A stretch of DNA of 64,000 bases, taken from assembly GCA_032433765.1 (NCBI GenBank), contig JAVIAB010000051.1:80988847-81052846 (forward strand), given 5' to 3'. The position numbers and the translations under genes are program-made. Below are positions 1-64,000 of this stretch, piece by piece. The notes beneath the pieces are model-generated. The model was not told the DNA's origin and did no database searches. It saw nothing but the letters and a program-made list of their open reading frames with translations. Source of the DNA: Megaustenia siamemsis (Eukaryota > Mollusca > Gastropoda > Stylommatophora > Ariophantidae). How positions within the stretch are numbered: position 1 is the stretch's first letter; every line of letters begins with the position of its first letter.

Positions 1-316
1 TGGACAGCTAAAAAGAGTAATGAAGATGTTCTGAGAAGTACTTTTGGTAAAAACAAAAAGAGAGCTAATTTCCAATATAAGGAAGAAACAATCATCATTT
101 TTTGGCCATGTAATGAGAAGAGAACAACTGGAATATATTGTCACAAATGAAAATAATTGAGGGACGAAGAGATAGAGGGAAGCAAAGAGAAAAAAGAACA
201 GACAGCCTAAGAGAATGGCTTGGCAGAAGGTCAACAATAGAAATGATAAATAGCTGCCGAGATCGAAAGTTGTGGAGAGACATAATCACCTACGCCTGCA
301 GGTTCGGTACTTGATG
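1..316 (+). mobile_element. LINE family A, 3' fragment of reverse transcriptase ORF
   Basis: With frameshifts, this translates to the C-terminal tail of a non-LTR retrotransposon polymerase. Visible pieces are PWTAKKSNE, then FGHVMRRE, a basic GRRDRGK stretch and LREWLGRRST. The stop codon is part of a TGATGATGAT tail that closes the element. The same tail is found in the copies at 51955, 59925 and 61845. The copy is cut by the window edge. From general knowledge, this kind of C-terminus with a microsatellite tail suggests the RTE group; that clade assignment is inference. Confidence 0.8.
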
Positions 317-673
317 ATGATGATTTAAGTTAACTTCTGCGTTCGCTCTATGGCCCGCGTTCACTCTATGGCCACTCCTCTTAATCACTTGCTCTTATAA
401 AGACGTTAAGAAGACGTAAATGCGTTGTTTTGTAGTTTACAGCAGTTTGAGTTTGTTTGACCCAAATATCCGCTAAAGTGTAGCTTTTTTAAATATCAGG
501 TTGCCGTCCCTCTTGATCAAAGCCCCAGGCCGGTCTGGCACATTAGAGAAGGTGGAGCATATTCTAGAGAGATCTGGTTCACTTATACTGGTGTTAACAG
601 TCAGCTGTGAGTCAACTGACTGCTTTCAGTCCTGGTAATGTCAAGCGTATTCGCCCCTGTATGGATTCTAGAT
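317..673. other. No gene seen
   Basis: Only a short near-duplicate of a 'gcgttcgctctatggcc' motif near 337-375 stands out. I see no coding signal or known repeat. Confidence 0.5.
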
Positions 674-1197
674 GTGTAGTATATATTAGATATACCGATA
701 CAAGATGTCGAGTATAAATTAGATATACCGATACAAGATGTAGAGTATAAATTAGATATACCGATACAAGATGTGGAGTATAAATTAGATATACCGATAC
801 AAGATGTGGAGTATAAATTATATATACCGATACAAGGTGTGGAGTATAAATTAGATGTACTGATACAAGATGTGGAGTATAAATTAGATATACCGATACA
901 AGATGTGGAGTATAAATTAGATGTACTGATACAAGATGTGGAGTATCAATTAGATGTACTGATACAAGATGTGGAGTATAAATTAGATGTACCGATACAA
1001 GATGTGGAGTATAAATTAGATGTACTGATACAAGATGTTGAGTATAAATTAGATGTACTGACACAAGATATTGAGTAAAATTAGATGTACCGATACAAGA
1101 TGTGGAGTATAAATTAGATGTACTGATACAAGGTGTGGAGTAGAAATTAGATGTACTGATACATGGTGTGGAGTATAAATTAGATATACTGATTCAA
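674..1197. repeat. 33-bp minisatellite (about 15 units)
   Basis: The unit is roughly gatacaagatgtggagtata followed by aattagatgtact. Because 33 is a multiple of three and the unit lacks stops, both strands stay open for 100-150 codons (QDVEYKLDVLI on +, LVSVHLIYTPH on -). This is an artefact of unit length and not evidence of a protein. Confidence 0.93.
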
Positions 1198-1698
1198 GCT
1201 TTGAACAACTAATTGAGTTCAAGCACTCAAGATAGAGGCGTATATATACATACACATACATGCATAAAAGCATACACATAAATACAAACAGGTGGCCCAG
1301 AAAAAGGTAACCACAATTCTATGGTAGCATTTACACACCTTGTTCTGCGTCATAATAATCGCGGTTATATGTTTTTGGGAAAACCGGCTTATGAGAGAGA
1401 GGAAAAAAAAAGGGGGGGGGGGGTGGAGAGAGAGAGAGAAATAGGGAAAGTATTATGTCCTTTTTTACCCTCTCAGATACACCATGCTATCGCTTAAGAT
1501 CGACAGTCATGGGTCGTCTTTTCACACACCTCCCAATGTAGTTCGTTTGGCTTGTTTCTGTTCTGTCGCCAGTCCTACCTTTTTCTAGTGACGATATCAG
1601 TGTATGTGGCCTCTGGTAGTTTCACCTTTTGTCCAGCCCTGCTTCCTGTCCTAGGGCAGACGGTAAAGTGTAGCATATGAAATATATATGTGTGAACT
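1198..1698. other. No gene seen; short G/A-rich tract
   Basis: A purine tract with a run of about ten G followed by GA repeats occupies about 1395-1440. Nothing else is recognisable. Confidence 0.5.
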
Positions 1699-2010
1699 TT
1701 AACTCTTTCAGTACGGAATGATTTCATCAATTTAGCGGTAGAGATTTCAGAGACAAAATTGTTCACGGTTTTAAATATCAAATCTCCATGTTTATATTTA
1801 TCTAACACTTAACATATTAGATATGAATGTTTAGATAATTAAACAAAGAATTAGATTACACCAATACCAAGATGATGCAAGACATGTAAAAGAAGATGGT
1901 TTGATGACGTTATACACTAATCAAATTGAGAGTGACGCACTGTGCGGCTAAACGTACGTGACCGAAGTCGGCACGGCGCATGGTGCGTCGAAACGTACGG
2001 AAATAGTTAA
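1699..2010 (-). mobile_element. piggyBac-type MITE, copy 1
   Basis: This 312-bp unit is bounded by TTAA at 1699-1702 and 2007-2010. Its ends are inverted: TTAACTCTTTCAGTACG on the left and the complement of TTAACTATTTCCGTACG on the right. The interior contains a GC-rich segment (gacgcaccatgcgcc ... gcacagtgcgtc) on the antisense strand. A second copy in the opposite orientation lies at 5251-5572. A TTAA target with CYCTTT-type ends is the known piggyBac signature. There is no coding capacity, so it is non-autonomous. Confidence 0.78.
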
Positions 2011-2049
2011 TAAGCATCATAATTATCAACATAACGTTTACTGCACTAT

Positions 2050-2405
2050 GGAAAATAACCTCTACTGAAATGTAATGTGTTAGACGAATGACAGGAAACA
2101 GCCTGAGAGATAAGATCAGACAGGAAGAACTGAGAAAATAAGATAGGAATAACCCCCGCCATAGAATATATATAAAGAAACAACATATAAAATTAGTTGG
2201 CAACTTGACAAGGCAGAAAAATCAAAATACATCACAACGAGCCTTCAAAAACGTTACAAGTACACCAGACCAAAGGGCCGACCACGAAAAAGATGGATTG
2301 ACTGAATATTAGAAACACTAGGAAACATAACATCAGCAGAGGCGAACATAATAGCAAAAGACCGCAAATTATAATCTCCCCTCGATACTGAAAGGTAAAT
2401 AAGGA
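2050..2405 (+). mobile_element. LINE family C, 3' fragment
   Basis: The translation gives RRMTGNSLRDKIR followed by a frameshifted polymerase tail. It ends in the family-specific pattern 'atctcccctcga.actgaaag' (LYLPSTLKG in intact copies). It begins just after MITE copy 1. The sequence matches 15070-15513 and 4257-4560. Confidence 0.8.
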
Positions 2406-3239
2406 AGGAAAGGAGAAGTACTATTATTTTTTAATGGAGTTAATACTGTAAACAATTTATAAAATGTATTATGTTTAATTTTTAGGATAAATATACATTT
2501 TCTGCACTGAGAGTTTAAATTTGTAACTAAATTAGAAGAGGAACTGTGGTTCCTGCTAGAGCGTTCAGATTAGCGGAAAGTTATTGGTTAATGTCTTTAA
2601 TAAATCCTTAGTGGACGGTTTACATTGCTCTCCCGGGGGTTCAAAGATTAATTATACTGTTGTTTTTAAAGGCGCAGCTTATTGTGATCTAGATAGCGTG
2701 ACTAAAACCTTGTTTGCCTGGCTTGGTCACGCAGGGATCCATGTTAATGAAAGAGCTCATTGACTTGCTTCAAACGCACAATTAGAGCTGACGCTTGAAC
2801 TTGACAATAAAAATAAACTGTAGTTTCTCTGTGGTGAGTTTGTTGTTTTAACGCGGTGATTTTGAGTTTTATCAAAAAGAAAACGTTAGAAATGCATCGG
2901 TCATGTGCTCATAATAAATGAAGAAAGACTTCCCCATCATTCATGTGGAAACAATCTGGTAAAAGGAAAATAACGATCAAGGAAAACAATATGTAGAACA
3001 ATTGCTAGGGAAAGCATCCCCATGGGACTAAAGCAACAACCAAGACCTGCTAGAAATGTCAGCTCATGGTCATTTCTTGAGAACTATGACTTTTGATCTG
3101 TGTGCTGACTTCGGCCCACGAGGACAAGGAATGAATGAATAGGTTGATTAAACATGAAGACATGCACCAATATTTGTCTGTCTGTCTGTTTCATGCAGAT
3201 ATTTGTGAACTTTTCTTTAGGAGAATTGTGAACATCAAA
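2406..3239. other. No gene seen
   Basis: AT-rich sequence with a (tgtc)n run near 3176-3190. I recognise no coding, RNA or repeat family. Confidence 0.45.
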
Positions 3240-3600
3240 TGACATGACAAGACTGAGTTATTTAGTTATTTGCGGGTCATCATCATTGCACTCCGAACAT
3301 GTCCATTGGAGCTCAGATCCCATCCTCAGCAAGTGTCGCAGTGTACATGGACTGACGACCCCAGTTCTGTGTTGGTTGATTAGTCTTCTTACGTATGCAC
3401 CACTGTTTTCCTTGACCATTCTGCCTGCCGAGAGTGCTGTAAATGTCCATGCTTTCCTTTGGTGTCGTATTACAGATTGGTCTTTTTAGATGACTGCATC
3501 TTTCTCATCGGTGTTATCCCAGATGAGACCGTTGACCTCCGCACTGACCACTGGGTTCTGTTTCCTACATTTACTATCGGGTATGACAATACACGAGATG
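3240..3600 (-). mobile_element. LINE family G (RNase H type), 3' end with internal deletion
   Basis: Reading the minus strand gives a segment matching 38720-38830 (up to the start of the RNase H region), then a jump to the 3' terminus matching 39390-39450. The terminus includes the TGATGATGACCCG tail and (AATAACTCA) repeats. The copy therefore lacks most of the RNase H domain. It abuts a LINE of opposite orientation at 3601. Confidence 0.78.
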
Positions 3601-3900
3601 ACAAGATTATATCAGAGATATCTGGGAAATAACAAAACGGGTCAATCGAGCAACTAATGTTAAATAGAAAATGGAGGTGGATTGGACACGCACTAAGAAA
3701 ACCTGATACCTGCATATGAAGACAGGCACTATCATGAAACCCAGGAGGTAAGAAAATAAAAATGGCAGGAAAACATGGAGAAGTTTAGAAAATGTTCAAG
3801 AAAATTGGTCTAGATTGGAGGGAACTAGAGAATATATATCCAAGAACAAAAATGGATGGGGAAACCTTAACCATTGTCTAGGCCTTAATAAGAGGTCTAA
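3601..3900 (+). mobile_element. LINE fragment, RTE-like C-terminus (family E-like)
   Basis: The translation shows NRKWRWIGHALRKPDTC and a downstream WNPGGKKIKMAG, interrupted by stops. This is a polymerase C-terminal tail of the same general type as the copy at 54955-55745. No intact frame remains. Confidence 0.7.
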
Positions 3901-4256
3901 AGGGCTTTAATTATTGACTGACTGAATACAGTGATTGATGACTTTATAGATATGAGAACTGAAGAATCGGAAGTCAATCTGGGTACGAGTAGGATGGGCT
4001 GGTTGAAAAGAGAATTGCAATTACATAAAACCAGTGGACAACATTAACTATTAGTCTGCATACTTCGCATATTTTGTTAAGGAATGATTGATGACCCATT
4101 TGTTTGATCTGGGCAGATATTGATCTCAGTAATGTAAACAGTCTACATCCTTCTATCAATAGAAGAAAACGATAAGCAAAGTGTTACAAGTGATTGCAAG
4201 CTCGACAATACAGAGGCACATTAGCAGTCTTCTTGAAGCCGTATATTGTGTATCAT
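3901..4256. other. No gene seen
   Basis: AT-rich sequence between two LINE fragments, with no recognisable features. Confidence 0.4.
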
Positions 4257-4560
4257 GTACCCCCGCCATAGAATATATAAAGAAAGAACAGATAAAATGA
4301 CTTGGCCACGTGACAACGTCAAAAGATAACAATACAACACAACGACCCTTCAATAAACGTTTCTAGAACACCAGACCTAAGGACCGACCACAAACAAAAA
4401 AATATGGATTGATGAAATATTATAAACACTAGGAAACATAACAGCTGCAGAGGCGAACAGAAGAGCAAAAGACCGCAAATTATATCTCCCCTCGACGCTG
4501 AAAAGCAAACGAGGAGAGAAAGAATAAGAAGACATATATGCAAATAAAAAAAAAAGTAAA
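4257..4560 (+). mobile_element. LINE family C, 3' fragment
   Basis: It starts 'cccgccatagaatat' like the copies at 2150 and 15350 and runs to the 'tatatctcccctcgacgctgaaa' end. Several frameshifts are present. Confidence 0.82.
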
Positions 4561-4689
4561 GAACCCCCATCACGCCAAATGGAGTATAGGGAATATGGTG
4601 TTATATATGTAAATACATGGGGCTTTGTTTTTTTAACGCGTTCACCAATTAGGACTTTAACGATCCCGAGACACTGAATTTATAAGTAA

Positions 4690-5250
4690 TTCTTCATCTC
4701 TTCTTTTCTTCCTTATTTGCATTTCAGTGTCAAGGGAAAATAACATTGTCAGTCGTTTGTTCTTCTGCTGGCCTCTGCTGCTGTTATGTTTCTTCAATGT
4801 TTTTGTTGTTTCCAGTGTTTCATCTTTTTCATGGTTGACTCTTGAGCCTGGTGTTCTCACAACGTTTATTAAAGGCTCGTTGTGTTGTGCTTTAGTCTTT
4901 CTGTTTTATCACGTGGCCAAACAATTTTATATGTTGAATCTTTGTGTATTCTATGGTGGAAATTACTTTTAGCTTTATCCTCAGTTCTCATTTTTGACCG
5001 TATCTCTCAGGCCGTTTCCTGTAATTCGTCTAAACACACAGTTATAGTCATAGTCGTAGACTACACCGCTGCAAACGAATTCAAATCTATAATAGCTAAA
5101 CCTCCCGTACCAGTGGAATCATCCTAACACATTTCACCTCGGTAGTGGCTATTTTTCTTATTGTTTTTGAGTCTAAGAGTCCAAGTCTGACTTTCGTAGC
5201 ACAACGTTGGGATGACGATTGTGTTGTAGAGAGGCTGCGTTGCCTCTAAT
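4690..5250 (-). mobile_element. LINE family C, minus copy split by an R1 insertion
   Basis: On the minus strand it reads TIVIPTLCYESQTWTL and onward to the family C terminus near 4690. It is interrupted at 5038-5123 by an 86-bp R1 fragment flanked by an approximate duplication (CTAAACAC / CTAACAC). It ends exactly where MITE copy 2 begins (TTAA at 5251). Confidence 0.8.
5038..5123 (-). mobile_element. R1 retroposon, very short 5'-truncated copy
   Basis: This matches the 3' terminal part of R1 (compare 54488-54560 and 21030-21110). CTAAACAC precedes it and CTAACAC follows it, which looks like a target-site duplication with one base lost. A short copy with a common 3' end and a duplication is what 5'-truncated target-primed insertion produces. 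Confidence 0.65.
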
Positions 5251-5572
5251 TTAACTCTTTCCGTACGGTTTGACGCACCATGCGCCATGCCAATTTCGGT
5301 CGTGTACGTTGCGCCGCACAGTGCGTCACTCTTACTTTGATTAGCCTAAATTGTCATCAAACCACATTCTATTTACATGTCTTCTGTCATCTTAGTATTG
5401 GTGAAATCTAATTCCTTGTTTAATTATCTCAAAATTTATATCTAATACATTAAGTGTTAGATAATTTATCTGATTTTTCTGAACGTGTAGATTGATATTT
5501 AAAAACATGAACAATTTTGTTCTGAAATTTCTACCGCTGAATTGATAAAACCTTCCAAATTGAAATAGTTAA
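5251..5572 (+). mobile_element. piggyBac-type MITE, copy 2
   Basis: TTAA is present at both ends (5251-5254 and 5569-5572), with TTAACTCTTTCCGTACGG at the left end. It is homologous along its length to copy 1 in the opposite orientation. The right terminal repeat is degraded. Confidence 0.77.
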
Positions 5573-5745
5573 AAGTAATTGAGAGCTAGAATTTCCCCCA
5601 GTTTTTATTCTCACGTTGACAACGATGAAAAATGAAGCACAACTTCAGAGGCCTCGGGCATTATAATTTTCTCGCTATATGTGAAGAGATTATACATTTT
5701 AAAAAGAAAAATGTTCTGTATGTATTTATGTATAGGTATGTACGT

Positions 5746-5998
5746 GCATAGGAGCCGCGATAGCTCAGTGGTTAGTGAACTGGACTACAAAGGACAAGAG
5801 GTAGGGTTCGATCCCAACCGACGGTTTCCGGATTCACACAGCCTTAAATGGCTACCGTATTTTGTCTGAGAAAGTAGAGCGGCACGGGCGTAATACCGAC
5901 CACATTACCCCAAAAATCATGTGCTGAAGGTCTGTAAAATTTATGGTCACTAACACCATATTCCCTATACGCCACTTGGAGTGACCGGGGCTAAAAAA
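5746..5998 (+). mobile_element. SINE1, tRNA-derived, near full length
   Basis: The A box is 'tagctcagtggttagtg' (from 5761) and the B box 'gggttcgatccc' (5804-5815), with normal tRNA-gene spacing. The tRNA-unrelated body follows (cacgggcgtaataccgacca ... cactaacaccat). It is too long and lacks a 3' acceptor stem, so it is not a functional tRNA gene. Related copies lie at 13855, 36541 and 54165, with older copies at 13320, 21915, 24340. Confidence 0.88.
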
Positions 5999-6000
5999 AA

Positions 6001-6763
6001 AATGTACGTGCATGTGTATGTGTGTCTACGTACACGCGTGCTGGATAAACAATATGTTTATTCGCCTTCTGCACCTCAGGGAGGGCAGAAGAAACTCATC
6101 TTATTCCATAGCTCAGTGTAAAACTACAAATTCCCAAAAGTTCACCACTTTTCTATTAGCTCGGAAAGGATTCATCTGCAAAGAGAACTCCATTAAGATT
6201 TTGAATGATGAAATCGGAAAAAAAAAGATATTTCAATTAAATTGACATCAGAGGATAAGAAATTCGATGAACAAATATTTAAAGATGTTAATCTGCGAGC
6301 CATATCATCTCTTGCAATAATCATGATTTACAAAATATTGCACAAAAACGGTGGTACATTTTTTTTCTTTTGCTTTTAAGTGCAAAATTAAGTCAGAGCA
6401 CAAGATTAGGTCGCGTATCATTCTGTTATTCTTAGTTATAATTATGTTTTTGCTTTCCATGCTGTAATCCATTAAGTTTTTAATGATGCTACGTTGCTAT
6501 TGTTAACGTAATTAGTATTTGGATATCCTTCTTGAAAGACTAAAAATCCCAACTTAACATGTAGCTTCTGTGTTCAATAGCTCGGTATGGATTTGATTCT
6601 TTCTTTCTTAGAGCATCGCTATGATAACAAAGCTTTTAACACTTCGTCAAACACATGCGTGCTTTCTTCCTTTCTGTCTTAATGCCACATGGGCCGTTGG
6701 GGTTACAAAGATACTTCTGTGTGTGTTTACTTACTGCTTTCTTGATAATAATCGCGGTGTTGG
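6001..6763. other. No gene seen
   Basis: AT-rich single-copy-looking sequence with a short GT-rich start (6001-6045). I recognise no exon or repeat. Confidence 0.45.
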
Positions 6764-8540
6764 GGTACAACCGGTAAGTATGGAACGAGAGGAACAATCG
6801 GTGAGCAAGGAATGAGAGGAACAACAGGTAAGCGGGGAACAATCGGTGAGCAAGGAATGAGAGGAACAAAAGGTAAGCGGGGAACAATCGGTGAGCAAGG
6901 AACGAGAGGAACAAACGGTGAGCAAGGAACGAGATGAACAAACGGTGAGCAAGGAATGAGAGGAACAAACGGTGAGCAAGGATCGAGAGGAACAAACGGT
7001 GAGCAAGGAACGAGAGGAACAATCGGTGAACAAGGAATGAGAGGAACAATCGGTGAGCAAGGAATGAGAGGAACAATCGGTGAGCAAGGAACGAGAGGAA
7101 CAAACGGTGAGCAAGGAACGAGAGGAACAATCGGTGAGCAAGGAATGAGAGGAACGATCGGTGAGCAAGGAATGAGAGGAACAACAGGTAAGCGGGGAAC
7201 AATCGGTGAGCAAGGAATGAGAGGAACAACAGGTAAGCGGGGAACAATCGGTGAGCAAGGAACGAGAGGAACAAACGGTGAGCAAGGAACGAGAGGAACA
7301 AACGATGAGCAAGGAACGAGAGGAACAAACGGTGAGCAAAGAACGAGAGGAACAACAGGTAAGCGGGGAACAATCGGTGAGCAAGGAATGAGAGGAACAA
7401 CAGGTAAGCGGGAAACAATCGGTGAGCAAGGAATGAGAGGAACAACAGGTAAGCGGGGAACAATCGGTGAGCAAGGAACGAGATGAACAAACGATGAGCA
7501 AGGAACGAGAGGAACAAACGGTGAGCAAGGAACGAGAGGAACACACGATGAGCAAGGAACGAGAGGAACAAAACGGTGAGCAAGGAACGAGAGGAACAAC
7601 AGGTAAGCGGGGAACAATCGGTGAGCAAGGAACGAGAGGAACAAATGGTGAGCAAGTAACCAGAGGAACAATCGGTAAGCAAGGAACGAGAGGAACAAAC
7701 GATGAGCAAGGAACGAGAGGAACAAACGATGAGCAAGGAACGAGAGGAAAAAACGGTGAGCAAGTAACCAGAGGAACAAACGGTGAGCAAGTAACCAGAG
7801 GAACAAACGATGAGCAAGGAACGAGAGGAATAAAACGGTGAGCAAAGAACGAGAGGAACAAATGGTGAGCAAGGAACAAGAGGAACAAATGGTGAGCAAG
7901 GAACGAGAGGAACAAACGATGAGCAAGTAACGAGAGGAACAAATGGTGAGCAAGGAACGAGAGGAACAAACGATGAGCAAAGAACGAGAGGAACAAATGG
8001 TGAGCAAGGAACGAGAGGAACAAACGATGAGCAAGTAACGAGAGGAACAAACGATGAGCAAGGAACGAGAGGAATAAAACGGTGAGCAAAGAACGAGAGG
8101 AACAAATGGTGAGCAAGGAACGAGAGGAACAAACGATGAGCAAGTAACGAGAGGAACAAACGATGAGCAAGTAACGAGAGGAACAAATGGTGAGCAAGGA
8201 ACGAGAGGAACAAATGGTGAGCAAGGAACGAGAGGAACAATTGGTGAGCAAGTAACGAGAGCAACAAACGATGAGCAAGGAACGAGAGGAACAAAACGGT
8301 GAGCAAAGAACGAGAGGAACAAACGATGAGCAAGGAACGAGAGGAACAAAACGGTGAGCAAAGAACGAGAGGAACAAATGGTGAGCAAGGAACGAGAGGA
8401 ACAAATGGTGAGCAAGGAACGAGAGGAACAAATGGTGAGCAAGGAACGAGAGGAACAATTGGTGAGCAAGTAACGAGAGCAACAAACAGTTAGCGAGGAA
8501 CGAGAGGAACAATCGGTGAGCAAGGAACGAGAGGAACAAC
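6764..8540 (+). repeat. 27/45-bp minisatellite with a collagen-like Gly-X-Y frame
   Basis: The core 27-bp unit is three 9-bp pieces: ggtgagcaa, ggaacgaga, ggaacaaac. On the + strand it reads GEQ-GTR-GTN, that is, Gly at every third residue. A 45-bp variant reads GTT-GKR-GTI-GEQ-GMR. The Gly-X-Y frame starts at 6764 and is broken by stops (first TGA at 6931) and 1-bp shifts. Stretches of over 100 codons remain, such as 6956-7486. The minus strand is also open (SFLAHRLFL type), as expected from composition. No proline appears, no collagen C-propeptide or signal peptide is seen, and I do not claim a gene. The array stops directly against a truncated LINE B. Confidence 0.9.
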
Positions 8541-9330
8541 CAATACTATTATGGCAGCTGTACACAAGAGACCTAAAGACCTACAACAATTGCTTAATGT
8601 GATAAACATAACAAGCAAAAAATATGGACTAGAAATGAATATCAAAAAGAATAAAACTATGATCATAAGCAAAGAAAATTCTCAATACCTACAATTAAAT
8701 ATCACAGTTGAGAGAATACATCTGGAGACAGTCCAGAGCTACAACTACCTGGGACATACTATAACCAATGATGGAAAATTCAAAACTTAATTAATCAAAA
8801 GAATAGGTATGGCAAAAAGTAATTTTAATGCCATGAAAAATATACTAACAACAAAACAAATATCAGCAGGGCTGAAAATAAGAATAGCAAATGTTACGTC
8901 TTCTCAATATTCCTGTATGGTGCAGAGACATGGACATTAGACAAGAAAACAGAACAGAAAATTGAAGCCTTTGAAATGTGGATTTATAGAAGAATAGGTA
9001 GAATTGGATGGAAACAAAAGATAACAAACGATAACGTTTTAAAACAACTGAAAATAAAAAGACAACTACTAAATACAATTAAGACAAGAAAAATGCAGTT
9101 TTTGGTGCATGTAAAAAGACACTACAGCCTACTAAAAGTAATATTTTAAGGAAAAATACAAGGTAAAAGAGGCAGAGGCAGACCAAGACTAACATGGACG
9201 AGTAACATCAAAAGATGGACAAGTCAATCTATGACAGTCTGCACCATCAAAGCAAGAAACAGAGTAGAATGGCGATCCATGGTAGCCAACCTTCGTTGCG
9301 GAGAAGGCACACGATGATGACGATGACACA
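8541..9330 (+). mobile_element. LINE family B, 5'-truncated reverse transcriptase
   Basis: It reads RPKDLQQLLN, SKKYGLEMNIKK, then SYNYLGHTITND and, after frameshifts, the polymerase tail (AFEMWIYRRIGRIGW). It ends in ggcacacgATGATGACGATGAC. It is parallel to the longer copy at 10965-12045 over its whole length, with several inactivating indels. Confidence 0.87.
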
Positions 9331-9444
9331 AGAGAACAGAGTTCATATTTACACGCAATTTTATTTATGCCTCACACACTGCTTTCCTCTGATACCAAAA
9401 CAAACAAAAAAATTATAAAAATTGGACAGAGTACGAACACAAGA

Positions 9445-9890
9445 AGTGTTATTGGTTATTGGTTATGGAAGGCCTCGGTATCACAGCAAACGAATTAAAA
9501 TCCATAATTGCTCAACCGCCCGTGCCAGTGGAATCATCCGAATTACATAATGCGAAACCGCGCAGAAAGTGAACACAGCCATCTGTTCCCCGTCATACGA
9601 TATCATCATTCATCGTAAACAAGCGGGATATCGAAGCAGGATCAAAACGGATGAGACACATAGCTCATGGTGTGCACAGAGCACTTAACTCAGTAGCTCC
9701 TGCAACAAGCCGGACTTGGAATATGAGGAAACTGCAAGAAGGAGCACTTTTCAGACATAGCCTTCAATGGTTCCTGCCGCCTATCCACCATATACCATGG
9801 GAGTTTACGTCCTCCCGAAAATGATGATTGTCGTAGCACTTGATGATGTTAGGCCATCATTGATGACTCCAATTCCAAACATATAGACAC
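9445..9890 (-). mobile_element. R1 retroposon copy overlapping a coding fragment
   Basis: It is homologous to 14540-14985 (same orientation) and 20590-21130 (inverted). The 3' end (left side here) finishes in repeats of ataaccaataacc. The 5' part overlaps the last codons of the minus-strand reading frame ending at 9805: both this copy and the one at 20590 read YMFGxGVxNDxLTSSSA. Confidence 0.7.
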
Positions 9891-10466
9891 ACAGTGGTGG
9901 TAAGTTATCATTTCCAATCCAACAGAAGCCACATGACCTGTAGTTAGTAAAAACACAATTGATGATGTTCTCCGCTCCCTTCTTGTAGCTGCCGCCACAC
10001 GATTCTGATGTCTCATTAACTTGGACATCATTCAAGAACAATGTCAGATGAACATTCCACAGATTTGACGTTGCTTATGAAGTGCTTGGTGCAACAGTTG
10101 TATCAATCATACTGGAGGCTCCTGGTCTGTGGTCATTAATATCACAGACGGCACATGATGTTGTTATATTCAGAATTTCTTTCTGGGGTGTAAATATGTG
10201 GCACACACATGGAGAGTGGTTTGTGGTCACAGTAATCCCATTAAAGGCAATTCTAGGGTAGCACGGCATAGCTGTTTCAGAACAGCACAATCCTGTGATG
10301 TTTTCTGTGTTCGCTATAAAGCTGCTGCTGCTACCCAATCCTGACCAATTATAGGTGTGGACATTATTCAATTGCAATGACAAAACTGCTTTGTTTACAT
10401 CATACACCTCTGGAAGCGAATCATTTATGGGACTAATAGTATAATTTATTCTTCCATCGGGGATAT
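9805..10466 (-). pseudogene. Cysteine-rich extracellular-type coding fragment with one in-frame stop
   Basis: I do not recognise the protein. The minus strand is open from about 10466 to 9805 except for one TAA just after ...TVAPSTS (near 10074). Upstream, an oligo-T tract ends in an AG (...caatgaag), a plausible splice acceptor, so this looks like an exon. The translation has many Cys (CCSET, CVCHIF, CAVCD, SCGGS, CGFCWIG) and several N-glycosylation sequons (NYT, NDS, NWS, NIT, NET). That points to a secreted or cell-surface protein. The frame ends at GRT-stop, where gac|gtaaac could also serve as a splice donor. The last ~25 codons belong to the dispersed R1 sequence. It could be a decayed exon of a multi-copy receptor gene. 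The internal stop argues against a working copy, though sequencing error is possible. Confidence 0.45.
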
Positions 10467-10599
10467 CTTCATTGAGTCCCAAAAAAAAACAAAAACAAAA
10501 AAAAAAACTTTGGTTAAAAAGCACATATGCTTTTGAGTTAAACACAAAATGAGCCCACTTCATAGATTCACAATGATCCTTGCCAATGCCATCCGTTTG

Positions 10600-10964
10600 C
10601 ACAAGTTAGGTCCTTAGCTACCAAGGTCACAAACTAAGCCATCAAATTAACGACTTTATCTACAGCGAAGGTTAACGAACTGTGAACAAACATTTATGTT
10701 CAAACCCCTGAATACATTTTCAAAAATCTGCCAACTCGCTGCAATAACATATATCGTGGTATTCAAAGTAAACATTGCTTAGTCCATAGATCGAATGTAA
10801 ATAAGCTGCCATTTTGGTGCGTCCCATGACGTCCTCAAGAAGTGTACTAATATCTAACTACATTATAGGAAATAAAAGGTGCTAAAAGTCAGGTCTACAG
10901 AGTACACTTCGAAAATATAAAAATACGACATGATTGGAGGTAATCGTAAACAAACATAAAATAG
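10600..10964. other. No gene seen
   Basis: Unremarkable sequence between the extracellular-type fragment and LINE B. Some may be degraded 5' LINE B sequence. Confidence 0.4.
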
Positions 10965-12045
10965 CAGTTGTAGGAAATAAAACACCATAACCAACTTATA
11001 GACTTCCTAAAGGATATAAATCTAGACGACGCAGACATACGACTAATATGTAATTTGTACTGGGAGCAAACAGCAAAAATAAGATATAACAAGGAGAACT
11101 CTACACCCATGGACATAAAAAGAGGAGTAAGACAAGGATGCATCCTATCACCAAGCTTGTTCAATCTATACACTGAGCAAATCTTTAAAAACATCTCAGA
11201 GATACCAGGCCTAAACATTAATGGAAAGATAATCAATAACCTAAGATATGCTGATGATACTGTTCTACTAGCAGAAAATCCTAAAGACCTACAACAATTG
11301 CTTAATGTGATAAACATAACAAGCAAAAAATATGGACTAGAAATGAATATCAAAAAGACTAAAACTATGATCATAAACAAAGAAATTTTCAAGATCTACA
11401 ATTAAATATCACAGTTGGGGAATACATCTGGAGACAGTCCAGAGTTACAACTACCTGGGACATACTATAACCAATGATGGAAAATGCAAAACTGAAATAA
11501 ACAAAAGAATAGGTATGGCAAAAAGTAATTTTAATGCCATGAAAAATATACTAACAACAAAACAAATATCAGCAGGGCTGAAACTAAGAATGGCAAAATG
11601 TTACATCTTCTCAATATTCCTGTATGGTGCAGAAACATGGACATTAGACAAGAAAACAGAACAGAAAATTGAAGCCTTTGAAATGTGGATTTATAGAAGA
11701 ATAGGTAGAATTGGATGGAAACAAAAGATAACAAACGATAACTTTTTAAAACAACTGACGATAAAAAGAGAACTACTAAATACAATTAAGACAAGACAAA
11801 TGAAATTTTTGGGGCATGTTAAAAGACACAACAGCCTACTAAAAGTAATATTGGAAGGAAAAATACAAGGTAAAAGAGGCAGAAGCAGACCAAGACTTAC
11901 ATGGACGAGTAACATCAAAAGATGGACAAGTCAATCTATGACAGCCTGCACCATCAATGCAAGAAACAGAGTAGAATGGCGATCCATGGTAGCCAACCTT
12001 CGTTGCGGAGAAGGCACACGATGATGATGATGAGGAAATAAAAGT
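10965..12045 (+). mobile_element. LINE family B, longest copy with polymerase palm motifs
   Basis: It starts inside the reverse transcriptase (HHNQLIDFLK). It contains the conserved RGVRQGCILSP motif and the catalytic YADD box (11247-11258), then SKKYGLEMNIKK. A frameshift near 11395-11420 separates this from the second part (VQSYNYLGHTI, FLYGAETWTLD, MKFLGHVKRH, GKRGRSRPRLTW, ending RCGEGTR-stop). The stop TGA opens a TGATGATGATGA tail. There is no endonuclease domain, so it is 5'-truncated. RTE-like by tail type; inactive. Confidence 0.9.
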
Positions 12046-12423
12046 AGTAATAGGGGGAATTGATAATTTGTTTGTTTTGTTCTCTCGTCTACAGCTGTCA
12101 TAGTACACTATTTTGACACCATTGCTTATTCTTCATATTGTTTTCCAATTTTTCCTTCTGTCTTTAACATTCTCTTTGCTATTTCACTGTTCCATTCAGG
12201 TGATCTTAGCTAGATTAGTTATGATAGATATATTCAATGTGTTCATGTGGTTTCCGTATAGACTTTGCGTTGCATATTTCACATCAGATCTGCCCAACAA
12301 ATATGTAATTAAAATGTTAGATACAAACGTAATTAGAAAGCTAGGATTAACTAAAACACTTAACAAACAAAACAAAAACAGACGGTGGGCATGGCATGCC
12401 GAATGACGATTTTGCTTTCACCC
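12046..12423. other. No gene seen
   Basis: AT-rich sequence leading into a pyrimidine tract. Confidence 0.4.
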
Positions 12424-12998
12424 AGCCAGCTTTTTTTCTCTCTTTCACTGACTTTCTCTCTCTCTCTCTCTCTCTCTTTATTTATCTCTCTCTGTTTCTC
12501 TCTCTCTCTGTTTCTCTCTCTCTTTCTATCTCTCTCTCTTTTTCCATCTCTCTCTCTCTCTTTCTATTTCTTTCTCTCTCTCTCTTTCTATCCCTCTCTC
12601 TCTCTCTCTTTCTATCTATCTCTCTCTTTCTCTCTCTCTCTTTCTATCTCTCTCTTTCTATCTCTCTCTTTCTATCTCTCTCTTTCTATCTCTCTCTTTC
12701 GATCTCTCTCTCTCTCTCTTTCTATCTCTCTCTCTCTTTCTATTTCTCTCTCTTTCTTTCTCTCTCTCTCTATCTCTCTCTCTTTCTATCTCTCTCTTTT
12801 TCTATCTCTCTCTCTTTCTATCTCTCTCTTTCTATCTCTCTCTTTCTATCTCTCTCTTTCGATCTCTCTCTCTCTCTTTCTATCTCTCTCTTTCTATTTC
12901 TCTCTCTTTCTTTCTCTCTCTCTATCTCTCTCTCTTTCTATCTCTCTCTTTTTCTATCTCTCTCTCTTTCTATCTCTCTCTCTATCTCTCTCTCTCAG
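12424..12998 (+). repeat. 575-bp pure-pyrimidine tract, (TC)n/(TTTCTATC) microsatellite
   Basis: Almost uninterrupted C/T with units such as tctctctctttctatc and rare A or G. Long polypyrimidine/polypurine mirror sequences can form triplex DNA. The Leu/Ser-rich reading frames here are composition artefacts. Confidence 0.95.
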
Positions 12999-13319
12999 TT
13001 GTTAAGTGGGCGTAGTTGCGTTATATCGCTAGTTAACGGACAAGCCGCGATAACTGCACTTTTTTGGCCCCATACATCATCCATCTTTGGCATTGATTGT
13101 TTCACTTATCATGTTTTTCCCGGGCAGCGGCCATTTTCGGCCTACTCTTTTTGACTTTTTACTGTCAATGGTTTTTTTTTTTAATCGAGATGGCTAGACA
13201 TTGCACCGCGTAAGACTGGATTCCGACAACTTCCTGTCTAATGGCCGACGTCTTAACTGTAGATTACCCAGCCCCCCCCCCTCCCCTTCCCCTCGCCCTG
13301 ATTTAAATGGGATCTTGAT
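12999..13319. other. No gene seen
   Basis: Contains a C-rich run near 13270-13290. There are no coding signals. Confidence 0.4.
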
Positions 13320-13445
13320 TTATTTATATAAAAGAAGTACGTCACTGGCGTAGTGCTGACAGCATTATCCAAAAATGTGCGACCGATTAAAAAAAAATCG
13401 GGACACAGTCAACATATTCCTTTTATACCATTGGGAAGTGGTGTG
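13320..13445 (+). mobile_element. SINE1-like, old 3' half
   Basis: Shows the tail-module order of SINE1 at low identity (gtcactggcgtagtgctgac, attatccaaaaatgtg). It lacks the tRNA-like head. Confidence 0.5.
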
Positions 13446-13854
13446 GTTTCCCTTTCTACTTGCCGAAAACACTCTTATATATGGTCTTTGCCGTCTTAAC
13501 AGACGGTTGATAACAAGCAATCATGATAAGTTAGTAGTTTGGTGAAAATGTTAATGTCTTATGCTGAATGCTGCTTTGCTAGACAGCTTCTGTCGTCGCT
13601 GAATCTCCCAATATTGGGCAGACATATCGGACCACTCAAGGAACAAGATGTTTTCGTGGTGCATGGCGTCGTCCCTTTTCTCCTACGCCATTTGTCTTCT
13701 TAATTTGATATCAGCACTGCCTCGAAAGTTGATGTGAATTTGATATGTTTGTTCTCCATGTGCTACGATCTGCAGCCAGATTTTCCCAGTTTCTTTCACT
13801 GACAGAGAATTCACACAATGAAGAAGCCCTGCAAACATCCTTATATAGCTCTGC
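13446..13854. other. No gene seen
   Basis: No recognisable exon or repeat. Confidence 0.4.
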
Positions 13855-14095
13855 ACAGCATACTCAAGGACAAGGGATAGGGTTCGATTCCAACCGACGG
13901 CTTCCGGGTTCACCCAGCCTTAAATGGGTACCTGATTTTTTTCTGGGAAAGTAAAGCAGCACGGGCGTAATACCGATCATATTACCCCAAAAATCATGTG
14001 CTGAAGGTCTGTAAAATATAGGGTCACTAACACCATATTTCCCTAAACGCCGCTTGGCGTGACGGGGGTACTTTACTTTTACTTACTTACAGCAT
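13855..14095 (+). mobile_element. SINE1 copy lacking the A box region
   Basis: It begins at 'caaggacaagggatagggttcgattcc' (B box retained). It then carries the full SINE1 body and a clear CTTTACTTTTACTTACTTAC tail, which defines the 3' end of the family. Confidence 0.85.
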
Positions 14096-14539
14096 ACTCG
14101 TATAATAAAGTAGATAGGTAATGCATTTCGAAGGAGCAATCGTTTTGAATGGGTCAGCAAACTATAATCTGAGCTATAGTACGAGGATAAGATGACAGAA
14201 AAGCCATTCACAATCGTCATGAACAAAAATAAGTCAGCAGAAAACAATGCGAGGCCAGATATTGGGACATCCTGTGCATGACGATCACAAACTGAGCAAA
14301 ATGAAGATTTTATGGCTAAACTGAAAGATATTTGTCAAATTATTAACAGCTTTAACCGACAGAGAACAAAAACTAGAAAAGCCCGGCTTTTGGTATGTTA
14401 GACGGAAAGTAGTGAATCATTAAGTTATTTTAAAAAAAATTGGAGCATAATTCAAATAAAAATAATCCCCTACTTAATGGGGGACAAATAAAAAACAAAA
14501 CAGAAAGATTAGTAACACAACTACTAACATGGAACATAG
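14096..14539. other. No gene seen
   Basis: A-rich sequence with many stops; nothing recognised. Confidence 0.4.
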
Positions 14540-14985
14540 TTGGTTATAGTTAGTCGAAGATCCCGGTATCACTGTGAACGGATTAAAATCCATAATTGCT
14601 CAACCGCCCGTGCCAGTGAAATTATCCGAAATAAAACTCTTCTCATTGAAGGTCCCAAACAAAGAAAGGCAGCTAGCCGTCCCCATCATATCAGCTACAG
14701 CACACACCAAAAGACATAAAGCTAAACGGCACCGAAAGTGAACGCAGCTGAACTGTCCTTCGTCAAACGATATCATCATTCATCGTAAGCAATCGGAATA
14801 TCGAAACACGATCCGGATGAAAAACACAGCTCACGGTGTGCACAGATCACTAAACTCAGTAGCTCCGGCAGCAGACCGGACTTGGAATATGAGGCAACTG
14901 CAACAAGGAACACTTTTCAGACTGAGCCTCAATGGTAGCTGCCGCCTGTCTGCCATATTGATCGACAGTCCCTTGGAGCATAGAG
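14540..14985 (-). mobile_element. R1 retroposon copy
   Basis: Sense runs right to left. It contains all R1 blocks seen at 20700-21130, and its 3' end is rich in 'actataacca' (left side). Confidence 0.75.
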
Positions 14986-15003
14986 TTTCTTTCCACTGTT
15001 TCT

Positions 15004-15026
15004 GTGAGCAAGGAACGAGAGGAACT
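15004..15026 (+). repeat. Isolated single unit of the collagen-like minisatellite
   Basis: The string 'gtgagcaaggaacgagagga' plus 'acta' matches the core of the array at 6764-8540, about 6.5 kb away. It occurs once here, next to an R1 copy. Confidence 0.7.
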
Positions 15027-15069
15027 AACATTGGGCCTAGGAAGTCTAATGACAAACAGCAATAATTCT

Positions 15070-15513
15070 CAAACAGCAGAGATAGACTCAAGATGCAACA
15101 AAGCTTGTCAAATCATTGGACAGTTATCACCACTATTGTCCAACAAGGAATAAACTCTGGAGGCAAAACGAGCACTATACAATACAATCTTCATCCCAAC
15201 GTTGTGCTACCAATGCCAGACCTGGACCCTAGATGCAAGAACAATAAGACAAATAACCTCTACAGAGATGAAATGTGTTAGACGAATGACAGGAAACAGT
15301 CTGAGAGATAAGATCAGAAATGAACTGAGAAAAAAGCTAGGAATAGACCCCGCCATAGAATATGTAAGGAAACAACATATAAAATGGTTTGGCAACGTGA
15401 CAAGGCAGAAAGAACAAAACACAACACAACGAGCCTTCAACAAAAGTTGTGAGAACACCAGACCTAGGGGTCGACCACGAAAAATATGGGTCGATGGAAT
15501 ATTAGAAGCACTA
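15070..15513 (+). mobile_element. LINE family C, 5' half (interrupted by the DD83E transposon)
   Basis: It reads SRCNKACQIIGQLSPLLS, CQTWTLDARTIRQITSTEMK, RRMTGNSLRDKIRNELRKK, KQHIKWFGNVTRQKE and RPRGRPRKIWVDGILEAL. It then stops at TA 15512-15513, where the transposon begins. The sequence resumes after 17628 with the next codons of the same LINE. Confidence 0.9.
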
Positions 15514-15600
15514 TAGCTTGTTTCATAACTCGTGCCCAAATTTTAAAATCGATAGCTTTTTAACCGCTTGTTGTAAGTTGTTCAAAATTTGCATGTAAAG
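15514..15600 (+). repeat. Left terminal inverted repeat of the transposon
   Basis: The outer 38 bp pair well with the right end. An inner block (taaccgcttgttg) pairs with the complement of the right inner block (taaccgtttgtta). Confidence 0.8.
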
Positions 15601-15900
15601 TTATAATGATTAGAACCCAACAGGGAATTAATTTCATTTAAAAAAAAAACATTTGGTTATTATTGTTGCTTATTTGATTTAAATAAATTTATAACGACCC
15701 ATTGATGTAGTCAAAACTTAATGTTTACAGTATTTTAAGTTAAAAATAGCGAGTAAAAATCCATACACGGCAAAATTGACGTGTTTGCACGCTTTCGCCG
15801 TGGTTTTTTGACACAATTAGACACTTGTAAAGAACACGAGAAATTGTGTGTTCCATTTCCGTTCATTCATAGGTGGAGACGTGGAACAATAACATTTATC

Positions 15901-17178
15901 ATGAGTCTTAAAATGAAATTCTGCAGTTTACAAAACATCGCAATAAAAATGTATGACTATTTTTGCAAAGAGGCTAAACGAGGAAGATTATTTCATTCTT
16001 TAGAAAACCCTGAGAATAGGACAAGACACATTTTGGATTTATCTAAACGGTCATTTAATCGGTGGATTCAAGCACGTGACCGTCAATGTTCAAAATATAC
16101 AAAATCACAAGGAAGAGCAAAAATGTTAGATAATTTCGACAGTGAACTTATTAGAAGTGAAATTCGCAAAATGTTGGGTATGAATGAAACTGTTACAATA
16201 AGAAAATTAAAAGTATCGCTGAAAAAGAACAACAGTATTGAAATATCAAAGTCTACATTATGGAGGAATGTGAGAGCTGCAGGCTTTACATTCAGAAAGT
16301 ATTCCAATGGACGAAACATCATCTGTGAGAAGCCACATATAGTAGTCATGAGAAGTAAGTACTTACGTGAAGTAAAAGAGGTCCGCAAGCAAGGTTATGA
16401 TATTGTGTACTTGGATGAAACATGGATCAATGCTCACCACACTAACCAAAGGGAATGGCAGTCATCAGATGGAAAGATTAAGAGGTTAATACCTAGCAGC
16501 AAAGGACAGCGCTTGATAATTGCTTATGCAGGTAGTCGACAACATGGACTAATACAGAATGCAGAGCTCATTTTTCTTTCAAAATCCATAAACAATCGGG
16601 ATTATCACTCTGAGATGAATGGTCACATATTTAGACATTGGATTGAAAATTCTGTTCTCCCATCACTAGATCGACCATCTTGCCTAATAATGGACAATGC
16701 AGCGTACCACAACATTGTTGCACTTGAAGATAAAGTCCCGACGTCATCCAGTACAAAAGATGCTATTAAGATATGGCTCACAAAGGAGCACATACAATTT
16801 AATAACATGTACTTAAAACCTGAATTACTATCTCTAGTAAAGCAAAAACAAAGGACACAGATTGTTCAAATAGATAAGATTATCCAAGAGCACGGTCATA
16901 TAAGTTTGAGGCTGCCACCTTACCATGCTCATTTAAATCCAATAGAACTAATCTGGGCAAAATTAAAAGGACAAGTGGCAGATGAAAATACAACATTCAA
17001 AATATGCGATGTAAAGACTCTTGCTAATCTCGCTTTATTAAATATAGACAAAGATTATTGGGCTAAATGTGAAGACCACGTCTTAAAACAGGAAGAGGAA
17101 TATTGGAAAAATGATGGTTTGTGGAATGTTCAACCCCAAACAGTTATTAATCTTTTAGACTCGTCTGATTCAGAATGA
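15901..17178 (+). CDS. DDE transposase, 425 aa, apparently intact
   Basis: The frame is open from before 15781, but the first ATG is at 15901 (MSLKMKFCSL), giving 425 residues. The N-terminal ~140 residues are basic and probably contain the DNA-binding helices. The catalytic core carries YLDETW (Asp172), IMDNAAYHN (Asp265) and PYHAHLNPIELIWAKLKG (Glu349). Eighty-three residues separate the second Asp from the Glu, against 34-41 in classic Tc1/mariner enzymes. The extra segment lies between KIWLTKEHIQF and the LRLPPYH block. The enzyme would cut and paste its own element at TA sites. No stop or frameshift is visible, so the copy may be recent or active. A start upstream by splicing cannot be excluded. 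Confidence 0.92.
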   Translation: MSLKMKFCSLQNIAIKMYDYFCKEAKRGRLFHSLENPENRTRHILDLSKRSFNRWIQARDRQCSKYTKSQGRAKMLDNFDSELIRSEIRKMLGMNETVTIRKLKVSLKKNNSIEISKSTLWRNVRAAGFTFRKYSNGRNIICEKPHIVVMRSKYLREVKEVRKQGYDIVYLDETWINAHHTNQREWQSSDGKIKRLIPSSKGQRLIIAYAGSRQHGLIQNAELIFLSKSINNRDYHSEMNGHIFRHWIENSVLPSLDRPSCLIMDNAAYHNIVALEDKVPTSSSTKDAIKIWLTKEHIQFNNMYLKPELLSLVKQKQRTQIVQIDKIIQEHGHISLRLPPYHAHLNPIELIWAKLKGQVADENTTFKICDVKTLANLALLNIDKDYWAKCEDHVLKQEEEYWKNDGLWNVQPQTVINLLDSSDSE

Positions 17179-17539
17179 AAGTATATAGCCCCTACAATGT
17201 TGGCCCCTATATTACCTTAAATTAGTTCAACCAACGGTCCTTATCAGGACCACACAACTATGAAAATTGGACATACAGGTATACCTTGATATTATCGTCC
17301 GTCCTCGAACTGAGAAGACAATAATTCTCCTGGTGTTTTGTCTTATCCAGTTATTTCCCCATTACGGCCACGCCTTTACCTAGTGAAAATTAATCATAGA
17401 CCAGCAACTACGGTAATTTCTATTATTTAGGGGTTCGCAATTTACAATTTTGACAAACATCAAAGAAATTCGCCGCTTTAAGAAAACTGCAGCTGCAAGA
17501 TATTTGTTAAATATACATTTAAAGGGTCTTTTGCATTAT

Positions 17540-17628
17540 AATAACGTTTTGAAAATTTCAACAGTTGTTAACAAACGGTTACTGAGTAATAGCGTTTTGA
17601 AGTTGGGTACGTGATTTGAAACGAGCTA
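17540..17628 (-). repeat. Right terminal inverted repeat of the transposon
   Basis: Ends ...GATTTGAAACGAGCTA followed by the TA duplication. It pairs with 15514-15600. Confidence 0.8.
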
Positions 17629-17740
17629 TAGGAAACATAACAGCAGCAGAGGCGAACAGAAGAGCAAAATACAGCAAATTATATCTCCCCTCGACGCTGA
17701 AAGGCAGATGAGGAAGTAAAGAGGAAGAAGTTTCTGTGAG
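17629..17740 (+). mobile_element. LINE family C, 3' remainder
   Basis: Begins 'taggaaacataacagcagcag', exactly the continuation of the LINE broken at 15513, and runs to 'ctcgacgctgaaaggcag' (LYLPSTLKG) and the terminus. Confidence 0.9.
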
Positions 17741-18384
17741 ATACGCTTTTTTCCTTCACCATTTTCATATTTTACAGTAAATGGTGATTTCGTATAAAAT
17801 GAGTGAATATGCACGGCCTCTGTATTTTCTAACACTATTTACATATAGTCCCACATTCTTCAGCTAATGTATTATATAATAATTTTCTTCTTGAGAGTAC
17901 TTTTTTGACTTCTATGACTACTATAAAAAATGTACTTATAATTTTACAGCTGTTGATATCAACACATCGTTTCTGGTTATATATGACATTATTTGATCTG
18001 GTTTTCAGATAATATTCTTTGATCCTATTTTATGACATTAATTTCACGTTATTTTATTTTATTTTTGGTGGGGTTTGAAACATCTAGCTCTTTCATTTCA
18101 GTAACGCATACTTTTGCATTCTTTGTTCTGATAAAACACGTTTATGATCAAATGAAAGTAGCAATATTTAATATCTTCTTTAATTATTATTTGCGGCGCG
18201 TGCGCTGACTTAGTACCTTAAACTGGACTGCGTTCTAACAATGTCACATAAACCCAACCACTACTCTCATTATATGAAAGGCCAACTGAACGTTCAGGGA
18301 CCATGCCTATCAACAAATTACAGGCTTACCTTATCTACATTTGGCCGCTATCACCGAAAGATGCCCTGGGAAGGTACACAGCTA
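17741..18384. other. No gene seen
   Basis: AT-rich sequence. The open frame that enters the next array from 18241 has no recognisable domain. Confidence 0.4.
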
Positions 18385-18930
18385 ACCCCTTCCCTCTTCC
18401 ATGCCTCAAAGACTTCTTTCCCTCTTCCATGCCTCAAAGACTTCTTTCCCTCTTCCATGCCTCAAAGACTTCTTTCCCTCTTCCATGCCTCAAAGACTTC
18501 TTTCCCTCTTCCATGCCTCAAAGACTTCTTTCCCTCTTCCATGCCTCAAAGACTTCTTTCCCTCTTCCATGCCTCAATGACTTCTTTCCCTCTTCCATGC
18601 CTCAAAGACTTCTTTCCCTCTTCCATGCCTCAAAGACTTCTTTCCCTCTTCCATGCCTCAAAGACTTCTTTCCCTCTTCCATGCCTCAAAGACTTCTTTC
18701 CCTCTTCCATGCCTCAAAGACTTCTTTCCCTCTTCCATGCCTCAAAGACTTCTTTCCCTCTTCCATGCCTCAAAGACTTCTTTCCCTCTTCCATGCCTCA
18801 AAGACTTCTTTCCCTCTTCCATGCCTCAAAGACTTCTTTCCCTCTTCCATGCCTCAAAGACTTCTTTCCCTCTTCCATGTCTCAAAGACTTCTTTCCCTC
18901 TTCCATGCCTCAAAGACTTCTTTCCCTCTG
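18385..18930. repeat. 27-bp minisatellite (about 20 units), highly homogeneous
   Basis: The unit is ttccctcttccatgcctcaa + agacttc. Units are nearly identical (rare variants: 'caatgactt', 'catgtctc'), which suggests recent amplification. Open frames in three + registers (PLPCLKDFF, SSMPQRLLS, LFHASKTSF) arise from the 9-codon unit. Confidence 0.95.
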
Positions 18931-20589
18931 AAGGGTGTCCAAAGCTGCCTGCGATTCCAACATGGCGTCGAAATAGCTCCTCTACAGGTTTAAATTTAGC
19001 TTATGGTACAATGTAAAGGTAATTGCAGAGTGTGTGGGACCCTCGCTTGTTGTTTTCTATCAAAGTTTGCATCGTTTTGAGAGAGGTGTGAGATGGCGCC
19101 TTAGTGTGATAGAGTAGCCATTTACTTTTCACCATAGTTCCTGTATTTTTCGTTGCACATTTTTAAAACGAATATAACGTAATATCTTTCACCCAGTGCT
19201 GGTTCGTACTTCACATAGTGATATAGGTCGTTCGTCTTTCTTTAAAAACTTTCAATTAACAACTACTTTTGACAGTCAAAAAAACTCTTGAGGTGTTCCA
19301 TCACACGACAGCATATTTATTTACTTTTATCACTTTCCTACAGTCACAAGTTATGTCATCACATAATAAAGTGCAGATATTATAATCAAACTATCGGACG
19401 TGCTGGATAACCACCGGACTCACATAATCCTGGAATCATTAAATCACAGAACACAGTACACACATTTCTAGATATCTAAACCCTAGGTATATTGTGGACT
19501 GACTGCATCTGCTATTAATTAACTTCTCACTAGTAATCGCAGGATTACTAATTGTTCTCTGCTAATTATTGCTCGTTATCGTTAATCTGTGCGTATCTCT
19601 GTCTTTCTCTGCTAAACTCTAAGGTTTGTGGCTCTGCACTGTCGTCTGTCTAATCATCTGTCTAATCTCTACCTCATTTTTATTGATAATCTCATCATCT
19701 TTAATGTCTCATAATGATCTCCCTTTCTTAATGATTGCTTTTCCTTACTCATTTCTTTTCTTTACTTATCCGTCTGAGAGTGAGAGTCCATATATATAAT
19801 ATATATATAATGTGCTGTGCACTCCCTTTTTACTCGCCTACATGTCTATCAGCCCACGTGTCTGTTAATAAACATTTCCCCAAATATTTATTGATTCTGT
19901 GTCTGTCGCACAGTCTGGTAGTATATATTTTTTTTAATATCTTAATATTACGTCTACGTGGTCTTATGGCCTTGACTGTAACTTAAATTGTTAATTCCAC
20001 CCACCATGAACACACCTTGGTGTTCTTTACTAAGTGTCATATTGCCTTCCCCGTTTACACAGCAACACTAATTCAAAATTTACCGAGTGCAAGAACAACA
20101 CATTTTAGATTTAACAATGCCGTTGACGTCAATAAAAATAATCAGTGAGCATATCTTTTTGCACTCCAGACCTCCAACTCTTTCTTTGGTCCTGGTAGCT
20201 GCGTTCTCCTGCAGTGTACCAATTTCTTTCTGGATGCCGGATAGTAATTGTAAATCCAACTGTCCATGTCTGTTTTGATTCTGGAAAAGCACGATTCATT
20301 GTCACTAGCATCTCAAGGGACACGTCAAGCCGGTTCTGCTTCTGATCGAGTGTCCAAAGCCTAGAGACGAATTTCTCAGCAGTGCATGTTTAGACTTTCT
20401 GTTAGGATCTGACAGACTCTATAACTGATTCAAAATGCGAAGAGCTGATAGTTTGTTAAGCAACAGTTCTCATAGATCAGTTCACAATTTTTGTTGTTGA
20501 AATTTTCCATTGTTTTGCTGGCGTCTGGACGTCTCTGAACGCACGTTATCTTGAACAACACTTGACTGCGACGGGGATAATTTGACAAC
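18931..20589. other. No gene identified
   Basis: Includes an (AT)n stretch near 19789-19810. A short minus-strand open stretch at about 20085-20345 (TWTVGFTITIRHPERNWY) could be an exon, but I recognise no family. Confidence 0.4.
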
Positions 20590-21130
20590 TAACAATGTTT
20601 TATATGTTCGGATTTGGAGTCAAAAACGATGTCTTAACATCATCAAGCGCTATACATTTTTTAAAAATATGACGATAATCATTTTCAGGAGGACGTGAAC
20701 TTCTGGTCAATATGGTGGATAGGCGGCAGGAACCATTGAAGGCTTTGTATGAAAGTGTTCCTTGTTGCAGTTTACTCATATTCCAAGTCCGACTTGTTGC
20801 AGGAGCTACTGAGTTAGGTGCTCTGTGCACACCGAGAGCTGTGTGTTTCATCCGTTTTGATCATGTTTCGATATTCCAATTGTTTACGATGAATGATGAT
20901 ATCGTATGACAGGGAACAGTTGCTCGTGTTCACTTTCTGCGCGGTTTCGCCTTATGTCTTTTGGCGTGTGCTGAGACTGCTATAATGGGGACTACAACTA
21001 ACCTTTCTTTGTTTGGGAGATGAGATAGTAATTCGGATGATTCCAGTGGCACAGGCAGTTGAGCAATTATGGATTTTAATTCGTTTGCAGTGATACCGGA
21101 GCCTTCCACAACAAGAATAACCACAGAATA
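20590..21130 (+). mobile_element. R1 retroposon, longest copy outside the coding fragment
   Basis: It runs from 'ttttatatgttcggatttgg' to about 'ccttccacaacaagaataacc'. The first block matches the end of the minus-strand frame at 9805-9890. The rest matches R1 copies at 9445, 14540 and 54276. Both strands have moderately long open stretches, so its coding status is unclear. Confidence 0.7.
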
Positions 21131-21914
21131 CTTGACTGGCAGTGAACGAAATAAAAACCTGTGTTTCACCATAATAATAAACGACAAATGCCTGAAGATG
21201 TACTTCGAGAGTGTCGGTAACAGATTTACCAAACTTCATGCCAAACTTTGATGCAAACATGTAGCTCGAATTTCTCGTTTCTCAAGCTTCGAAAGGTAAA
21301 GTATGAGACTTGAACCGGCGTCTTATCACGCGAGTTTTCACCCATATGTGCTCGGACGCTTATCCAGAAGTGTTCGCAGACTTCTGTATAGTGTCACCTC
21401 AAGCATCTAAACTCACAATGCGAGTCGGCGTTCCTCACCTTCCCAGAGTACTACAACCCTAGTGCCCATTTCTGCTCGTTGCAACCATCGTACTCATAGC
21501 TAGGCGGCCTATATACAAAGTCGGTATATGGCGTATAGAAACTAACTACGGGGTGATAGCATACATTTCACATGACACAAGTTGAACACTCTTGGGAGCA
21601 TTGAACTTCACATTTTTGCGTGAATTTGATGTCAAGTTGTCTAATGGTTTCGTCATGGCAATTATAAAGTCCAGGAACTCTCCGATGGCCTTTCATAAAT
21701 TATTCTTTCAATCCCAGCTGCTTTCGCAAGCTCAGATGTAACTAGTGACATTATTACCATTCTTGTTTTCTATGTTTTTATGATCTAAAGTAACTCTATT
21801 GTTGGATTCTTTCAAGATTCCATTAATTTTTTTTTAATTACCTGCAAGTTGTATGCCTTTTGTGTTCCTTTTTGCTCCTCTCATCCTGTGAACCGACTTC
21901 TTGCGAGCCGCAAT
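21131..21914. other. No gene seen
   Basis: No recognised features. Confidence 0.4.
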
Positions 21915-22075
21915 AGAGCAGTTGTTTACGGTCTGGTCTCGTGAGAAAAGAAAACACGGCGCTGGCGTGATTCTGACCATGCACATAATGTGCCGGATGT
22001 TAAATAAAAAAGTATTGACACTAACGCCATATATGCAGTTATGCGGCACAGGAAGTAGCTTGGTTTTTTTTTTCA
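21915..22075 (+). mobile_element. SINE1-like, old 3' half
   Basis: Contains 'cacggcgctggcgtgattctgacca' and 'ttgacactaacgccatat', in the same order as the SINE1 tail module. Confidence 0.55.
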
Positions 22076-22239
22076 TTCCATTTTTTTGGTTAGTTGTTCA
22101 TGTCATTGTTTTGGTCTTCTTAATACAAGTTGATGATATCAGATTTGGTTGTTTATATAACTAATTGTGACAACTCTTACTGTCAATAACAGGCTGTCGT
22201 CTGCATTATTAATGTTGGTTTTATTCACGTGATATTTGT

Positions 22240-22520
22240 TTGTGGGAACAAGTTGATATCGAGGCAAGACCCCAGTTGAGAGGTTGTTAGTTCAAATCCC
22301 GGCTGCACCAGTCGCAATTTTTATTTGTGATTTCTTTCTGCGGCAACCACCCCTGGTTTCAGCAGCGAGACAACGTTAGTTACTCACGAACGGAAAGCAA
22401 TATGAGTACCTCCGAAGACGAAGTTATCTGCCTGTGCATCGTGGGACCCCTGTATACAAGGCTGCCAGAGAAAAACGGATTAACACGCAAAGTTCAGTTC
22501 CTGGTCTCTAGAGACTTCGC
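22240..22520 (+). mobile_element. SINE2, tRNA-derived
   Basis: The B box is 'gttcaaatcccggctgcacc', then 'atttttatttgtgatttctt', 'tctgcggcaaccacccctgg' and 'tttcagcagcgagac'. The same block order occurs at 53733-53930. The A-box side ('gatatcgaggcaagacc') is degraded. Confidence 0.75.
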
Positions 22521-22679
22521 CATAGATGAAAACTGACTAAGACTTTTTGTTTATTGTGTTTACAAATAATATTTGGTTCTTGTAAGCATTTATTGTAAGA
22601 ATAAATTGTGTACAGTTCCGCTTTTTCAAAATAATATTTATTCTCTCTCTTCGCTACCTTTCAACTTTCATGTGGAACA

Positions 22680-23000
22680 TAGGTATTTGACGAGCACTTT
22701 GGAGGCCGTCCTGTTTAATGCATTTCTCTCAAGATCGTCTCATGGCTCCCCCATCTTCATCTCTTATTTCGTCTGTCTTCTCAAAATACATTTTGGCCAT
22801 TCACCATTTATTTGTTTCTCTGGGGATTAAAAAAAAAAGGCTTGCCATGTTACTCCAACTCTTAGTTGGCTTCCTTAATGTGTGTCTTATCTTATGCCAT
22901 CGTCTGAACCGCATCTCTTTGTCCACTGGTGTTTGTTTGTCCGCTATTTTCCCATAGTTCTAAGTTAATGTTTTAGGCCTGTCACTTCCATTTTTGTCTA
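22680..23000 (-). mobile_element. LINE family E, minus fragment
   Basis: The reverse complement aligns with 55370-55600 in order: aacttagaactatgggaaaa, acaccagtggacaaagag, cgatggcataagataaga, and the end block gagatgaagatgggggag. It has many stops. Confidence 0.7.
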
Positions 23001-23089
23001 CCCAATCATCTATTAATGAAAGTCTGTATCTTTGTGAATGTTGTTTCTGTTTGCTTTGTTTTTTTTTTGTTTTTTTTTTAATAATGTTT

Positions 23090-23500
23090 ACCATTACACG
23101 TATGCGTGTGAAAGCTGGAAAACAACAAGAGATATAGAAACAAAGTTGAACGCATTCGAAAATAAATGTCTAAGGAAAATATTTGGTATAGCGTGGAACG
23201 AATTGAAAACAAACGAGGAAATTAGAGAAATCGCCAATCAACCACTAATATCTTCAGTAACAAAGAAAAGACGATGGTCATATGTTGGACATGTGATGAG
23301 AAGAGATAATAACAGAATAGCAAAGCAAGCCCTCATATGGGAAACAACAGCTAAGAGGAAAAGAGGAAGACCCAGAGAGACACTGAGAAGAACATTGATG
23401 AGAGAGGCAAGAGCAGCAGGATTCGGCTCCCTCAATGAGATAGAGCTGCTTGCACAGAACAGAGACAAATGGCGAGATTTGATAAAATATCTTTAAAAGG
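23090..23500 (+). mobile_element. LINE family D, C-terminal reverse transcriptase fragment
   Basis: An open frame of over 120 codons: YACESWKTTRDIETKLNAFE, WNELKTNEEIREIANQPL, RWSYVGHVMRRDNNR, RGRPRETLRR, ending IKYL-stop. This is the thumb/C-terminal part of a LINE polymerase. Its uninterrupted frame suggests it is younger than most fragments here. A relative in the opposite orientation lies at 42410-42690. Confidence 0.85.
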
Positions 23501-24339
23501 ATTGAAAACTGCTAGAACAAAAATTCAGATAAGAGAAGGAGTATCTTGGTCTACGCCCTATGGGCCGGCTACGGCTCGAAAGGTCGATAGATAGAATGTT
23601 TACCATGTTTCAGAGATGTCTGAAATGATTGATGTAATATTGCATTGACATTTTTTAAAGTTTGTGTTTGTATTGAAGCTATTTTCTTTGAGTTACATAG
23701 TGCAATGAAGGCTTATAACATGCATTAATTAGTAAACATTGTCAAGGCCAGGCCAAAACTATGAAATCTACAGAATGAATATGATGATTTAATTAGTTCA
23801 AGGTTTAATTTCTGCTTCCTGCCTCAATTGTAATGGCAAGCGCTTTCGGTAACTGTTTTTAGCGTGATATTATGCAAATTAAATATTAGCATAATAGGCT
23901 CAAGTTCATATCACGGACATATCACGGACACATCATGAATTGGGAAAATTTGCTAGCTAGTATTTTATAACCGGATGGAAACAGAACCACCAGGAAAACA
24001 AATATATTAAATAAATATAAAAATAATAAATAACACAAAGTGTTAACTAAAGTAGAACTTTTATAACTGGGGGTAATGTGTTCCAGGTCGTGGCGCACTT
24101 GTGAGAAACAACGGATAGTACCGAACGAGAGAGCTACCAAAAACTAGAGAGATGTGATAGTCGAGTCTTCTATCCTCTTCTACATTCTCACTTATACTAT
24201 TTATTTGGGTGCCAAAAAAACAATACAGTTGTAGCTCTTGCTCCTACTTATGTGATATGATGTAATTGTTGCAGGCCTACTTATTCAGGATTTACCTCGA
24301 GTGCTCTACGCCTCTCCTCTTTCTGTCATATACCTCGTA
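23501..24339. other. No gene seen
   Basis: A short gatagata tract (23585-23596) follows LINE D and may be its tail. Otherwise nothing is recognised. Confidence 0.4.
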
Positions 24340-24600
24340 TGGAACCGCCAGCCAGGGTTGTCCAGTGGATCTGGTCTGAGGAGGACACAAGTTAGAGTTC
24401 GACACACATCGACATCTTATAGATTCACTTTGCTCTTAATATCAACCTGAGATATTTGTATAAAAGAAAGGCTGCTTTGGCGTGGCGCTGGCCACTACCA
24501 TAAATTGAGCAGAAGGTGAATCAATATGCACTAACACGATATTTCCCATATGTCACACTGGACGCTTGACGGGGTTTTACACAAAAAATAGTAACGTTTA
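24340..24600 (+). mobile_element. SINE1-like, old full-length copy
   Basis: The tRNA-like head ('ccagtggatctggtctga', degenerate B box 'agagttcgacacac') is followed by the SINE1 body order (ctggccactaccat, gaaggtgaatcaatatgcac, taacacgatatttccc, gacggggttttac). It is strongly diverged. Confidence 0.55.
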
Positions 24601-25209
24601 CGATCACAACAAATGATCTTCATGTACATAACTCGTTTATTGTGTGCTAACTTGTGTAGCTAGCTTAGTTATGTGCTAGTTCTTTCTCTTTTGGACTCAC
24701 TTTTAATTGTGACTCTCACCATTCCGGACGATTTCCTTAAACATTCAAGCGGTAATCTCCCTTGCCATTTGTCGTAGGCAGTGAAATGATAGCCCACCTT
24801 AGCCCGCATCATTTGGAAGTGAGGGAGCCAGTGATATTTCTCGTTGTCATTGCTTTTTCTCCAACTCATTGAGTCAGGTACCCATTCCTTTATCATCTAT
24901 GCGGACTGGAGAAAGTTAAGCTGCATTTTAAACCTCACTTTCTTAATAGAAAATAGATAATAGCTTTACGCTACCTCCGGTCTCCAAAATGGGGTAGAAT
25001 ACTTCAATACCGAAAATATGAATTAACTGGCGCATGACTTACAGTACGCCATTTACAGCATTTATAAAAGGTATAACTAAGTATTCTGTATATTTTTTTG
25101 GGTATTTATCATGTATTCTCTCTCTCTCTCTCTCTCTTTCTCTCTTTCTCTCTCTCTCTCTTCCCCACTATGAAGTAAGGCCCTGCGATGCATATTAATC
25201 TTTATAAAA
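24601..25209. other. No gene seen; (CT)n at 25120-25163
   Basis: A pyrimidine microsatellite is the only distinctive item. Confidence 0.5.
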
Positions 25210-25600
25210 GGTAATTATCATCATCATGTGCCATACCGGTTGGCGTAGTCAATCATGTCCTTCCACAATCTTCTATCTACAGTGCATCATATCAGTTCTG
25301 TTGTTGACTGTTTTACATGCCATAACACCAAGCTATCTAGTATTTTCTCTCGTTGTCATCCGCGATCTCTCTTTCCTTTTATTTTGCCAGTTGCAACCAA
25401 GTATTCCAATTTTCCTCTTCTCATTTCGTGCCCGAAAAAAATGTTGATTGTTATTTTCTGGTGTTTTTTAGGAGTTCCCTTTTTGTGTTGGCCTCTTTGA
25501 GAATGTCATCATTGATATTTTTAGCTGTCCAGGGAACTTTCAACATTCTTCTGAAAAATCCAATCTCTGTGACATCTAATCGTGTTTTCATTTGTATAGT
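25210..25600 (-). mobile_element. LINE family A variant, minus fragment
   Basis: It starts with the tail 'atcatcatcatgtgccataccg', the complement of the end of the copy at 49585-50205. It continues as that copy's complement through 'gtgttggcctctttgagaat'. Confidence 0.8.
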
Positions 25601-26054
25601 GTAATACAAAAAATACAGCATCTCAGCTGTACAATATCGCGTAAAATTTCAACTGGAGGATTCAACAATAACATTATTTTTCATCAGCAGCCGACATAAA
25701 CAATAACAAATAAATATCATGTTACATTTGCACTTTCCCGCGATAAATCAAGCTGAACTAATATTTTGTTTAATCGGCAAATACTGGGCACTTATTCCAT
25801 AAAGTATGTCATTTTGACGTATTATATTGTTGAAGGATTTCATAAAATATATGTCCTTGACAAAAAGTAAGTATCTACAAGCTATACGTTGCCGACTGAT
25901 GACCCCCTTGGATAACTCGCGCAGAATCCATCAGGGCGGAATATAATAATTGTACTTTGATGGTTTCTATAACTTAGCGACTTAAGTAAATGTTCTTAAT
26001 GAGCGTTGATTGCTATATGTTTTACCATAATCTTGAGTCGGTTCATGCATTCAT
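25601..26054. other. No gene seen
   Basis: Nothing recognised. Confidence 0.4.
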
Positions 26055-26330
26055 TTTGTTGACAATCCAAAGAGAAAAGATCGCATTGCAAGAACATATA
26101 GAAGATGGAGATGTATAGGTCGCGTTTTCAGAAGAAATGCAAAAGCAATTGCACGAACTATCGTGCAGAGGATTCCTGGAGGGAGGAAAATCGACAGACC
26201 AAGAAAACTGGCAGCTGAAAATGGAGACAAAGTTGAACAATAAATGCCAGATAGGCGGGGAGAATTCACACAGGACGCGCGAAGTGGAGGAACATTAATC
26301 CGATAAGGAAAGACGAAGATGGCTAATTAT
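26055..26330 (+). mobile_element. Probable LINE C-terminal fragment (family F)
   Basis: In one frame it reads FRRNAKAIARTIVQRIPGGR followed by a basic stretch, the general pattern of LINE polymerase tails. There is no second copy in the window, so support is weaker. Confidence 0.5.
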
Positions 26331-27185
26331 ATAGGTTAGTTGTAAATTATTATTTATTTTTGTATGGAAGGAAGGAATGTTTGACGAGGGAACCTGATTC
26401 GTATAGAAGAACAGAAAATATGATTACTGAACACGTCCGCATCAAATGTTGAAGTTTAATACAGTGAGTGAGAGAGGAGCAATCTGCATCCTCCACTTTG
26501 GGAACCTCACTAGAACATTTTACGGTTATGTGATGTTATGTGATATTACGTTATGTCATGTTATAATCATCACTACACTTTCGACACAGCCACAGGTGCT
26601 TGTATCTTCACCCCAGTTATCAGCAGACAGCAACGATGTGTGCCAGTTCGGTGTTGCCTGACAATTCCTTCCCTTCGTCTAGCATATCCATCTGTTCTGG
26701 CAATATCAGTCTTCATATGCCCCCCAATCCCAGTTCACACAAACTAGATAACCACCTAAGTTCTCGTCTTTCAAAGACCACGATTCTACCTATCTCTCTG
26801 AGCTTGTTGATACCCGCCCTGTTCATTGTTAGCCCTCCAACTGATACTAGTACCGAAACAAATCAATCAATCCACTCTCTCGTTGCCCTCAACACAAAAA
26901 CGTGACCGTGACATATGTTCTATTCAACTGTTGTGCAACTATAGAACATATTCTCCAAAACAAAAGTAAACTGACTCCTTTACTTAATCGAATATTCCTA
27001 AAAATGTTTGACGATTATTGAATACTACATTCCTTCATCGAACAGTGTGAGTTGTTAAATAGGAGGACAAATTAAAAAATAGAAAAAAGGTATGTGAGAA
27101 GCTTTACGTGATAAGTGGACGACACAGACTAAACGACGTTTCGGCCCAATTTAGTTGTTGCCCAATAAGTTGTTAAATATAGACT
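26331..27185. other. No gene identified
   Basis: A moderately open + region (26446-26905) has no recognisable domain. Confidence 0.35.
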
Positions 27186-27191
27186 AGTGCT
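27186..27191. repeat. Left 6-bp target duplication of the Polinton-type insertion
   Basis: AGTGCT, identical to 35682-35687. Confidence 0.85.
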
Positions 27192-27599
27192 AGTAGTGGT
27201 CTAGGGTGTTTTGAGCTAGGATTTTAACATTTTTGCTTGGTGAATTTTGGCTCCATGCAGCATTGGCATGTATCGCACAATCTCAGGTGACCTCGTTTAT
27301 CGTGGGTTCTTATCTCAAGTGCTTATCTGAAGTGGTCGGCCTCGCGGGTGGCCTTATCTCAAGTGGGCGTGCTGGCGACCAGTGGTTCTAAAACTTGTAT
27401 GTCAGCGGTTCTCAAAACCTGCGGGGGGGGGGGGGGGGGGTCGTGTCACATCATCAATGTGTGAGGATTAGGCGAAAAAGGCAAAGGGGTGTGCGTGTTA
27501 GTGCCTCGTCGATCATCATCGGGCCATCATCATCATGTGCCACCTCGGTCATCATCGGCGCTGGTCGTCGGCGATCGCTGGTCGTCGTCGCGGGTCGGA

Positions 27600-27760
27600 T
27601 CGGGCAACATCATCATGTGTAGTGATTAAATAGTGACGCTCTCTCTCATCATCATCATCATCATCATCAAGCCACACCCTCAACATCATCCCTTCATGTC
27701 TTATCATCATCATCATCACTAAGCCACATAAATTGACACATCATCATCATCACCGGGTTC
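27600..27760 (-). repeat. CATCATC microsatellite near the left terminus
   Basis: (ATC)n with a block 'gccacaccctcaacatcatc' and 'ccttcatgtcttatcatcat'. The same block is the unit of the spacer minisatellite at 31403-31950 and occurs, reversed, at 35110-35240. Confidence 0.85.
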
Positions 27761-27823
27761 GTGTGCCTGGTCGGTGTTTATGACAAAGGCTGCGGCCATC
27801 GTGTTCATCTTCTCTCTCGCGCA

Positions 27824-28463
27824 AACGGTGAAGTCTGTTAGAATCTGCCTTGTCTTGGACACCTCGAGCACTGAGTCAAATTCGGTAGCTCAAAATGGGA
27901 GCCGTCCGGTAGACTAGACGAGAGGTCAAAACCAAATAGACAATATCCGCCCTTGAACTCTCTATAATTAACGTTATTCCCTGGCGTCTTTACCAATCAG
28001 ACCCATGGCCAGATTTGTGCCGAAAAAAGCTCTTGCGTATTGATTTCGTTCAAAGTCCATAGTTAGAGGCTTTCCCGAGATGCATTTCCCGTCGACCGTC
28101 AGGTTCATATAAATCAGACCAAAGTGTTGAAAATTGAACGGGTTAGCGGAATAAACGCCATTAAACGCACTGGCCGTAATCAGACCTATCACTACACGGG
28201 TCGGTGTTTGAGACAAAAATAAATTGTCTTGACTGTGGGCGAACATCCCGCTAGCGATGGAAAATGTCTTGATGGTAACCCTCTTGATCGGGTACCGAGC
28301 ATTCCCGCTTAAGAGAGCCTTTTCGTGAGCCAGAGAAATCGCGGGGTTTAGCTTAGCTTACCTGACCACGAGCGCGGCGTAGGTGATAACACTCTTATAA
28401 CCCGCAGACCTATCGTGAGTCATGAGGCTGAACACATCCTTAGAAAGGCGTGTTAGAAAATAT
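27824..28463 (-). pseudogene. Capsid-like protein, 3' end (left arm)
   Basis: On the minus strand it starts at a block reading FLTRLSKDVFSLMTHDRSAG and passes through a TAA shared with the right arm. It then reads on through the segment containing SASAF-type NGVYSANPFNFQHFG and DFERNQYARAFFGTN. The part around the oligo-T run and the block after GKDARE are in a better state here than in the right arm. A roughly 95-bp deletion removes part of the last strand region, and the terminal stop is lost (TGC). From family knowledge this resembles the jelly-roll capsid-type proteins of Polinton/adintovirus elements, annotated in animal genomes as F54H12.2-like. The assignment rests on memory of the family. 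Confidence 0.65.
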
Positions 28464-28726
28464 TAGAAGTAAATATCGAGTCTAATGAAAAAGCAATAGA
28501 AAATGAACGCGAAACTTAGAAATATTAAAATGAAAACGAGCGTGAAACGTATGTAAAAATAACGAACGAACCTTATAAAATTTAGGCAACCGCATCGACA
28601 TGTACCTCGGCACGGGAGGGAGCGGATTATATGGAAAAGCATCTCGACTAACTGAAAGTTATTAAAATCGCGAAATAATAATAACTCGAAAGAAATAAAT
28701 AGCGGAAAACTATGTAAGAACCCCAC
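28463..28726 (-). other. Small hydrophobic open frame between capsid and polymerase (left arm)
   Basis: About 60-87 codons, ending in a strongly hydrophobic segment (FTLVFILIFLSFAFIFYCFF) that could span a membrane. The arm homologue is near 34080-34330. There is no recognisable family, and it may be chance. Confidence 0.25.
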
Positions 28727-29038
28727 CGGAAGTGCCCTGTTTATGTCTGGTGTGTGCTGACTTTGGAGCGCTTAGTGTACTTGAGCGATAGTGATAGGTT
28801 AGTAGATTATACAACATCAATGAAAAACATTAAATTTAAAACAGAAGACGAAGATATATTTTATTCTTTTATTATCTCAATAGGTGTATAACATACAGTG
28901 GATAAAATATATAGTACAGGGATAACCTTTATTTATAGCTATGTAGTTCGGTGTCTGCTTAGTTCTATGTCATAAATGAATCATAAGGGGCGAAACTGTT
29001 AGAGATTGCTGGGTAGTCTAAACTGGTAGTGTAAAGAG

Positions 29039-29640
29039 TTAAATATCTAAAGGCGTAGTCGAGACGTTATCATCAGCTACCTTTCTTTTTATATAGAAAT
29101 AGGAAAGAACATTTCTTGTTTGACTGTAGGAAAATATGGAATTATTTAAGACTTTGAAACCTACATTTTTCCCACCCTTAGCCTTTTGCGTAGCGAGAAC
29201 CTCTAAAAACATATCTTTAGCTAATTTGTTGTGTTGCTTACTTAACCCTTTACAACTGATTTTATCGTAATCCCCACTACAATGGTACGTCTTACTACAT
29301 AAACTAACAAGAGCCGTCCCTTCGGACTCTAGTTTAAAAAGCCCGGGCGTTCGTTTGGTGTATGCTTTAACACCCTTACAGTTTACACAGTCTGGCTAAT
29401 ATGGTCATCGCAAAACTCGACAGGAAACCAGTCTTTATATACGCTATTAAACTCATTCCGCAGCCCTGACTTAACTATAGCCTCCAACTTAGGTGCACTT
29501 AAAGCCAAATATAAACTATCAGTATCTGTTTCACATAACTGAAAGTTGGACCTATCTACAAACTTATCTAAGAACTCGAAATAAAAAAATATATCATACG
29601 AAGTTTTGCATATCTATACACGAAGAAACCGATTTGTAGG
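29039..29640 (-). pseudogene. Protein-primed DNA polymerase B, 3' end (left arm)
   Basis: This is the mirror of 33150-33753. It carries the same frameshift between the part ending FCDDHISQT and the part beginning CVNCKGVKAYTKRTPG. In addition it has a one-base difference in the A-run near 29583 that breaks the frame upstream of the catalytic motif. The stop follows VSTTPLDI. Confidence 0.75.
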
Positions 29641-29696
29641 GGTAAGTCCCATCCTACCGGGTGTGGGAAAACGGTATTTGTACAAAAATTTAAGGG

Positions 29697-30350
29697 TTGT
29701 GGTTCGTGGTTCGTGAGTTGATGATTCGCTAAGTCCATGGTTCGTGGGGTTGTGGTTCGTGGGGTCGTGGTTCGTGGTTCGTGAGTTGATGGTTCGTTAA
29801 GTCCATGGTTCGTGGGGTTGTGGTTCGTGGGGTCGTGGTTCGTGGGGTTGTGGTTCGTGGGGTCGTGGTTCGTGGTTCGTGAGTTGGTGGTTCGTTAAGT
29901 CCATGGTTCGTGGGGTTGTGGTTCGTGGGGTCGTGGTTCGTGGTTCGTGAGTTGATGATTCGTTAAGTCCATGGTTCGTGGGGTTGTGGTTCGTGGGGTC
30001 GTGGTTCGTGGGGTCGTGGTTCGTGGTTCGTGAGTTGGTGGTTCGTTAAGTCCGTGGTTCGTGGGGTTGTGGATCGTGGTTCGTGAGTTGATGATTCGTT
30101 AAGTCCATGGTTCGTGGGGTTGTGGTTCGTGGGGTCGTGGTTCGTGGTTCGTGAGTTGATGGTTCGTTAAGTCCGTGGTTCGTGGGGTTGTGGTTCGTGG
30201 TTCGTTAGTTGATGGTTCGTTAAGTCCATGGTTCGTGGGGTTGTGGTTCGCGGTTCGTGAGTTGAGGGTTCGGTAAGTCCGTGGTTCGTGGTTTGTTAAG
30301 TTCGTTGTTCGTGAGTTTGTGGTTTATTAAGTTTGTAGTTTGTTAAGTGC
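29697..30350 (-). repeat. 'gttcgtggggttgtg' minisatellite (left arm)
   Basis: Short alternating blocks (ggttcgtgagttgatg, gttcgttaagtcc, atggttcgtggggttgtg) in higher-order arrangement. The right-arm partner (32575-33097) is shorter and ordered differently, so the arms have evolved separately here. It replaces the upstream part of the polymerase gene. Confidence 0.9.
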
Positions 30351-30884
30351 GTGGTTCGAGAGGTCGTGGGCAAGGGCAGAAACCAAGGAGGCACCTCGAT
30401 GGACAGCTAGACAACCAAAGAATCGTTTTACAATCTCATTTGGTTAATTTGACGGAACCAGTTGTTATAATGCTTACATTTCAGTATTCGATTTTCAATT
30501 TCTCCCACTTATCGTTAATTTTCGCGGTTTTCCCCTTCTCTTTCTCTATAAATATATGTGTAAATAAAAAAGACATTATTTGTTTGACTAAAACCATGGT
30601 TTTTATATTGTGCTATATGTTTGTACATATGTTATCATCATCTACTAAACGTTTTAAACAGTTTAATAAAAGGTGACAAATTATAATCATCGTCTTCTCT
30701 TATAGAAAACTATTACTAACGAAGAACATATCTTTAATAAGACATCACCAATGATGACTCACCGCAACAACAACAAAAACTACGAGAACTGAAAAAAAAT
30801 GAATATAACTTTAAATTGTAAAACAACAACTCAATAATGTTGGGAAAAGTTGGAGGTTCGGATGCTAAAGAATTTAGTGAACGT

Positions 30885-31037
30885 TAAAAACTTGGGCACC
30901 GTTAGTATATTTACGTTAATGTTGAAACTTGATCAAATTATCATGTCTTATCAGACGGGTCACGGCGGCACCGTTAGTATATTTACGTTAATGTTGAACC
31001 TTGATCAAATTATCATGTCTTATCAGACGGGTCATTG
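30885..31037 (+). repeat. Two tandem copies of a ~71-bp unit in the spacer
   Basis: ggcaccgttagtatatttac ... tcttatcagacgggtca occurs twice in succession with one or two differences. Confidence 0.9.
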
Positions 31038-31194
31038 TTAAGTGACATATCTATTCGACATCTACTGTGTCCACTTGTCTTATCCCTGGTTGCTAGTCGC
31101 TATATCTCCTGAGAATGATAATTACCCCTCACCTAGGATCACTATAATGTCTTTAACAAAAGTGTTAACTTCAAGTTATTAGAAGGGAAGAGTG

Positions 31195-31405
31195 CCCGGT
31201 GTTTCTTGTTAAGGCGTTTGTTATTAATAATGTATAAATTGACAGGCTGGAGAAAATACAGAATAAAGAGATGCGCATTAACTTGGGGTGTACGAGGGAC
31301 ACGCCCTGTATAGCAATGAGGTATCTTCTTGACAGTGACAAGGGCATTTTTCTGGTTAGAGTCACAACTGCCTTAACGCCATCTTTAGACAACGGAACTA
31401 CCCCC
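31195..31405 (+). mobile_element. LINE family G fragment inside the Polinton spacer
   Basis: It reads LEKIQNKEMRINLGCTRDTP and CIAMRYLLD, matching 38370-38460. It then jumps to a short block (VRVTTALTPSLDN) before the CATCATC array. It is a partial, internally deleted copy. Confidence 0.75.
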
Positions 31406-31950
31406 TCTGCCTTCATGTCCTATCATCATCACGTGCCACCCTCAACAACATCAGCAACCCTTCATGTTCTATCATCATCATGTGCCACCCTCAACGCCAT
31501 CATCAACCCTCCATGTCCTATCATCAACATGTACCACCCTCAACAACAACATCATCCCTTCATGTCCTATCATCATCACGTGCCACCCTCAACAACATCA
31601 GCAACCCTTCATGGTCTATCATCATCACGTGCCACCCTCAACAACATCAGCAACCCTTCATAGCCTATCATCATCATCAGGTGCCACCCTCAACACCATC
31701 ACCATCCCTTCATGTCCTATCATCATCATCATCCCTTCATGTCCTATCATCATCAAGCCACACAAAGTATCAAACCGATTATTAGTGACACATCATCATG
31801 CGCCACCCTCAACACCATCATCAGCCCTTCAGGTCCTATCATCAAGCCACACAAAGTATCAAACCGATTATTAGTGACACATCATCATGCGCCACCCTCA
31901 ACACCATCATCAGCCCTTCAGGTCCTATCATCAAGCCACACAAAGTATCA
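31403..31950 (+). repeat. CATCATC-type minisatellite in the spacer
   Basis: Units of roughly 45-60 bp ('catcatgtgccaccctcaac', 'accatcatcaacccttcatg', 'tcctatcatcatc') are followed by three ~89-bp units with 'agccacacaaagtatcaaac'. They share the terminal block of both arms. Confidence 0.9.
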
Positions 31951-31958
31951 ACCAACGA

Positions 31959-31961
<3 letters not shown>

Positions 31962-32003
<42 letters not shown>

Positions 32004-32004
32004 A
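31962..32004 (+). repeat. (CT)n microsatellite
   Basis: About 20 dinucleotide units just before the right arm. Confidence 0.95.
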
Positions 32005-32574
32005 CATTCATGGTAAACCAAAACAAAATAGGCTCATACTCAAAAAGTCGACCTAAAATCCCAAAAGCTACTCACATAGATTGAGTTGTTGTTTTACAAT
32101 TTAAAGTTATATTCGTTTTTGTCAGTTCTCGTAGTTTTTGTTGTTGTTGCGGTGAGTCATCATTGGTGATGTCTTATTAAAGATATGTTCTTCGTTAGTA
32201 ATAGTTTTCTATAAGAGAAGACGATGATTATAATTTGTCACCTTTTATTAAACTGTTTAAAACGTTTAGTAGATGATGATAACATATGTACAAACATATA
32301 GCAAAATATAAAAACCATGGTTTTAGTCAAACAAATAATGACTTTTTTATTTACACATATATTTATAGAGAAAGAGAGGGGGAAAACCGCGAAAATTAAC
32401 GATAAGTGGGAGAAATTGAAAATCGAATACTGAAATATAAGCATTATAAGAACTGGTTCCGTCAAATTAACCAAATGAGATTGTAAAACGCTTCTTCGGT
32501 TGTCTAGCTGTCCATCGAGGTGCCTCCTTGGTCTCTGCCCTTGCCTCTTAGGTTTCTGCCCTTGCCCACGACCT

Positions 32575-33097
32575 CTCGAACCACGCACTTAACAAACTAC
32601 AAACTTAATAAACCACAAACTCACGAACAACGAACTTAACAAACCACGAACCACGGACTTACCGAACCCTCAACTCACGAACCGCGAACCACAACCCTAC
32701 AAACCATGGACTTAACGAACCATCAACTAACGAACCACGAACCACAACCCCACGAACCACGGACTTAAAGAACCATCAACTCACGAACCACGAACCACGA
32801 CCCCACGAACCACAACCCCACTAACCATGGACTTAACGAATCATCAACTCACGAACCACGAACCACAACCAAACGAACCACGGACTTAACGAACCACCAA
32901 CTCACGAACCACGAACCACGACCCCACGAACCACAACCCCACGAACCACGAACCACGACCCCACGAACCACAACCCCACGAACCATGGACTTAACGAACC
33001 ATCAACTCACGAACCACGAACCACGACCCCACGAACCACAACCCCACGAACCATGGACTTAACGAATCATCAACTCACGAACCACGAACCACAACCC
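32575..33097 (+). repeat. 'cacgaaccacaacccc' minisatellite (right arm)
   Basis: Complement of the left-arm array, with fewer units. Confidence 0.9.
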
Positions 33098-33149
33098 TTA
33101 AATTTTTGTACAAATACCGTTTTCCCACACCCGGTAGGATGGGACTTAC

Positions 33150-33753
33150 CCCTACAAATCGGTTTCTTCGTGTATCGATATGCAAAACTTCGTATGATAT
33201 ATTTTTTTTATTTCGAGTTCTTAGATAAGTTTGTAGATAGGTCCAACTTTCAGTTATGTGAAACAGATACTGATAGTTTATATTTGGCTTTAAGTGCACC
33301 TAAGTTGGAGGCTATAGTTAAGTCAGGGCTGCGGAATGAGTTTAATAGCGTATATAAAGACTGGTTTCCTGTCGAGTTTTGCGATGACCATATTAGCCAG
33401 ACTGTGTAAACTGTAAGGGTGTTAAAGCATACACCAAACGAACGCCCGGGCTTTTTAAACTAGAGTCCGAAGGGACGGCTCTTGTTAGTTTATGTAGTAA
33501 GACGTACCATTGTAGTGGGGATTACGATAAAATCAGTTGTAAAGGGTTAAGTAAGCAACACAACAAATTAGCTAAAGATATGTTTTTAGAGGTTCTCGCT
33601 ACGCAAAAGGCTAAGGGTGGGAAAAATGTAGGTTTCAAAGTCTTAAATAATTCCATATTTTCCTACAGTCAAACAAGAAATGTTCTTTCCTATTTCTATA
33701 TAAAAAGAAAGGTAGCTGATGATAACGTCTCGACTACGCCTTTAGATATTTAA
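33150..33753 (+). pseudogene. Protein-primed DNA polymerase B, 3' end (right arm)
   Basis: This encodes the C-terminal palm/thumb of a type B, protein-primed polymerase. QIGFFVYRYAKLRM is followed by the catalytic motif C, TDTDSLY (33266-33277 encode DTDS), then LRNEFNSVYKDWFP. A TAA at 33407 ends the first frame. The sequence continues one frame over from about 33403 (KRTPGLFKLESEG, CSKTYH, KRKVADDNVSTTPLDI-stop at 33751). So a single small frame change near 33390-33405 breaks the gene. The exonuclease and priming domains are missing and are replaced by a minisatellite. Family identity is from known Polinton/adintovirus-like polymerases. Confidence 0.8.
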
Positions 33754-34331
33754 CTCTTTACACTACCAGTTTAGACTACCCAGCAATCTCTAACAGTTTC
33801 GCCCCTTATGATTCATTTATGACATAGAACTAAGCAGACACCGAACTACATAGCTATAAATAAAGGTTATCCCTGTACTATATATTTTATCCACTGTATG
33901 TTATACACCTATTGAGATAATAAAAGAATAATATATATCTTCGTCTTCTGTTTTAAATTTAATGTTTTTCATTGATGTTGTATAATCTACTAACCTATCA
34001 CTATCGCTCAAGTACACCAAGCGCTCCAAAGTCAGCACACACCAGACATAAACAGGGCACTTCCGGTGGGGTTCTTACATAGTTTTCCGCTCATTTATTT
34101 CTTTCGAGTTATTATTATTTCGCGATTTTAATAACTTTCAGTTAGTCGAGATGCTTTTCCATATAATCCGCTCCCTCCCGTGCCGAGGTACATGTCGATG
34201 CGGTTGCCTAAATTGTATAAGGTTCATTCGTTATTTTTACATAAGTTTCACGCTCGTTTTCATTTTAATATTTCTAAGTTTCGCGTTCATTTTCTATTGC
34301 TTTTTTCATTAGACTCGATATTTACTTCTAA

Positions 34332-35054
34332 TATTTTCTAACACGCCTTTGTAAGGATGTGTTCAGCCTCATGACTCACGATAGGTCTGCGGGTTATAAG
34401 AGTGTTATCACCTACGCCGCGCTCGTGGTCAGGTAAGCTAAGCTAAACCCCGCGATTTCTCTGGCTCACGAAAAGGCTCTCTTAAGCGGGAATGCTCGGT
34501 ACCCGATCAAGAGGGTTACCATCAAGACATTTTCCATCGCTAGCGGGATGTTCGCCCACAGTCAAGACAATTTATTTTTTTTTGTCTCAAACACCGACCC
34601 GTGTAGTGATAGGTCTGATTACGGCCAGTGCGTTTAATGGCGTTTATTCCGCTAACCCGTTCAATTTTCAACACTTTGGTCTGATTTATATGAACCTGAC
34701 GGTCGACGGGAAATGCATCTCGAGAAAGCCTCTAACTATGGACTTTGAACGAAAGCAATACGCGAGAGCTTTTTTCGGCACAAATCTGGCCGTGGGTCTG
34801 ATTGGTAAAGACGCCAGGGAATAACGTTGATTATAGAGAGTTCAAAGACGGATATTGTCTATTTGTTTTTTGACCTCTCGTCTAGTCTACTGGACGGCTC
34901 CCATTTTGAGCTAGCCACAAGCGGACCCTTGTCGATAGAACTCAAGTTTGCCGCTCCAACAACTACTCCCCTACAAGTCATCGTCTACGCCGAGTTGGAC
35001 TCAGTGCTCGAGGTGTCCAAGACAAGGCAGATTCTAACAGACTTCACCGTTTGA
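34332..35054 (+). pseudogene. Capsid-like protein, 3' end (right arm)
   Basis: The fragment starts near FLTRLCKDVFSLMTHDRSAG and meets TAA at 34434-34436 (also in the left arm). It is shifted by an extra 4 T in a run near 34570 and shifted again after GKDARE (34822) and in a T-run near 34868. The last part (SHFELATSGPLSIELKF, VIVYAELDSVLEVSK) reaches a TGA at 35052 after DFTV. The internal segment from NGVYSANPFNFQHFG is shared with the left arm. It resembles Polinton/adintovirus capsid-type proteins (F54H12.2-like in animal annotations); this is recognition from memory. Confidence 0.68.
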
Positions 35055-35109
35055 GCGAGAGAGAAGATGAACACGATGGCCGCAGCCTTTGTCATAAACA
35101 CCGACCCGG

Positions 35110-35202
35110 CACACGAACCCGGTGATGATGATGATGTGTCAATTTATGTGGCTTGGTGATGATGATGATAAGACATGAAGGGATGATGTTGAGGGTGTGG
35201 CT

Positions 35203-35235
<33 letters not shown>

Positions 35236-35240
35236 GAGAG
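35110..35240 (+). repeat. TGATGATG microsatellite near the right terminus
   Basis: Complement of the left-terminus repeat, including 'atgaagggatgatgttgagg'. Confidence 0.85.
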
Positions 35241-35681
35241 AGGGAGCGTCACTATTTAATCACTACACATGATGATGTTGCCCGATCCGACCTGCGACGA
35301 CGACCAGCGACCGCCGACGACCAGCGCCGATGATGACCGAGGTGGCACATGATGTTGATGGCCCGATGATGATCGACGTGGCACTAACACGCACACCCCT
35401 TTGCCTTTTTTGCCTAATCCTCACACATTGATGATGTGACACGACCATCGCAAGTTTTGAGAACCGCTGACATACAAGTTTTAGAACCACTGATCGCCAG
35501 CACGCCCACTTGAGATAAGACCACCCGCAAGGCCGACCACTTCAGATAAGCACTTGAGATAAGAACCCATGATAAACGAGGTCACCTGAGATTGTGCGAT
35601 ACATGCCAATGCTGCATGGAGCCAAAATGCACCAAGCAAAAAATGTTCAAATCCTAGCTCAAAACACCCTAGACCACTACT

Positions 35682-35687
35682 AGTGCT
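35682..35687. repeat. Right 6-bp target duplication of the Polinton-type insertion
   Basis: AGTGCT, identical to 27186-27191. Confidence 0.85.
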
Positions 35688-35759
35688 AACGTTTATGATA
35701 ATCCTCATAAATAAATGTAAGCGGGTTTGAATGTCAGTCGGTTGTTTTTCCCTTTAAGT

Positions 35760-35984
35760 ATGGGTGTGTTTGTGTTTGTGTGTGTGTGCGTGCAAATACA
35801 TATGTAGGTAGATACAAATTGCTGCATTTATATGTAGGCAAAAACAAATTGTCATATATATATATATATATACATACATATATGTTTGTAGATACAAATT
35901 GTCACACATATATACGTAGGTAGATACAAATTGTCACATATATGTATATATATATATAGGTAGATACAAATTGTCACACACACA

Positions 35985-36034
<50 letters not shown>

Positions 36035-36200
36035 TATATGTATTGGTAGATGCAAATTGTCACACATATATATGTAGGTAATACAACAAATTGCTACACA
36101 CATATATATGTAGGTAGATACAAATTGCTACGCATATATATATATTTATATATATATATATATATAGGTAGATAAAAATTGTCACATATATATATAGTGT
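35760..36200. repeat. AT-rich minisatellite with (TA)n tracts
   Basis: The block 'gtaggtagatacaaattgtc' + 'acacatatata' recurs with variable (TA)n runs, including about 18 TA units at 35993-36025. It is prone to cruciform formation. Confidence 0.9.
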
Positions 36201-36489
36201 AATGTTTTTACTTCTATGTGTTTATTTGCTTTACGTTTTAAAGTTAAACCAAAAAATAATGCTTTAAGATTGAGATTATTTGTAATCATGCACCAAGGGC
36301 CAACAGTGGTTTTTGCTTTTAGTTGCAGAAAGCAAATTGCGATCCAATATAACCTACAAGATTTAGTCTGAGGTTGAGCGGGTCGTGCCTTGTCAAGAAA
36401 GTAGCCAAAACACCCAAGATAACATTTATTACTTTAGTACCCAATTTTCTGAAGCCAGTGAGCTAAAAACATTGAGTAGATGAACTAAA

Positions 36490-38215
36490 CAATTTCTCTG
36501 GCAGTACCTGTGCTATGAGATAAAATATCCTTCACTACAATTTCTGGGAAAGTAAAATGGCACGGGCGTAATACCGACCACATTATCCAAAAAATCATGC
36601 ACTGAAGGTCTGTAAAATATATTGTCACTAACACCATATATCATGTACGCCATTTGGTGTGACAGGATTCTTTACATTTTTTAAAAATCTGTGCTATGAG
36701 ATAAATCATCCTTTCCTACAAATTCTCTGTCAGTATGAGTGCCGTGAGGTAAACCATCCTTCCCTACAATTTCTCCTGCAGTATCTGTGACATGAAGTAA
36801 ACCATCCTTCCCTACAATTTCTCCTGCAGTATCTGTGCCATGAGGTAAACCATCCTTCCCTACAATTTCTCCTGCAGTATCTGTGCCATGAGATAAACCA
36901 TCCTTCCCTACAATTTCTCTGGCAGTATCTGTGCCATGAGGTAAACCATCCTTCCCTACAATTTCTCTGGCAGTATCTGTGCCATGAGATAAACCATCCT
37001 TCCCTACAATTTCTCTGGCATTATCTGTGCCATGAGATAAACCATCCTTCCCTACAATTTCTTCTGCAGTATCTGTGCCATGAGATAAACCATCCTTCCC
37101 TACAATTTCTCCTGCAGTATCTGTGCTGTGAGATTAACCATCCTTCCCTACAATTTCTCTGCCAGTATCTGTGCTATGAGATAAACCATCCTTCCATACA
37201 ATTTCTCTGGCAGTATCTGTGCTGTGAGATAAACCATCCTTCCCTACAATTTCTCTGGCAGTATCTGTGCTATGAGATAAACCATCCTTCCATACAATTT
37301 CTCTGGCAGTATGTGTGCTGTGAGATAAACCATCCTTCCCTACAATTTCTCTGGCAGTATCTGTGCTGTAAGATAAACCATCCTTCCCTACAATTTCTCT
37401 GGCAGTATCTGTCCTTTGAGATAAACCATCCTTCCCTACAATTTCTCTGGCAGTATCTGTGCTATGAGATAAACCATCCTTCCCTACAATTTCTCTGGCA
37501 GTATCTGTGCCATGAGATAAACCATCCTTCCCTACAATTTCTCTGGCAGTATCTGTGCCATGAGATAAACCATCCTTCCCTACAATTTCTCTGGCAGTAT
37601 CTGTGCTATGAGATAAACCATCCTTCAATACAATTTCTATGGCAGTATCTGTGCTATGAGATAAACCATCCTTCCCTGCAATTTCTCTGGCAGTATCTGT
37701 GCTATGAGATAAACCATCCTTCCATACAATTTCTCTGGCAGTATCTGTACCATGAGATAAACCATCCTTCCCTACAATTTCTCTGGCAGTATCTGTGCTA
37801 TGAGATACACCATCCTTCCCTACAATTTCTCTGGCAGTATCTGTGCTATGCGATAAACCATCATTCCCTACAATTTCTCTGGCAGTATCTGTGCTATGAG
37901 ATAAACCATCCTTCCAAACAATTTCTCTGGCAGTATCTGTGCTATAAGATAAATCATCCTTCACTACAAATTCTCTGGCAGTATCTGTGCTATGCGATAA
38001 ACCATCCTTCCCTTCAATTTCTCTGGCAGTATCTGTGCTATGAGATAAACCATCCTTCCATACAATTTCTCTGGCAGTATCTGTGCAATGAGATAAACCA
38101 TCCTTCCCTACAATTTTTCTGGCAGTATCTGTGCTATGAGATAAATCATCCTTCACTACAAATTCTCTGGCAGTATCTGTGCTGTGAGATAAACCAACCT
38201 TCACTACAATTTTCA
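36490..38215. repeat. 48-bp minisatellite (about 33 units)
   Basis: The unit is tttctctggcagtatctgtg + ctatgagataaaccatcctt + ccctacaa. Forty-eight is 16 codons, so both strands are open for long distances (minus: DGLSHSTDTAREIVGK for about 385 codons from 38291 to 37134). No signal peptide, domain or splice site defines a gene. The array is interrupted by a SINE1 fragment and ends next to LINE G. Confidence 0.94.
36541..36690 (+). mobile_element. SINE1 3' half inserted in the 48-bp array
   Basis: ctgggaaagtaaaatggcac through 'tcactaacaccatatatcat' and 'gtgacaggattctttac' matches SINE1 from mid-body to tail. Array units lie on both sides. Confidence 0.85.
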
Positions 38216-38299
38216 AGATAGTTAAGTCAGCATTTAGTGAACGCAGATAACGTGGAAACGGGTTCTGGACCGTGCGACTGAGTAAGTGCACGTGAGTCT

Positions 38300-39445
38300 A
38301 GACCATCCACAACATCGATGTTCAGCATGCCCTGGCAATTCTTACTGTCAGTACTACTCAAATTGATAGGCTGGAGAAAATACAAAATGAAGCCATGCGC
38401 ATTATCTTGGAATGTACAAGGGACACTCCCTGTGTAGCAATGAGGTATCTTCTTGACTTTCCAACCATAGATCACAGAATCAAGATCTGGAGAGTGCGAG
38501 CATACCTGAAGATTAGTACAGATAAAGAGCATCAATTACACCACGTACTCATCACAGGGAAAGTTGCCAGACTAAAAAAAGGCAAATCATGGGTGAGCCG
38601 AGCATAAGATGTCATCAAACAGGTCTGTGGGCTTACTAATTTTAGCGTTGGTGAGGAGTAGATACCGGTGTCTACGTCTTTCAAGGGGACTTTCTCGTGT
38701 ATTGTCACACTCGACAGGAAAAGTAGGGAACAGAACCCGGTCGTGGTTAATGCTGAGGTCAACGGTCTCATCTGCGATAACACCGATGAGAAAGATGAAG
38801 TCATCTATACAGACGGATCTGTAAGACGACACCAAAGAAGTGCATGGCCATTTACAGCACGCTCAGCAGGCAGAATAGCCAAGGAAGACAGTGGTGCATA
38901 CGTTATGACCACGAGTAGCATGGCATGTGATGGCAGTGACCAAGGCATTCAAATGGTTAGAGTTACAAGACTACACCCACGCATGTATACTGAGTGATTC
39001 GATGAGCATAATAAAAAAGTGGAGGCGGGCTCTGTACGCATGCAATGGGTAAAGTCGTTGCAGAAATTGAATATATGTAAGGTCACCTTTGTCTTTGTCC
39101 CTGGACATGCGGGAGTACGGGGAAATGAAAGAGCGGGCATGTTGGCTAGCTGCGCTGTCGTTGAGGACGGGCAACCAATGGATCGGACGGACATCATCAA
39201 AGCCCTCGGAGATGTTGGAAGAGCACAGGACTTTGACAAACACAGATCCACGTCACTTCTTCGGATGATGGAAATGGGATTTAAGGTGGGCACAGCCAGA
39301 AATGAGAAACTTAGTGACCGTGTAAGAAGATTAATCAACCAACAGAACTGGAGTCGTCAGTCGCTGGACACTGCGGGAATTGCTGAGGAGGGGATCTGAG
39401 CACCTATGAACATGTTCGGAGTGCAATGATGATGACCCGCAAATA
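38300..39445 (+). mobile_element. LINE family G, reverse transcriptase end plus RNase H domain
   Basis: It reads DRLEKIQNEAMRIIL, RDTPCVAMRYLLD, GKSWVSRA, then after a frame change DEVIYTDGSV (first RNase H Asp) and, after another, LSDSMS-like and FVFVPGHAGVRGNERAG. The usual GNERAD is GNERAG here, so a catalytic Asp is lost. Three or more frames are used, so it is dead. The 3' end is 'gaggggatctgagcacc ... TGATGATGACCCG' followed by (AATAACTCA)2. LINEs with a C-terminal RNase H form a different lineage from families A-E. Confidence 0.88.
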
Positions 39446-39800
39446 ACTCAATAACTCAGAGAACGTATTGCTAAGCATATTATTCTTGCACAATTTTGTT
39501 TCTTTCAATTTATTGCTTAAGTAGCCATATTGGATTCATCATTTTGAAAATAAACATAAAAAACAATCTAACATCTAATTTATAATAACATTAAATTCGT
39601 AATCTCAGAATCAAAAACAGCAAAAAACACCCCCAGCAAATCCTCTTATTCCTGATTAGGTGAGTTTTTAGTCTCAAATTCTGTGACCCTCGCTCTAAAC
39701 GAACCCAAACGTCAGTTTTAATGTTGTTAAAATATAACAATATAAAATTAAATATTTAAAAGTACAATTAAATACACAATGAAATAAACAGAAGACTTAC
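39446..39800. other. No gene seen
   Basis: AT-rich sequence; likely intron or spacer. Confidence 0.4.
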
Positions 39801-39851
39801 ATCTTGAGCTGCTTTCTTGCGGGGAACTTCTTCACATTTAATTCTCATGTA
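39801..39851 (-). CDS. Candidate 51-bp internal exon
   Basis: On the minus strand, 'atatttacag' precedes and a perfect GTAAGT donor follows an open 17-codon stretch reading YMRIKCEEVPRKKAAQD. Length, phase and both splice sites are good, but I recognise no protein family. It lies 1.3 kb downstream, on the same strand, of the lectin/EGF-like exon (41162-42046) and could belong to that gene as a cytoplasmic basic segment. Confidence 0.35.
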
Positions 39852-39951
39852 CTGTAAATATTATACAAGGATATATATTTTCTTTTTTTTATTTGTTTCT
39901 ATTGAGTAGTCTTTTATGGCGATCCACTGTCTGTGTTTTTTTTCTTTACAG

Positions 39952-40021
39952 ATGACAGTTTCTCTCTTACATTGCGTTATTCTTTTTTTCTTTTTGTCGT
40001 CGAGAGTACAATCAAGGGCCG
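39952..40021 (+). CDS. Candidate signal-peptide exon
   Basis: A strong acceptor (ttttttttctttacag) is followed directly by ATG. The frame reads MTVSLLHCVILFFFLSSRVQ then SRA, a textbook signal peptide (hydrophobic core, small residues at the end). GGCCG|GTGAAA is a possible donor at 40021. If real, it is the first coding exon of a secreted or membrane protein on +. It is only 100 bp from the minus-strand exon candidate, so at most one may be genuine. Confidence 0.35.
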
Positions 40022-40050
40022 GTGAAATAGTAGTCTACAAGCCGTTTAAC

Positions 40051-40095
<45 letters not shown>
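40051..40095 (+). repeat. (CT)n microsatellite
   Basis: About 22 CT units. Confidence 0.95.
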
Positions 40096-40096
<1 letters not shown>

Positions 40097-40239
40097 GTTC
40101 AGGACTCAATCAGAGTAAGGATTCCAGACTCTCATATGAAGTCAGCTGTCAGGCTAAGTGTGTTGATCGCCCCCACAGACAGAACATCACAATTAGAGTC
40201 TGTCAGATCCACTCTGACTGAACACCCGTTAATACGTTG

Positions 40240-40428
40240 CACTGTGTTCTGCGCCAGTAGCCCAGTGCATCCGATTTCAGCCAGCATTTTATTCGGGTTT
40301 GCTTTCCCTAGCTTTTGATTGTCCCCAATCTTCCTGCAAGGCAGCAGATTGTCTTTTCTGTAGGGGGATTCTGCCCTTAGATGGTAGGCTCTCCCAGGTT
40401 TACGAGCACCATCTGCCCAAGTCACTAG
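40240..40428 (-). repeat. Dispersed repeat R4 (diverged)
   Basis: Blocks such as 'gcatccgatttcagccagc' and 'cttcctgcaaggcagcag' recur in diverged form at 63170-63310 and 43150-43290. No clear function or class. Confidence 0.4.
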
Positions 40429-41165
40429 AGGTGACTAACACAGACATGCACACACAAAGATGTGAGATGTGACTAACACAGACACGGACACACAAAGATG
40501 TGAGATGTGACTAACACAGACATACACACACAAAGATGTGAGATGTGACTAACACAGACATACACACACAAAGATGTGAGATGTGACTAATACAGACATG
40601 CACACAGCGATACGAGGCATGACTAACACTGACACACATCAAGATATATGACACATGACTAACATAAACATGCACATAAAGATATGAGATATAACTGACA
40701 TTGACATGCACACACAAAGATATGACACATGCCTAACATAGACATGCAAACAAAGATAAGAGATATGACTAACATAGATATGCACACACAAAGATATGAG
40801 ATGGGACTAACATAGCCATGCACACACAAGGATATGAGATGTGACAAACACAGACATGCACACACAAAGATATGAGATATGACTAACATAAACATGCACA
40901 CAAAGATATGAGATATCACTAACCCAGACATGCACACACAAAGATATGACATATGACTAACACTGGTACACACTAAGATATGAGATATGACTAAACACAG
41001 ACACACATAAAGATATGAGACATGATTAACACGGACACACCGAAATATGAGATATGACTAACATGACACACACCAAGATATGAGCCATGGCCAGCACACA
41101 CAAGCTAAGATATGAGCCATGGCTAGGACAGAAACACAGCAAGATATGAGCCATGGTTTCACTAA
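40429..41165. repeat. ~38-bp minisatellite (about 19 units)
   Basis: gactaacacagacatgcaca + cacaaagatatgagatat, degenerating at the right into shorter units (gagccatggctag). The array touches the 3' side of the lectin/EGF-like exon. Confidence 0.93.
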
Positions 41166-42046
41166 AAAACACCAAGAAATGAACCATGTCTAGCACAGAA
41201 ACACATTAAAGTGTCCATATGCTTGGGCTTGTTGTAGATTCTTCTGAACGTGGGAATCACAGGTTTCGTTAAACAGTTGTCCGGAGATTTGAGAGTGCAG
41301 TCTGACCCATAGAACGTTCTCTTGCATGTACAGATTCCCGATCGACTGTTGACAGGTGTCGTTGAAACAGTTGTCCAGACATTTGAGAGGAGTACATATG
41401 ATGTCACAGCCATCAGAACACATCTGTTCGCACTGTAGCCCAAAATTATCATCGGGACAAGTGTCATTACAGGTATAGCCAAGATGTTTACATTGTAGGC
41501 ATTTTTCAGATTTTTCCTCAAATAAAGGACAGACACTGAGACAAGACCCGGAACAGTCGTGTCCATAGATCCCATGTGCACAGTAGCCGTGATAAGTACC
41601 GATGATGACATTGCAGCCTTTACTACACCCACTACACACTGCACAAAACGACCAAGAATGCTCGTCCAGGCAATAGGTGTCTGTAAATGTTTGCACCTCA
41701 CATACCGTCAGTGCACTGTCGGCCTGCGAAATGGTCGGTGAGAACTCAATCTTAATGTGTGCCATTGACGTTTGCGTTTTGACTACAGTAGTGTTCACAG
41801 ATAAATTAGGGTATGATATATCATTATACTGGAACACTACTCCGCCACTGACAAAGAAAGCCTTTAGAGTGGCATTCTTTACCGGAATCATAGTGCTAGC
41901 TCGATGATACATTCGAATGATGTGAGTCTTCTGGGGCGTTGCAAAATTCAGATACCAGTAAACAGAATTGGTTCCACTTATCCATTGTGTGTGTGTGCAG
42001 TCATTGTCATAGAGATTGGTCTTTGTTTTGCTATTAACTGCGGCCT
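41162..42046 (-). pseudogene. Fucolectin-like plus EGF-like exon with one frameshift
   Basis: On the minus strand the frame is open from about 42056 and reads AAVNSKTKTNLYDNDCTHTQ, then WYLNFATPQKTHIIRMYHRA and ALTVCEVQTF. That is the strand pattern and C-terminal 'LxxCEVxxF' of galactose-binding-like (fucolectin/F5-8 type) domains. EGF-like cysteines follow: CSGCSKGC, GYCAHGIYGHDCSGSC, CLQCKHLGYTCNDTC, FGLQCEQMC. Near 41345-41360 the natural continuation moves one frame (NSRSGICTCKRTFYGSDC), so a small indel breaks the reading frame unless it is a base error. A plausible acceptor is accag|agg at 42046. Mollusc proteins with this order include MEGF-like receptors and receptor tyrosine phosphatases; which one cannot be told from one exon. 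It would act outside the cell in ligand or matrix binding. Confidence 0.65.
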
Positions 42047-42064
42047 CTGGTCCACATCAGTCTC

Positions 42065-42409
42065 CTGTATAACAATCATCAAATTTGTTGGTCTGGTTTG
42101 TGAACTGTTTGAGAGCCGTCTTTTAAAGCAACAACAAAATATCGCAGTTGTTGGTCTATATCTATATCTATATCTATGGTCTATCTATTTTATTGTCTTT
42201 TCTATCTGAAGACGCAACATGAGGCAGAATGTCTAGACTCGTGTGTCCAGCGATCTTAGTATCAAGTGTCATACCTTGCCACTGACCCACATTGTATCTT
42301 CCTATACGACTTTGTTCTGGGCGAGGGACCTGATGTCTGCTATTGTTGCCTCACACCGCAGTGTTCTTTTTTTAGTGTTTCTCTAGTTCAGCCTTTTTTT
42401 TTAAATATA
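42065..42409. other. Intron-like sequence; (TCTATA)n at 42153-42178
   Basis: Flanks the lectin/EGF-like exon; no coding signal. Confidence 0.4.
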
Positions 42410-42690
42410 AATCTAGTTTCGATTTGAGGGCCTGCTTTGTGATTCTCTTGTTGTCTCTTCTCATTACATGGCCACCATATGACAACATACTTCTCTTGAT
42501 TATAGATTAAATTGTTGGATGTTTTATCATTTCTCTTATTTCTGCTCTAGTCTTGAATTCAATCCATGGTATAAGCAACATTTTCCTGTTTTCAAATGCA
42601 TCCAATTTATTTTCTATTTCTTTAGTTGTTTTCCAGCTCTCGCATGCATTAGTAATGGGGGATAATACATTTGATTAGGAAAATACTGAG
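42410..42690 (-). mobile_element. LINE family D, minus fragment
   Basis: On the minus strand it reads ACESWKTTKEIENKLDAFE and onward, parallel to 23095-23250, with stops. Confidence 0.75.
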
Positions 42691-42949
42691 CTTTGTTTTT
42701 GTTCTACTGTGGTTCAAAAGTGTAAACGTTAAGTCAATCCACTCTGTGCAAGTCCACAATTCTTCCCCAACTTATCTTTGAACTGCTTTCTTTTGTAATT
42801 TCTCTTTCATTGTGGGGTTTGTTTCATGATATGTAATATGATGATTTCTGGACATGACTAAATATGGGACGTATATACTTCAGCTCTTGTTTACTATAAC
42901 AATATGTGTTTCCAAGTAGCGTAGTCAGATCAATTAGTCTTCCAGTATA
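42691..42949. other. No gene seen
   Basis: Nothing recognised. Confidence 0.35.
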
Positions 42950-43080
42950 CTACATCATCAACATCAAGTACCGGGCCTGCTTCCCTCTATCTCTTCGTCC
43001 CTCAATTGTTCCAATTGTTACAATATATTCCAGTTGTTCTCTTCTCATTACATAGCCAAAAAATGATGATTGTTTCATCC
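42950..43080 (-). mobile_element. LINE family A, minus 3' fragment
   Basis: Begins with the tail 'catcatcaacatcaagtacc'. It continues as the complement of 52180-52410 (gttgttctcttctcattac, atgatgattgtttc). Confidence 0.82.
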
Positions 43081-43149
43081 TAATATGTGGCGATTCATGA
43101 TTGTACAAAGAAGTTACGACGGTAGTTTTCTGTTGCCTTATGTCGGTTT

Positions 43150-43787
43150 GTTTACGGTTGACTCCGCTAGCCTTTGACTAAAAAGTCTCATCCACAAGGC
43201 AGTGGGGTTGTTTTTCTTCGGGGTACCCTCCCTTAGCCTTTTACTCTCCCGAGCTTACCTGCAAGGCAGCAGGACAGCTACAGGTTGTACTGTTTACTGC
43301 ATACAGCAACAGGTAAAATTACCATACCTGATATCACAGTATACCACAGGGCGGTGAAATGGTTAGTTGTTCACTAATCCAGACGGAAGCAGTTTACTAC
43401 GATGGGTCGCTGTCAGCACTTGTCACCACAAAGATGAGATGTCTGAGAAATGATCTTGGAGTGACCACATGGGTAGAATCAGAAACATCGTCATAAGAGA
43501 AAGAGTGGGCATTGAACCAATCTTAAACTGTAGAGACAAAAAATAAAATAGGTTGCCCATTTAGAAAGAATGCCGCGTGTGCAAGAGGCAGAGAAGAATA
43601 AGCTGTTGTCAGATTTCAAGTGCCAAAGTCCTGCTTGGCCACTTAGTCCTATAATTACGTGGTATCTAGAATGAAATAAATTAGTTAACAGGATTATGTA
43701 TGAACAATACATTTTATTCGCACTCAATTATTGAACTTTTCGTTTTGCACATGTAGGAAAGGGCACATGAATGCATGTTAGAAATAT
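43150..43787. other. R4-like trace, otherwise no gene seen
   Basis: 'gcttacctgcaaggcagcag' at 43253-43272 resembles R4. The rest is unremarkable. Confidence 0.35.
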
Positions 43788-44114
43788 GGTTAACCATCAA
43801 CCAGCTTACACATCTATGCTGTAACCATCAATTAGCTTACACATCTATGCTGTAACCATCAACCAGCTTACACATTATGATGTAGCCATCAACAAGCTTA
43901 CGCATTATGATGTAACCATCAACAAGCATACACATTATGATGTAACCATCAACAAACTTACACATTATACTGTAACCATCAACAAACTTACACATCTATA
44001 CTGTAACATTCAACCAGCTTACTCATTTATACTGTAACAATCAACCAGCTTACACATCTATACTGTAACAATCAACCAACTTACAAATCTATACTGTAAC
44101 AATCAACCAACTTA
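43788..44114. repeat. ~31-bp minisatellite, left part
   Basis: taaccatcaaccagcttaca + catctatgctg, about 11 units. The array is cut at 44114 by the solo LTR and resumes at 45808. Confidence 0.93.
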
Positions 44115-44259
44115 TGTGATAGTGTGACTCATCCAGGTAGGATAATGAGAGGAAGAAAATGACGATCTTCGGAGGATGAATAAAAGAACGACGCGACGAC
44201 GATGAAAGGTAGAATAATTTCAGGCGGCGTACACAATAAGAAAGTCTTGACGAGTGGCA

Positions 44260-44721
44260 AGGAGACGTTAAGTCCCGGACTCAAACGAGGAGACGTTAAG
44301 TCCCGGACTCAAACGAGGAGACGTTAAGTCCCGGACTCAAACGAGGAGACGTTAAGTCCCGGACTCAAACGAGGAGACGTTAAGTCCCGGACTCAAACGA
44401 GGAGACGTTAAGTCCCGGACTCAAACGAGGAGACGTTAAGTCCCGGACTCAAACGAGGAGACGTTAAGTCCCGGACTCAAACGAGGAGACGTTAAGTCCC
44501 GGACTCAAACGAGGAGACGTTAAGTCCCGGACTCAAACGAGGAGACGTTAAGTCCCGGACTCAAACGAGGAGACGTTAAGTCCCGGACTCAAACGAGGAG
44601 ACGTTAAGTCCCGGACTCAAACGAGGAGACGTTAAGTCCCGGACTCAAACGAGGAGACGTTAAGTCCCGGACTCAAAAGAGGAGACGTTAAGTCCCGGAC
44701 TCAAACGAGGAGACGTTAAGT
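44260..44721 (+). repeat. 28-bp tandem array inside the solo LTR (about 16 units)
   Basis: aggagacgttaagtcccgga + ctcaaacg, almost perfect; the one clear variant is 'caaaagagg' near 44675. The homogeneity suggests a very young expansion or one maintained by correction. Repeats in the 5' (U3) part of LTRs often act as enhancers, but that role is inference here. Confidence 0.95.
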
Positions 44722-45700
44722 CTACCAAACTCAGTCGCTGTGTCGTAATCAACTTTTAGATTACAGGTAAAGGCGCACAGATGTCCAGTCTGAAGCTTGT
44801 AGGTCCAGAGAAATGTTTGCTCTGGCGGAGACAGTTATGTAACGCGACGAAGCGGACGATAACCTCCCGTCGCGCAGGTGTAGACACGGAGTAGCGAATC
44901 ACTAAGACTAGACCCTTTGAAGAAACCGACCCGAGCGAAATAAAAGGAAACTCTTATATCGGCAGACGCTATGAAGTCCAGATAAGAAGACCTGAGATGA
45001 AAGTGGACAATTAAACTGCAATTAAACAAAGGGCCAAGGAAGGAGTTATAGTTGTGGGTTTTAGTCGTGGGAAAAGAATGTTTGAGAAGACTGACAGGTT
45101 GTCGACTAAAGTGATTAAAGTAATAAACTATGGACATAGTCAAGAAAGGCGGGGTTACAGAAGTAGTGACGGCCAACAGACGTAGGTTAGGCCGTATCGG
45201 TGGTCGGGGGGTGTGGTCACATGGGACTATAACGCGAGACACAGGGAAATAGAGGGGGTAGATGCAGACATTCGGATTCTGACATTCAGGGGAGAAACAT
45301 TGAGATGGACACAGACCTTCAGATAGGAGAGACGGTGAAAATATAGTGAAGGAAGTAGATACCTGCCTCAAGGCAGATGTTAGTCAGGACTTAGATGTAC
45401 AAGTACGTTTAGAGAATATTGTGACAAGAGTTGGACTTAGAAAGTAGAACAGTTCAAAGTAGTCCTACTATACTAAGATATTAGATGTTAGTAAGTCCCA
45501 AAGGAGATTTTTAGAGAACGGACAGAGATAGTCACACCGAGAGAAACGTGGATGGAAAAGTAAACTTAGAAACGTACAGAACTGAATGAACTTAGATAGA
45601 CTTAAGAACAATATACGATCACGCTTACTGACAATTCATCATCGCCTATCGGCTATGTCAAGTAACAACAGATTTTGTAAAACCACATGTAGAAGTCACT

Positions 45701-45706
45701 AATAAA
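45701..45706 (+). promoter_or_regulatory. Polyadenylation signal of the LTR
   Basis: AATAAA in the last ~107 bp of the element. Confidence 0.55.
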
Positions 45707-45807
45707 GACTTTGTTTATACTTGTTCAAAATGGATGATGAGTTATATGTGTGTGTCAATGAAAGAACAAGTAGTAAGTTAGAAGAAGTCTGTAAGAAGTC
45801 TGCCACA

Positions 45808-45976
45808 CTTACACATCTATACTGTAACAATCAACCAGCTTACAAATCTACACTGTAACAATCAACCAACTTACACATCTATACTGTAACAATCAACCAA
45901 CTTACACATCTATACTGTAACAATCAACCAACTTACAAATCTATACTGTAACAATCAACCAGCTTACACATCTATG
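45808..45976. repeat. ~31-bp minisatellite, right part
   Basis: Continuation of 43788-44114 after the LTR. Confidence 0.92.
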
Positions 45977-46445
45977 TTATATTCTTAAGAAGACTAAACA
46001 CACAAAGGCTTGCTTAGAGTAAAGCACTACCTAATTTTATAAAACAGTATATGTTGTATTTTTTTTTAATTCATGGAGGGTCTTCCTTAAAACTGTTTTT
46101 TTTTCCCTGTGTTTGAAATCTCAGAGTTTGAAGAATTTGCTATCTCATCTTGTTTGTAACATAAACACTGAAGTATTAACCTTTACAACCATTTTTTACC
46201 ACACTCTGTGAATTGTTCATTCGCCTGCACTTTCTATAAAGAAGTAGTAGAAGGATTGCCAGAAGTGTTCGGAATCTCCTCTAATAACGTGTATGATTCC
46301 TAGGTCTGGTTTTTTTTTTTAATCATCGTCATAGGCGTTGGCTTTATTTTATAGCTAGACCAGAACTTGAGATACAAGTTCTGAAGTGGAAAGTGGTGTG
46401 TGGGTTTGCCTTCAGTCGTACTCACACTCGTGCTTCTATTTACGC
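45977..46445. other. No gene seen
   Basis: T-rich sequence with no recognisable feature. Confidence 0.4.
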
Positions 46446-47004
46446 TATGACGGACATTTCTTTTTCCTGAATACATTAAGGGACATTTCTTTTTCCTGAA
46501 TACATTAAGGGACATTTCTTTTTCTGAATACATTAAGGGACATTTCTTTTTCTGAATACATTAAGGGACATTTCTTTTTCTGAATACATTAAGGGACATT
46601 TCTTTTTCTGAATACATTAAGGGACATTTCTTTTTCATGAATACATTAAGGGACATTTCTTTTTCCTGAATACATTAAGGGACATTTCTTTTCCTGAATA
46701 CATTAAGGGACATTTCTTTTTCCTGAATACATTAAGGGACATTTCTTTTCCTGAATACATTAAGGGACATTTCTTTTCCTGAATACATTAAGGGACATTT
46801 CTTTTTCCTGAATACATTAAGGGACATTTCTTTTTCCTGAATACATTAAGGGACATTTCTTTTTCCTGAATACATTAAGGGACATTTCTTTTTCCTGAAT
46901 ACATTAAGGGACATTTCTTTTTCCTGAATACATTAAGGGACATTTCTTTTTCCCGAATACATTAAGGGGCATTTCTTTTTCCCGAATACATTAAGGGATA
47001 TTTC
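46446..47004. repeat. 27-29-bp minisatellite (about 20 units)
   Basis: gaatacattaagggacattt + cttttcct; length variation comes from the T/C run. Confidence 0.95.
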
Positions 47005-47858
47005 TGATTTTTTTAAAATTCGCTTCGTACTTTGCTAGGTGTCGAAAGTACGAAAGCAATGAATTTAATTTGGTGTGGTGCTCTGGTATTGATCTAGCTA
47101 TGGTGTTTAGCATTATCGCTCTGTATATGTCTACTTTGCATTGATGTATGTTTGCAGAGTATGCTGTAGTGCTTCGATTGCTGGTGTAATAGTGAGACAT
47201 ATATAATTTGTGTTCTTTGTTTCCTTGTGTGTTTCAAATTGCATAGTTATCTTTTTCTTCCTTATTTCACTGGTGTCGTGTTGTAGATAAGTCGGTATGC
47301 GACTTCCTTCTCTTTCAGACCATATAGAGTATTTACTCCCGCATTTGATTCCTTGCTGTTGCGGCAAAGCCTGTTGCTTTATTAATTGTTTGTATAAGGC
47401 TTCCGTTGTTTGTTACATCCGGTGTTTGTTCCCCTGTACAGCTTGTATTCATGACAAGTAGAATACCTGCAGGTCTCGGTGTAGTTGCAGGAAGTTGCAG
47501 TCTGGAGCTTAACGTGCTTCATCAGCCTGAGCCTCATCATGTAGTAGTAGCCGTAGTGGTGTCGGTCTGGACGGATGACGGTGTGTCCCTCATGGCCGGT
47601 TCTGAGGACGTTGATTTTGGAGAGCGATTCCCACATCATGTTTTCTTCTATCAGTGTTTCGTTGTGTATGTTGTGTCGAGACATGAATCCATTGATGTAT
47701 TTGTTTATGTCATGGGTAATGTGCCGAAGCGGATCGATGACAGTGGTCCTGTAGAGTAGCCTGGGCTGATGCGCTTGTTGACTATGACGTTTCTGTCGAA
47801 GATGGTCGCTATTTTGTTCCAGTACTATATCGGTGAACATTTTTAAATTCAAGAACAT
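47005..47858 (-). CDS. Unrecognised reading frames with coding-like composition
   Basis: The minus strand holds a 158-codon frame starting at ATG 47858 (MFLNLKMFTDIVLEQNSD ... STCHEYKLYRGTN) and ending at 47382. A second open stretch in another frame follows (GIKCGSKYSIWSEREGS ... ALQHTLQTYIN), and a third (DIYRAIMLNTIARSIPEH, LLSYFRHLAKYEANFKK). Taken in order they could be one protein broken by two frame changes, or separate exons. I see no known motif, signal peptide or membrane segment and no other copy in the window. The composition is less repeat-like than other open frames here, so I list it as a candidate decayed ORF. Confidence 0.3.
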
Positions 47859-49584
47859 TTCAGATCAATACAATTTACTTGCAATCTATGTCTTGATAAC
47901 AAACACTGAAATATACCTGCAACAAATGCTAGGTCGTTTTGGTACAGCATGAACACACTTTGTCCGCATTATTCCCACCACAACTGACTTCTTATATCAA
48001 CGAGCTCCAAACAGCAACATTCAAAACGAATCTTCATTGTTTACGACCAGTTGAAATAAAAAAAACTATCTATACATTAACTTAGATCGGAAAATATCAT
48101 TCCAGATCAATGTCGATCGATAACAAGGTGAACAAAACAATTGTATTACTAAGCAAGATTAAATAGGGTACCCGGATCTAAGAAAAAAGTAAATTATTAC
48201 ATAACACCATCCAGAAATGATTACTTCGCAAGTCAAACCTTAAAAAAAATATCCAAGATAAATCAACACTAAACACATCAGTGCACTCATCAAAAGAGAC
48301 ACATCAGATCTCGTACTGATCTCATCCGCCATCTTGGAATACATACTAACAGTAATCGATACTAATGTCTTTCACAACGACATGTATGAACGCGGTACAG
48401 TGAAACCACACAACTGGAATGCATTTACGTATATGACAGCTACAACGTGAATAAGTGCACACCAAACACTGAAACTATCAATACACCCTGTTTATCTTTC
48501 AGGTCAATGGTACCAAGCTTAATCAAGTGAGAATTCCAGAAAATGGTTTGGTCTAGTCATTAAACTGAAGCCTGTACAGCTGAATCTGCAGTACCTCAGT
48601 TGCGATAATCTGGTTTCGGCGCTCGAGGAAAGCCAAGTCTAATAATGGATACGCAACATTTAATATAATTTAAATATACTTTTAACATTGGGGCGCTGAC
48701 TAACAACAGCCAATGCGTCACATTTTGCCCATCATTGAAAAGAAAGGCAAATACCTACTCTCCTTGCAGTATCTAATGTATGTATTTACATGAAAGTAAA
48801 TAAGAAATATCTTAATATATTTATTTTATAATAGATAGTTCTAAACATAGGGGGTTAGATAGACACCGAGGTATAAATCGAGACACAAACCACAACCGAT
48901 ATCTAACGCAAATTATTAAAAATAAACCATTTTAAAAAATCATGAATCAATCAGAATAGATAATGGATATTGCCAAGATCCTGACAGTCTGACGCATCAA
49001 CTTTTCAACAACTTAACCATAGGAATTGAGGATGCGTGTCACGATCATTCCTGAGAAGTGTCAGCGAGAGGTTAGCTCCTGGCTGCTAAGCCCGACTAGT
49101 TTGAATGGGTAGAGGTTAGACTGGCACTTTTGTTTCCCAAAATGGCGGCTATATCTGGCTCTGACGACTCGATCAGCGCAAAAACTAACACTTTTATAGA
49201 AAAAAAAACGCAATAGAATCAAACATAAGCTCATAATGAGCATATCTAAAAGCAGTGAAAGCTGAGAGGAAGTCAGTGTCATGAATACCATGGCATACCT
49301 CCAAAAACCTAAGACAACAAAGCTTTGGGAAAGCAAGATCCTGAAATCATTCTTTCTTTTGTCCATCTTTTGTTGCCTTGAAGCGTCGCAAGAGAAAGGA
49401 GGAAGTTCTGGTGTCTGTAGATGTTCTATTGTTAGCTATGTTGCTCACTTCACCTTTAGATTAGTGTCGCTCTTGGGTCTATCTGGACGCTCTTTAGTCA
49501 GACATATTTTGGTTACCACGAAGGGTATTTTATCCCATCTATATCTTCCTAATAGTGAAAGAAAGCAAGAAGAAAAAAAACAGA
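47859..49584. other. No gene seen
   Basis: AT-rich sequence with no convincing exon, SINE or LINE. Confidence 0.4.
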
Positions 49585-50205
49585 ACATATCTGAAACAAC
49601 GCCTCAAATACTTGGGCACAAATATAACATCAGATGGAAGATGCACCACAGAGATAAAAAGCAAAATAGCTCAATAATAGAATTTAATAGAAATACAAAT
49701 TTATAAGATGACAAAAATCTTATGCAACAAATCTATGTCAATGGAAGTGAGAAAGAGAGTTCATCGGTGCTATATAGAGCCAATTCTGACATATGGAATC
49801 GAATCATGGACAGTAGACAAACAAATGAAAAGACGATTAGAGGCCACAGAGACGGGATTTCTCAGAAGAATGTTGAAAGTTCCGTGGACAGCTAAAAAGA
49901 CCAACGAGGAAATTATCAAAGAGGCCTAGACAAAAAAGGAACTCCTGAGAAAAATATCAGAAAAAAACAATCAACATTTTTCGGGGACATCATGAGAAGA
50001 TGAAAGTTGGAATACTTGTTTACAACTGCTAAAATACAGGGAAAGAGATATTGCGGACCACAAAGAGAGAAAATACTGGATAGCTTGGTGTCATGGTATG
50101 GAAAATAGTCAGCAACATAACTGATACGATGCACGTTAGATAGAAGATTGTGGACGGACTTTTATCGCCCATGCTAACCGGTATGGCACATGATGATGAT
50201 AAATC
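49585..50205 (+). mobile_element. LINE family A variant, C-terminal region
   Basis: It reads RLKYLGTNITSDGRCTTEIK, CYIEPILTYGIESWTVD, FLRRMLKVPWTAKKTNEEI, then frameshifted tail sequence. It ends ccggtatggcacATGATGATGATAA. This is the closest relative of the minus copy at 25210-25600. Confidence 0.87.
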
Positions 50206-50504
50206 CGTCATAACTGACATATAATACTTTAAGATGTGTCCTTATATATTCTCTCATGTTATCAAATGAGAATACTACATTCTGCATCTTTTAAACGTTG
50301 TCATATTTTCATCTGGACCATCCTTTTCTTAGAATAAATCAGTATCTAGCTAACGAGTCATGGTAATTTTGTCCACCTGAGTGGCATAAGAATTATGACC
50401 ATAGGAGTTTTCTGGGTTCTTATTAAGATGAATATTTGACGTGGAAGGCGTTATCCTGGTGGATATTGTATCATGTGATATGTTGACATTATTGCAGCCA
50501 ATCT
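50206..50504. other. No gene seen
   Basis: Nothing recognised. Confidence 0.35.
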
Positions 50505-51490
50505 TATGTTAGACACATCTGTAGCAAGTGTTATGTTGAATATATCTGTAGCAAATGTTGTGTTGGACAATTCTGTAGGAAATGTTATGTTGGACCCTTC
50601 TGTAGCCAGTGTTATGTTGGGCACTTTTGTAGACAGTGTTGTATGTTGGACATTTCTATAGCAAAAATTATTGTGGGCTCTTTTTTGTAGCCAGTCTTAT
50701 GTTGAACACTTCTGTAACCAGTGTTATGGTGGACTCTTTCGTAGCACGTGCTATGTTGGACACTTCTTTAGCTATCGTTATGTTGGACTCCTCCGTAGCT
50801 TGTGCTATCATGATTTCATACGTAGCTAGTGTTATGTTGGACTCATCTGTAGCATGTGTTATGCTGGACTCGTCTGTAGCTTGTGTTATGTTGATCACGT
50901 CTGTAGCTACTGTAATGTTGGTCACGTCCGAAGATACTGTTATGATGGACATGTCTGTAGCTTGTGTTATATTGAACACGTCTGTAGCTTGTGTTATGTT
51001 GGACACTTCTGCAGCCGGTGTTATTTTGAGCACGTCTTTAGCTTATGTTGTGTCGACACGACTTTAGCTTGTGTTATGTTGGACACGTCTGTAGCTTGTG
51101 TTATATTGCGCACGTTTGTAGCTTGTGTTATTATGTTAGTGGCGTCTGTAGCTAATGTTATGTTGGACACTTCTGTAGGCCGTGTTATGTTGGACACTTC
51201 TGTAGGCCGTGTTATGTTGGACACTTCTGTAGGCCGTGTTATGTTGGACACTTCTGTAGTCAGTGTTATGTTGGACACTTCTGTAGTCAGTGTTATGTTG
51301 GAAACATCTCTTGTCAAAGTTATGTGTGAAACACCTTTACAAATTTAGCAAATATATGTGTGATACTCCTATGAACAATGTTATATTTGATACTTCTTTA
51401 GCCACTGTTATATATAGAATGTTGTAGCGAATGTTATATTTGACACTTCCGTAACCAATATTATGTTGAACGCTTTTATTGCCAAGCTAA
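50505..51490. repeat. 27-bp minisatellite, degenerate, with remnants to 52490
   Basis: gtgttatgttggacacttct + gtagcca, about 33 units with substitutions. Four consecutive near-identical units lie at 51177-51300. Similar units reappear at 51895-51945 and 52430-52490, so the original array was longer and has been split by insertions. Confidence 0.9.
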
Positions 51491-51507
51491 ATAGAACACG
51501 TATGCTG

Positions 51508-51905
51508 CTAATGTCGTAGACAAATAATAATAAATGAATATTATTATAGAGGGAAACTTCCGAGGCGATAGATCTACGAATCATTTCAGAAGAAGAGGTA
51601 TGTTTACAGCACTCGGAAAAAATGACAAATAATCAACAACAGAAAAAAAAATCAATATGGTCCGAAGCAGTATCGAACCCGTACTCCATGTCACAAGCGC
51701 CTTGCCACGAGAAAACAAACGCTAGAGCACACGGCCAACTCAGCTAACGGAAAGGCACTGTGCCAAGGAGTACGGGTTCGATCCTGATTCGGACAATATA
51801 TTGTTCTTTGTTTTTGTTTTTTTCTGTTGTTGATTATTTGTCATTTTTTCCGAGTGCTATATCCATACCTCTTGCTCTGAAATGATTCGCCTTACTAATG
51901 TTCTG
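51508..51905. mobile_element. Foldback element with Pol III promoter boxes
   Basis: Arms 51577-51687 and 51767-51889 are inverted repeats (outer block cgaatcatttcag, then cactcggaaaaaatgacaaa, inner block atcgaacccgtactcc) around a 79-bp core. On the minus strand the core and left arm form a tRNA-like head: A box ttagctgagttggccg (51747-51732) and B box gggttcgatac (51680-51670). The right arm carries a B box on + (51774-51784). A second, broken copy is at 53625-54062. It sits within the 27-bp array. Confidence 0.75.
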
Positions 51906-51954
51906 TTTGGCATTTCTGCAGCCAATTTCATGTTTTAAATTTTTCTTCATTTTT

Positions 51955-52430
51955 GACAATATAAACAAGAAAAAGAGTTCTTAAATGTTACGTAGAGCGA
52001 TTCTTAACATATGGATGTGAATCATGGACAATAGAACAACAGATAAGAAAATCACTGGAGCCTGTAGAAATATGGTTTTACAGAAGAATGTTGAGAATAC
52101 CATGGACAGCTAAGAAGAGCAATGAAAACGTTCTGAATGAGGTCAAAGCAAAAAAAGAGCTGGTTTCCAATATTAGGAAGAAACAATCATCATTTTTGGC
52201 CATGTAATGAGAAGAGAACAACTGGAATATATTGTAACAACTTGAAAAATTGAGGGACGAAAAGGTAGAGGAAAGCAAAGAGAAAAAATACCAGACAGCT
52301 TAAGAGATTTGCTTGGCAGAAGGTCAACAACAGAAATGGTAAAGAACTGTTGAGATCGAAAGTTGTGGAGAGATATGATCACCTACGCCAGTAGGCCCGG
52401 TACTTAATGATGATGATGTTGATGTTTTGT
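51955..52430 (+). mobile_element. LINE family A, C-terminal fragment
   Basis: FLTYGCESWTIEQQIRKSLE, FYRRMLRIPWTAKKSNEN, then the shifted tail, ending ggcccggtacTTAATGATGATGATG. It is inserted in the remains of the 27-bp array. Confidence 0.88.
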
Positions 52431-52524
52431 TTGACAAATCTTCAACCAATACAATGTTGGACACTTCTCTAGCCAATATTACTTTTAATGGTTACGTAGC
52501 TTGTATATTTCAGATAGTTTATAA

Positions 52525-52945
52525 TTCGTAGAATAATAATAAAGAAACGTGGACATTAGACAAGGAAACAGAACATAAAATTGAAGCCTTTGGAATGTGG
52601 ATTTATAGTAGAATAAGTAGAATTGGATAGGAAGAAAAGAAAACGAACGTTGAAGCCTTAAAACAGCTAAAATGATAAGAGAACTACTAAACACAATTTA
52701 AACAAGACAAGTGCGATTTTTTGGGAATGTTAAGAGCCTACTAAAAGTAATTTTGGAAAAGAAAATACAAGGTTACAAGTGGCAGATACAGACCAAGAAA
52801 AACATGGACGAGTAACATCAAAAGATGAACAAATCAGCCTATAACAAACTGCACCATCAAAGCAAGAGCCAGCGGAATGGCGCTCTGTGGTAGCCAACCT
52901 TCTATGCAGAGACGGCACTCAATGATGATGACGATGATGAAAGTA
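52525..52945 (+). mobile_element. LINE family B, C-terminal fragment
   Basis: ETWTLDKETEHKIEAFGMWI and later blocks parallel to 11635-12045, with frameshifts; tail ggcactcaATGATGATGACGATGATG. Confidence 0.85.
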
Positions 52946-53624
52946 ATAAATCAAGACATTGGTCTATACTACCTAATATTCATTCAGAAACTACGAACTT
53001 GTATGCTTTAAATAGATGTCTCTTTTAAAACCATTCTCTGCGTACTTCTCGTTTAATTCTCATAAAAATGCCGATTGTGTTATCAAACAAACTAAAATAT
53101 TAAAATTATCAAGTTGAATTGCCTTGTTCTCACATATTTGTGATGTTCTAGAGAGTTATGTACCAATTTACAAACATATTTTGCTAGACAGTACTGTATC
53201 AGAGTACATAATGTACAAAACGAACACTCAGGATTGGTCAATACATTCCGACTTCCCAAGCCAAATCCCTAACTCCAACGATCTGTTACCATCCCTAAGT
53301 AAACATTCGAAACGTAAATGGATTGCCCACAATTCATCAGTGTCACTTCCGCTACGACCAACCACGTGATTTTAGTCTTCCACTTCTACAGGTGTACTCT
53401 GTCATTTATTGTGTTGACTTGTCGCGTATCTTGTCTGGCTTCTATGATCGACCGTCCGCAGCTCTAACACACTGGATAATCGGTTTAGCTGAAGTCTATC
53501 ATCATCATGTAGCACGAATTGTGGAGTTCACAATCTAATTTTCCCACAATTTTGCAGCGTCTGAGAATTTTTATGTTTTGTTCTCTTTTTTCCATTTAAT
53601 TGTGATGCACTACCACCTCAATCC
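52946..53624. other. No gene seen
   Basis: No recognisable exon or repeat. Confidence 0.4.
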
Positions 53625-54062
53625 CACCGAATAATTTCAGGGAAAGAGGTATGTTTACATCACTCGGGAAAAAAACCTAATTAACAACAGAATAAAAAAA
53701 AATAGATCAATAGATGGCCCGAAGCAGGGTCAAACTCGGGGGACTGGTTGGTCTCGAGGCAAGAGCAGGCTCGAGACAGAGAGGTTGTGGATTCAAATCC
53801 CGGCTCCATGGGTTGGGACTTTTATTTATGATTTCTCTCTGCGGACCCCCCACCCCTGGTCTCAGAAGCGAGGCCCAGCTTGAAACGTCAATTACTCATA
53901 GATGGCGAATCACGCATGTGTACTCTTGAGTAAGCAAAATGTGCTCTAGCGTTTGATTCTCGTGGCAAGGCGCTATGCCTCCTCCCCTGAAATTATTCGC
54001 TGATCCATCACCTCCTGAAGTTTCCCTCTATAATGGTATTCGTTTATTATTATTTGTCTTCT
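53625..54062. mobile_element. Foldback element copy 2, interrupted by SINE2
   Basis: The left arm (53625-53732) matches 51577-51690. The right part (53935-54062) matches the core ('gtgctctagcgtttgattct', 'cgtggcaaggcgct') in inverted orientation and the complement of the outer left end of copy 1 ('gaagtttccctctataa', 'attattatttgtct'). SINE2 occupies 53733-53930. Confidence 0.7.
53733..53930 (+). mobile_element. SINE2, nested in the foldback element
   Basis: ctggttggtctcgaggcaag (A-box region), 'gtggattcaaatcccggctc' (B box), then the body 'tttatttatgatttctctct', 'gcggaccccccacccctgg'. Confidence 0.8.
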
Positions 54063-54164
54063 GCCTCAGTCCAGCCTGACCGACCGACAGCACTAATGTA
54101 TTGGTCAGTTGTTTGGTACCGAGTATTGACTAGTTTAGCGTTAGTCAGCTTTATGTAGGTAGCA

Positions 54165-54275
54165 GTAAGAGCTCAGTGGTTAGTGCACTGGATTACTATG
54201 GACAAGATGTCAGGTTTTTAACTCGATCAACAGCTTCTAGGTTTACTCAGCCGTAAATGGTTATTCGATTTTTCT
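54165..54275 (+). mobile_element. SINE1, 5' half (split by R1)
   Basis: A box 'gagctcagtggttagtgcac'; the B box is degraded; it stops at 'cgatttttct' where R1 begins. The SINE continues at 54580. Confidence 0.82.
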
Positions 54276-54573
54276 AACACTGTGAGCTGTGTTTATCATC
54301 CAGATTGTGTTTTAGATATTGCATACGATGAATGATGATATCGTCTGACTAAGGACAGTTCAGCTGCGTTCACTTTCGGTGCCACTTCGCCTCATGTCTT
54401 TTGGTGTGTGATGTAGCTGCTATTATGGGAACTGCAGCTGCCTTTCTTTGTTTGGATCCTTCAATGAGATGAGTTTTAATTCGGATGATTCCACTGGCAC
54501 GGGCGGTTGAGCAATTATGGATTTGAATTCGTTTGCAGTGATACCGGGACCTTCGACTAGCCATAACCAGGGG
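54276..54573 (+). mobile_element. R1 retroposon inserted in SINE1, with target duplication
   Basis: A 298-bp insertion flanked by TTTTCT (54270-54275 and 54574-54579). Uninterrupted SINE1 copies show the empty site (gatttttttctgggaaag). It starts at a different internal point from other R1 copies and ends at the shared 3' end (cgactagccataacca). Confidence 0.82.
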
Positions 54574-54579
54574 TTTTCT

Positions 54580-54700
54580 TGGAAAATAGGATGGCCTGGT
54601 GTGACATCGACCACACCACCCATTTTAAAAATGTACCTTCCGTCCTTCAAAAGATTTGGACGTTAACACCATCTTCTCAAATAATCGCCATAAACTTTAG
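54580..54700 (+). mobile_element. SINE1, 3' half (split by R1)
   Basis: tggaaaataggatggcctgg, 'accacaccacccattttaaa', 'ggacgttaacaccatc': the SINE1 body resuming directly after the duplication. Confidence 0.8.
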
Positions 54701-54705
54701 GGCAT

Positions 54706-54742
54706 GTGTGTGTGTGTGTGTGGGTGGGGGGGGAGGGGGGGC
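54706..54742 (+). repeat. (GT)n followed by G-run
   Basis: Short simple repeat after the SINE1 tail. Confidence 0.9.
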
Positions 54743-54954
54743 ACCATTAGTCTCTCTAGCCTAATGGTTCTCAAAACTATGCCAACAGGCGCCAATATGC
54801 GTGTTTTCTTAGTGCCCAGGAAATCCAGTGAGTGACGTAATTTATTGTCCGACATTCATTCGAACGAAAGACTGAGTGGAAATAAAATAAAAGAGCAGAT
54901 GAAGCAAACGCTGACGTTTTTTTCCCCTTCCCAATTAACAAAAGCATTATTCTC

Positions 54955-55745
54955 AACCGATGCAAGATAAAACTAGCAGACCTGATGAGAGACCACAACA
55001 GCTGGGACTGAAAGTAAATAGTGATAAGACCACAATTATGAGTATTAATGCAGTTGGCATTAGCCAAATAACAATTGGAGAAATACCTCTACTAGACGTA
55101 CAATCTTACATATATCTGGGCAATAATATAGACAGAGAAAGAGGAAAAGAGAATGATACCAAAAATAAGGATATCAAAAGCACGGGAGCCTTAATTGCAC
55201 GATAAACATACTGAAATCCAAAAGAATTATGTTAATTGCCACAATAACATTTTTTATCTCACAAGTTAAGTCACTTCTATTATATGACATTGAAAAATGG
55301 AGAACAACAAAAATGACAATCACGAATATACAGACTTTTATTAATGTATGCTCACGCAGAATAAAAGGATAGAGAAGGCTGGACAAAATCACTAACCTAG
55401 AATTATGGAAAAGTACCAGTAAAATAGCAGTGGACAAGGAGAGAAAACGATGGCACTGGAGAGAGGACACACGCTGCGGAAGCCCATTGAGAGTATTACA
55501 CGACAGGCCCTTTTTGGAATCTCCAAAGGAAGAGACAAAGAAAAAGACCAAAATATTCTTGGAGAAGACAGATGTAAGCAGAGATGAAGATGATGGGGAA
55601 GACATGTAATGATCTTAACAAAATGGCAAGGAACAGAACGGCTTGAAAAGTGGTTGCTGAAGACATGCTCCGCAGGGAGTTGAATGGTAGAAGAATGAAC
55701 AGAAGCTGTAACCATCGGCATCAAATGGTCAGAGTAAAGCAGATT
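54955..55745 (+). mobile_element. LINE family E, reverse transcriptase C-terminal half
   Basis: LGLKVNSDKTTIMSINAVG, ITIGEIPLLDVQSYIYLGNN, LLLYDIEKWRTTKMTITNIQ, LDKITNLELWKSTS, then frameshifted sequence. Typical order for the end of a LINE polymerase; several breaks. Confidence 0.85.
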
Positions 55746-55887
55746 TAGCGGTTGAAATTAGCCTTCATGTGGTATTTTGAAAGACTTTGGTAGAGGTGAA
55801 CTTGAATTTACATAAATATAAGTAGCGGCATAGACTCAGTGTTTGAGCAATTTATGAAAGAGACATTGGTCGGGTATACGCATTTGA
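55746..55887. other. No gene seen
   Basis: Short spacer. Confidence 0.35.
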
Positions 55888-56150
55888 TAATGGCCAGGGG
55901 ACTTGGTGGTCTAGAGGTAAGACGTCAGCCTCTGGACAAGAAGGTCAAGAATTCGATCCCCACAACAGGCCAATGGAATGTTTTCAAAAATCGAATCAAT
56001 GATTTCTTCGTGGCTTTACCCTCCCGTGGTCTCTGGTTAGTGAGATCCAATGTTTAGCCCTCTCAGGAAACGGCGAAAAACAGGAGGTTCAGTGTGCATT
56101 CTACGGAAGATAAAAATCACTTGGCAGTTAAAAGTCGAAACGACTAGGTG
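55888..56150 (+). mobile_element. SINE2-like tRNA-derived element
   Basis: tggtggtctagaggtaagac (A box), 'caagaattcgatccccac' (B box), then 'ttaccctcccgtggtctctgg'. It shares block order with 53733-53930 but has a different body in the middle. Confidence 0.68.
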
Positions 56151-56283
56151 AAAAAATGGCCGCTGCCCTGGCAAACATTGTTAAGCAAAAAGACAAAAGT
56201 CTACGCAAATACATTTCACCCTTCCATTGTTGAGTTTGTGACGTGAAATCTTCACTGCGGGCTGCGCTCAGTCCTGTTGCGTG

Positions 56284-56812
56284 TATGTGAGCATGTATAA
56301 TAACAGTCAGTATACACATCTTACGCTGACTGTTGGAGCATGTATACAAACAGTCAGTATACACATCTTGCCCTGGCTTTTGGAGCATGTATAAAAACAG
56401 TCAGTATACACATCTTACGCTGGCTGTTGGAGCATGTATAAAAACAGTCAGTATACACATCTTACGCTGGCTGTTGGAGCATGTATAAAAACAGTCAGTA
56501 TACACATCTTACGCTGGCTGTTGGAGCATGTATAAAAACAGTCAGTATACACATCTTTCCCTGGCTGTTGGAGCAAGTATAAAAACAGTCAGTATACACA
56601 TCTTTCCCTGGGTGTTGGAGCATGTATAAAAACAGTCAGTATACACATCTTTCCCTGGCTGTTGGAGCATGTATAAAAACAGTTAGTATACACATCTTAC
56701 GCTGGCTGTTGGAGCTTGTATAAAAACAGTCAGTATACACATCTTACGCTGGCTGTTGGAGCTTGTATAAAAACAGTCAGTATACACATCTTGCCCTGGC
56801 TGTTGGAGCGAG
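56284..56812. repeat. 47-bp minisatellite (about 11 units)
   Basis: cagtcagtatacacatctta + cgctggctgttggagcatgt + ataaaaa, with unit variants at 'ttaccc/ttgccc'. Confidence 0.94.
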
Positions 56813-57079
56813 CAACACACCAAATATGGGAATACCACGAATGCATTGATGATGCCTCGTGTAACCAAAATTTAACCAGGCAACCCTACTTTTTTATCCT
56901 GTGGATGAATCACGACGCCGTTTCAAAGAGAGAAACAAAAATCTCGCGGAGGTATAGATTTGAACTTCAACTCTCTGGTTAGCAGATCGTTGCCCACATC
57001 ACTCCACTACCATGGTAATTTGCATATCGATCGTGTCTGTTTTCCATATCACATTTGGTATTAACATCGTTGAACTCGT
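56813..57079. other. No gene seen
   Basis: Nothing recognised. Confidence 0.35.
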
Positions 57080-57300
57080 GTGGTGCTCGATGTCTATTAC
57101 TTAACATTAAATTCAACAAAACAGAGGCACACAAATATTACAATGGACTGTAGACAAAGATTAAAACGGACTGACAATTTCAAGAGATGGACAGGAAAAC
57201 TCATGACATCGTGTGTCATCACGGCAAGAGAAAAACTGAAATGTCGCCACATGGTAGCCAGTATTCGATGCAGTGACGTCACGATGTGATGATGGTTGCT
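57080..57300 (+). mobile_element. LINE family B-like 3' fragment
   Basis: DNFKRWTGKLMTSCVITARE, CRHMVASIRCSD and a TGATGATGG tail; the same C-terminal layout as family B but diverged. Confidence 0.7.
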
Positions 57301-58016
57301 TAACATAAGTTTATTATGATAGCCGCTTGAAATATAATGTTTGATGTGAAGAACAAAGAAGACAGTTAAGGATCACACACGCATTAGAATATATGAACGA
57401 ACAAAAAGGCAAATTAAATATGGGTGGCCATACAAGAAGACACCTTAGTGGCGGAGATATCAAGAAACGCTGTCTATAGAACAAATCAAGGCAACGTCCA
57501 ACGATGGGTAGGCGGAATGCCTTAAACGCTGAAAACGTGACAGTTGAATAGTTAAAGTAGCAAATTATTGTAAACTGCCTCTTCCCTCCAGATAATCTCA
57601 TTTTTTCATCAGTTTATACACCGCCCTGTATTAATCCATTAGTGATCCATCAATAACTTGTCTCATCCAAATATCAAGATTCCCTGCTATATGGGTAAAG
57701 TCGCAACTCTTTCAAACGTTGAACTCTGAATTGTTTGTAACGAGACTAACGATTTTTTCTTTTTGTTTCAGTATGTGAGATGCAAAGAAGTGAGATTATT
57801 TGTCCACTTGGATCACACGAAGCTTATTTTTTGTCAAAATTCAAGAAGACAAACGATGTAAACACGTCGAAGAATCTTGACAAGTCGCTGCCTGCTCTGA
57901 GAAATTGTCCACTTATTTGTATGAAAGACTAGAGACACGTCTGGCAATTTTTCTTTTTTAAAAAGGATACAGTTGCAAAACGCACAAGGCATCGTAAGGA
58001 AAATAATTCTCTTTAA
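57301..58016. other. No gene confirmed; one good splice acceptor
   Basis: 'gattttttctttttgtttcag' at about 57751-57771 (+) is a strong acceptor, followed by up to about 29 open codons (YVRCKEVRLFVHLDHTK). It could be a 5' untranslated or terminal exon; I cannot assign it. Confidence 0.3.
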
Positions 58017-59066
58017 CTCTGCTCTTGACATTGTCCTCAACTCTTGACATCGCTCTCAACTCTCGACATCGCTCTCAACTCTTGACATCGCTCTCAACTC
58101 TTGATATCGCTCTCAACTCTTGACATCGCTCTCAACTCTTGACATCGCTCTCAACTCTTGATATCGCTCTCAACTCTTGACATCGCTCTCAACTCTTGAC
58201 ATCGCTCTCAACTCTTGACATCGCTCTCAACTCTTGACATCGCTCTCAACTCGTGACATCGCTCTCAATTCTTGACATCGCTCTCAACTCTTGACATCGC
58301 TCTCAACTCGTGACATTGCTCTCAACTCGTGACATTGCTCTCAACTCGTGACATTGCTCTCAACTCTTGACATCGCTTTCAACTCGTGACATTCCTCTCA
58401 AATCGTGACATCCCTCTCAAATCGTGACATAGCTCTCAAATCGTGACATCGCTCTCAACTCTTGACATCGCTCTCAAATCGTTACATTGCTTTCAAATCG
58501 TGACATCGCTCTCAACTCGTGACATCGCTCTCAACTCTTGACAACTCGTGACATCGCTCTCAACTCGTGACATCGCTCTCAACTCGTGACATCGCTCTCA
58601 ACTCGTGACATCGCTCTCAACTCGTGACATCGCTCTCAACTCTTGACATCGCTCTCAACTCGTGACATTGCTCTCAACTCGTGACATTGCTCTCAACTCT
58701 TGATATTGCTCTCAACTCTTGACATCGCTCTCAACTCGTGACATTGCTCTCAACTCGTGACATTGCTCTCAACTCGTGACATTACTCTCAACTGTTGACA
58801 TTGCTGTCAACTTTTGACATTTTACTCTCAACTCGTGACATCGCTCTCAACTCGTGACATTGCTCTCAACTCTTGACATTACTCTCAACTGTTGACATTA
58901 CTGTCAACTCTTGATATTGCTCTCAACTTTTGACATTTTACTCTCAACTCTTGACATTTTGCTCTCAACTCTTGGCATTACACTGAACTCTTGACATTGC
59001 TCTCAATTCTTGATATTCTCTCAACTCTTGACATTATTCTCAACTCTTGACATTGCTCTCAACTCT
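58017..59066. repeat. 19-bp minisatellite (about 53 units)
   Basis: tcgctctcaactcttgaca with two main variants (cttgaca / cgtgaca) that occur in runs. It decays at the right end. It lies about 300 bp upstream of the Ras-GRF coding exon, in 5' flank or 5' intron. Confidence 0.95.
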
Positions 59067-59364
59067 TGATTCACTTTTAACACCGGACATTACCATTAGT
59101 TTCCTAATATCTTTCTCAGCTACTACTAATTCAACTTAATTTCTTCTAATATCCTCATATAATTAGAAACTATTAATCTGACATGCAATAATGAATATTA
59201 ATCTTAACCATTTACCCTAATGTTTAATCATTCTTAACTACAAAATCATATCAACCAGTGACATCACTCTTAATCAAAGACATCATTCTCAGTTCCTAGT
59301 ATCATTCTCAACCGCTGACTGCACTCGCAACCATCTGATATCTCTTGCTGTTCCCGACCTCCAG
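59067..59364. other. Spacer between minisatellite and exon
   Basis: Contains degenerate repeat-like phrases ('agtgacatcactctt') and a pyrimidine-rich acceptor (ttgctgttcccgacctccag) ending at 59364. Confidence 0.45.
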
Positions 59365-59687
59365 CATTAGGTCACGCATGCACATACCGAGTGAAGGTCG
59401 AGGCAACGCCCCACATCATGCAGAAGAACATTCGGATCAGCGAGGGCCAGCTCATGTACCTGGCCAGCAAAGGGAAAGTCGAGAACACCATGTGTGGATA
59501 CCTGTACAAACGTAGCTCTGATCTCGGCAAGTGGCAGCAGCGCTACTTCGTCCTGTATCAGAACGCGCTCTTCTATTATGAGAACGAGACATCTACTCGT
59601 CCTTCAGGTATTGCTCTGCTTGAGGGCAGCTACTGTGACCGAGTTATCGCTGCAGGCTCAAAAAGCAGGGACCCCGTTGAGAAACAG
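59365..59687 (+). CDS. Ras-specific guanine nucleotide-releasing factor (Ras-GRF) homologue, first coding exon
   Basis: From ATG 59418 the exon encodes 90 residues: MQKNIRISEGQLMYLA, then a pleckstrin-homology start (CGYLYKRSSDLGKWQQRYF, VLYQNALFYYE), RPSGIALLEG and PVEKQ. It ends at a consensus donor (CAG|GTCAGT, GT at 59688). Vertebrate Ras-GRF proteins begin with MQK, a short linker and this same PH layout including a 'PSG-LLEG' block. They continue with coiled coil, IQ, DH-PH and CDC25 domains, which here must lie beyond the window. The protein activates Ras (and Rac via DH) at the membrane in response to calcium. An acceptor-like AG at 59364 suggests an upstream non-coding exon, making 59365-59417 5' UTR. 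The frame upstream of the Met is also open, so a longer N-terminus is possible. Confidence 0.85.
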
Positions 59688-59699
59688 GTCAGTCCGCTT

Positions 59700-59777
59700 T
59701 ACATATTTTATTACATATTTTGTTACATATTTTATTACATATTTTATTACATATTTTATTACATATTTTATTACATA
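59700..59777 (+). repeat. 12-bp tandem (ttttattacata) array
   Basis: About six units just inside intron 1 of the Ras-GRF homologue. Confidence 0.9.
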
Positions 59778-59779
59778 TA

Positions 59780-59896
59780 TAATTGGAGTCGGCAGTCACT
59801 GGACACTTCGAGACTTGCTGAGGAGGAGATCTGAGCACCAATGGGCTTGTTCGGAGTGCAGTGATGATGACCCGCTAATAACTCAATGACTCAAAA
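59780..59896 (+). mobile_element. LINE family G, 3' terminal fragment
   Basis: It matches 39345-39450 (ggagtcggcagtcactggac ... gtgatgatgacccgctaataa). The 11-mer ATTTTATTACA occurs on both sides, consistent with a duplication, but the left one also belongs to the 12-bp array. It is 5'-truncated to about 110 bp. Confidence 0.85.
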
Positions 59897-59924
59897 TTTT
59901 ATTACAAATTTTCCAACAATCTTA

Positions 59925-60745
59925 ATCGCCATAGTGAAAATGAGTTACAAGAAATGTTCGACATTATAGTGAAGGAAAGCAAAATTATGGACTCAGCCTC
60001 AATAGCAAAAAAGACAGAAGTAACGGTGACAACAAAGAAAAAGACATCACCTCAGTGTACAATGAAAACAAGTGTAGCAATTTTAAAAAAAGGTAAATGA
60101 ATTTAAATATCTGGGAACAATGATAACCTCAGATGGTAGATGTACAATAGAAGTGATATGCAGAATGGCTCAGGCTAAAGCAGCTTTGAAAAGATAGGAA
60201 GATACTGTGAAATTCATTTTTAGACAATATAAACAAGAAAAAGAGTTCTTAAATGTTATGTAGAGCCATTCTTAACATATGGATGAGAATCATGAACAAT
60301 ATAACAACAGACAAGAAAATAATTGGAGGCTGTAGAAATGTTGTTTTACAGAAGAATGTTGAGAATACCACGGACAGCTAAGAAGAGTAATGAAAACTTT
60401 ATGAAAGAGGCCAAAGCAAAAAGAGAGCTAATTTCCACCATTAGGAAGAAGCAATCGTCATTTTTGTTGTCCATGTAAAGAAAAGGGAACAGCTGGAATA
60501 TATTGTAACAACTGGAATATATTGTAACACATGGAATATATTGTAACAACTGGAATATATTGTAACAAATGGAAAATTTGAGGGACGAAGATATAGAGGG
60601 AAGCGAAGAGAAAAGATACCAGTCAGCTTAAGAGAATGGATTGGCAGAAGGTTAAACAACAGAAATGATAAATATCTGTTGAGATCGAAAGTTGTGGAGA
60701 TACATGATCACCTACGTCAGCAAGTATGGTGCTTGATGATGATGA
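59925..60745 (+). mobile_element. LINE family A, longest copy
   Basis: ELQEMFDIIVKESK, EFKYLGTMITSDGRCTIEV, then FYRRMLRIPRTAKKSNENF, ending agtatggtgcTTGATGATGATGAT. A small tandem duplication (ctggaatatattgtaacaa) occurs near 60490-60560. It lies in intron 1 of the Ras-GRF homologue. Confidence 0.87.
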
Positions 60746-60759
60746 TATTTTAAACAATT

Positions 60760-60885
60760 CATCTGTTTTATATCTCCCCTCGACGCTGAAAGGCAAACAA
60801 CACGAAGATATATGTTTTATATCTTCCCTCGACGCTGAAAGGCAAATGAGGAAGGAAAGAGAGAGAAGAAATTTGTTTTCTATAC
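60760..60885 (+). mobile_element. LINE family C 3' end, two tandem partial copies
   Basis: 'tttatatctcccctcgacgc' + 'tgaaaggcaaa' appears twice about 50 bp apart. Confidence 0.75.
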
Positions 60886-61844
60886 ACAGATTTACAACCT
60901 CTCTTGTTTAGTTATATAAGTTGATTCTTGTTGTTTGTGTGGTGATAGTCTTGCATTCTTCTAGCCACCATTTGAGTTTTTTTTCTGTTATTATAACTTT
61001 TTTTAAAATTTTGTCATCTGTTTTGTTTGTTATGTTGAACGTTTTTCTATAATCGAGTCTTTAGTTGTTTTTGTTTAGTCTCGTCTTGTCTGCGAAACCG
61101 AAATATGCATGTTAATGTACTTTACTGTTTAATGTTGTCCTAGTAATAATTAATTATTTCCATGACTTCAAAGAAAACAAAACTGTTGAAACGATTTCTT
61201 TGGGTTGAACGAAAACTTTACTTTCGGTTTTCTTCAAACATGTAAAACATCATCATAAATAATAAAAGCAACAATTATGATTAAAAACAAACAATTGGCG
61301 CATTATTTGCCTGCAATACCACGTAATGCAGAGCTTAAAACTATGTTAACGGCATCAGCTTATTCAACTAGTGCACATTATACATCGCATACAAAGATAA
61401 CATACTATTTACAATGGCACTATCTGTTAATTGTAATTCAAATTAAATCGGTCATCATATTTGATCCTTTCCTTCCTTCTTGACCTTTCATCACTGAACA
61501 CTGTCAACACGATGCTTGACTAATTGACATGCTCAAACGCATAACGCTCGGCTCGTTAACATAGACGCTGTCAACACTGGAAAAACAAAGATAATAGGTC
61601 TCAGTACAGTCACTAGTCAGGGAACCAGTGACAAGTGAAAACAGCATGGCCAGACAAGGTAAAGTAATGGGCAGTCCACGCTGTCGAAAGTAAACATCGC
61701 CATACAGAGAACAGATGAAAGCTTGTGTCAGCATCAACATTGTGCCACATATCCAGGAGAGTTTAGCTGTCTAGCAAAGTGCAAATACATATAACATACG
61801 TGCACATATAGTAGTACACTTTCATATGTCTGAGTTTATGTTTG
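60886..61844. other. Intronic sequence, no feature recognised
   Basis: AT-rich. Confidence 0.4.
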
Positions 61845-62090
61845 TAGGAAGAAACAATTGTCATTTTTTTGGCCATGCAATGAGAAAAGAACAGCTTGAA
61901 TATATTGTGACAACTGGGAAAGTTGAGGGACGAAGGGATAGAGGGAACCAAAGAAAAAAGTTACCAGACAGCTTAAGAGAATATCTTTGCAGAAGGTCAA
62001 CAGCAGAAACTATAAATAACTATCGATATCGAAAGTTGTGGAGAGACATGATCATCTACGCCAGCAGGCATGGTACTTGATAATGATATT
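61845..62090 (+). mobile_element. LINE family A, 3' fragment
   Basis: RNNCHFFGHAMRKEQLEYIV, TTGKVEGRRDRG, LREYLCRRST, ASRHGT-stop: an open 80-codon tail that is better preserved than other family A copies. Tail TTGATAATGAT. Confidence 0.87.
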
Positions 62091-64000
62091 TTAAACAATT
62101 CATTTTGCTTATTATTGACACTTCTTGTTTTAATCCATGTAACTACTGTAACTCGTGTAAACTATGTTGTTTGGCTTGTCATATATTATTATATTAATAA
62201 AACCTCTTAATCTTTCTCGTGCCTCGAATAACCATCACAGTGTACAATGTTTAGCCCACATTGTGCATCTGTTCCTCCACAATTCTCTGCCATGGTTGCA
62301 TATAGTAAATGTTAACCATTTTGTAGTCTTCCCGCAGAGTTGTACATTTCCTATGTTCCTGTCTAGATTTCTCCTGATCACGTGATTAATCCAGCTGCAG
62401 TGTATGCGATTTATTTCCATAATTGGAAGCTTATGGTCGACAGAATAAAAACCTGTCATTCTCGAAAGTTCTGTAAACACAAACCTAATTCTCAGTGTTT
62501 AATCACAGCGCACTATAGTGCAGGTCACGTGACAGCGGTGGAAAACACGGGAAAACCTTCAATTATGTGACGTTTTCAGCTTTACGGGCATGAGCGGATG
62601 CGGGTAGATTTATTTCAGCCGTCTATAGCTTGCATGGTGATTCGAACGCGTGTTCTCTTGGTTTAGAGCAGGGCAACTTATCGTTTTAATCACTCTCTCT
62701 TCCATTGGAGGTGTAAACATCCTATATAAACCAGTACTAGCCAGTAAACTGAGCAGACAGCCAGAACTCACATTTACATTCTTAAAAAAATATATTTATT
62801 TTGAATAACCCAGTTCTGGTCTGTTCATGGAGTCAGTATTACTGCAATCGGGAAATCCCCATATCCGCTGTGTTCTCCCGCCAAAGCGGTGTCTGTTGAC
62901 ATGGTCGACTACCGAGCAGCCCTGAACTCGGCGCACAGGCGACGATTTCAAACGGCTTCCATCGAGTCCACAGTCACTTCATTACTCCAGTTTCCTCGAA
63001 AACACACATTTAAAACAAACAAAACAACCACAACGGTTTGGTTGGTTGCGTGCGCCCGATGACTAAAGTATTCTAGAGTATCATGGTAGACTAGAATATT
63101 CCTCTTCATCATCCGCCCTTACAAGGACGTAGTGGAAGTGTCTGCGTTGTGCTGTGGTTTTCAGTATAACTTATATTTGCGCCTTTCGGCCCAACACATC
63201 CGACTTCAGCACGACATTTTTGAGTACCGGGTTGTCTTCCCTCTTCGATCCCTGCTCGCTTGGCCAGACTAGACAGGTTGGTCTGTTAATGGAGGCACCG
63301 CGGAGAGGTGGAGCAGGGTCTGGATGGTTTTGGTTCACCGATTCTGGCGCAAGCCATCAGCTGTGGGGTCGCTGACAACTTCCAACTGTGGTGCTGGTAG
63401 GCGCGCCTTCGCCTCCACAACGGTTTAAGCAACTGTGTTAGTTTCTTTGCAAAAATTGAGTGACATGCAGCCATTTTGATTTTGCGATGTGGTTTGGCTA
63501 CCGTTAGCCAAGGTTGAATTCCAGTGCGAGCCAAGTCGGCTGCATAGGCGAACATTTTAAAAGACACTTCCGAAAAGAGTGTCCACTGTCACTTCCAATT
63601 CAAATTCACCGAAATAAATCGAGAAAAACACGCTGAAACCAGTCAAAACACTACAAAAACTGCTTTAGTCTTGGTACCCTCTAAGGGGTCTGATGCAATG
63701 ACAGCCATCTTATCGAGAAGTCCCGGAATAACCCTTTACTATCAAAATATCGAAATGTAGCTATTGCTGTTATGTTCTCGAGCAGAATTGGCATAAACTG
63801 TAGCGTGCAATTTGATCAATAACGGAGTACGAGGGGTTTAGTTTTCCAGCCCAGCAGAGTTATCAGTGTGTTGACTGTTTGATAAGCGAATTTAAATGAA
63901 CGTGTAACTTCAATGACATTGTCCGATTGTTTAAATTTATTGATTTAATTAACAATCACGGTTGGTCGATCGAAAAATTCGATTAACTTTGTGAAAAATC
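62091..64000. other. Intronic sequence; R4-like block at 63170-63310
   Basis: gcctttcggcccaacacatc, 'cgacttcagcacgac' and 'gggttgtcttccctcttcga' resemble the R4 block near 40240. No exon recognised to the window end. Confidence 0.4.

What the first reader, a model, noticed from the sequence alone, without database searches (positions are those of the whole stretch)
27192..35681. A Polinton-type element integrated as a giant palindrome
Two 3.6-kb inverted arms carry the same outward-reading polymerase and capsid 3' ends around a short spacer. The outer ends are AG...CT with an intact 6-bp AGTGCT duplication. The duplication shows one insertion event bounded by the outer ends, not two independent insertions. 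Normal Polintons have different left and right gene contents; this one has one end twice. That is the structure expected of a snap-back (defective-genome-like) replication product of a protein-primed linear DNA that was then integrated. Either copying happened before integration, or a normal insertion was later converted by inverted recombination.
Basis: partly seen in the sequence, partly recalled or inferred. Interest (0 to 1): 0.93.

Follow-up and report, generated by a model that had tools for sequence, protein, structure and literature searches.

The report
A multiplying family of palindromic Polintons
The mirror-image mobile element in this window is real, but it is no one-off copying accident: it is a decayed member of a large family in this genome whose virus-like elements are inherited and inserted as palindromes, some carrying two back-to-back DNA polymerase genes.

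Summary
Window 27192-35681 is a palindrome: two arms of about 3.6 kb, 93-96% identical, around a 1.24-kb spacer, with AGTAGT...ACTACT ends and a perfect 6-bp duplication, AGTGCT. Its flanks do not mirror each other, so it is no assembly fold-back. The one-off snap-back reading fails. All 19 other places fetched with an outer-arm probe hold family sequence in both orientations. In 20 of 22 independent places with both ends located, the 6-bp flanks are identical; they give 19 different target sites. A 332-bp centre core recurs in 15 of 21 places. So the palindrome formed earlier and moves as a unit. Larger relatives exist. One is an 11.8-kb near-perfect palindrome (arms 99.93% identical, about 96-bp spacer) with an intact 1,394-aa B-family polymerase frame in each arm. 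The exact end 16-mer of that type occurs 1,286 + 1,283 times in this 2.59-Gb genome. On average, arms agree far better within a copy than between copies, so copies are repeatedly made symmetric. Integrase and capsid genes were found on a separate, non-palindromic element (one read). The window copy is a broken chimera of both kinds, probably moved in trans.

The parts
27186..27191 (.). target-site duplication AGTGCT, left copy
27192..30835 (+). left arm of the palindrome, read from the outer end inward
27974..28357 (-). capsid-type 3' fragment, 127-aa open frame; 14 database proteins at 32-65% identity over 62-98% of the query, one of them from Brachionus calyciflorus (44%)
29039..29395 (-). 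PolB C-terminal fragment, 118-aa frame, cut off from the upstream polymerase frame; the same break is in the right arm
29652..29692 (+). 41-bp piece matching the start of a gene in the capsid/integrase element (reads ...PTGCGKT... in the C41 relative, ATPase-like by eye), joined to the polymerase remnant; left-arm position inferred from the arm alignment
29695..30324 (.). minisatellite (GGTTCGT-based) in the left arm
30836..32079 (.). asymmetric spacer
30967..31298 (+). centre core found in 15 of 21 places examined, window included
32080..35681 (-). right arm of the palindrome, read from the outer end inward
32603..33097 (.). minisatellite in the right arm
33140..34066 (+). stretch shared with the polymerase palindromes (polymerase 3' end and downstream DNA), 85-93% identical
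33397..33753 (+). PolB C-terminal fragment, right arm, 118 aa
34342..35071 (+). stretch shared with the capsid/integrase element (capsid 3' part, 93%)
   Evidence: converted from arm positions 611-1340
34486..35054 (+). capsid-type 3' fragment, right arm, in two frames
35682..35687 (.). target-site duplication AGTGCT, right copy

Best explanation
The window holds a decayed, non-autonomous member of a large family of Polinton-type elements whose transposing unit is itself a palindrome. Shown: the palindromes share arms and, in most places read, a centre core; they sit at different sites, nearly always with their own 6-bp duplications; they carry (AGT)2 ends; arms within a copy are on average more alike than arms of different copies, with no memory of left and right; relatives are near-perfect palindromes, one of them read with two intact outward PolB frames. 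Inferred: an integrase of the rve-plus-chromodomain kind, encoded by separate capsid-bearing elements with similar (AGT)n ends, inserts them in trans; PolB copies them from both identical ends; a displaced strand folds into one long hairpin and is copied or repaired against itself, which makes each new copy symmetric again. The founding palindrome probably arose by fold-back close to one end of an ancestral linear element, since a single end-like motif survives at the centre of some polymerase palindromes. The window type arose by deletion and recombination that joined a capsid-element end to a polymerase-element end.
For: Family and orientation. Own duplications: 20 of 22 independent places with both ends located, 19 different sequences. 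Double-PolB palindrome. 150 polymerase matches listed: 49 outward pairs, 0 convergent neighbours; 9 of 150 lie in frames of 1,297-1,484 aa and 44 of 150 in frames of the same length as the window's broken one, 118 aa. Exact end 16-mer 1,286 + 1,283 times, backwards control 0 + 1; 41 facing pairs among the first 100 listed ends. Concerted arms: 3 and 5 mismatches within two large copies, 193 between them; 16 smaller copies 0.50% against 1.55% after shuffling partners, 0 of 10,000 shuffles reach it; same-side and opposite-side distances between copies both 1.61%. Integrase on the capsid element: rve 1.6e-12 and chromo 6.4e-7. End-like motif at the centre.
Against: No extrachromosomal form, terminal protein or replication intermediate was looked for or seen. 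Gene conversion after insertion would also make arms alike. Homogenisation is not complete: in c123a, L021, L022 and L024 the nearest relative of an arm lies in another copy. Transposition in trans is inferred; the palindromes were not scanned with an integrase profile, and the capsid element that I read ends in AGTAGTAGGTG, not AGTAGTATACAAGGG. Two independent places have unequal flanks: C46, only scattered arm pieces, and L025, whose mirror runs about 400 bp past both ends to the limit of the stretch, so that L025 could be a chromosomal inverted duplication or an assembly fold-back. The DNA next to the central hairpin of the C41 palindrome is not symmetric, which plain fold-back at that hairpin does not predict; 9 of 12 polymerase pairs checked lack the exact central end motif. 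The genome search scores only the best 40 or 150 candidates.
Confidence: 0.72

Rival explanations
1. One reading: this copy is a single snap-back (defective-genome-like) product of a normal Polinton, integrated once.
For: Mirror arms, intact outer duplication, one end twice.
Against: Many other palindromes of the same family at other sites, most with their own duplications; shared centre core in 15 of 21 places; frames of the window's broken length (118 aa) recur in 44 of 150 listed polymerase matches.
Confidence: 0.05
2. Chromosomal gene conversion: the elements have very long terminal inverted repeats extended by conversion (TIR1-F1-F1-TIR2, as proposed for Galileo), and conversion within each inserted copy keeps the arms alike. 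No fold-back replication is needed.
For: Uneven divergence along the window's arms with a 0.17% stretch between 1-3% stretches; some arms are closer to another copy than to their own partner; the mechanism is proposed for Galileo (PMC3573991, passages).
Against: The C41 palindrome is 99.93% symmetric over a 5,875-column block right up to its ends; arms of most copies are closest to their own partner, so symmetry is gained at or after nearly every insertion.
Confidence: 0.3
3. Composite element: two single-polymerase elements once inserted in opposite orientation close together, and the pair then moved as a unit by its outer ends.
For: The centre of the C41 palindrome holds one end-like sequence (CCCTAACATACTACT) beside about 80 bp of other DNA; the motif lies 42-283 bp from the midpoint in five elements.
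Against: Only one inner end is seen, not two; no single-polymerase element with that inner end was found, though none was searched for beyond the listed places; the motif was never a facing pair among the first 100 listed of 285 places.
Confidence: 0.2
4. Assembly artefact (a fold-back read joined into the contig).
For: Palindromes are a known assembly error; one other place, L025, is mirrored beyond its ends and has unequal flanks.
Against: In the window the mirror stops at the element ends; flanks are not mirrored and carry direct duplications; arms differ by 58 substitutions and 15 gap runs.
Confidence: 0.02

Closest known systems
Polinton/Maverick elements (vertebrate Mavericks, PMC8097293)
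   Same: (AGT)2//(ACT)2 ends, 6-bp duplications, PolB with motifs A, B and C, capsid-type protein; rve integrase on the sister element.
   Different: Inverted arms of 3.6-5.9 kb instead of terminal repeats of 46-1,447 bp; one gene content twice; two PolB frames in a larger relative; no integrase frame noticed in the palindromes; 8.5-11.8 kb for the two read in full here instead of 12.7-24.6 kb (ranges).
Galileo and other foldback DNA transposons (PMC3573991)
   Same: Long inverted repeats extended by recruiting inner sequence; tandem repeats inside the arms; many copies.
   Different: P-superfamily transposase and about 1-kb repeats there; here (AGT)2 ends, 6-bp duplications and PolB.
Symmetric or defective adenovirus genomes with one end twice (recalled, not read; the 12 papers listed do not hold the phrase 'symmetric recombinant')
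   Same: Protein-primed linear genome with a duplicated end and a foreign centre.
   Different: Those are laboratory products in virus stocks; here palindromes are inherited in a genome in high copy.
Bidnaviridae (PMC4061559)
   Same: Polinton-derived PolB and terminal repeats on a two-segment genome.
   Different: Capsid and PolB are on one segment there; no palindromic segment is described in the passages that I saw.

Membership tests
Polinton/Maverick | 6-bp target-site duplication | tested here: met
   AGTGCT on both sides; 20 of 22 independent family places with both ends located
Polinton/Maverick | (AGT)2//(ACT)2 or similar ends | tested here: met
   AGTAGTGG...CCACTACT; motif in PMC8097293
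[quoted passage not shown]
   Broken C-terminal piece in the window; a relative with 1,394-aa frames, motifs YDANALYL, LLGNSAYGKT and DTDS, homologues carrying PF03175. The 1,394-aa protein itself gave no PF03175 match at E <= 1, and protein priming was not testable.
Polinton/Maverick | capsid genes | tested here: inconclusive
   A 3' fragment with homologues; the capsid name is recalled from related annotations, and a structure job did not finish
Polinton/Maverick | rve-type integrase in the element | tested here: inconclusive
   None noticed among the window element's frames of 80 aa or more; five fragments scanned gave none; the frames were not scanned as a set. Present on the separate capsid element
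Polinton/Maverick | terminal repeats of about 0.05-1.4 kb with different left and right gene content | tested here: not met
   Arms 3.6 kb here, 4.5 and 5.9 kb in relatives, same genes on both sides
Foldback elements (Galileo type) | P-superfamily THAP transposase | not tested
   No such gene was looked for; the 6-bp duplication and ends point elsewhere

The most novel reading that the evidence does not exclude
A natural two-part Polinton system. The DNA polymerase lives on self-complementary palindromic elements with two PolB genes, which rebuild their symmetry in every cycle by copying one arm from the other. Integrase and capsid live on separate non-palindromic elements that insert both kinds, and window-type palindromes are parasites of the pair.
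Probability: 0.3. Interest if true: 0.93.

Novelty: new variant of a known kind. Interest (0 to 1): 0.85.

Why it matters
It shows in one genome that palindromic, one-end-twice forms of a Polinton-type element can be a heritable and very successful genome form and not only dead-end by-products. It gives a direct test of whether such elements copy themselves through a hairpin stage, because a great many insertions record the symmetry of each copy. If polymerase and integrase/capsid prove to be separated genome-wide, it would be a two-part mobile element linking transposons, segmented viruses and defective genomes.

Tried and rejected
Viral contigs gave no relatives by tblastn for the polymerase piece, the capsid piece or a 594-aa polymerase piece; alignments A1 and A2 were too variable for that search. 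Pfam found nothing above its cut-off in the five window fragments scanned, NCBIfam nothing above its cut-offs in nine frames of the capsid element. PDB found nothing for the first polymerase piece. The idea that the window's middle is recent and its outer repeats old was dropped because the innermost part is nearly as diverged as the outer part. The idea that the 13.97-kb facing pair on C46 is a full-length parent was dropped: only scattered arm pieces, unequal flanks. Four of six further polymerase palindromes had their ends outside the 221-bp stretches fetched. A pattern search for the capsid-element end did not complete, so the length range of that class is unknown. A search for PF03175 in the genome did not complete. 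The spacer's 31238-31390 frame resembles LINE proteins by memory only; Pfam gave nothing.
Full report
What is there. The window element runs from 27192 to 35681. Its arms (27192 to about 30835; about 32080 to 35681) mirror each other at 93-96% over about 3.6 kb. A full alignment gives 3,435 identical and 58 different positions with 15 gap runs. The ends read AGTAGTGGTCTAGGG and its reverse complement, and AGTGCT stands directly repeated outside both. Because the flanks are not mirrored and the arms differ by many substitutions, an assembly fold-back is very unlikely here.

Gene pieces. From the outside inward each arm holds a capsid-type 3' fragment, a PolB C-terminal fragment and a minisatellite. 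The polymerase fragment is 38-68% identical to 9 database proteins, one of them named DNA-directed DNA polymerase, from Holothuria leucospilota. The capsid fragment matches 14 proteins at 32-65%. The polymerase frame is broken at the same place in both arms. The capsid frame is open over 127 aa in the left arm and split in the right. Comparison with relatives shows a mosaic: arm positions 611-1340 match the capsid/integrase element at 93%, positions 1616-2542 match the polymerase palindromes at 85-93%, and 41 bp at 2543-2583 match the start of a gene of the capsid/integrase element.

It is a family. The genome holding the window has 2.59 Gb in 155 contigs. A 1,309-bp outer-arm probe gave 182 matches from 40 scored of 2,904 candidates. 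I fetched 20 stretches at 19 places; all 19 hold arm sequence in both orientations, some truncated (L010, L012, L027, L028). With one more copy on C41 and the window, 15 of 21 places carry a 332-bp centre core, window 30967-31298; L010, L012, L014, L015, L027 and L028 lack it. A 16-mer of the window's exact end occurs 13 + 10 times; 20 of the 23 form facing pairs (counted by eye).

Own duplications. Among the first-fetched places, the window and the C41 copy, 18 have both ends located and 17 have identical 6-bp flanks; L025 has not. Four larger palindromes also match (two, read by eye; two), and the C46 pair does not. L015 is a segmental copy of L014. That makes 20 of 22 independent places, with 19 different duplications (GTCGTT occurs twice). 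Not counted for want of an end: L011, L013, L026 and four of six places. One search gives p of about 1e-71 for 20 of 21 by chance; it was computed without C46, which does not change the conclusion. In L025 the mirror runs about 400 bp past both ends to the limit of the stretch, so that place may be a chromosomal inverted duplication or an assembly fault.

Larger relatives. The polymerase fragment as a protein query listed 150 matches, scored out of 6,172 candidates. In that list 49 outward-facing pairs and no convergent pair occur; 52 matches have no listed partner, which the cut-off alone may explain. Nine of 150 lie in frames of 1,297-1,484 aa, and 44 of 150 in frames of 118 aa like the window's, which suggests that the break was inherited through amplification. 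One pair was read in full: C41:37475632-37487466, about 11.8 kb. Its arms form a 5,875-column block with 3 mismatches and one gap, which takes in five flank bases on each side; the spacer is about 96 bp; each arm has a 1,394-aa frame; no other ATG frame of 120 aa or more lies wholly inside the palindrome. The protein has PolB motifs A, B and C, and a C2H2 zinc finger near its N terminus. Residues 620-1394 match 2,135 proteins; the best ones bearing an organism's name are land-snail proteins (Bradybaena similaris) at 58-63%, and many of the 120 listed carry PF03175, though this protein itself gave no PF03175 match. A second palindrome on C91 has 4.55-kb arms at 99.78% with broken frames. The end 16-mer of these two occurs 1,286 + 1,283 times genome-wide against 0 + 1 for the pattern read backwards; the first 100 listed ends form 41 facing pairs of 3.2-14.8 kb, median 9,975. 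I did not check how many of those pairs are palindromes.

Symmetry is renewed. Over 1.8 kb of arm, 17 smaller copies differ between their own arms by 0.33% at the median, while arms of different copies differ by 1.61% on average, the same for same-side and opposite-side arms. Without the segmental copy the mean within a copy is 0.50%; shuffling partners gives 1.55%, and 0 of 10,000 shuffles reach the observed value. It is not perfect: L021 (1.50%) and L022 (1.39%), and also c123a and L024, have arms whose nearest relative lies in another copy. The two large palindromes differ from each other at 193 sites of 4,463 but within themselves at 3 and 5. So the arms of a copy are made alike during or after most cycles. 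This fits copying through a hairpin and also gene conversion. The uneven divergence in the window copy looks like some conversion after insertion.

The centre. The C41 palindrome has at its centre one end-like sequence (CCCTAACATACTACT) and a small perfect hairpin, whose neighbours are not symmetric. A palindrome on C24, of which only ends and centre were fetched, has a different 103-bp spacer, also with a small hairpin. The end-like 16-mer AGTAGTATGTTAGGGT occurs 158 + 127 times; among the first 100 listed places no facing pair was seen. On C1, 3 of 7 lie within 45-283 bp of the midpoint of a facing pair of outer ends; of 12 polymerase pairs checked, 3 have it (one of them a C1 case), 42-111 bp from the midpoint, and 9 do not. 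This suggests, but does not prove, that the first palindrome formed near one end of a linear ancestor.

Where the integrase and capsid are. A 126-aa capsid query listed 150 matches, many in frames of 457-493 aa; 10 outward pairs and 1 convergent pair were seen. One such element was read (C41:51728734 to about 51737650, 8.9 kb): not a palindrome, terminal repeats of about 760 bp at 87%, ends AGTAGTAGGTG, CATGCA on both sides if one end has an extra AGT (by eye), a 434-aa capsid-type frame, a PC4-domain frame and an integrase frame with rve (1.6e-12) and chromo (6.4e-7) domains. Its largest frame is the 434-aa one, and blastn with the C41 polymerase palindrome found only 36-bp and 27-bp matches, so no polymerase gene was seen. 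Integrase matches are single: 0 outward and 1 convergent pair in 150. Nine of 150 integrase matches have a listed capsid match within 16 kb, 0 of 150 have a listed polymerase match, and 3 of 150 capsid matches have one; two of these three are window-type copies that I read, the third was not read. The lists are cut at 150, so this is suggestive only, and one capsid element is a small sample.

Comparison with print. Vertebrate Mavericks have the same (AGT)2 ends and 6-bp duplications, terminal repeats of 46-1,447 bp and sizes of 12.7-24.6 kb (PMC8097293, section 7 and passages). The Galileo paper proposes TIR extension by recombination and mentions expansion of Polinton inverted repeats (PMC3573991, passages); I did not see the work it cites for that. 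Bidnaviruses carry a Polinton-type PolB on a two-segment genome (PMC4061559, passages). Ten searches of the held library listed no paper that I could recognise, by title and start of abstract, as describing palindromic Polintons with two polymerases; most subscription journals are not held. Adenovirus symmetric recombinants are recalled, not read.

Verdict. The palindrome is a family trait. How the symmetry is renewed, and whether polymerase and integrase are truly separated, are the open questions.

Noticed in passing
L009-L030 against window 27192-27890: Two end types share about 97-98% identical middle arms but only about 77-82% identical pieces in the outer 600 bp and different bases after AGTAGT, as if ends were exchanged or evolve much faster.
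   Followed up: partly
L014 and L015 (C155:24986750 and C155:24937400): The same palindrome and duplication occur twice about 49 kb apart, which looks like a segmental duplication.
   Followed up: partly
L029/L030 (C41:38311000-38329300): A palindrome of the family with two copies of a mariner-like transposase frame and an inner duplication (mariner by eye, not searched).
   Followed up: no
L037:2019-2759 (-): The capsid/integrase element encodes a PC4-domain protein (PF02229, 1.1e-5), possibly a single-strand DNA binding protein.
   Followed up: no
window 6767-8539, 36687-38212, 58022-59069: Long minisatellite arrays (27-, 48- and 19-bp units) are frequent in the window.
   Followed up: no
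L025 (C124:67988400-67998343): The mirror symmetry extends about 400 bp beyond both element ends, to the limit of the stretch, and the flanks AGACAG/CATGTC differ; L026, about 190 kb away, shares the right flank CATGTC. It may be a chromosomal inverted duplication, a rearranged site or an assembly fault.
   Followed up: no
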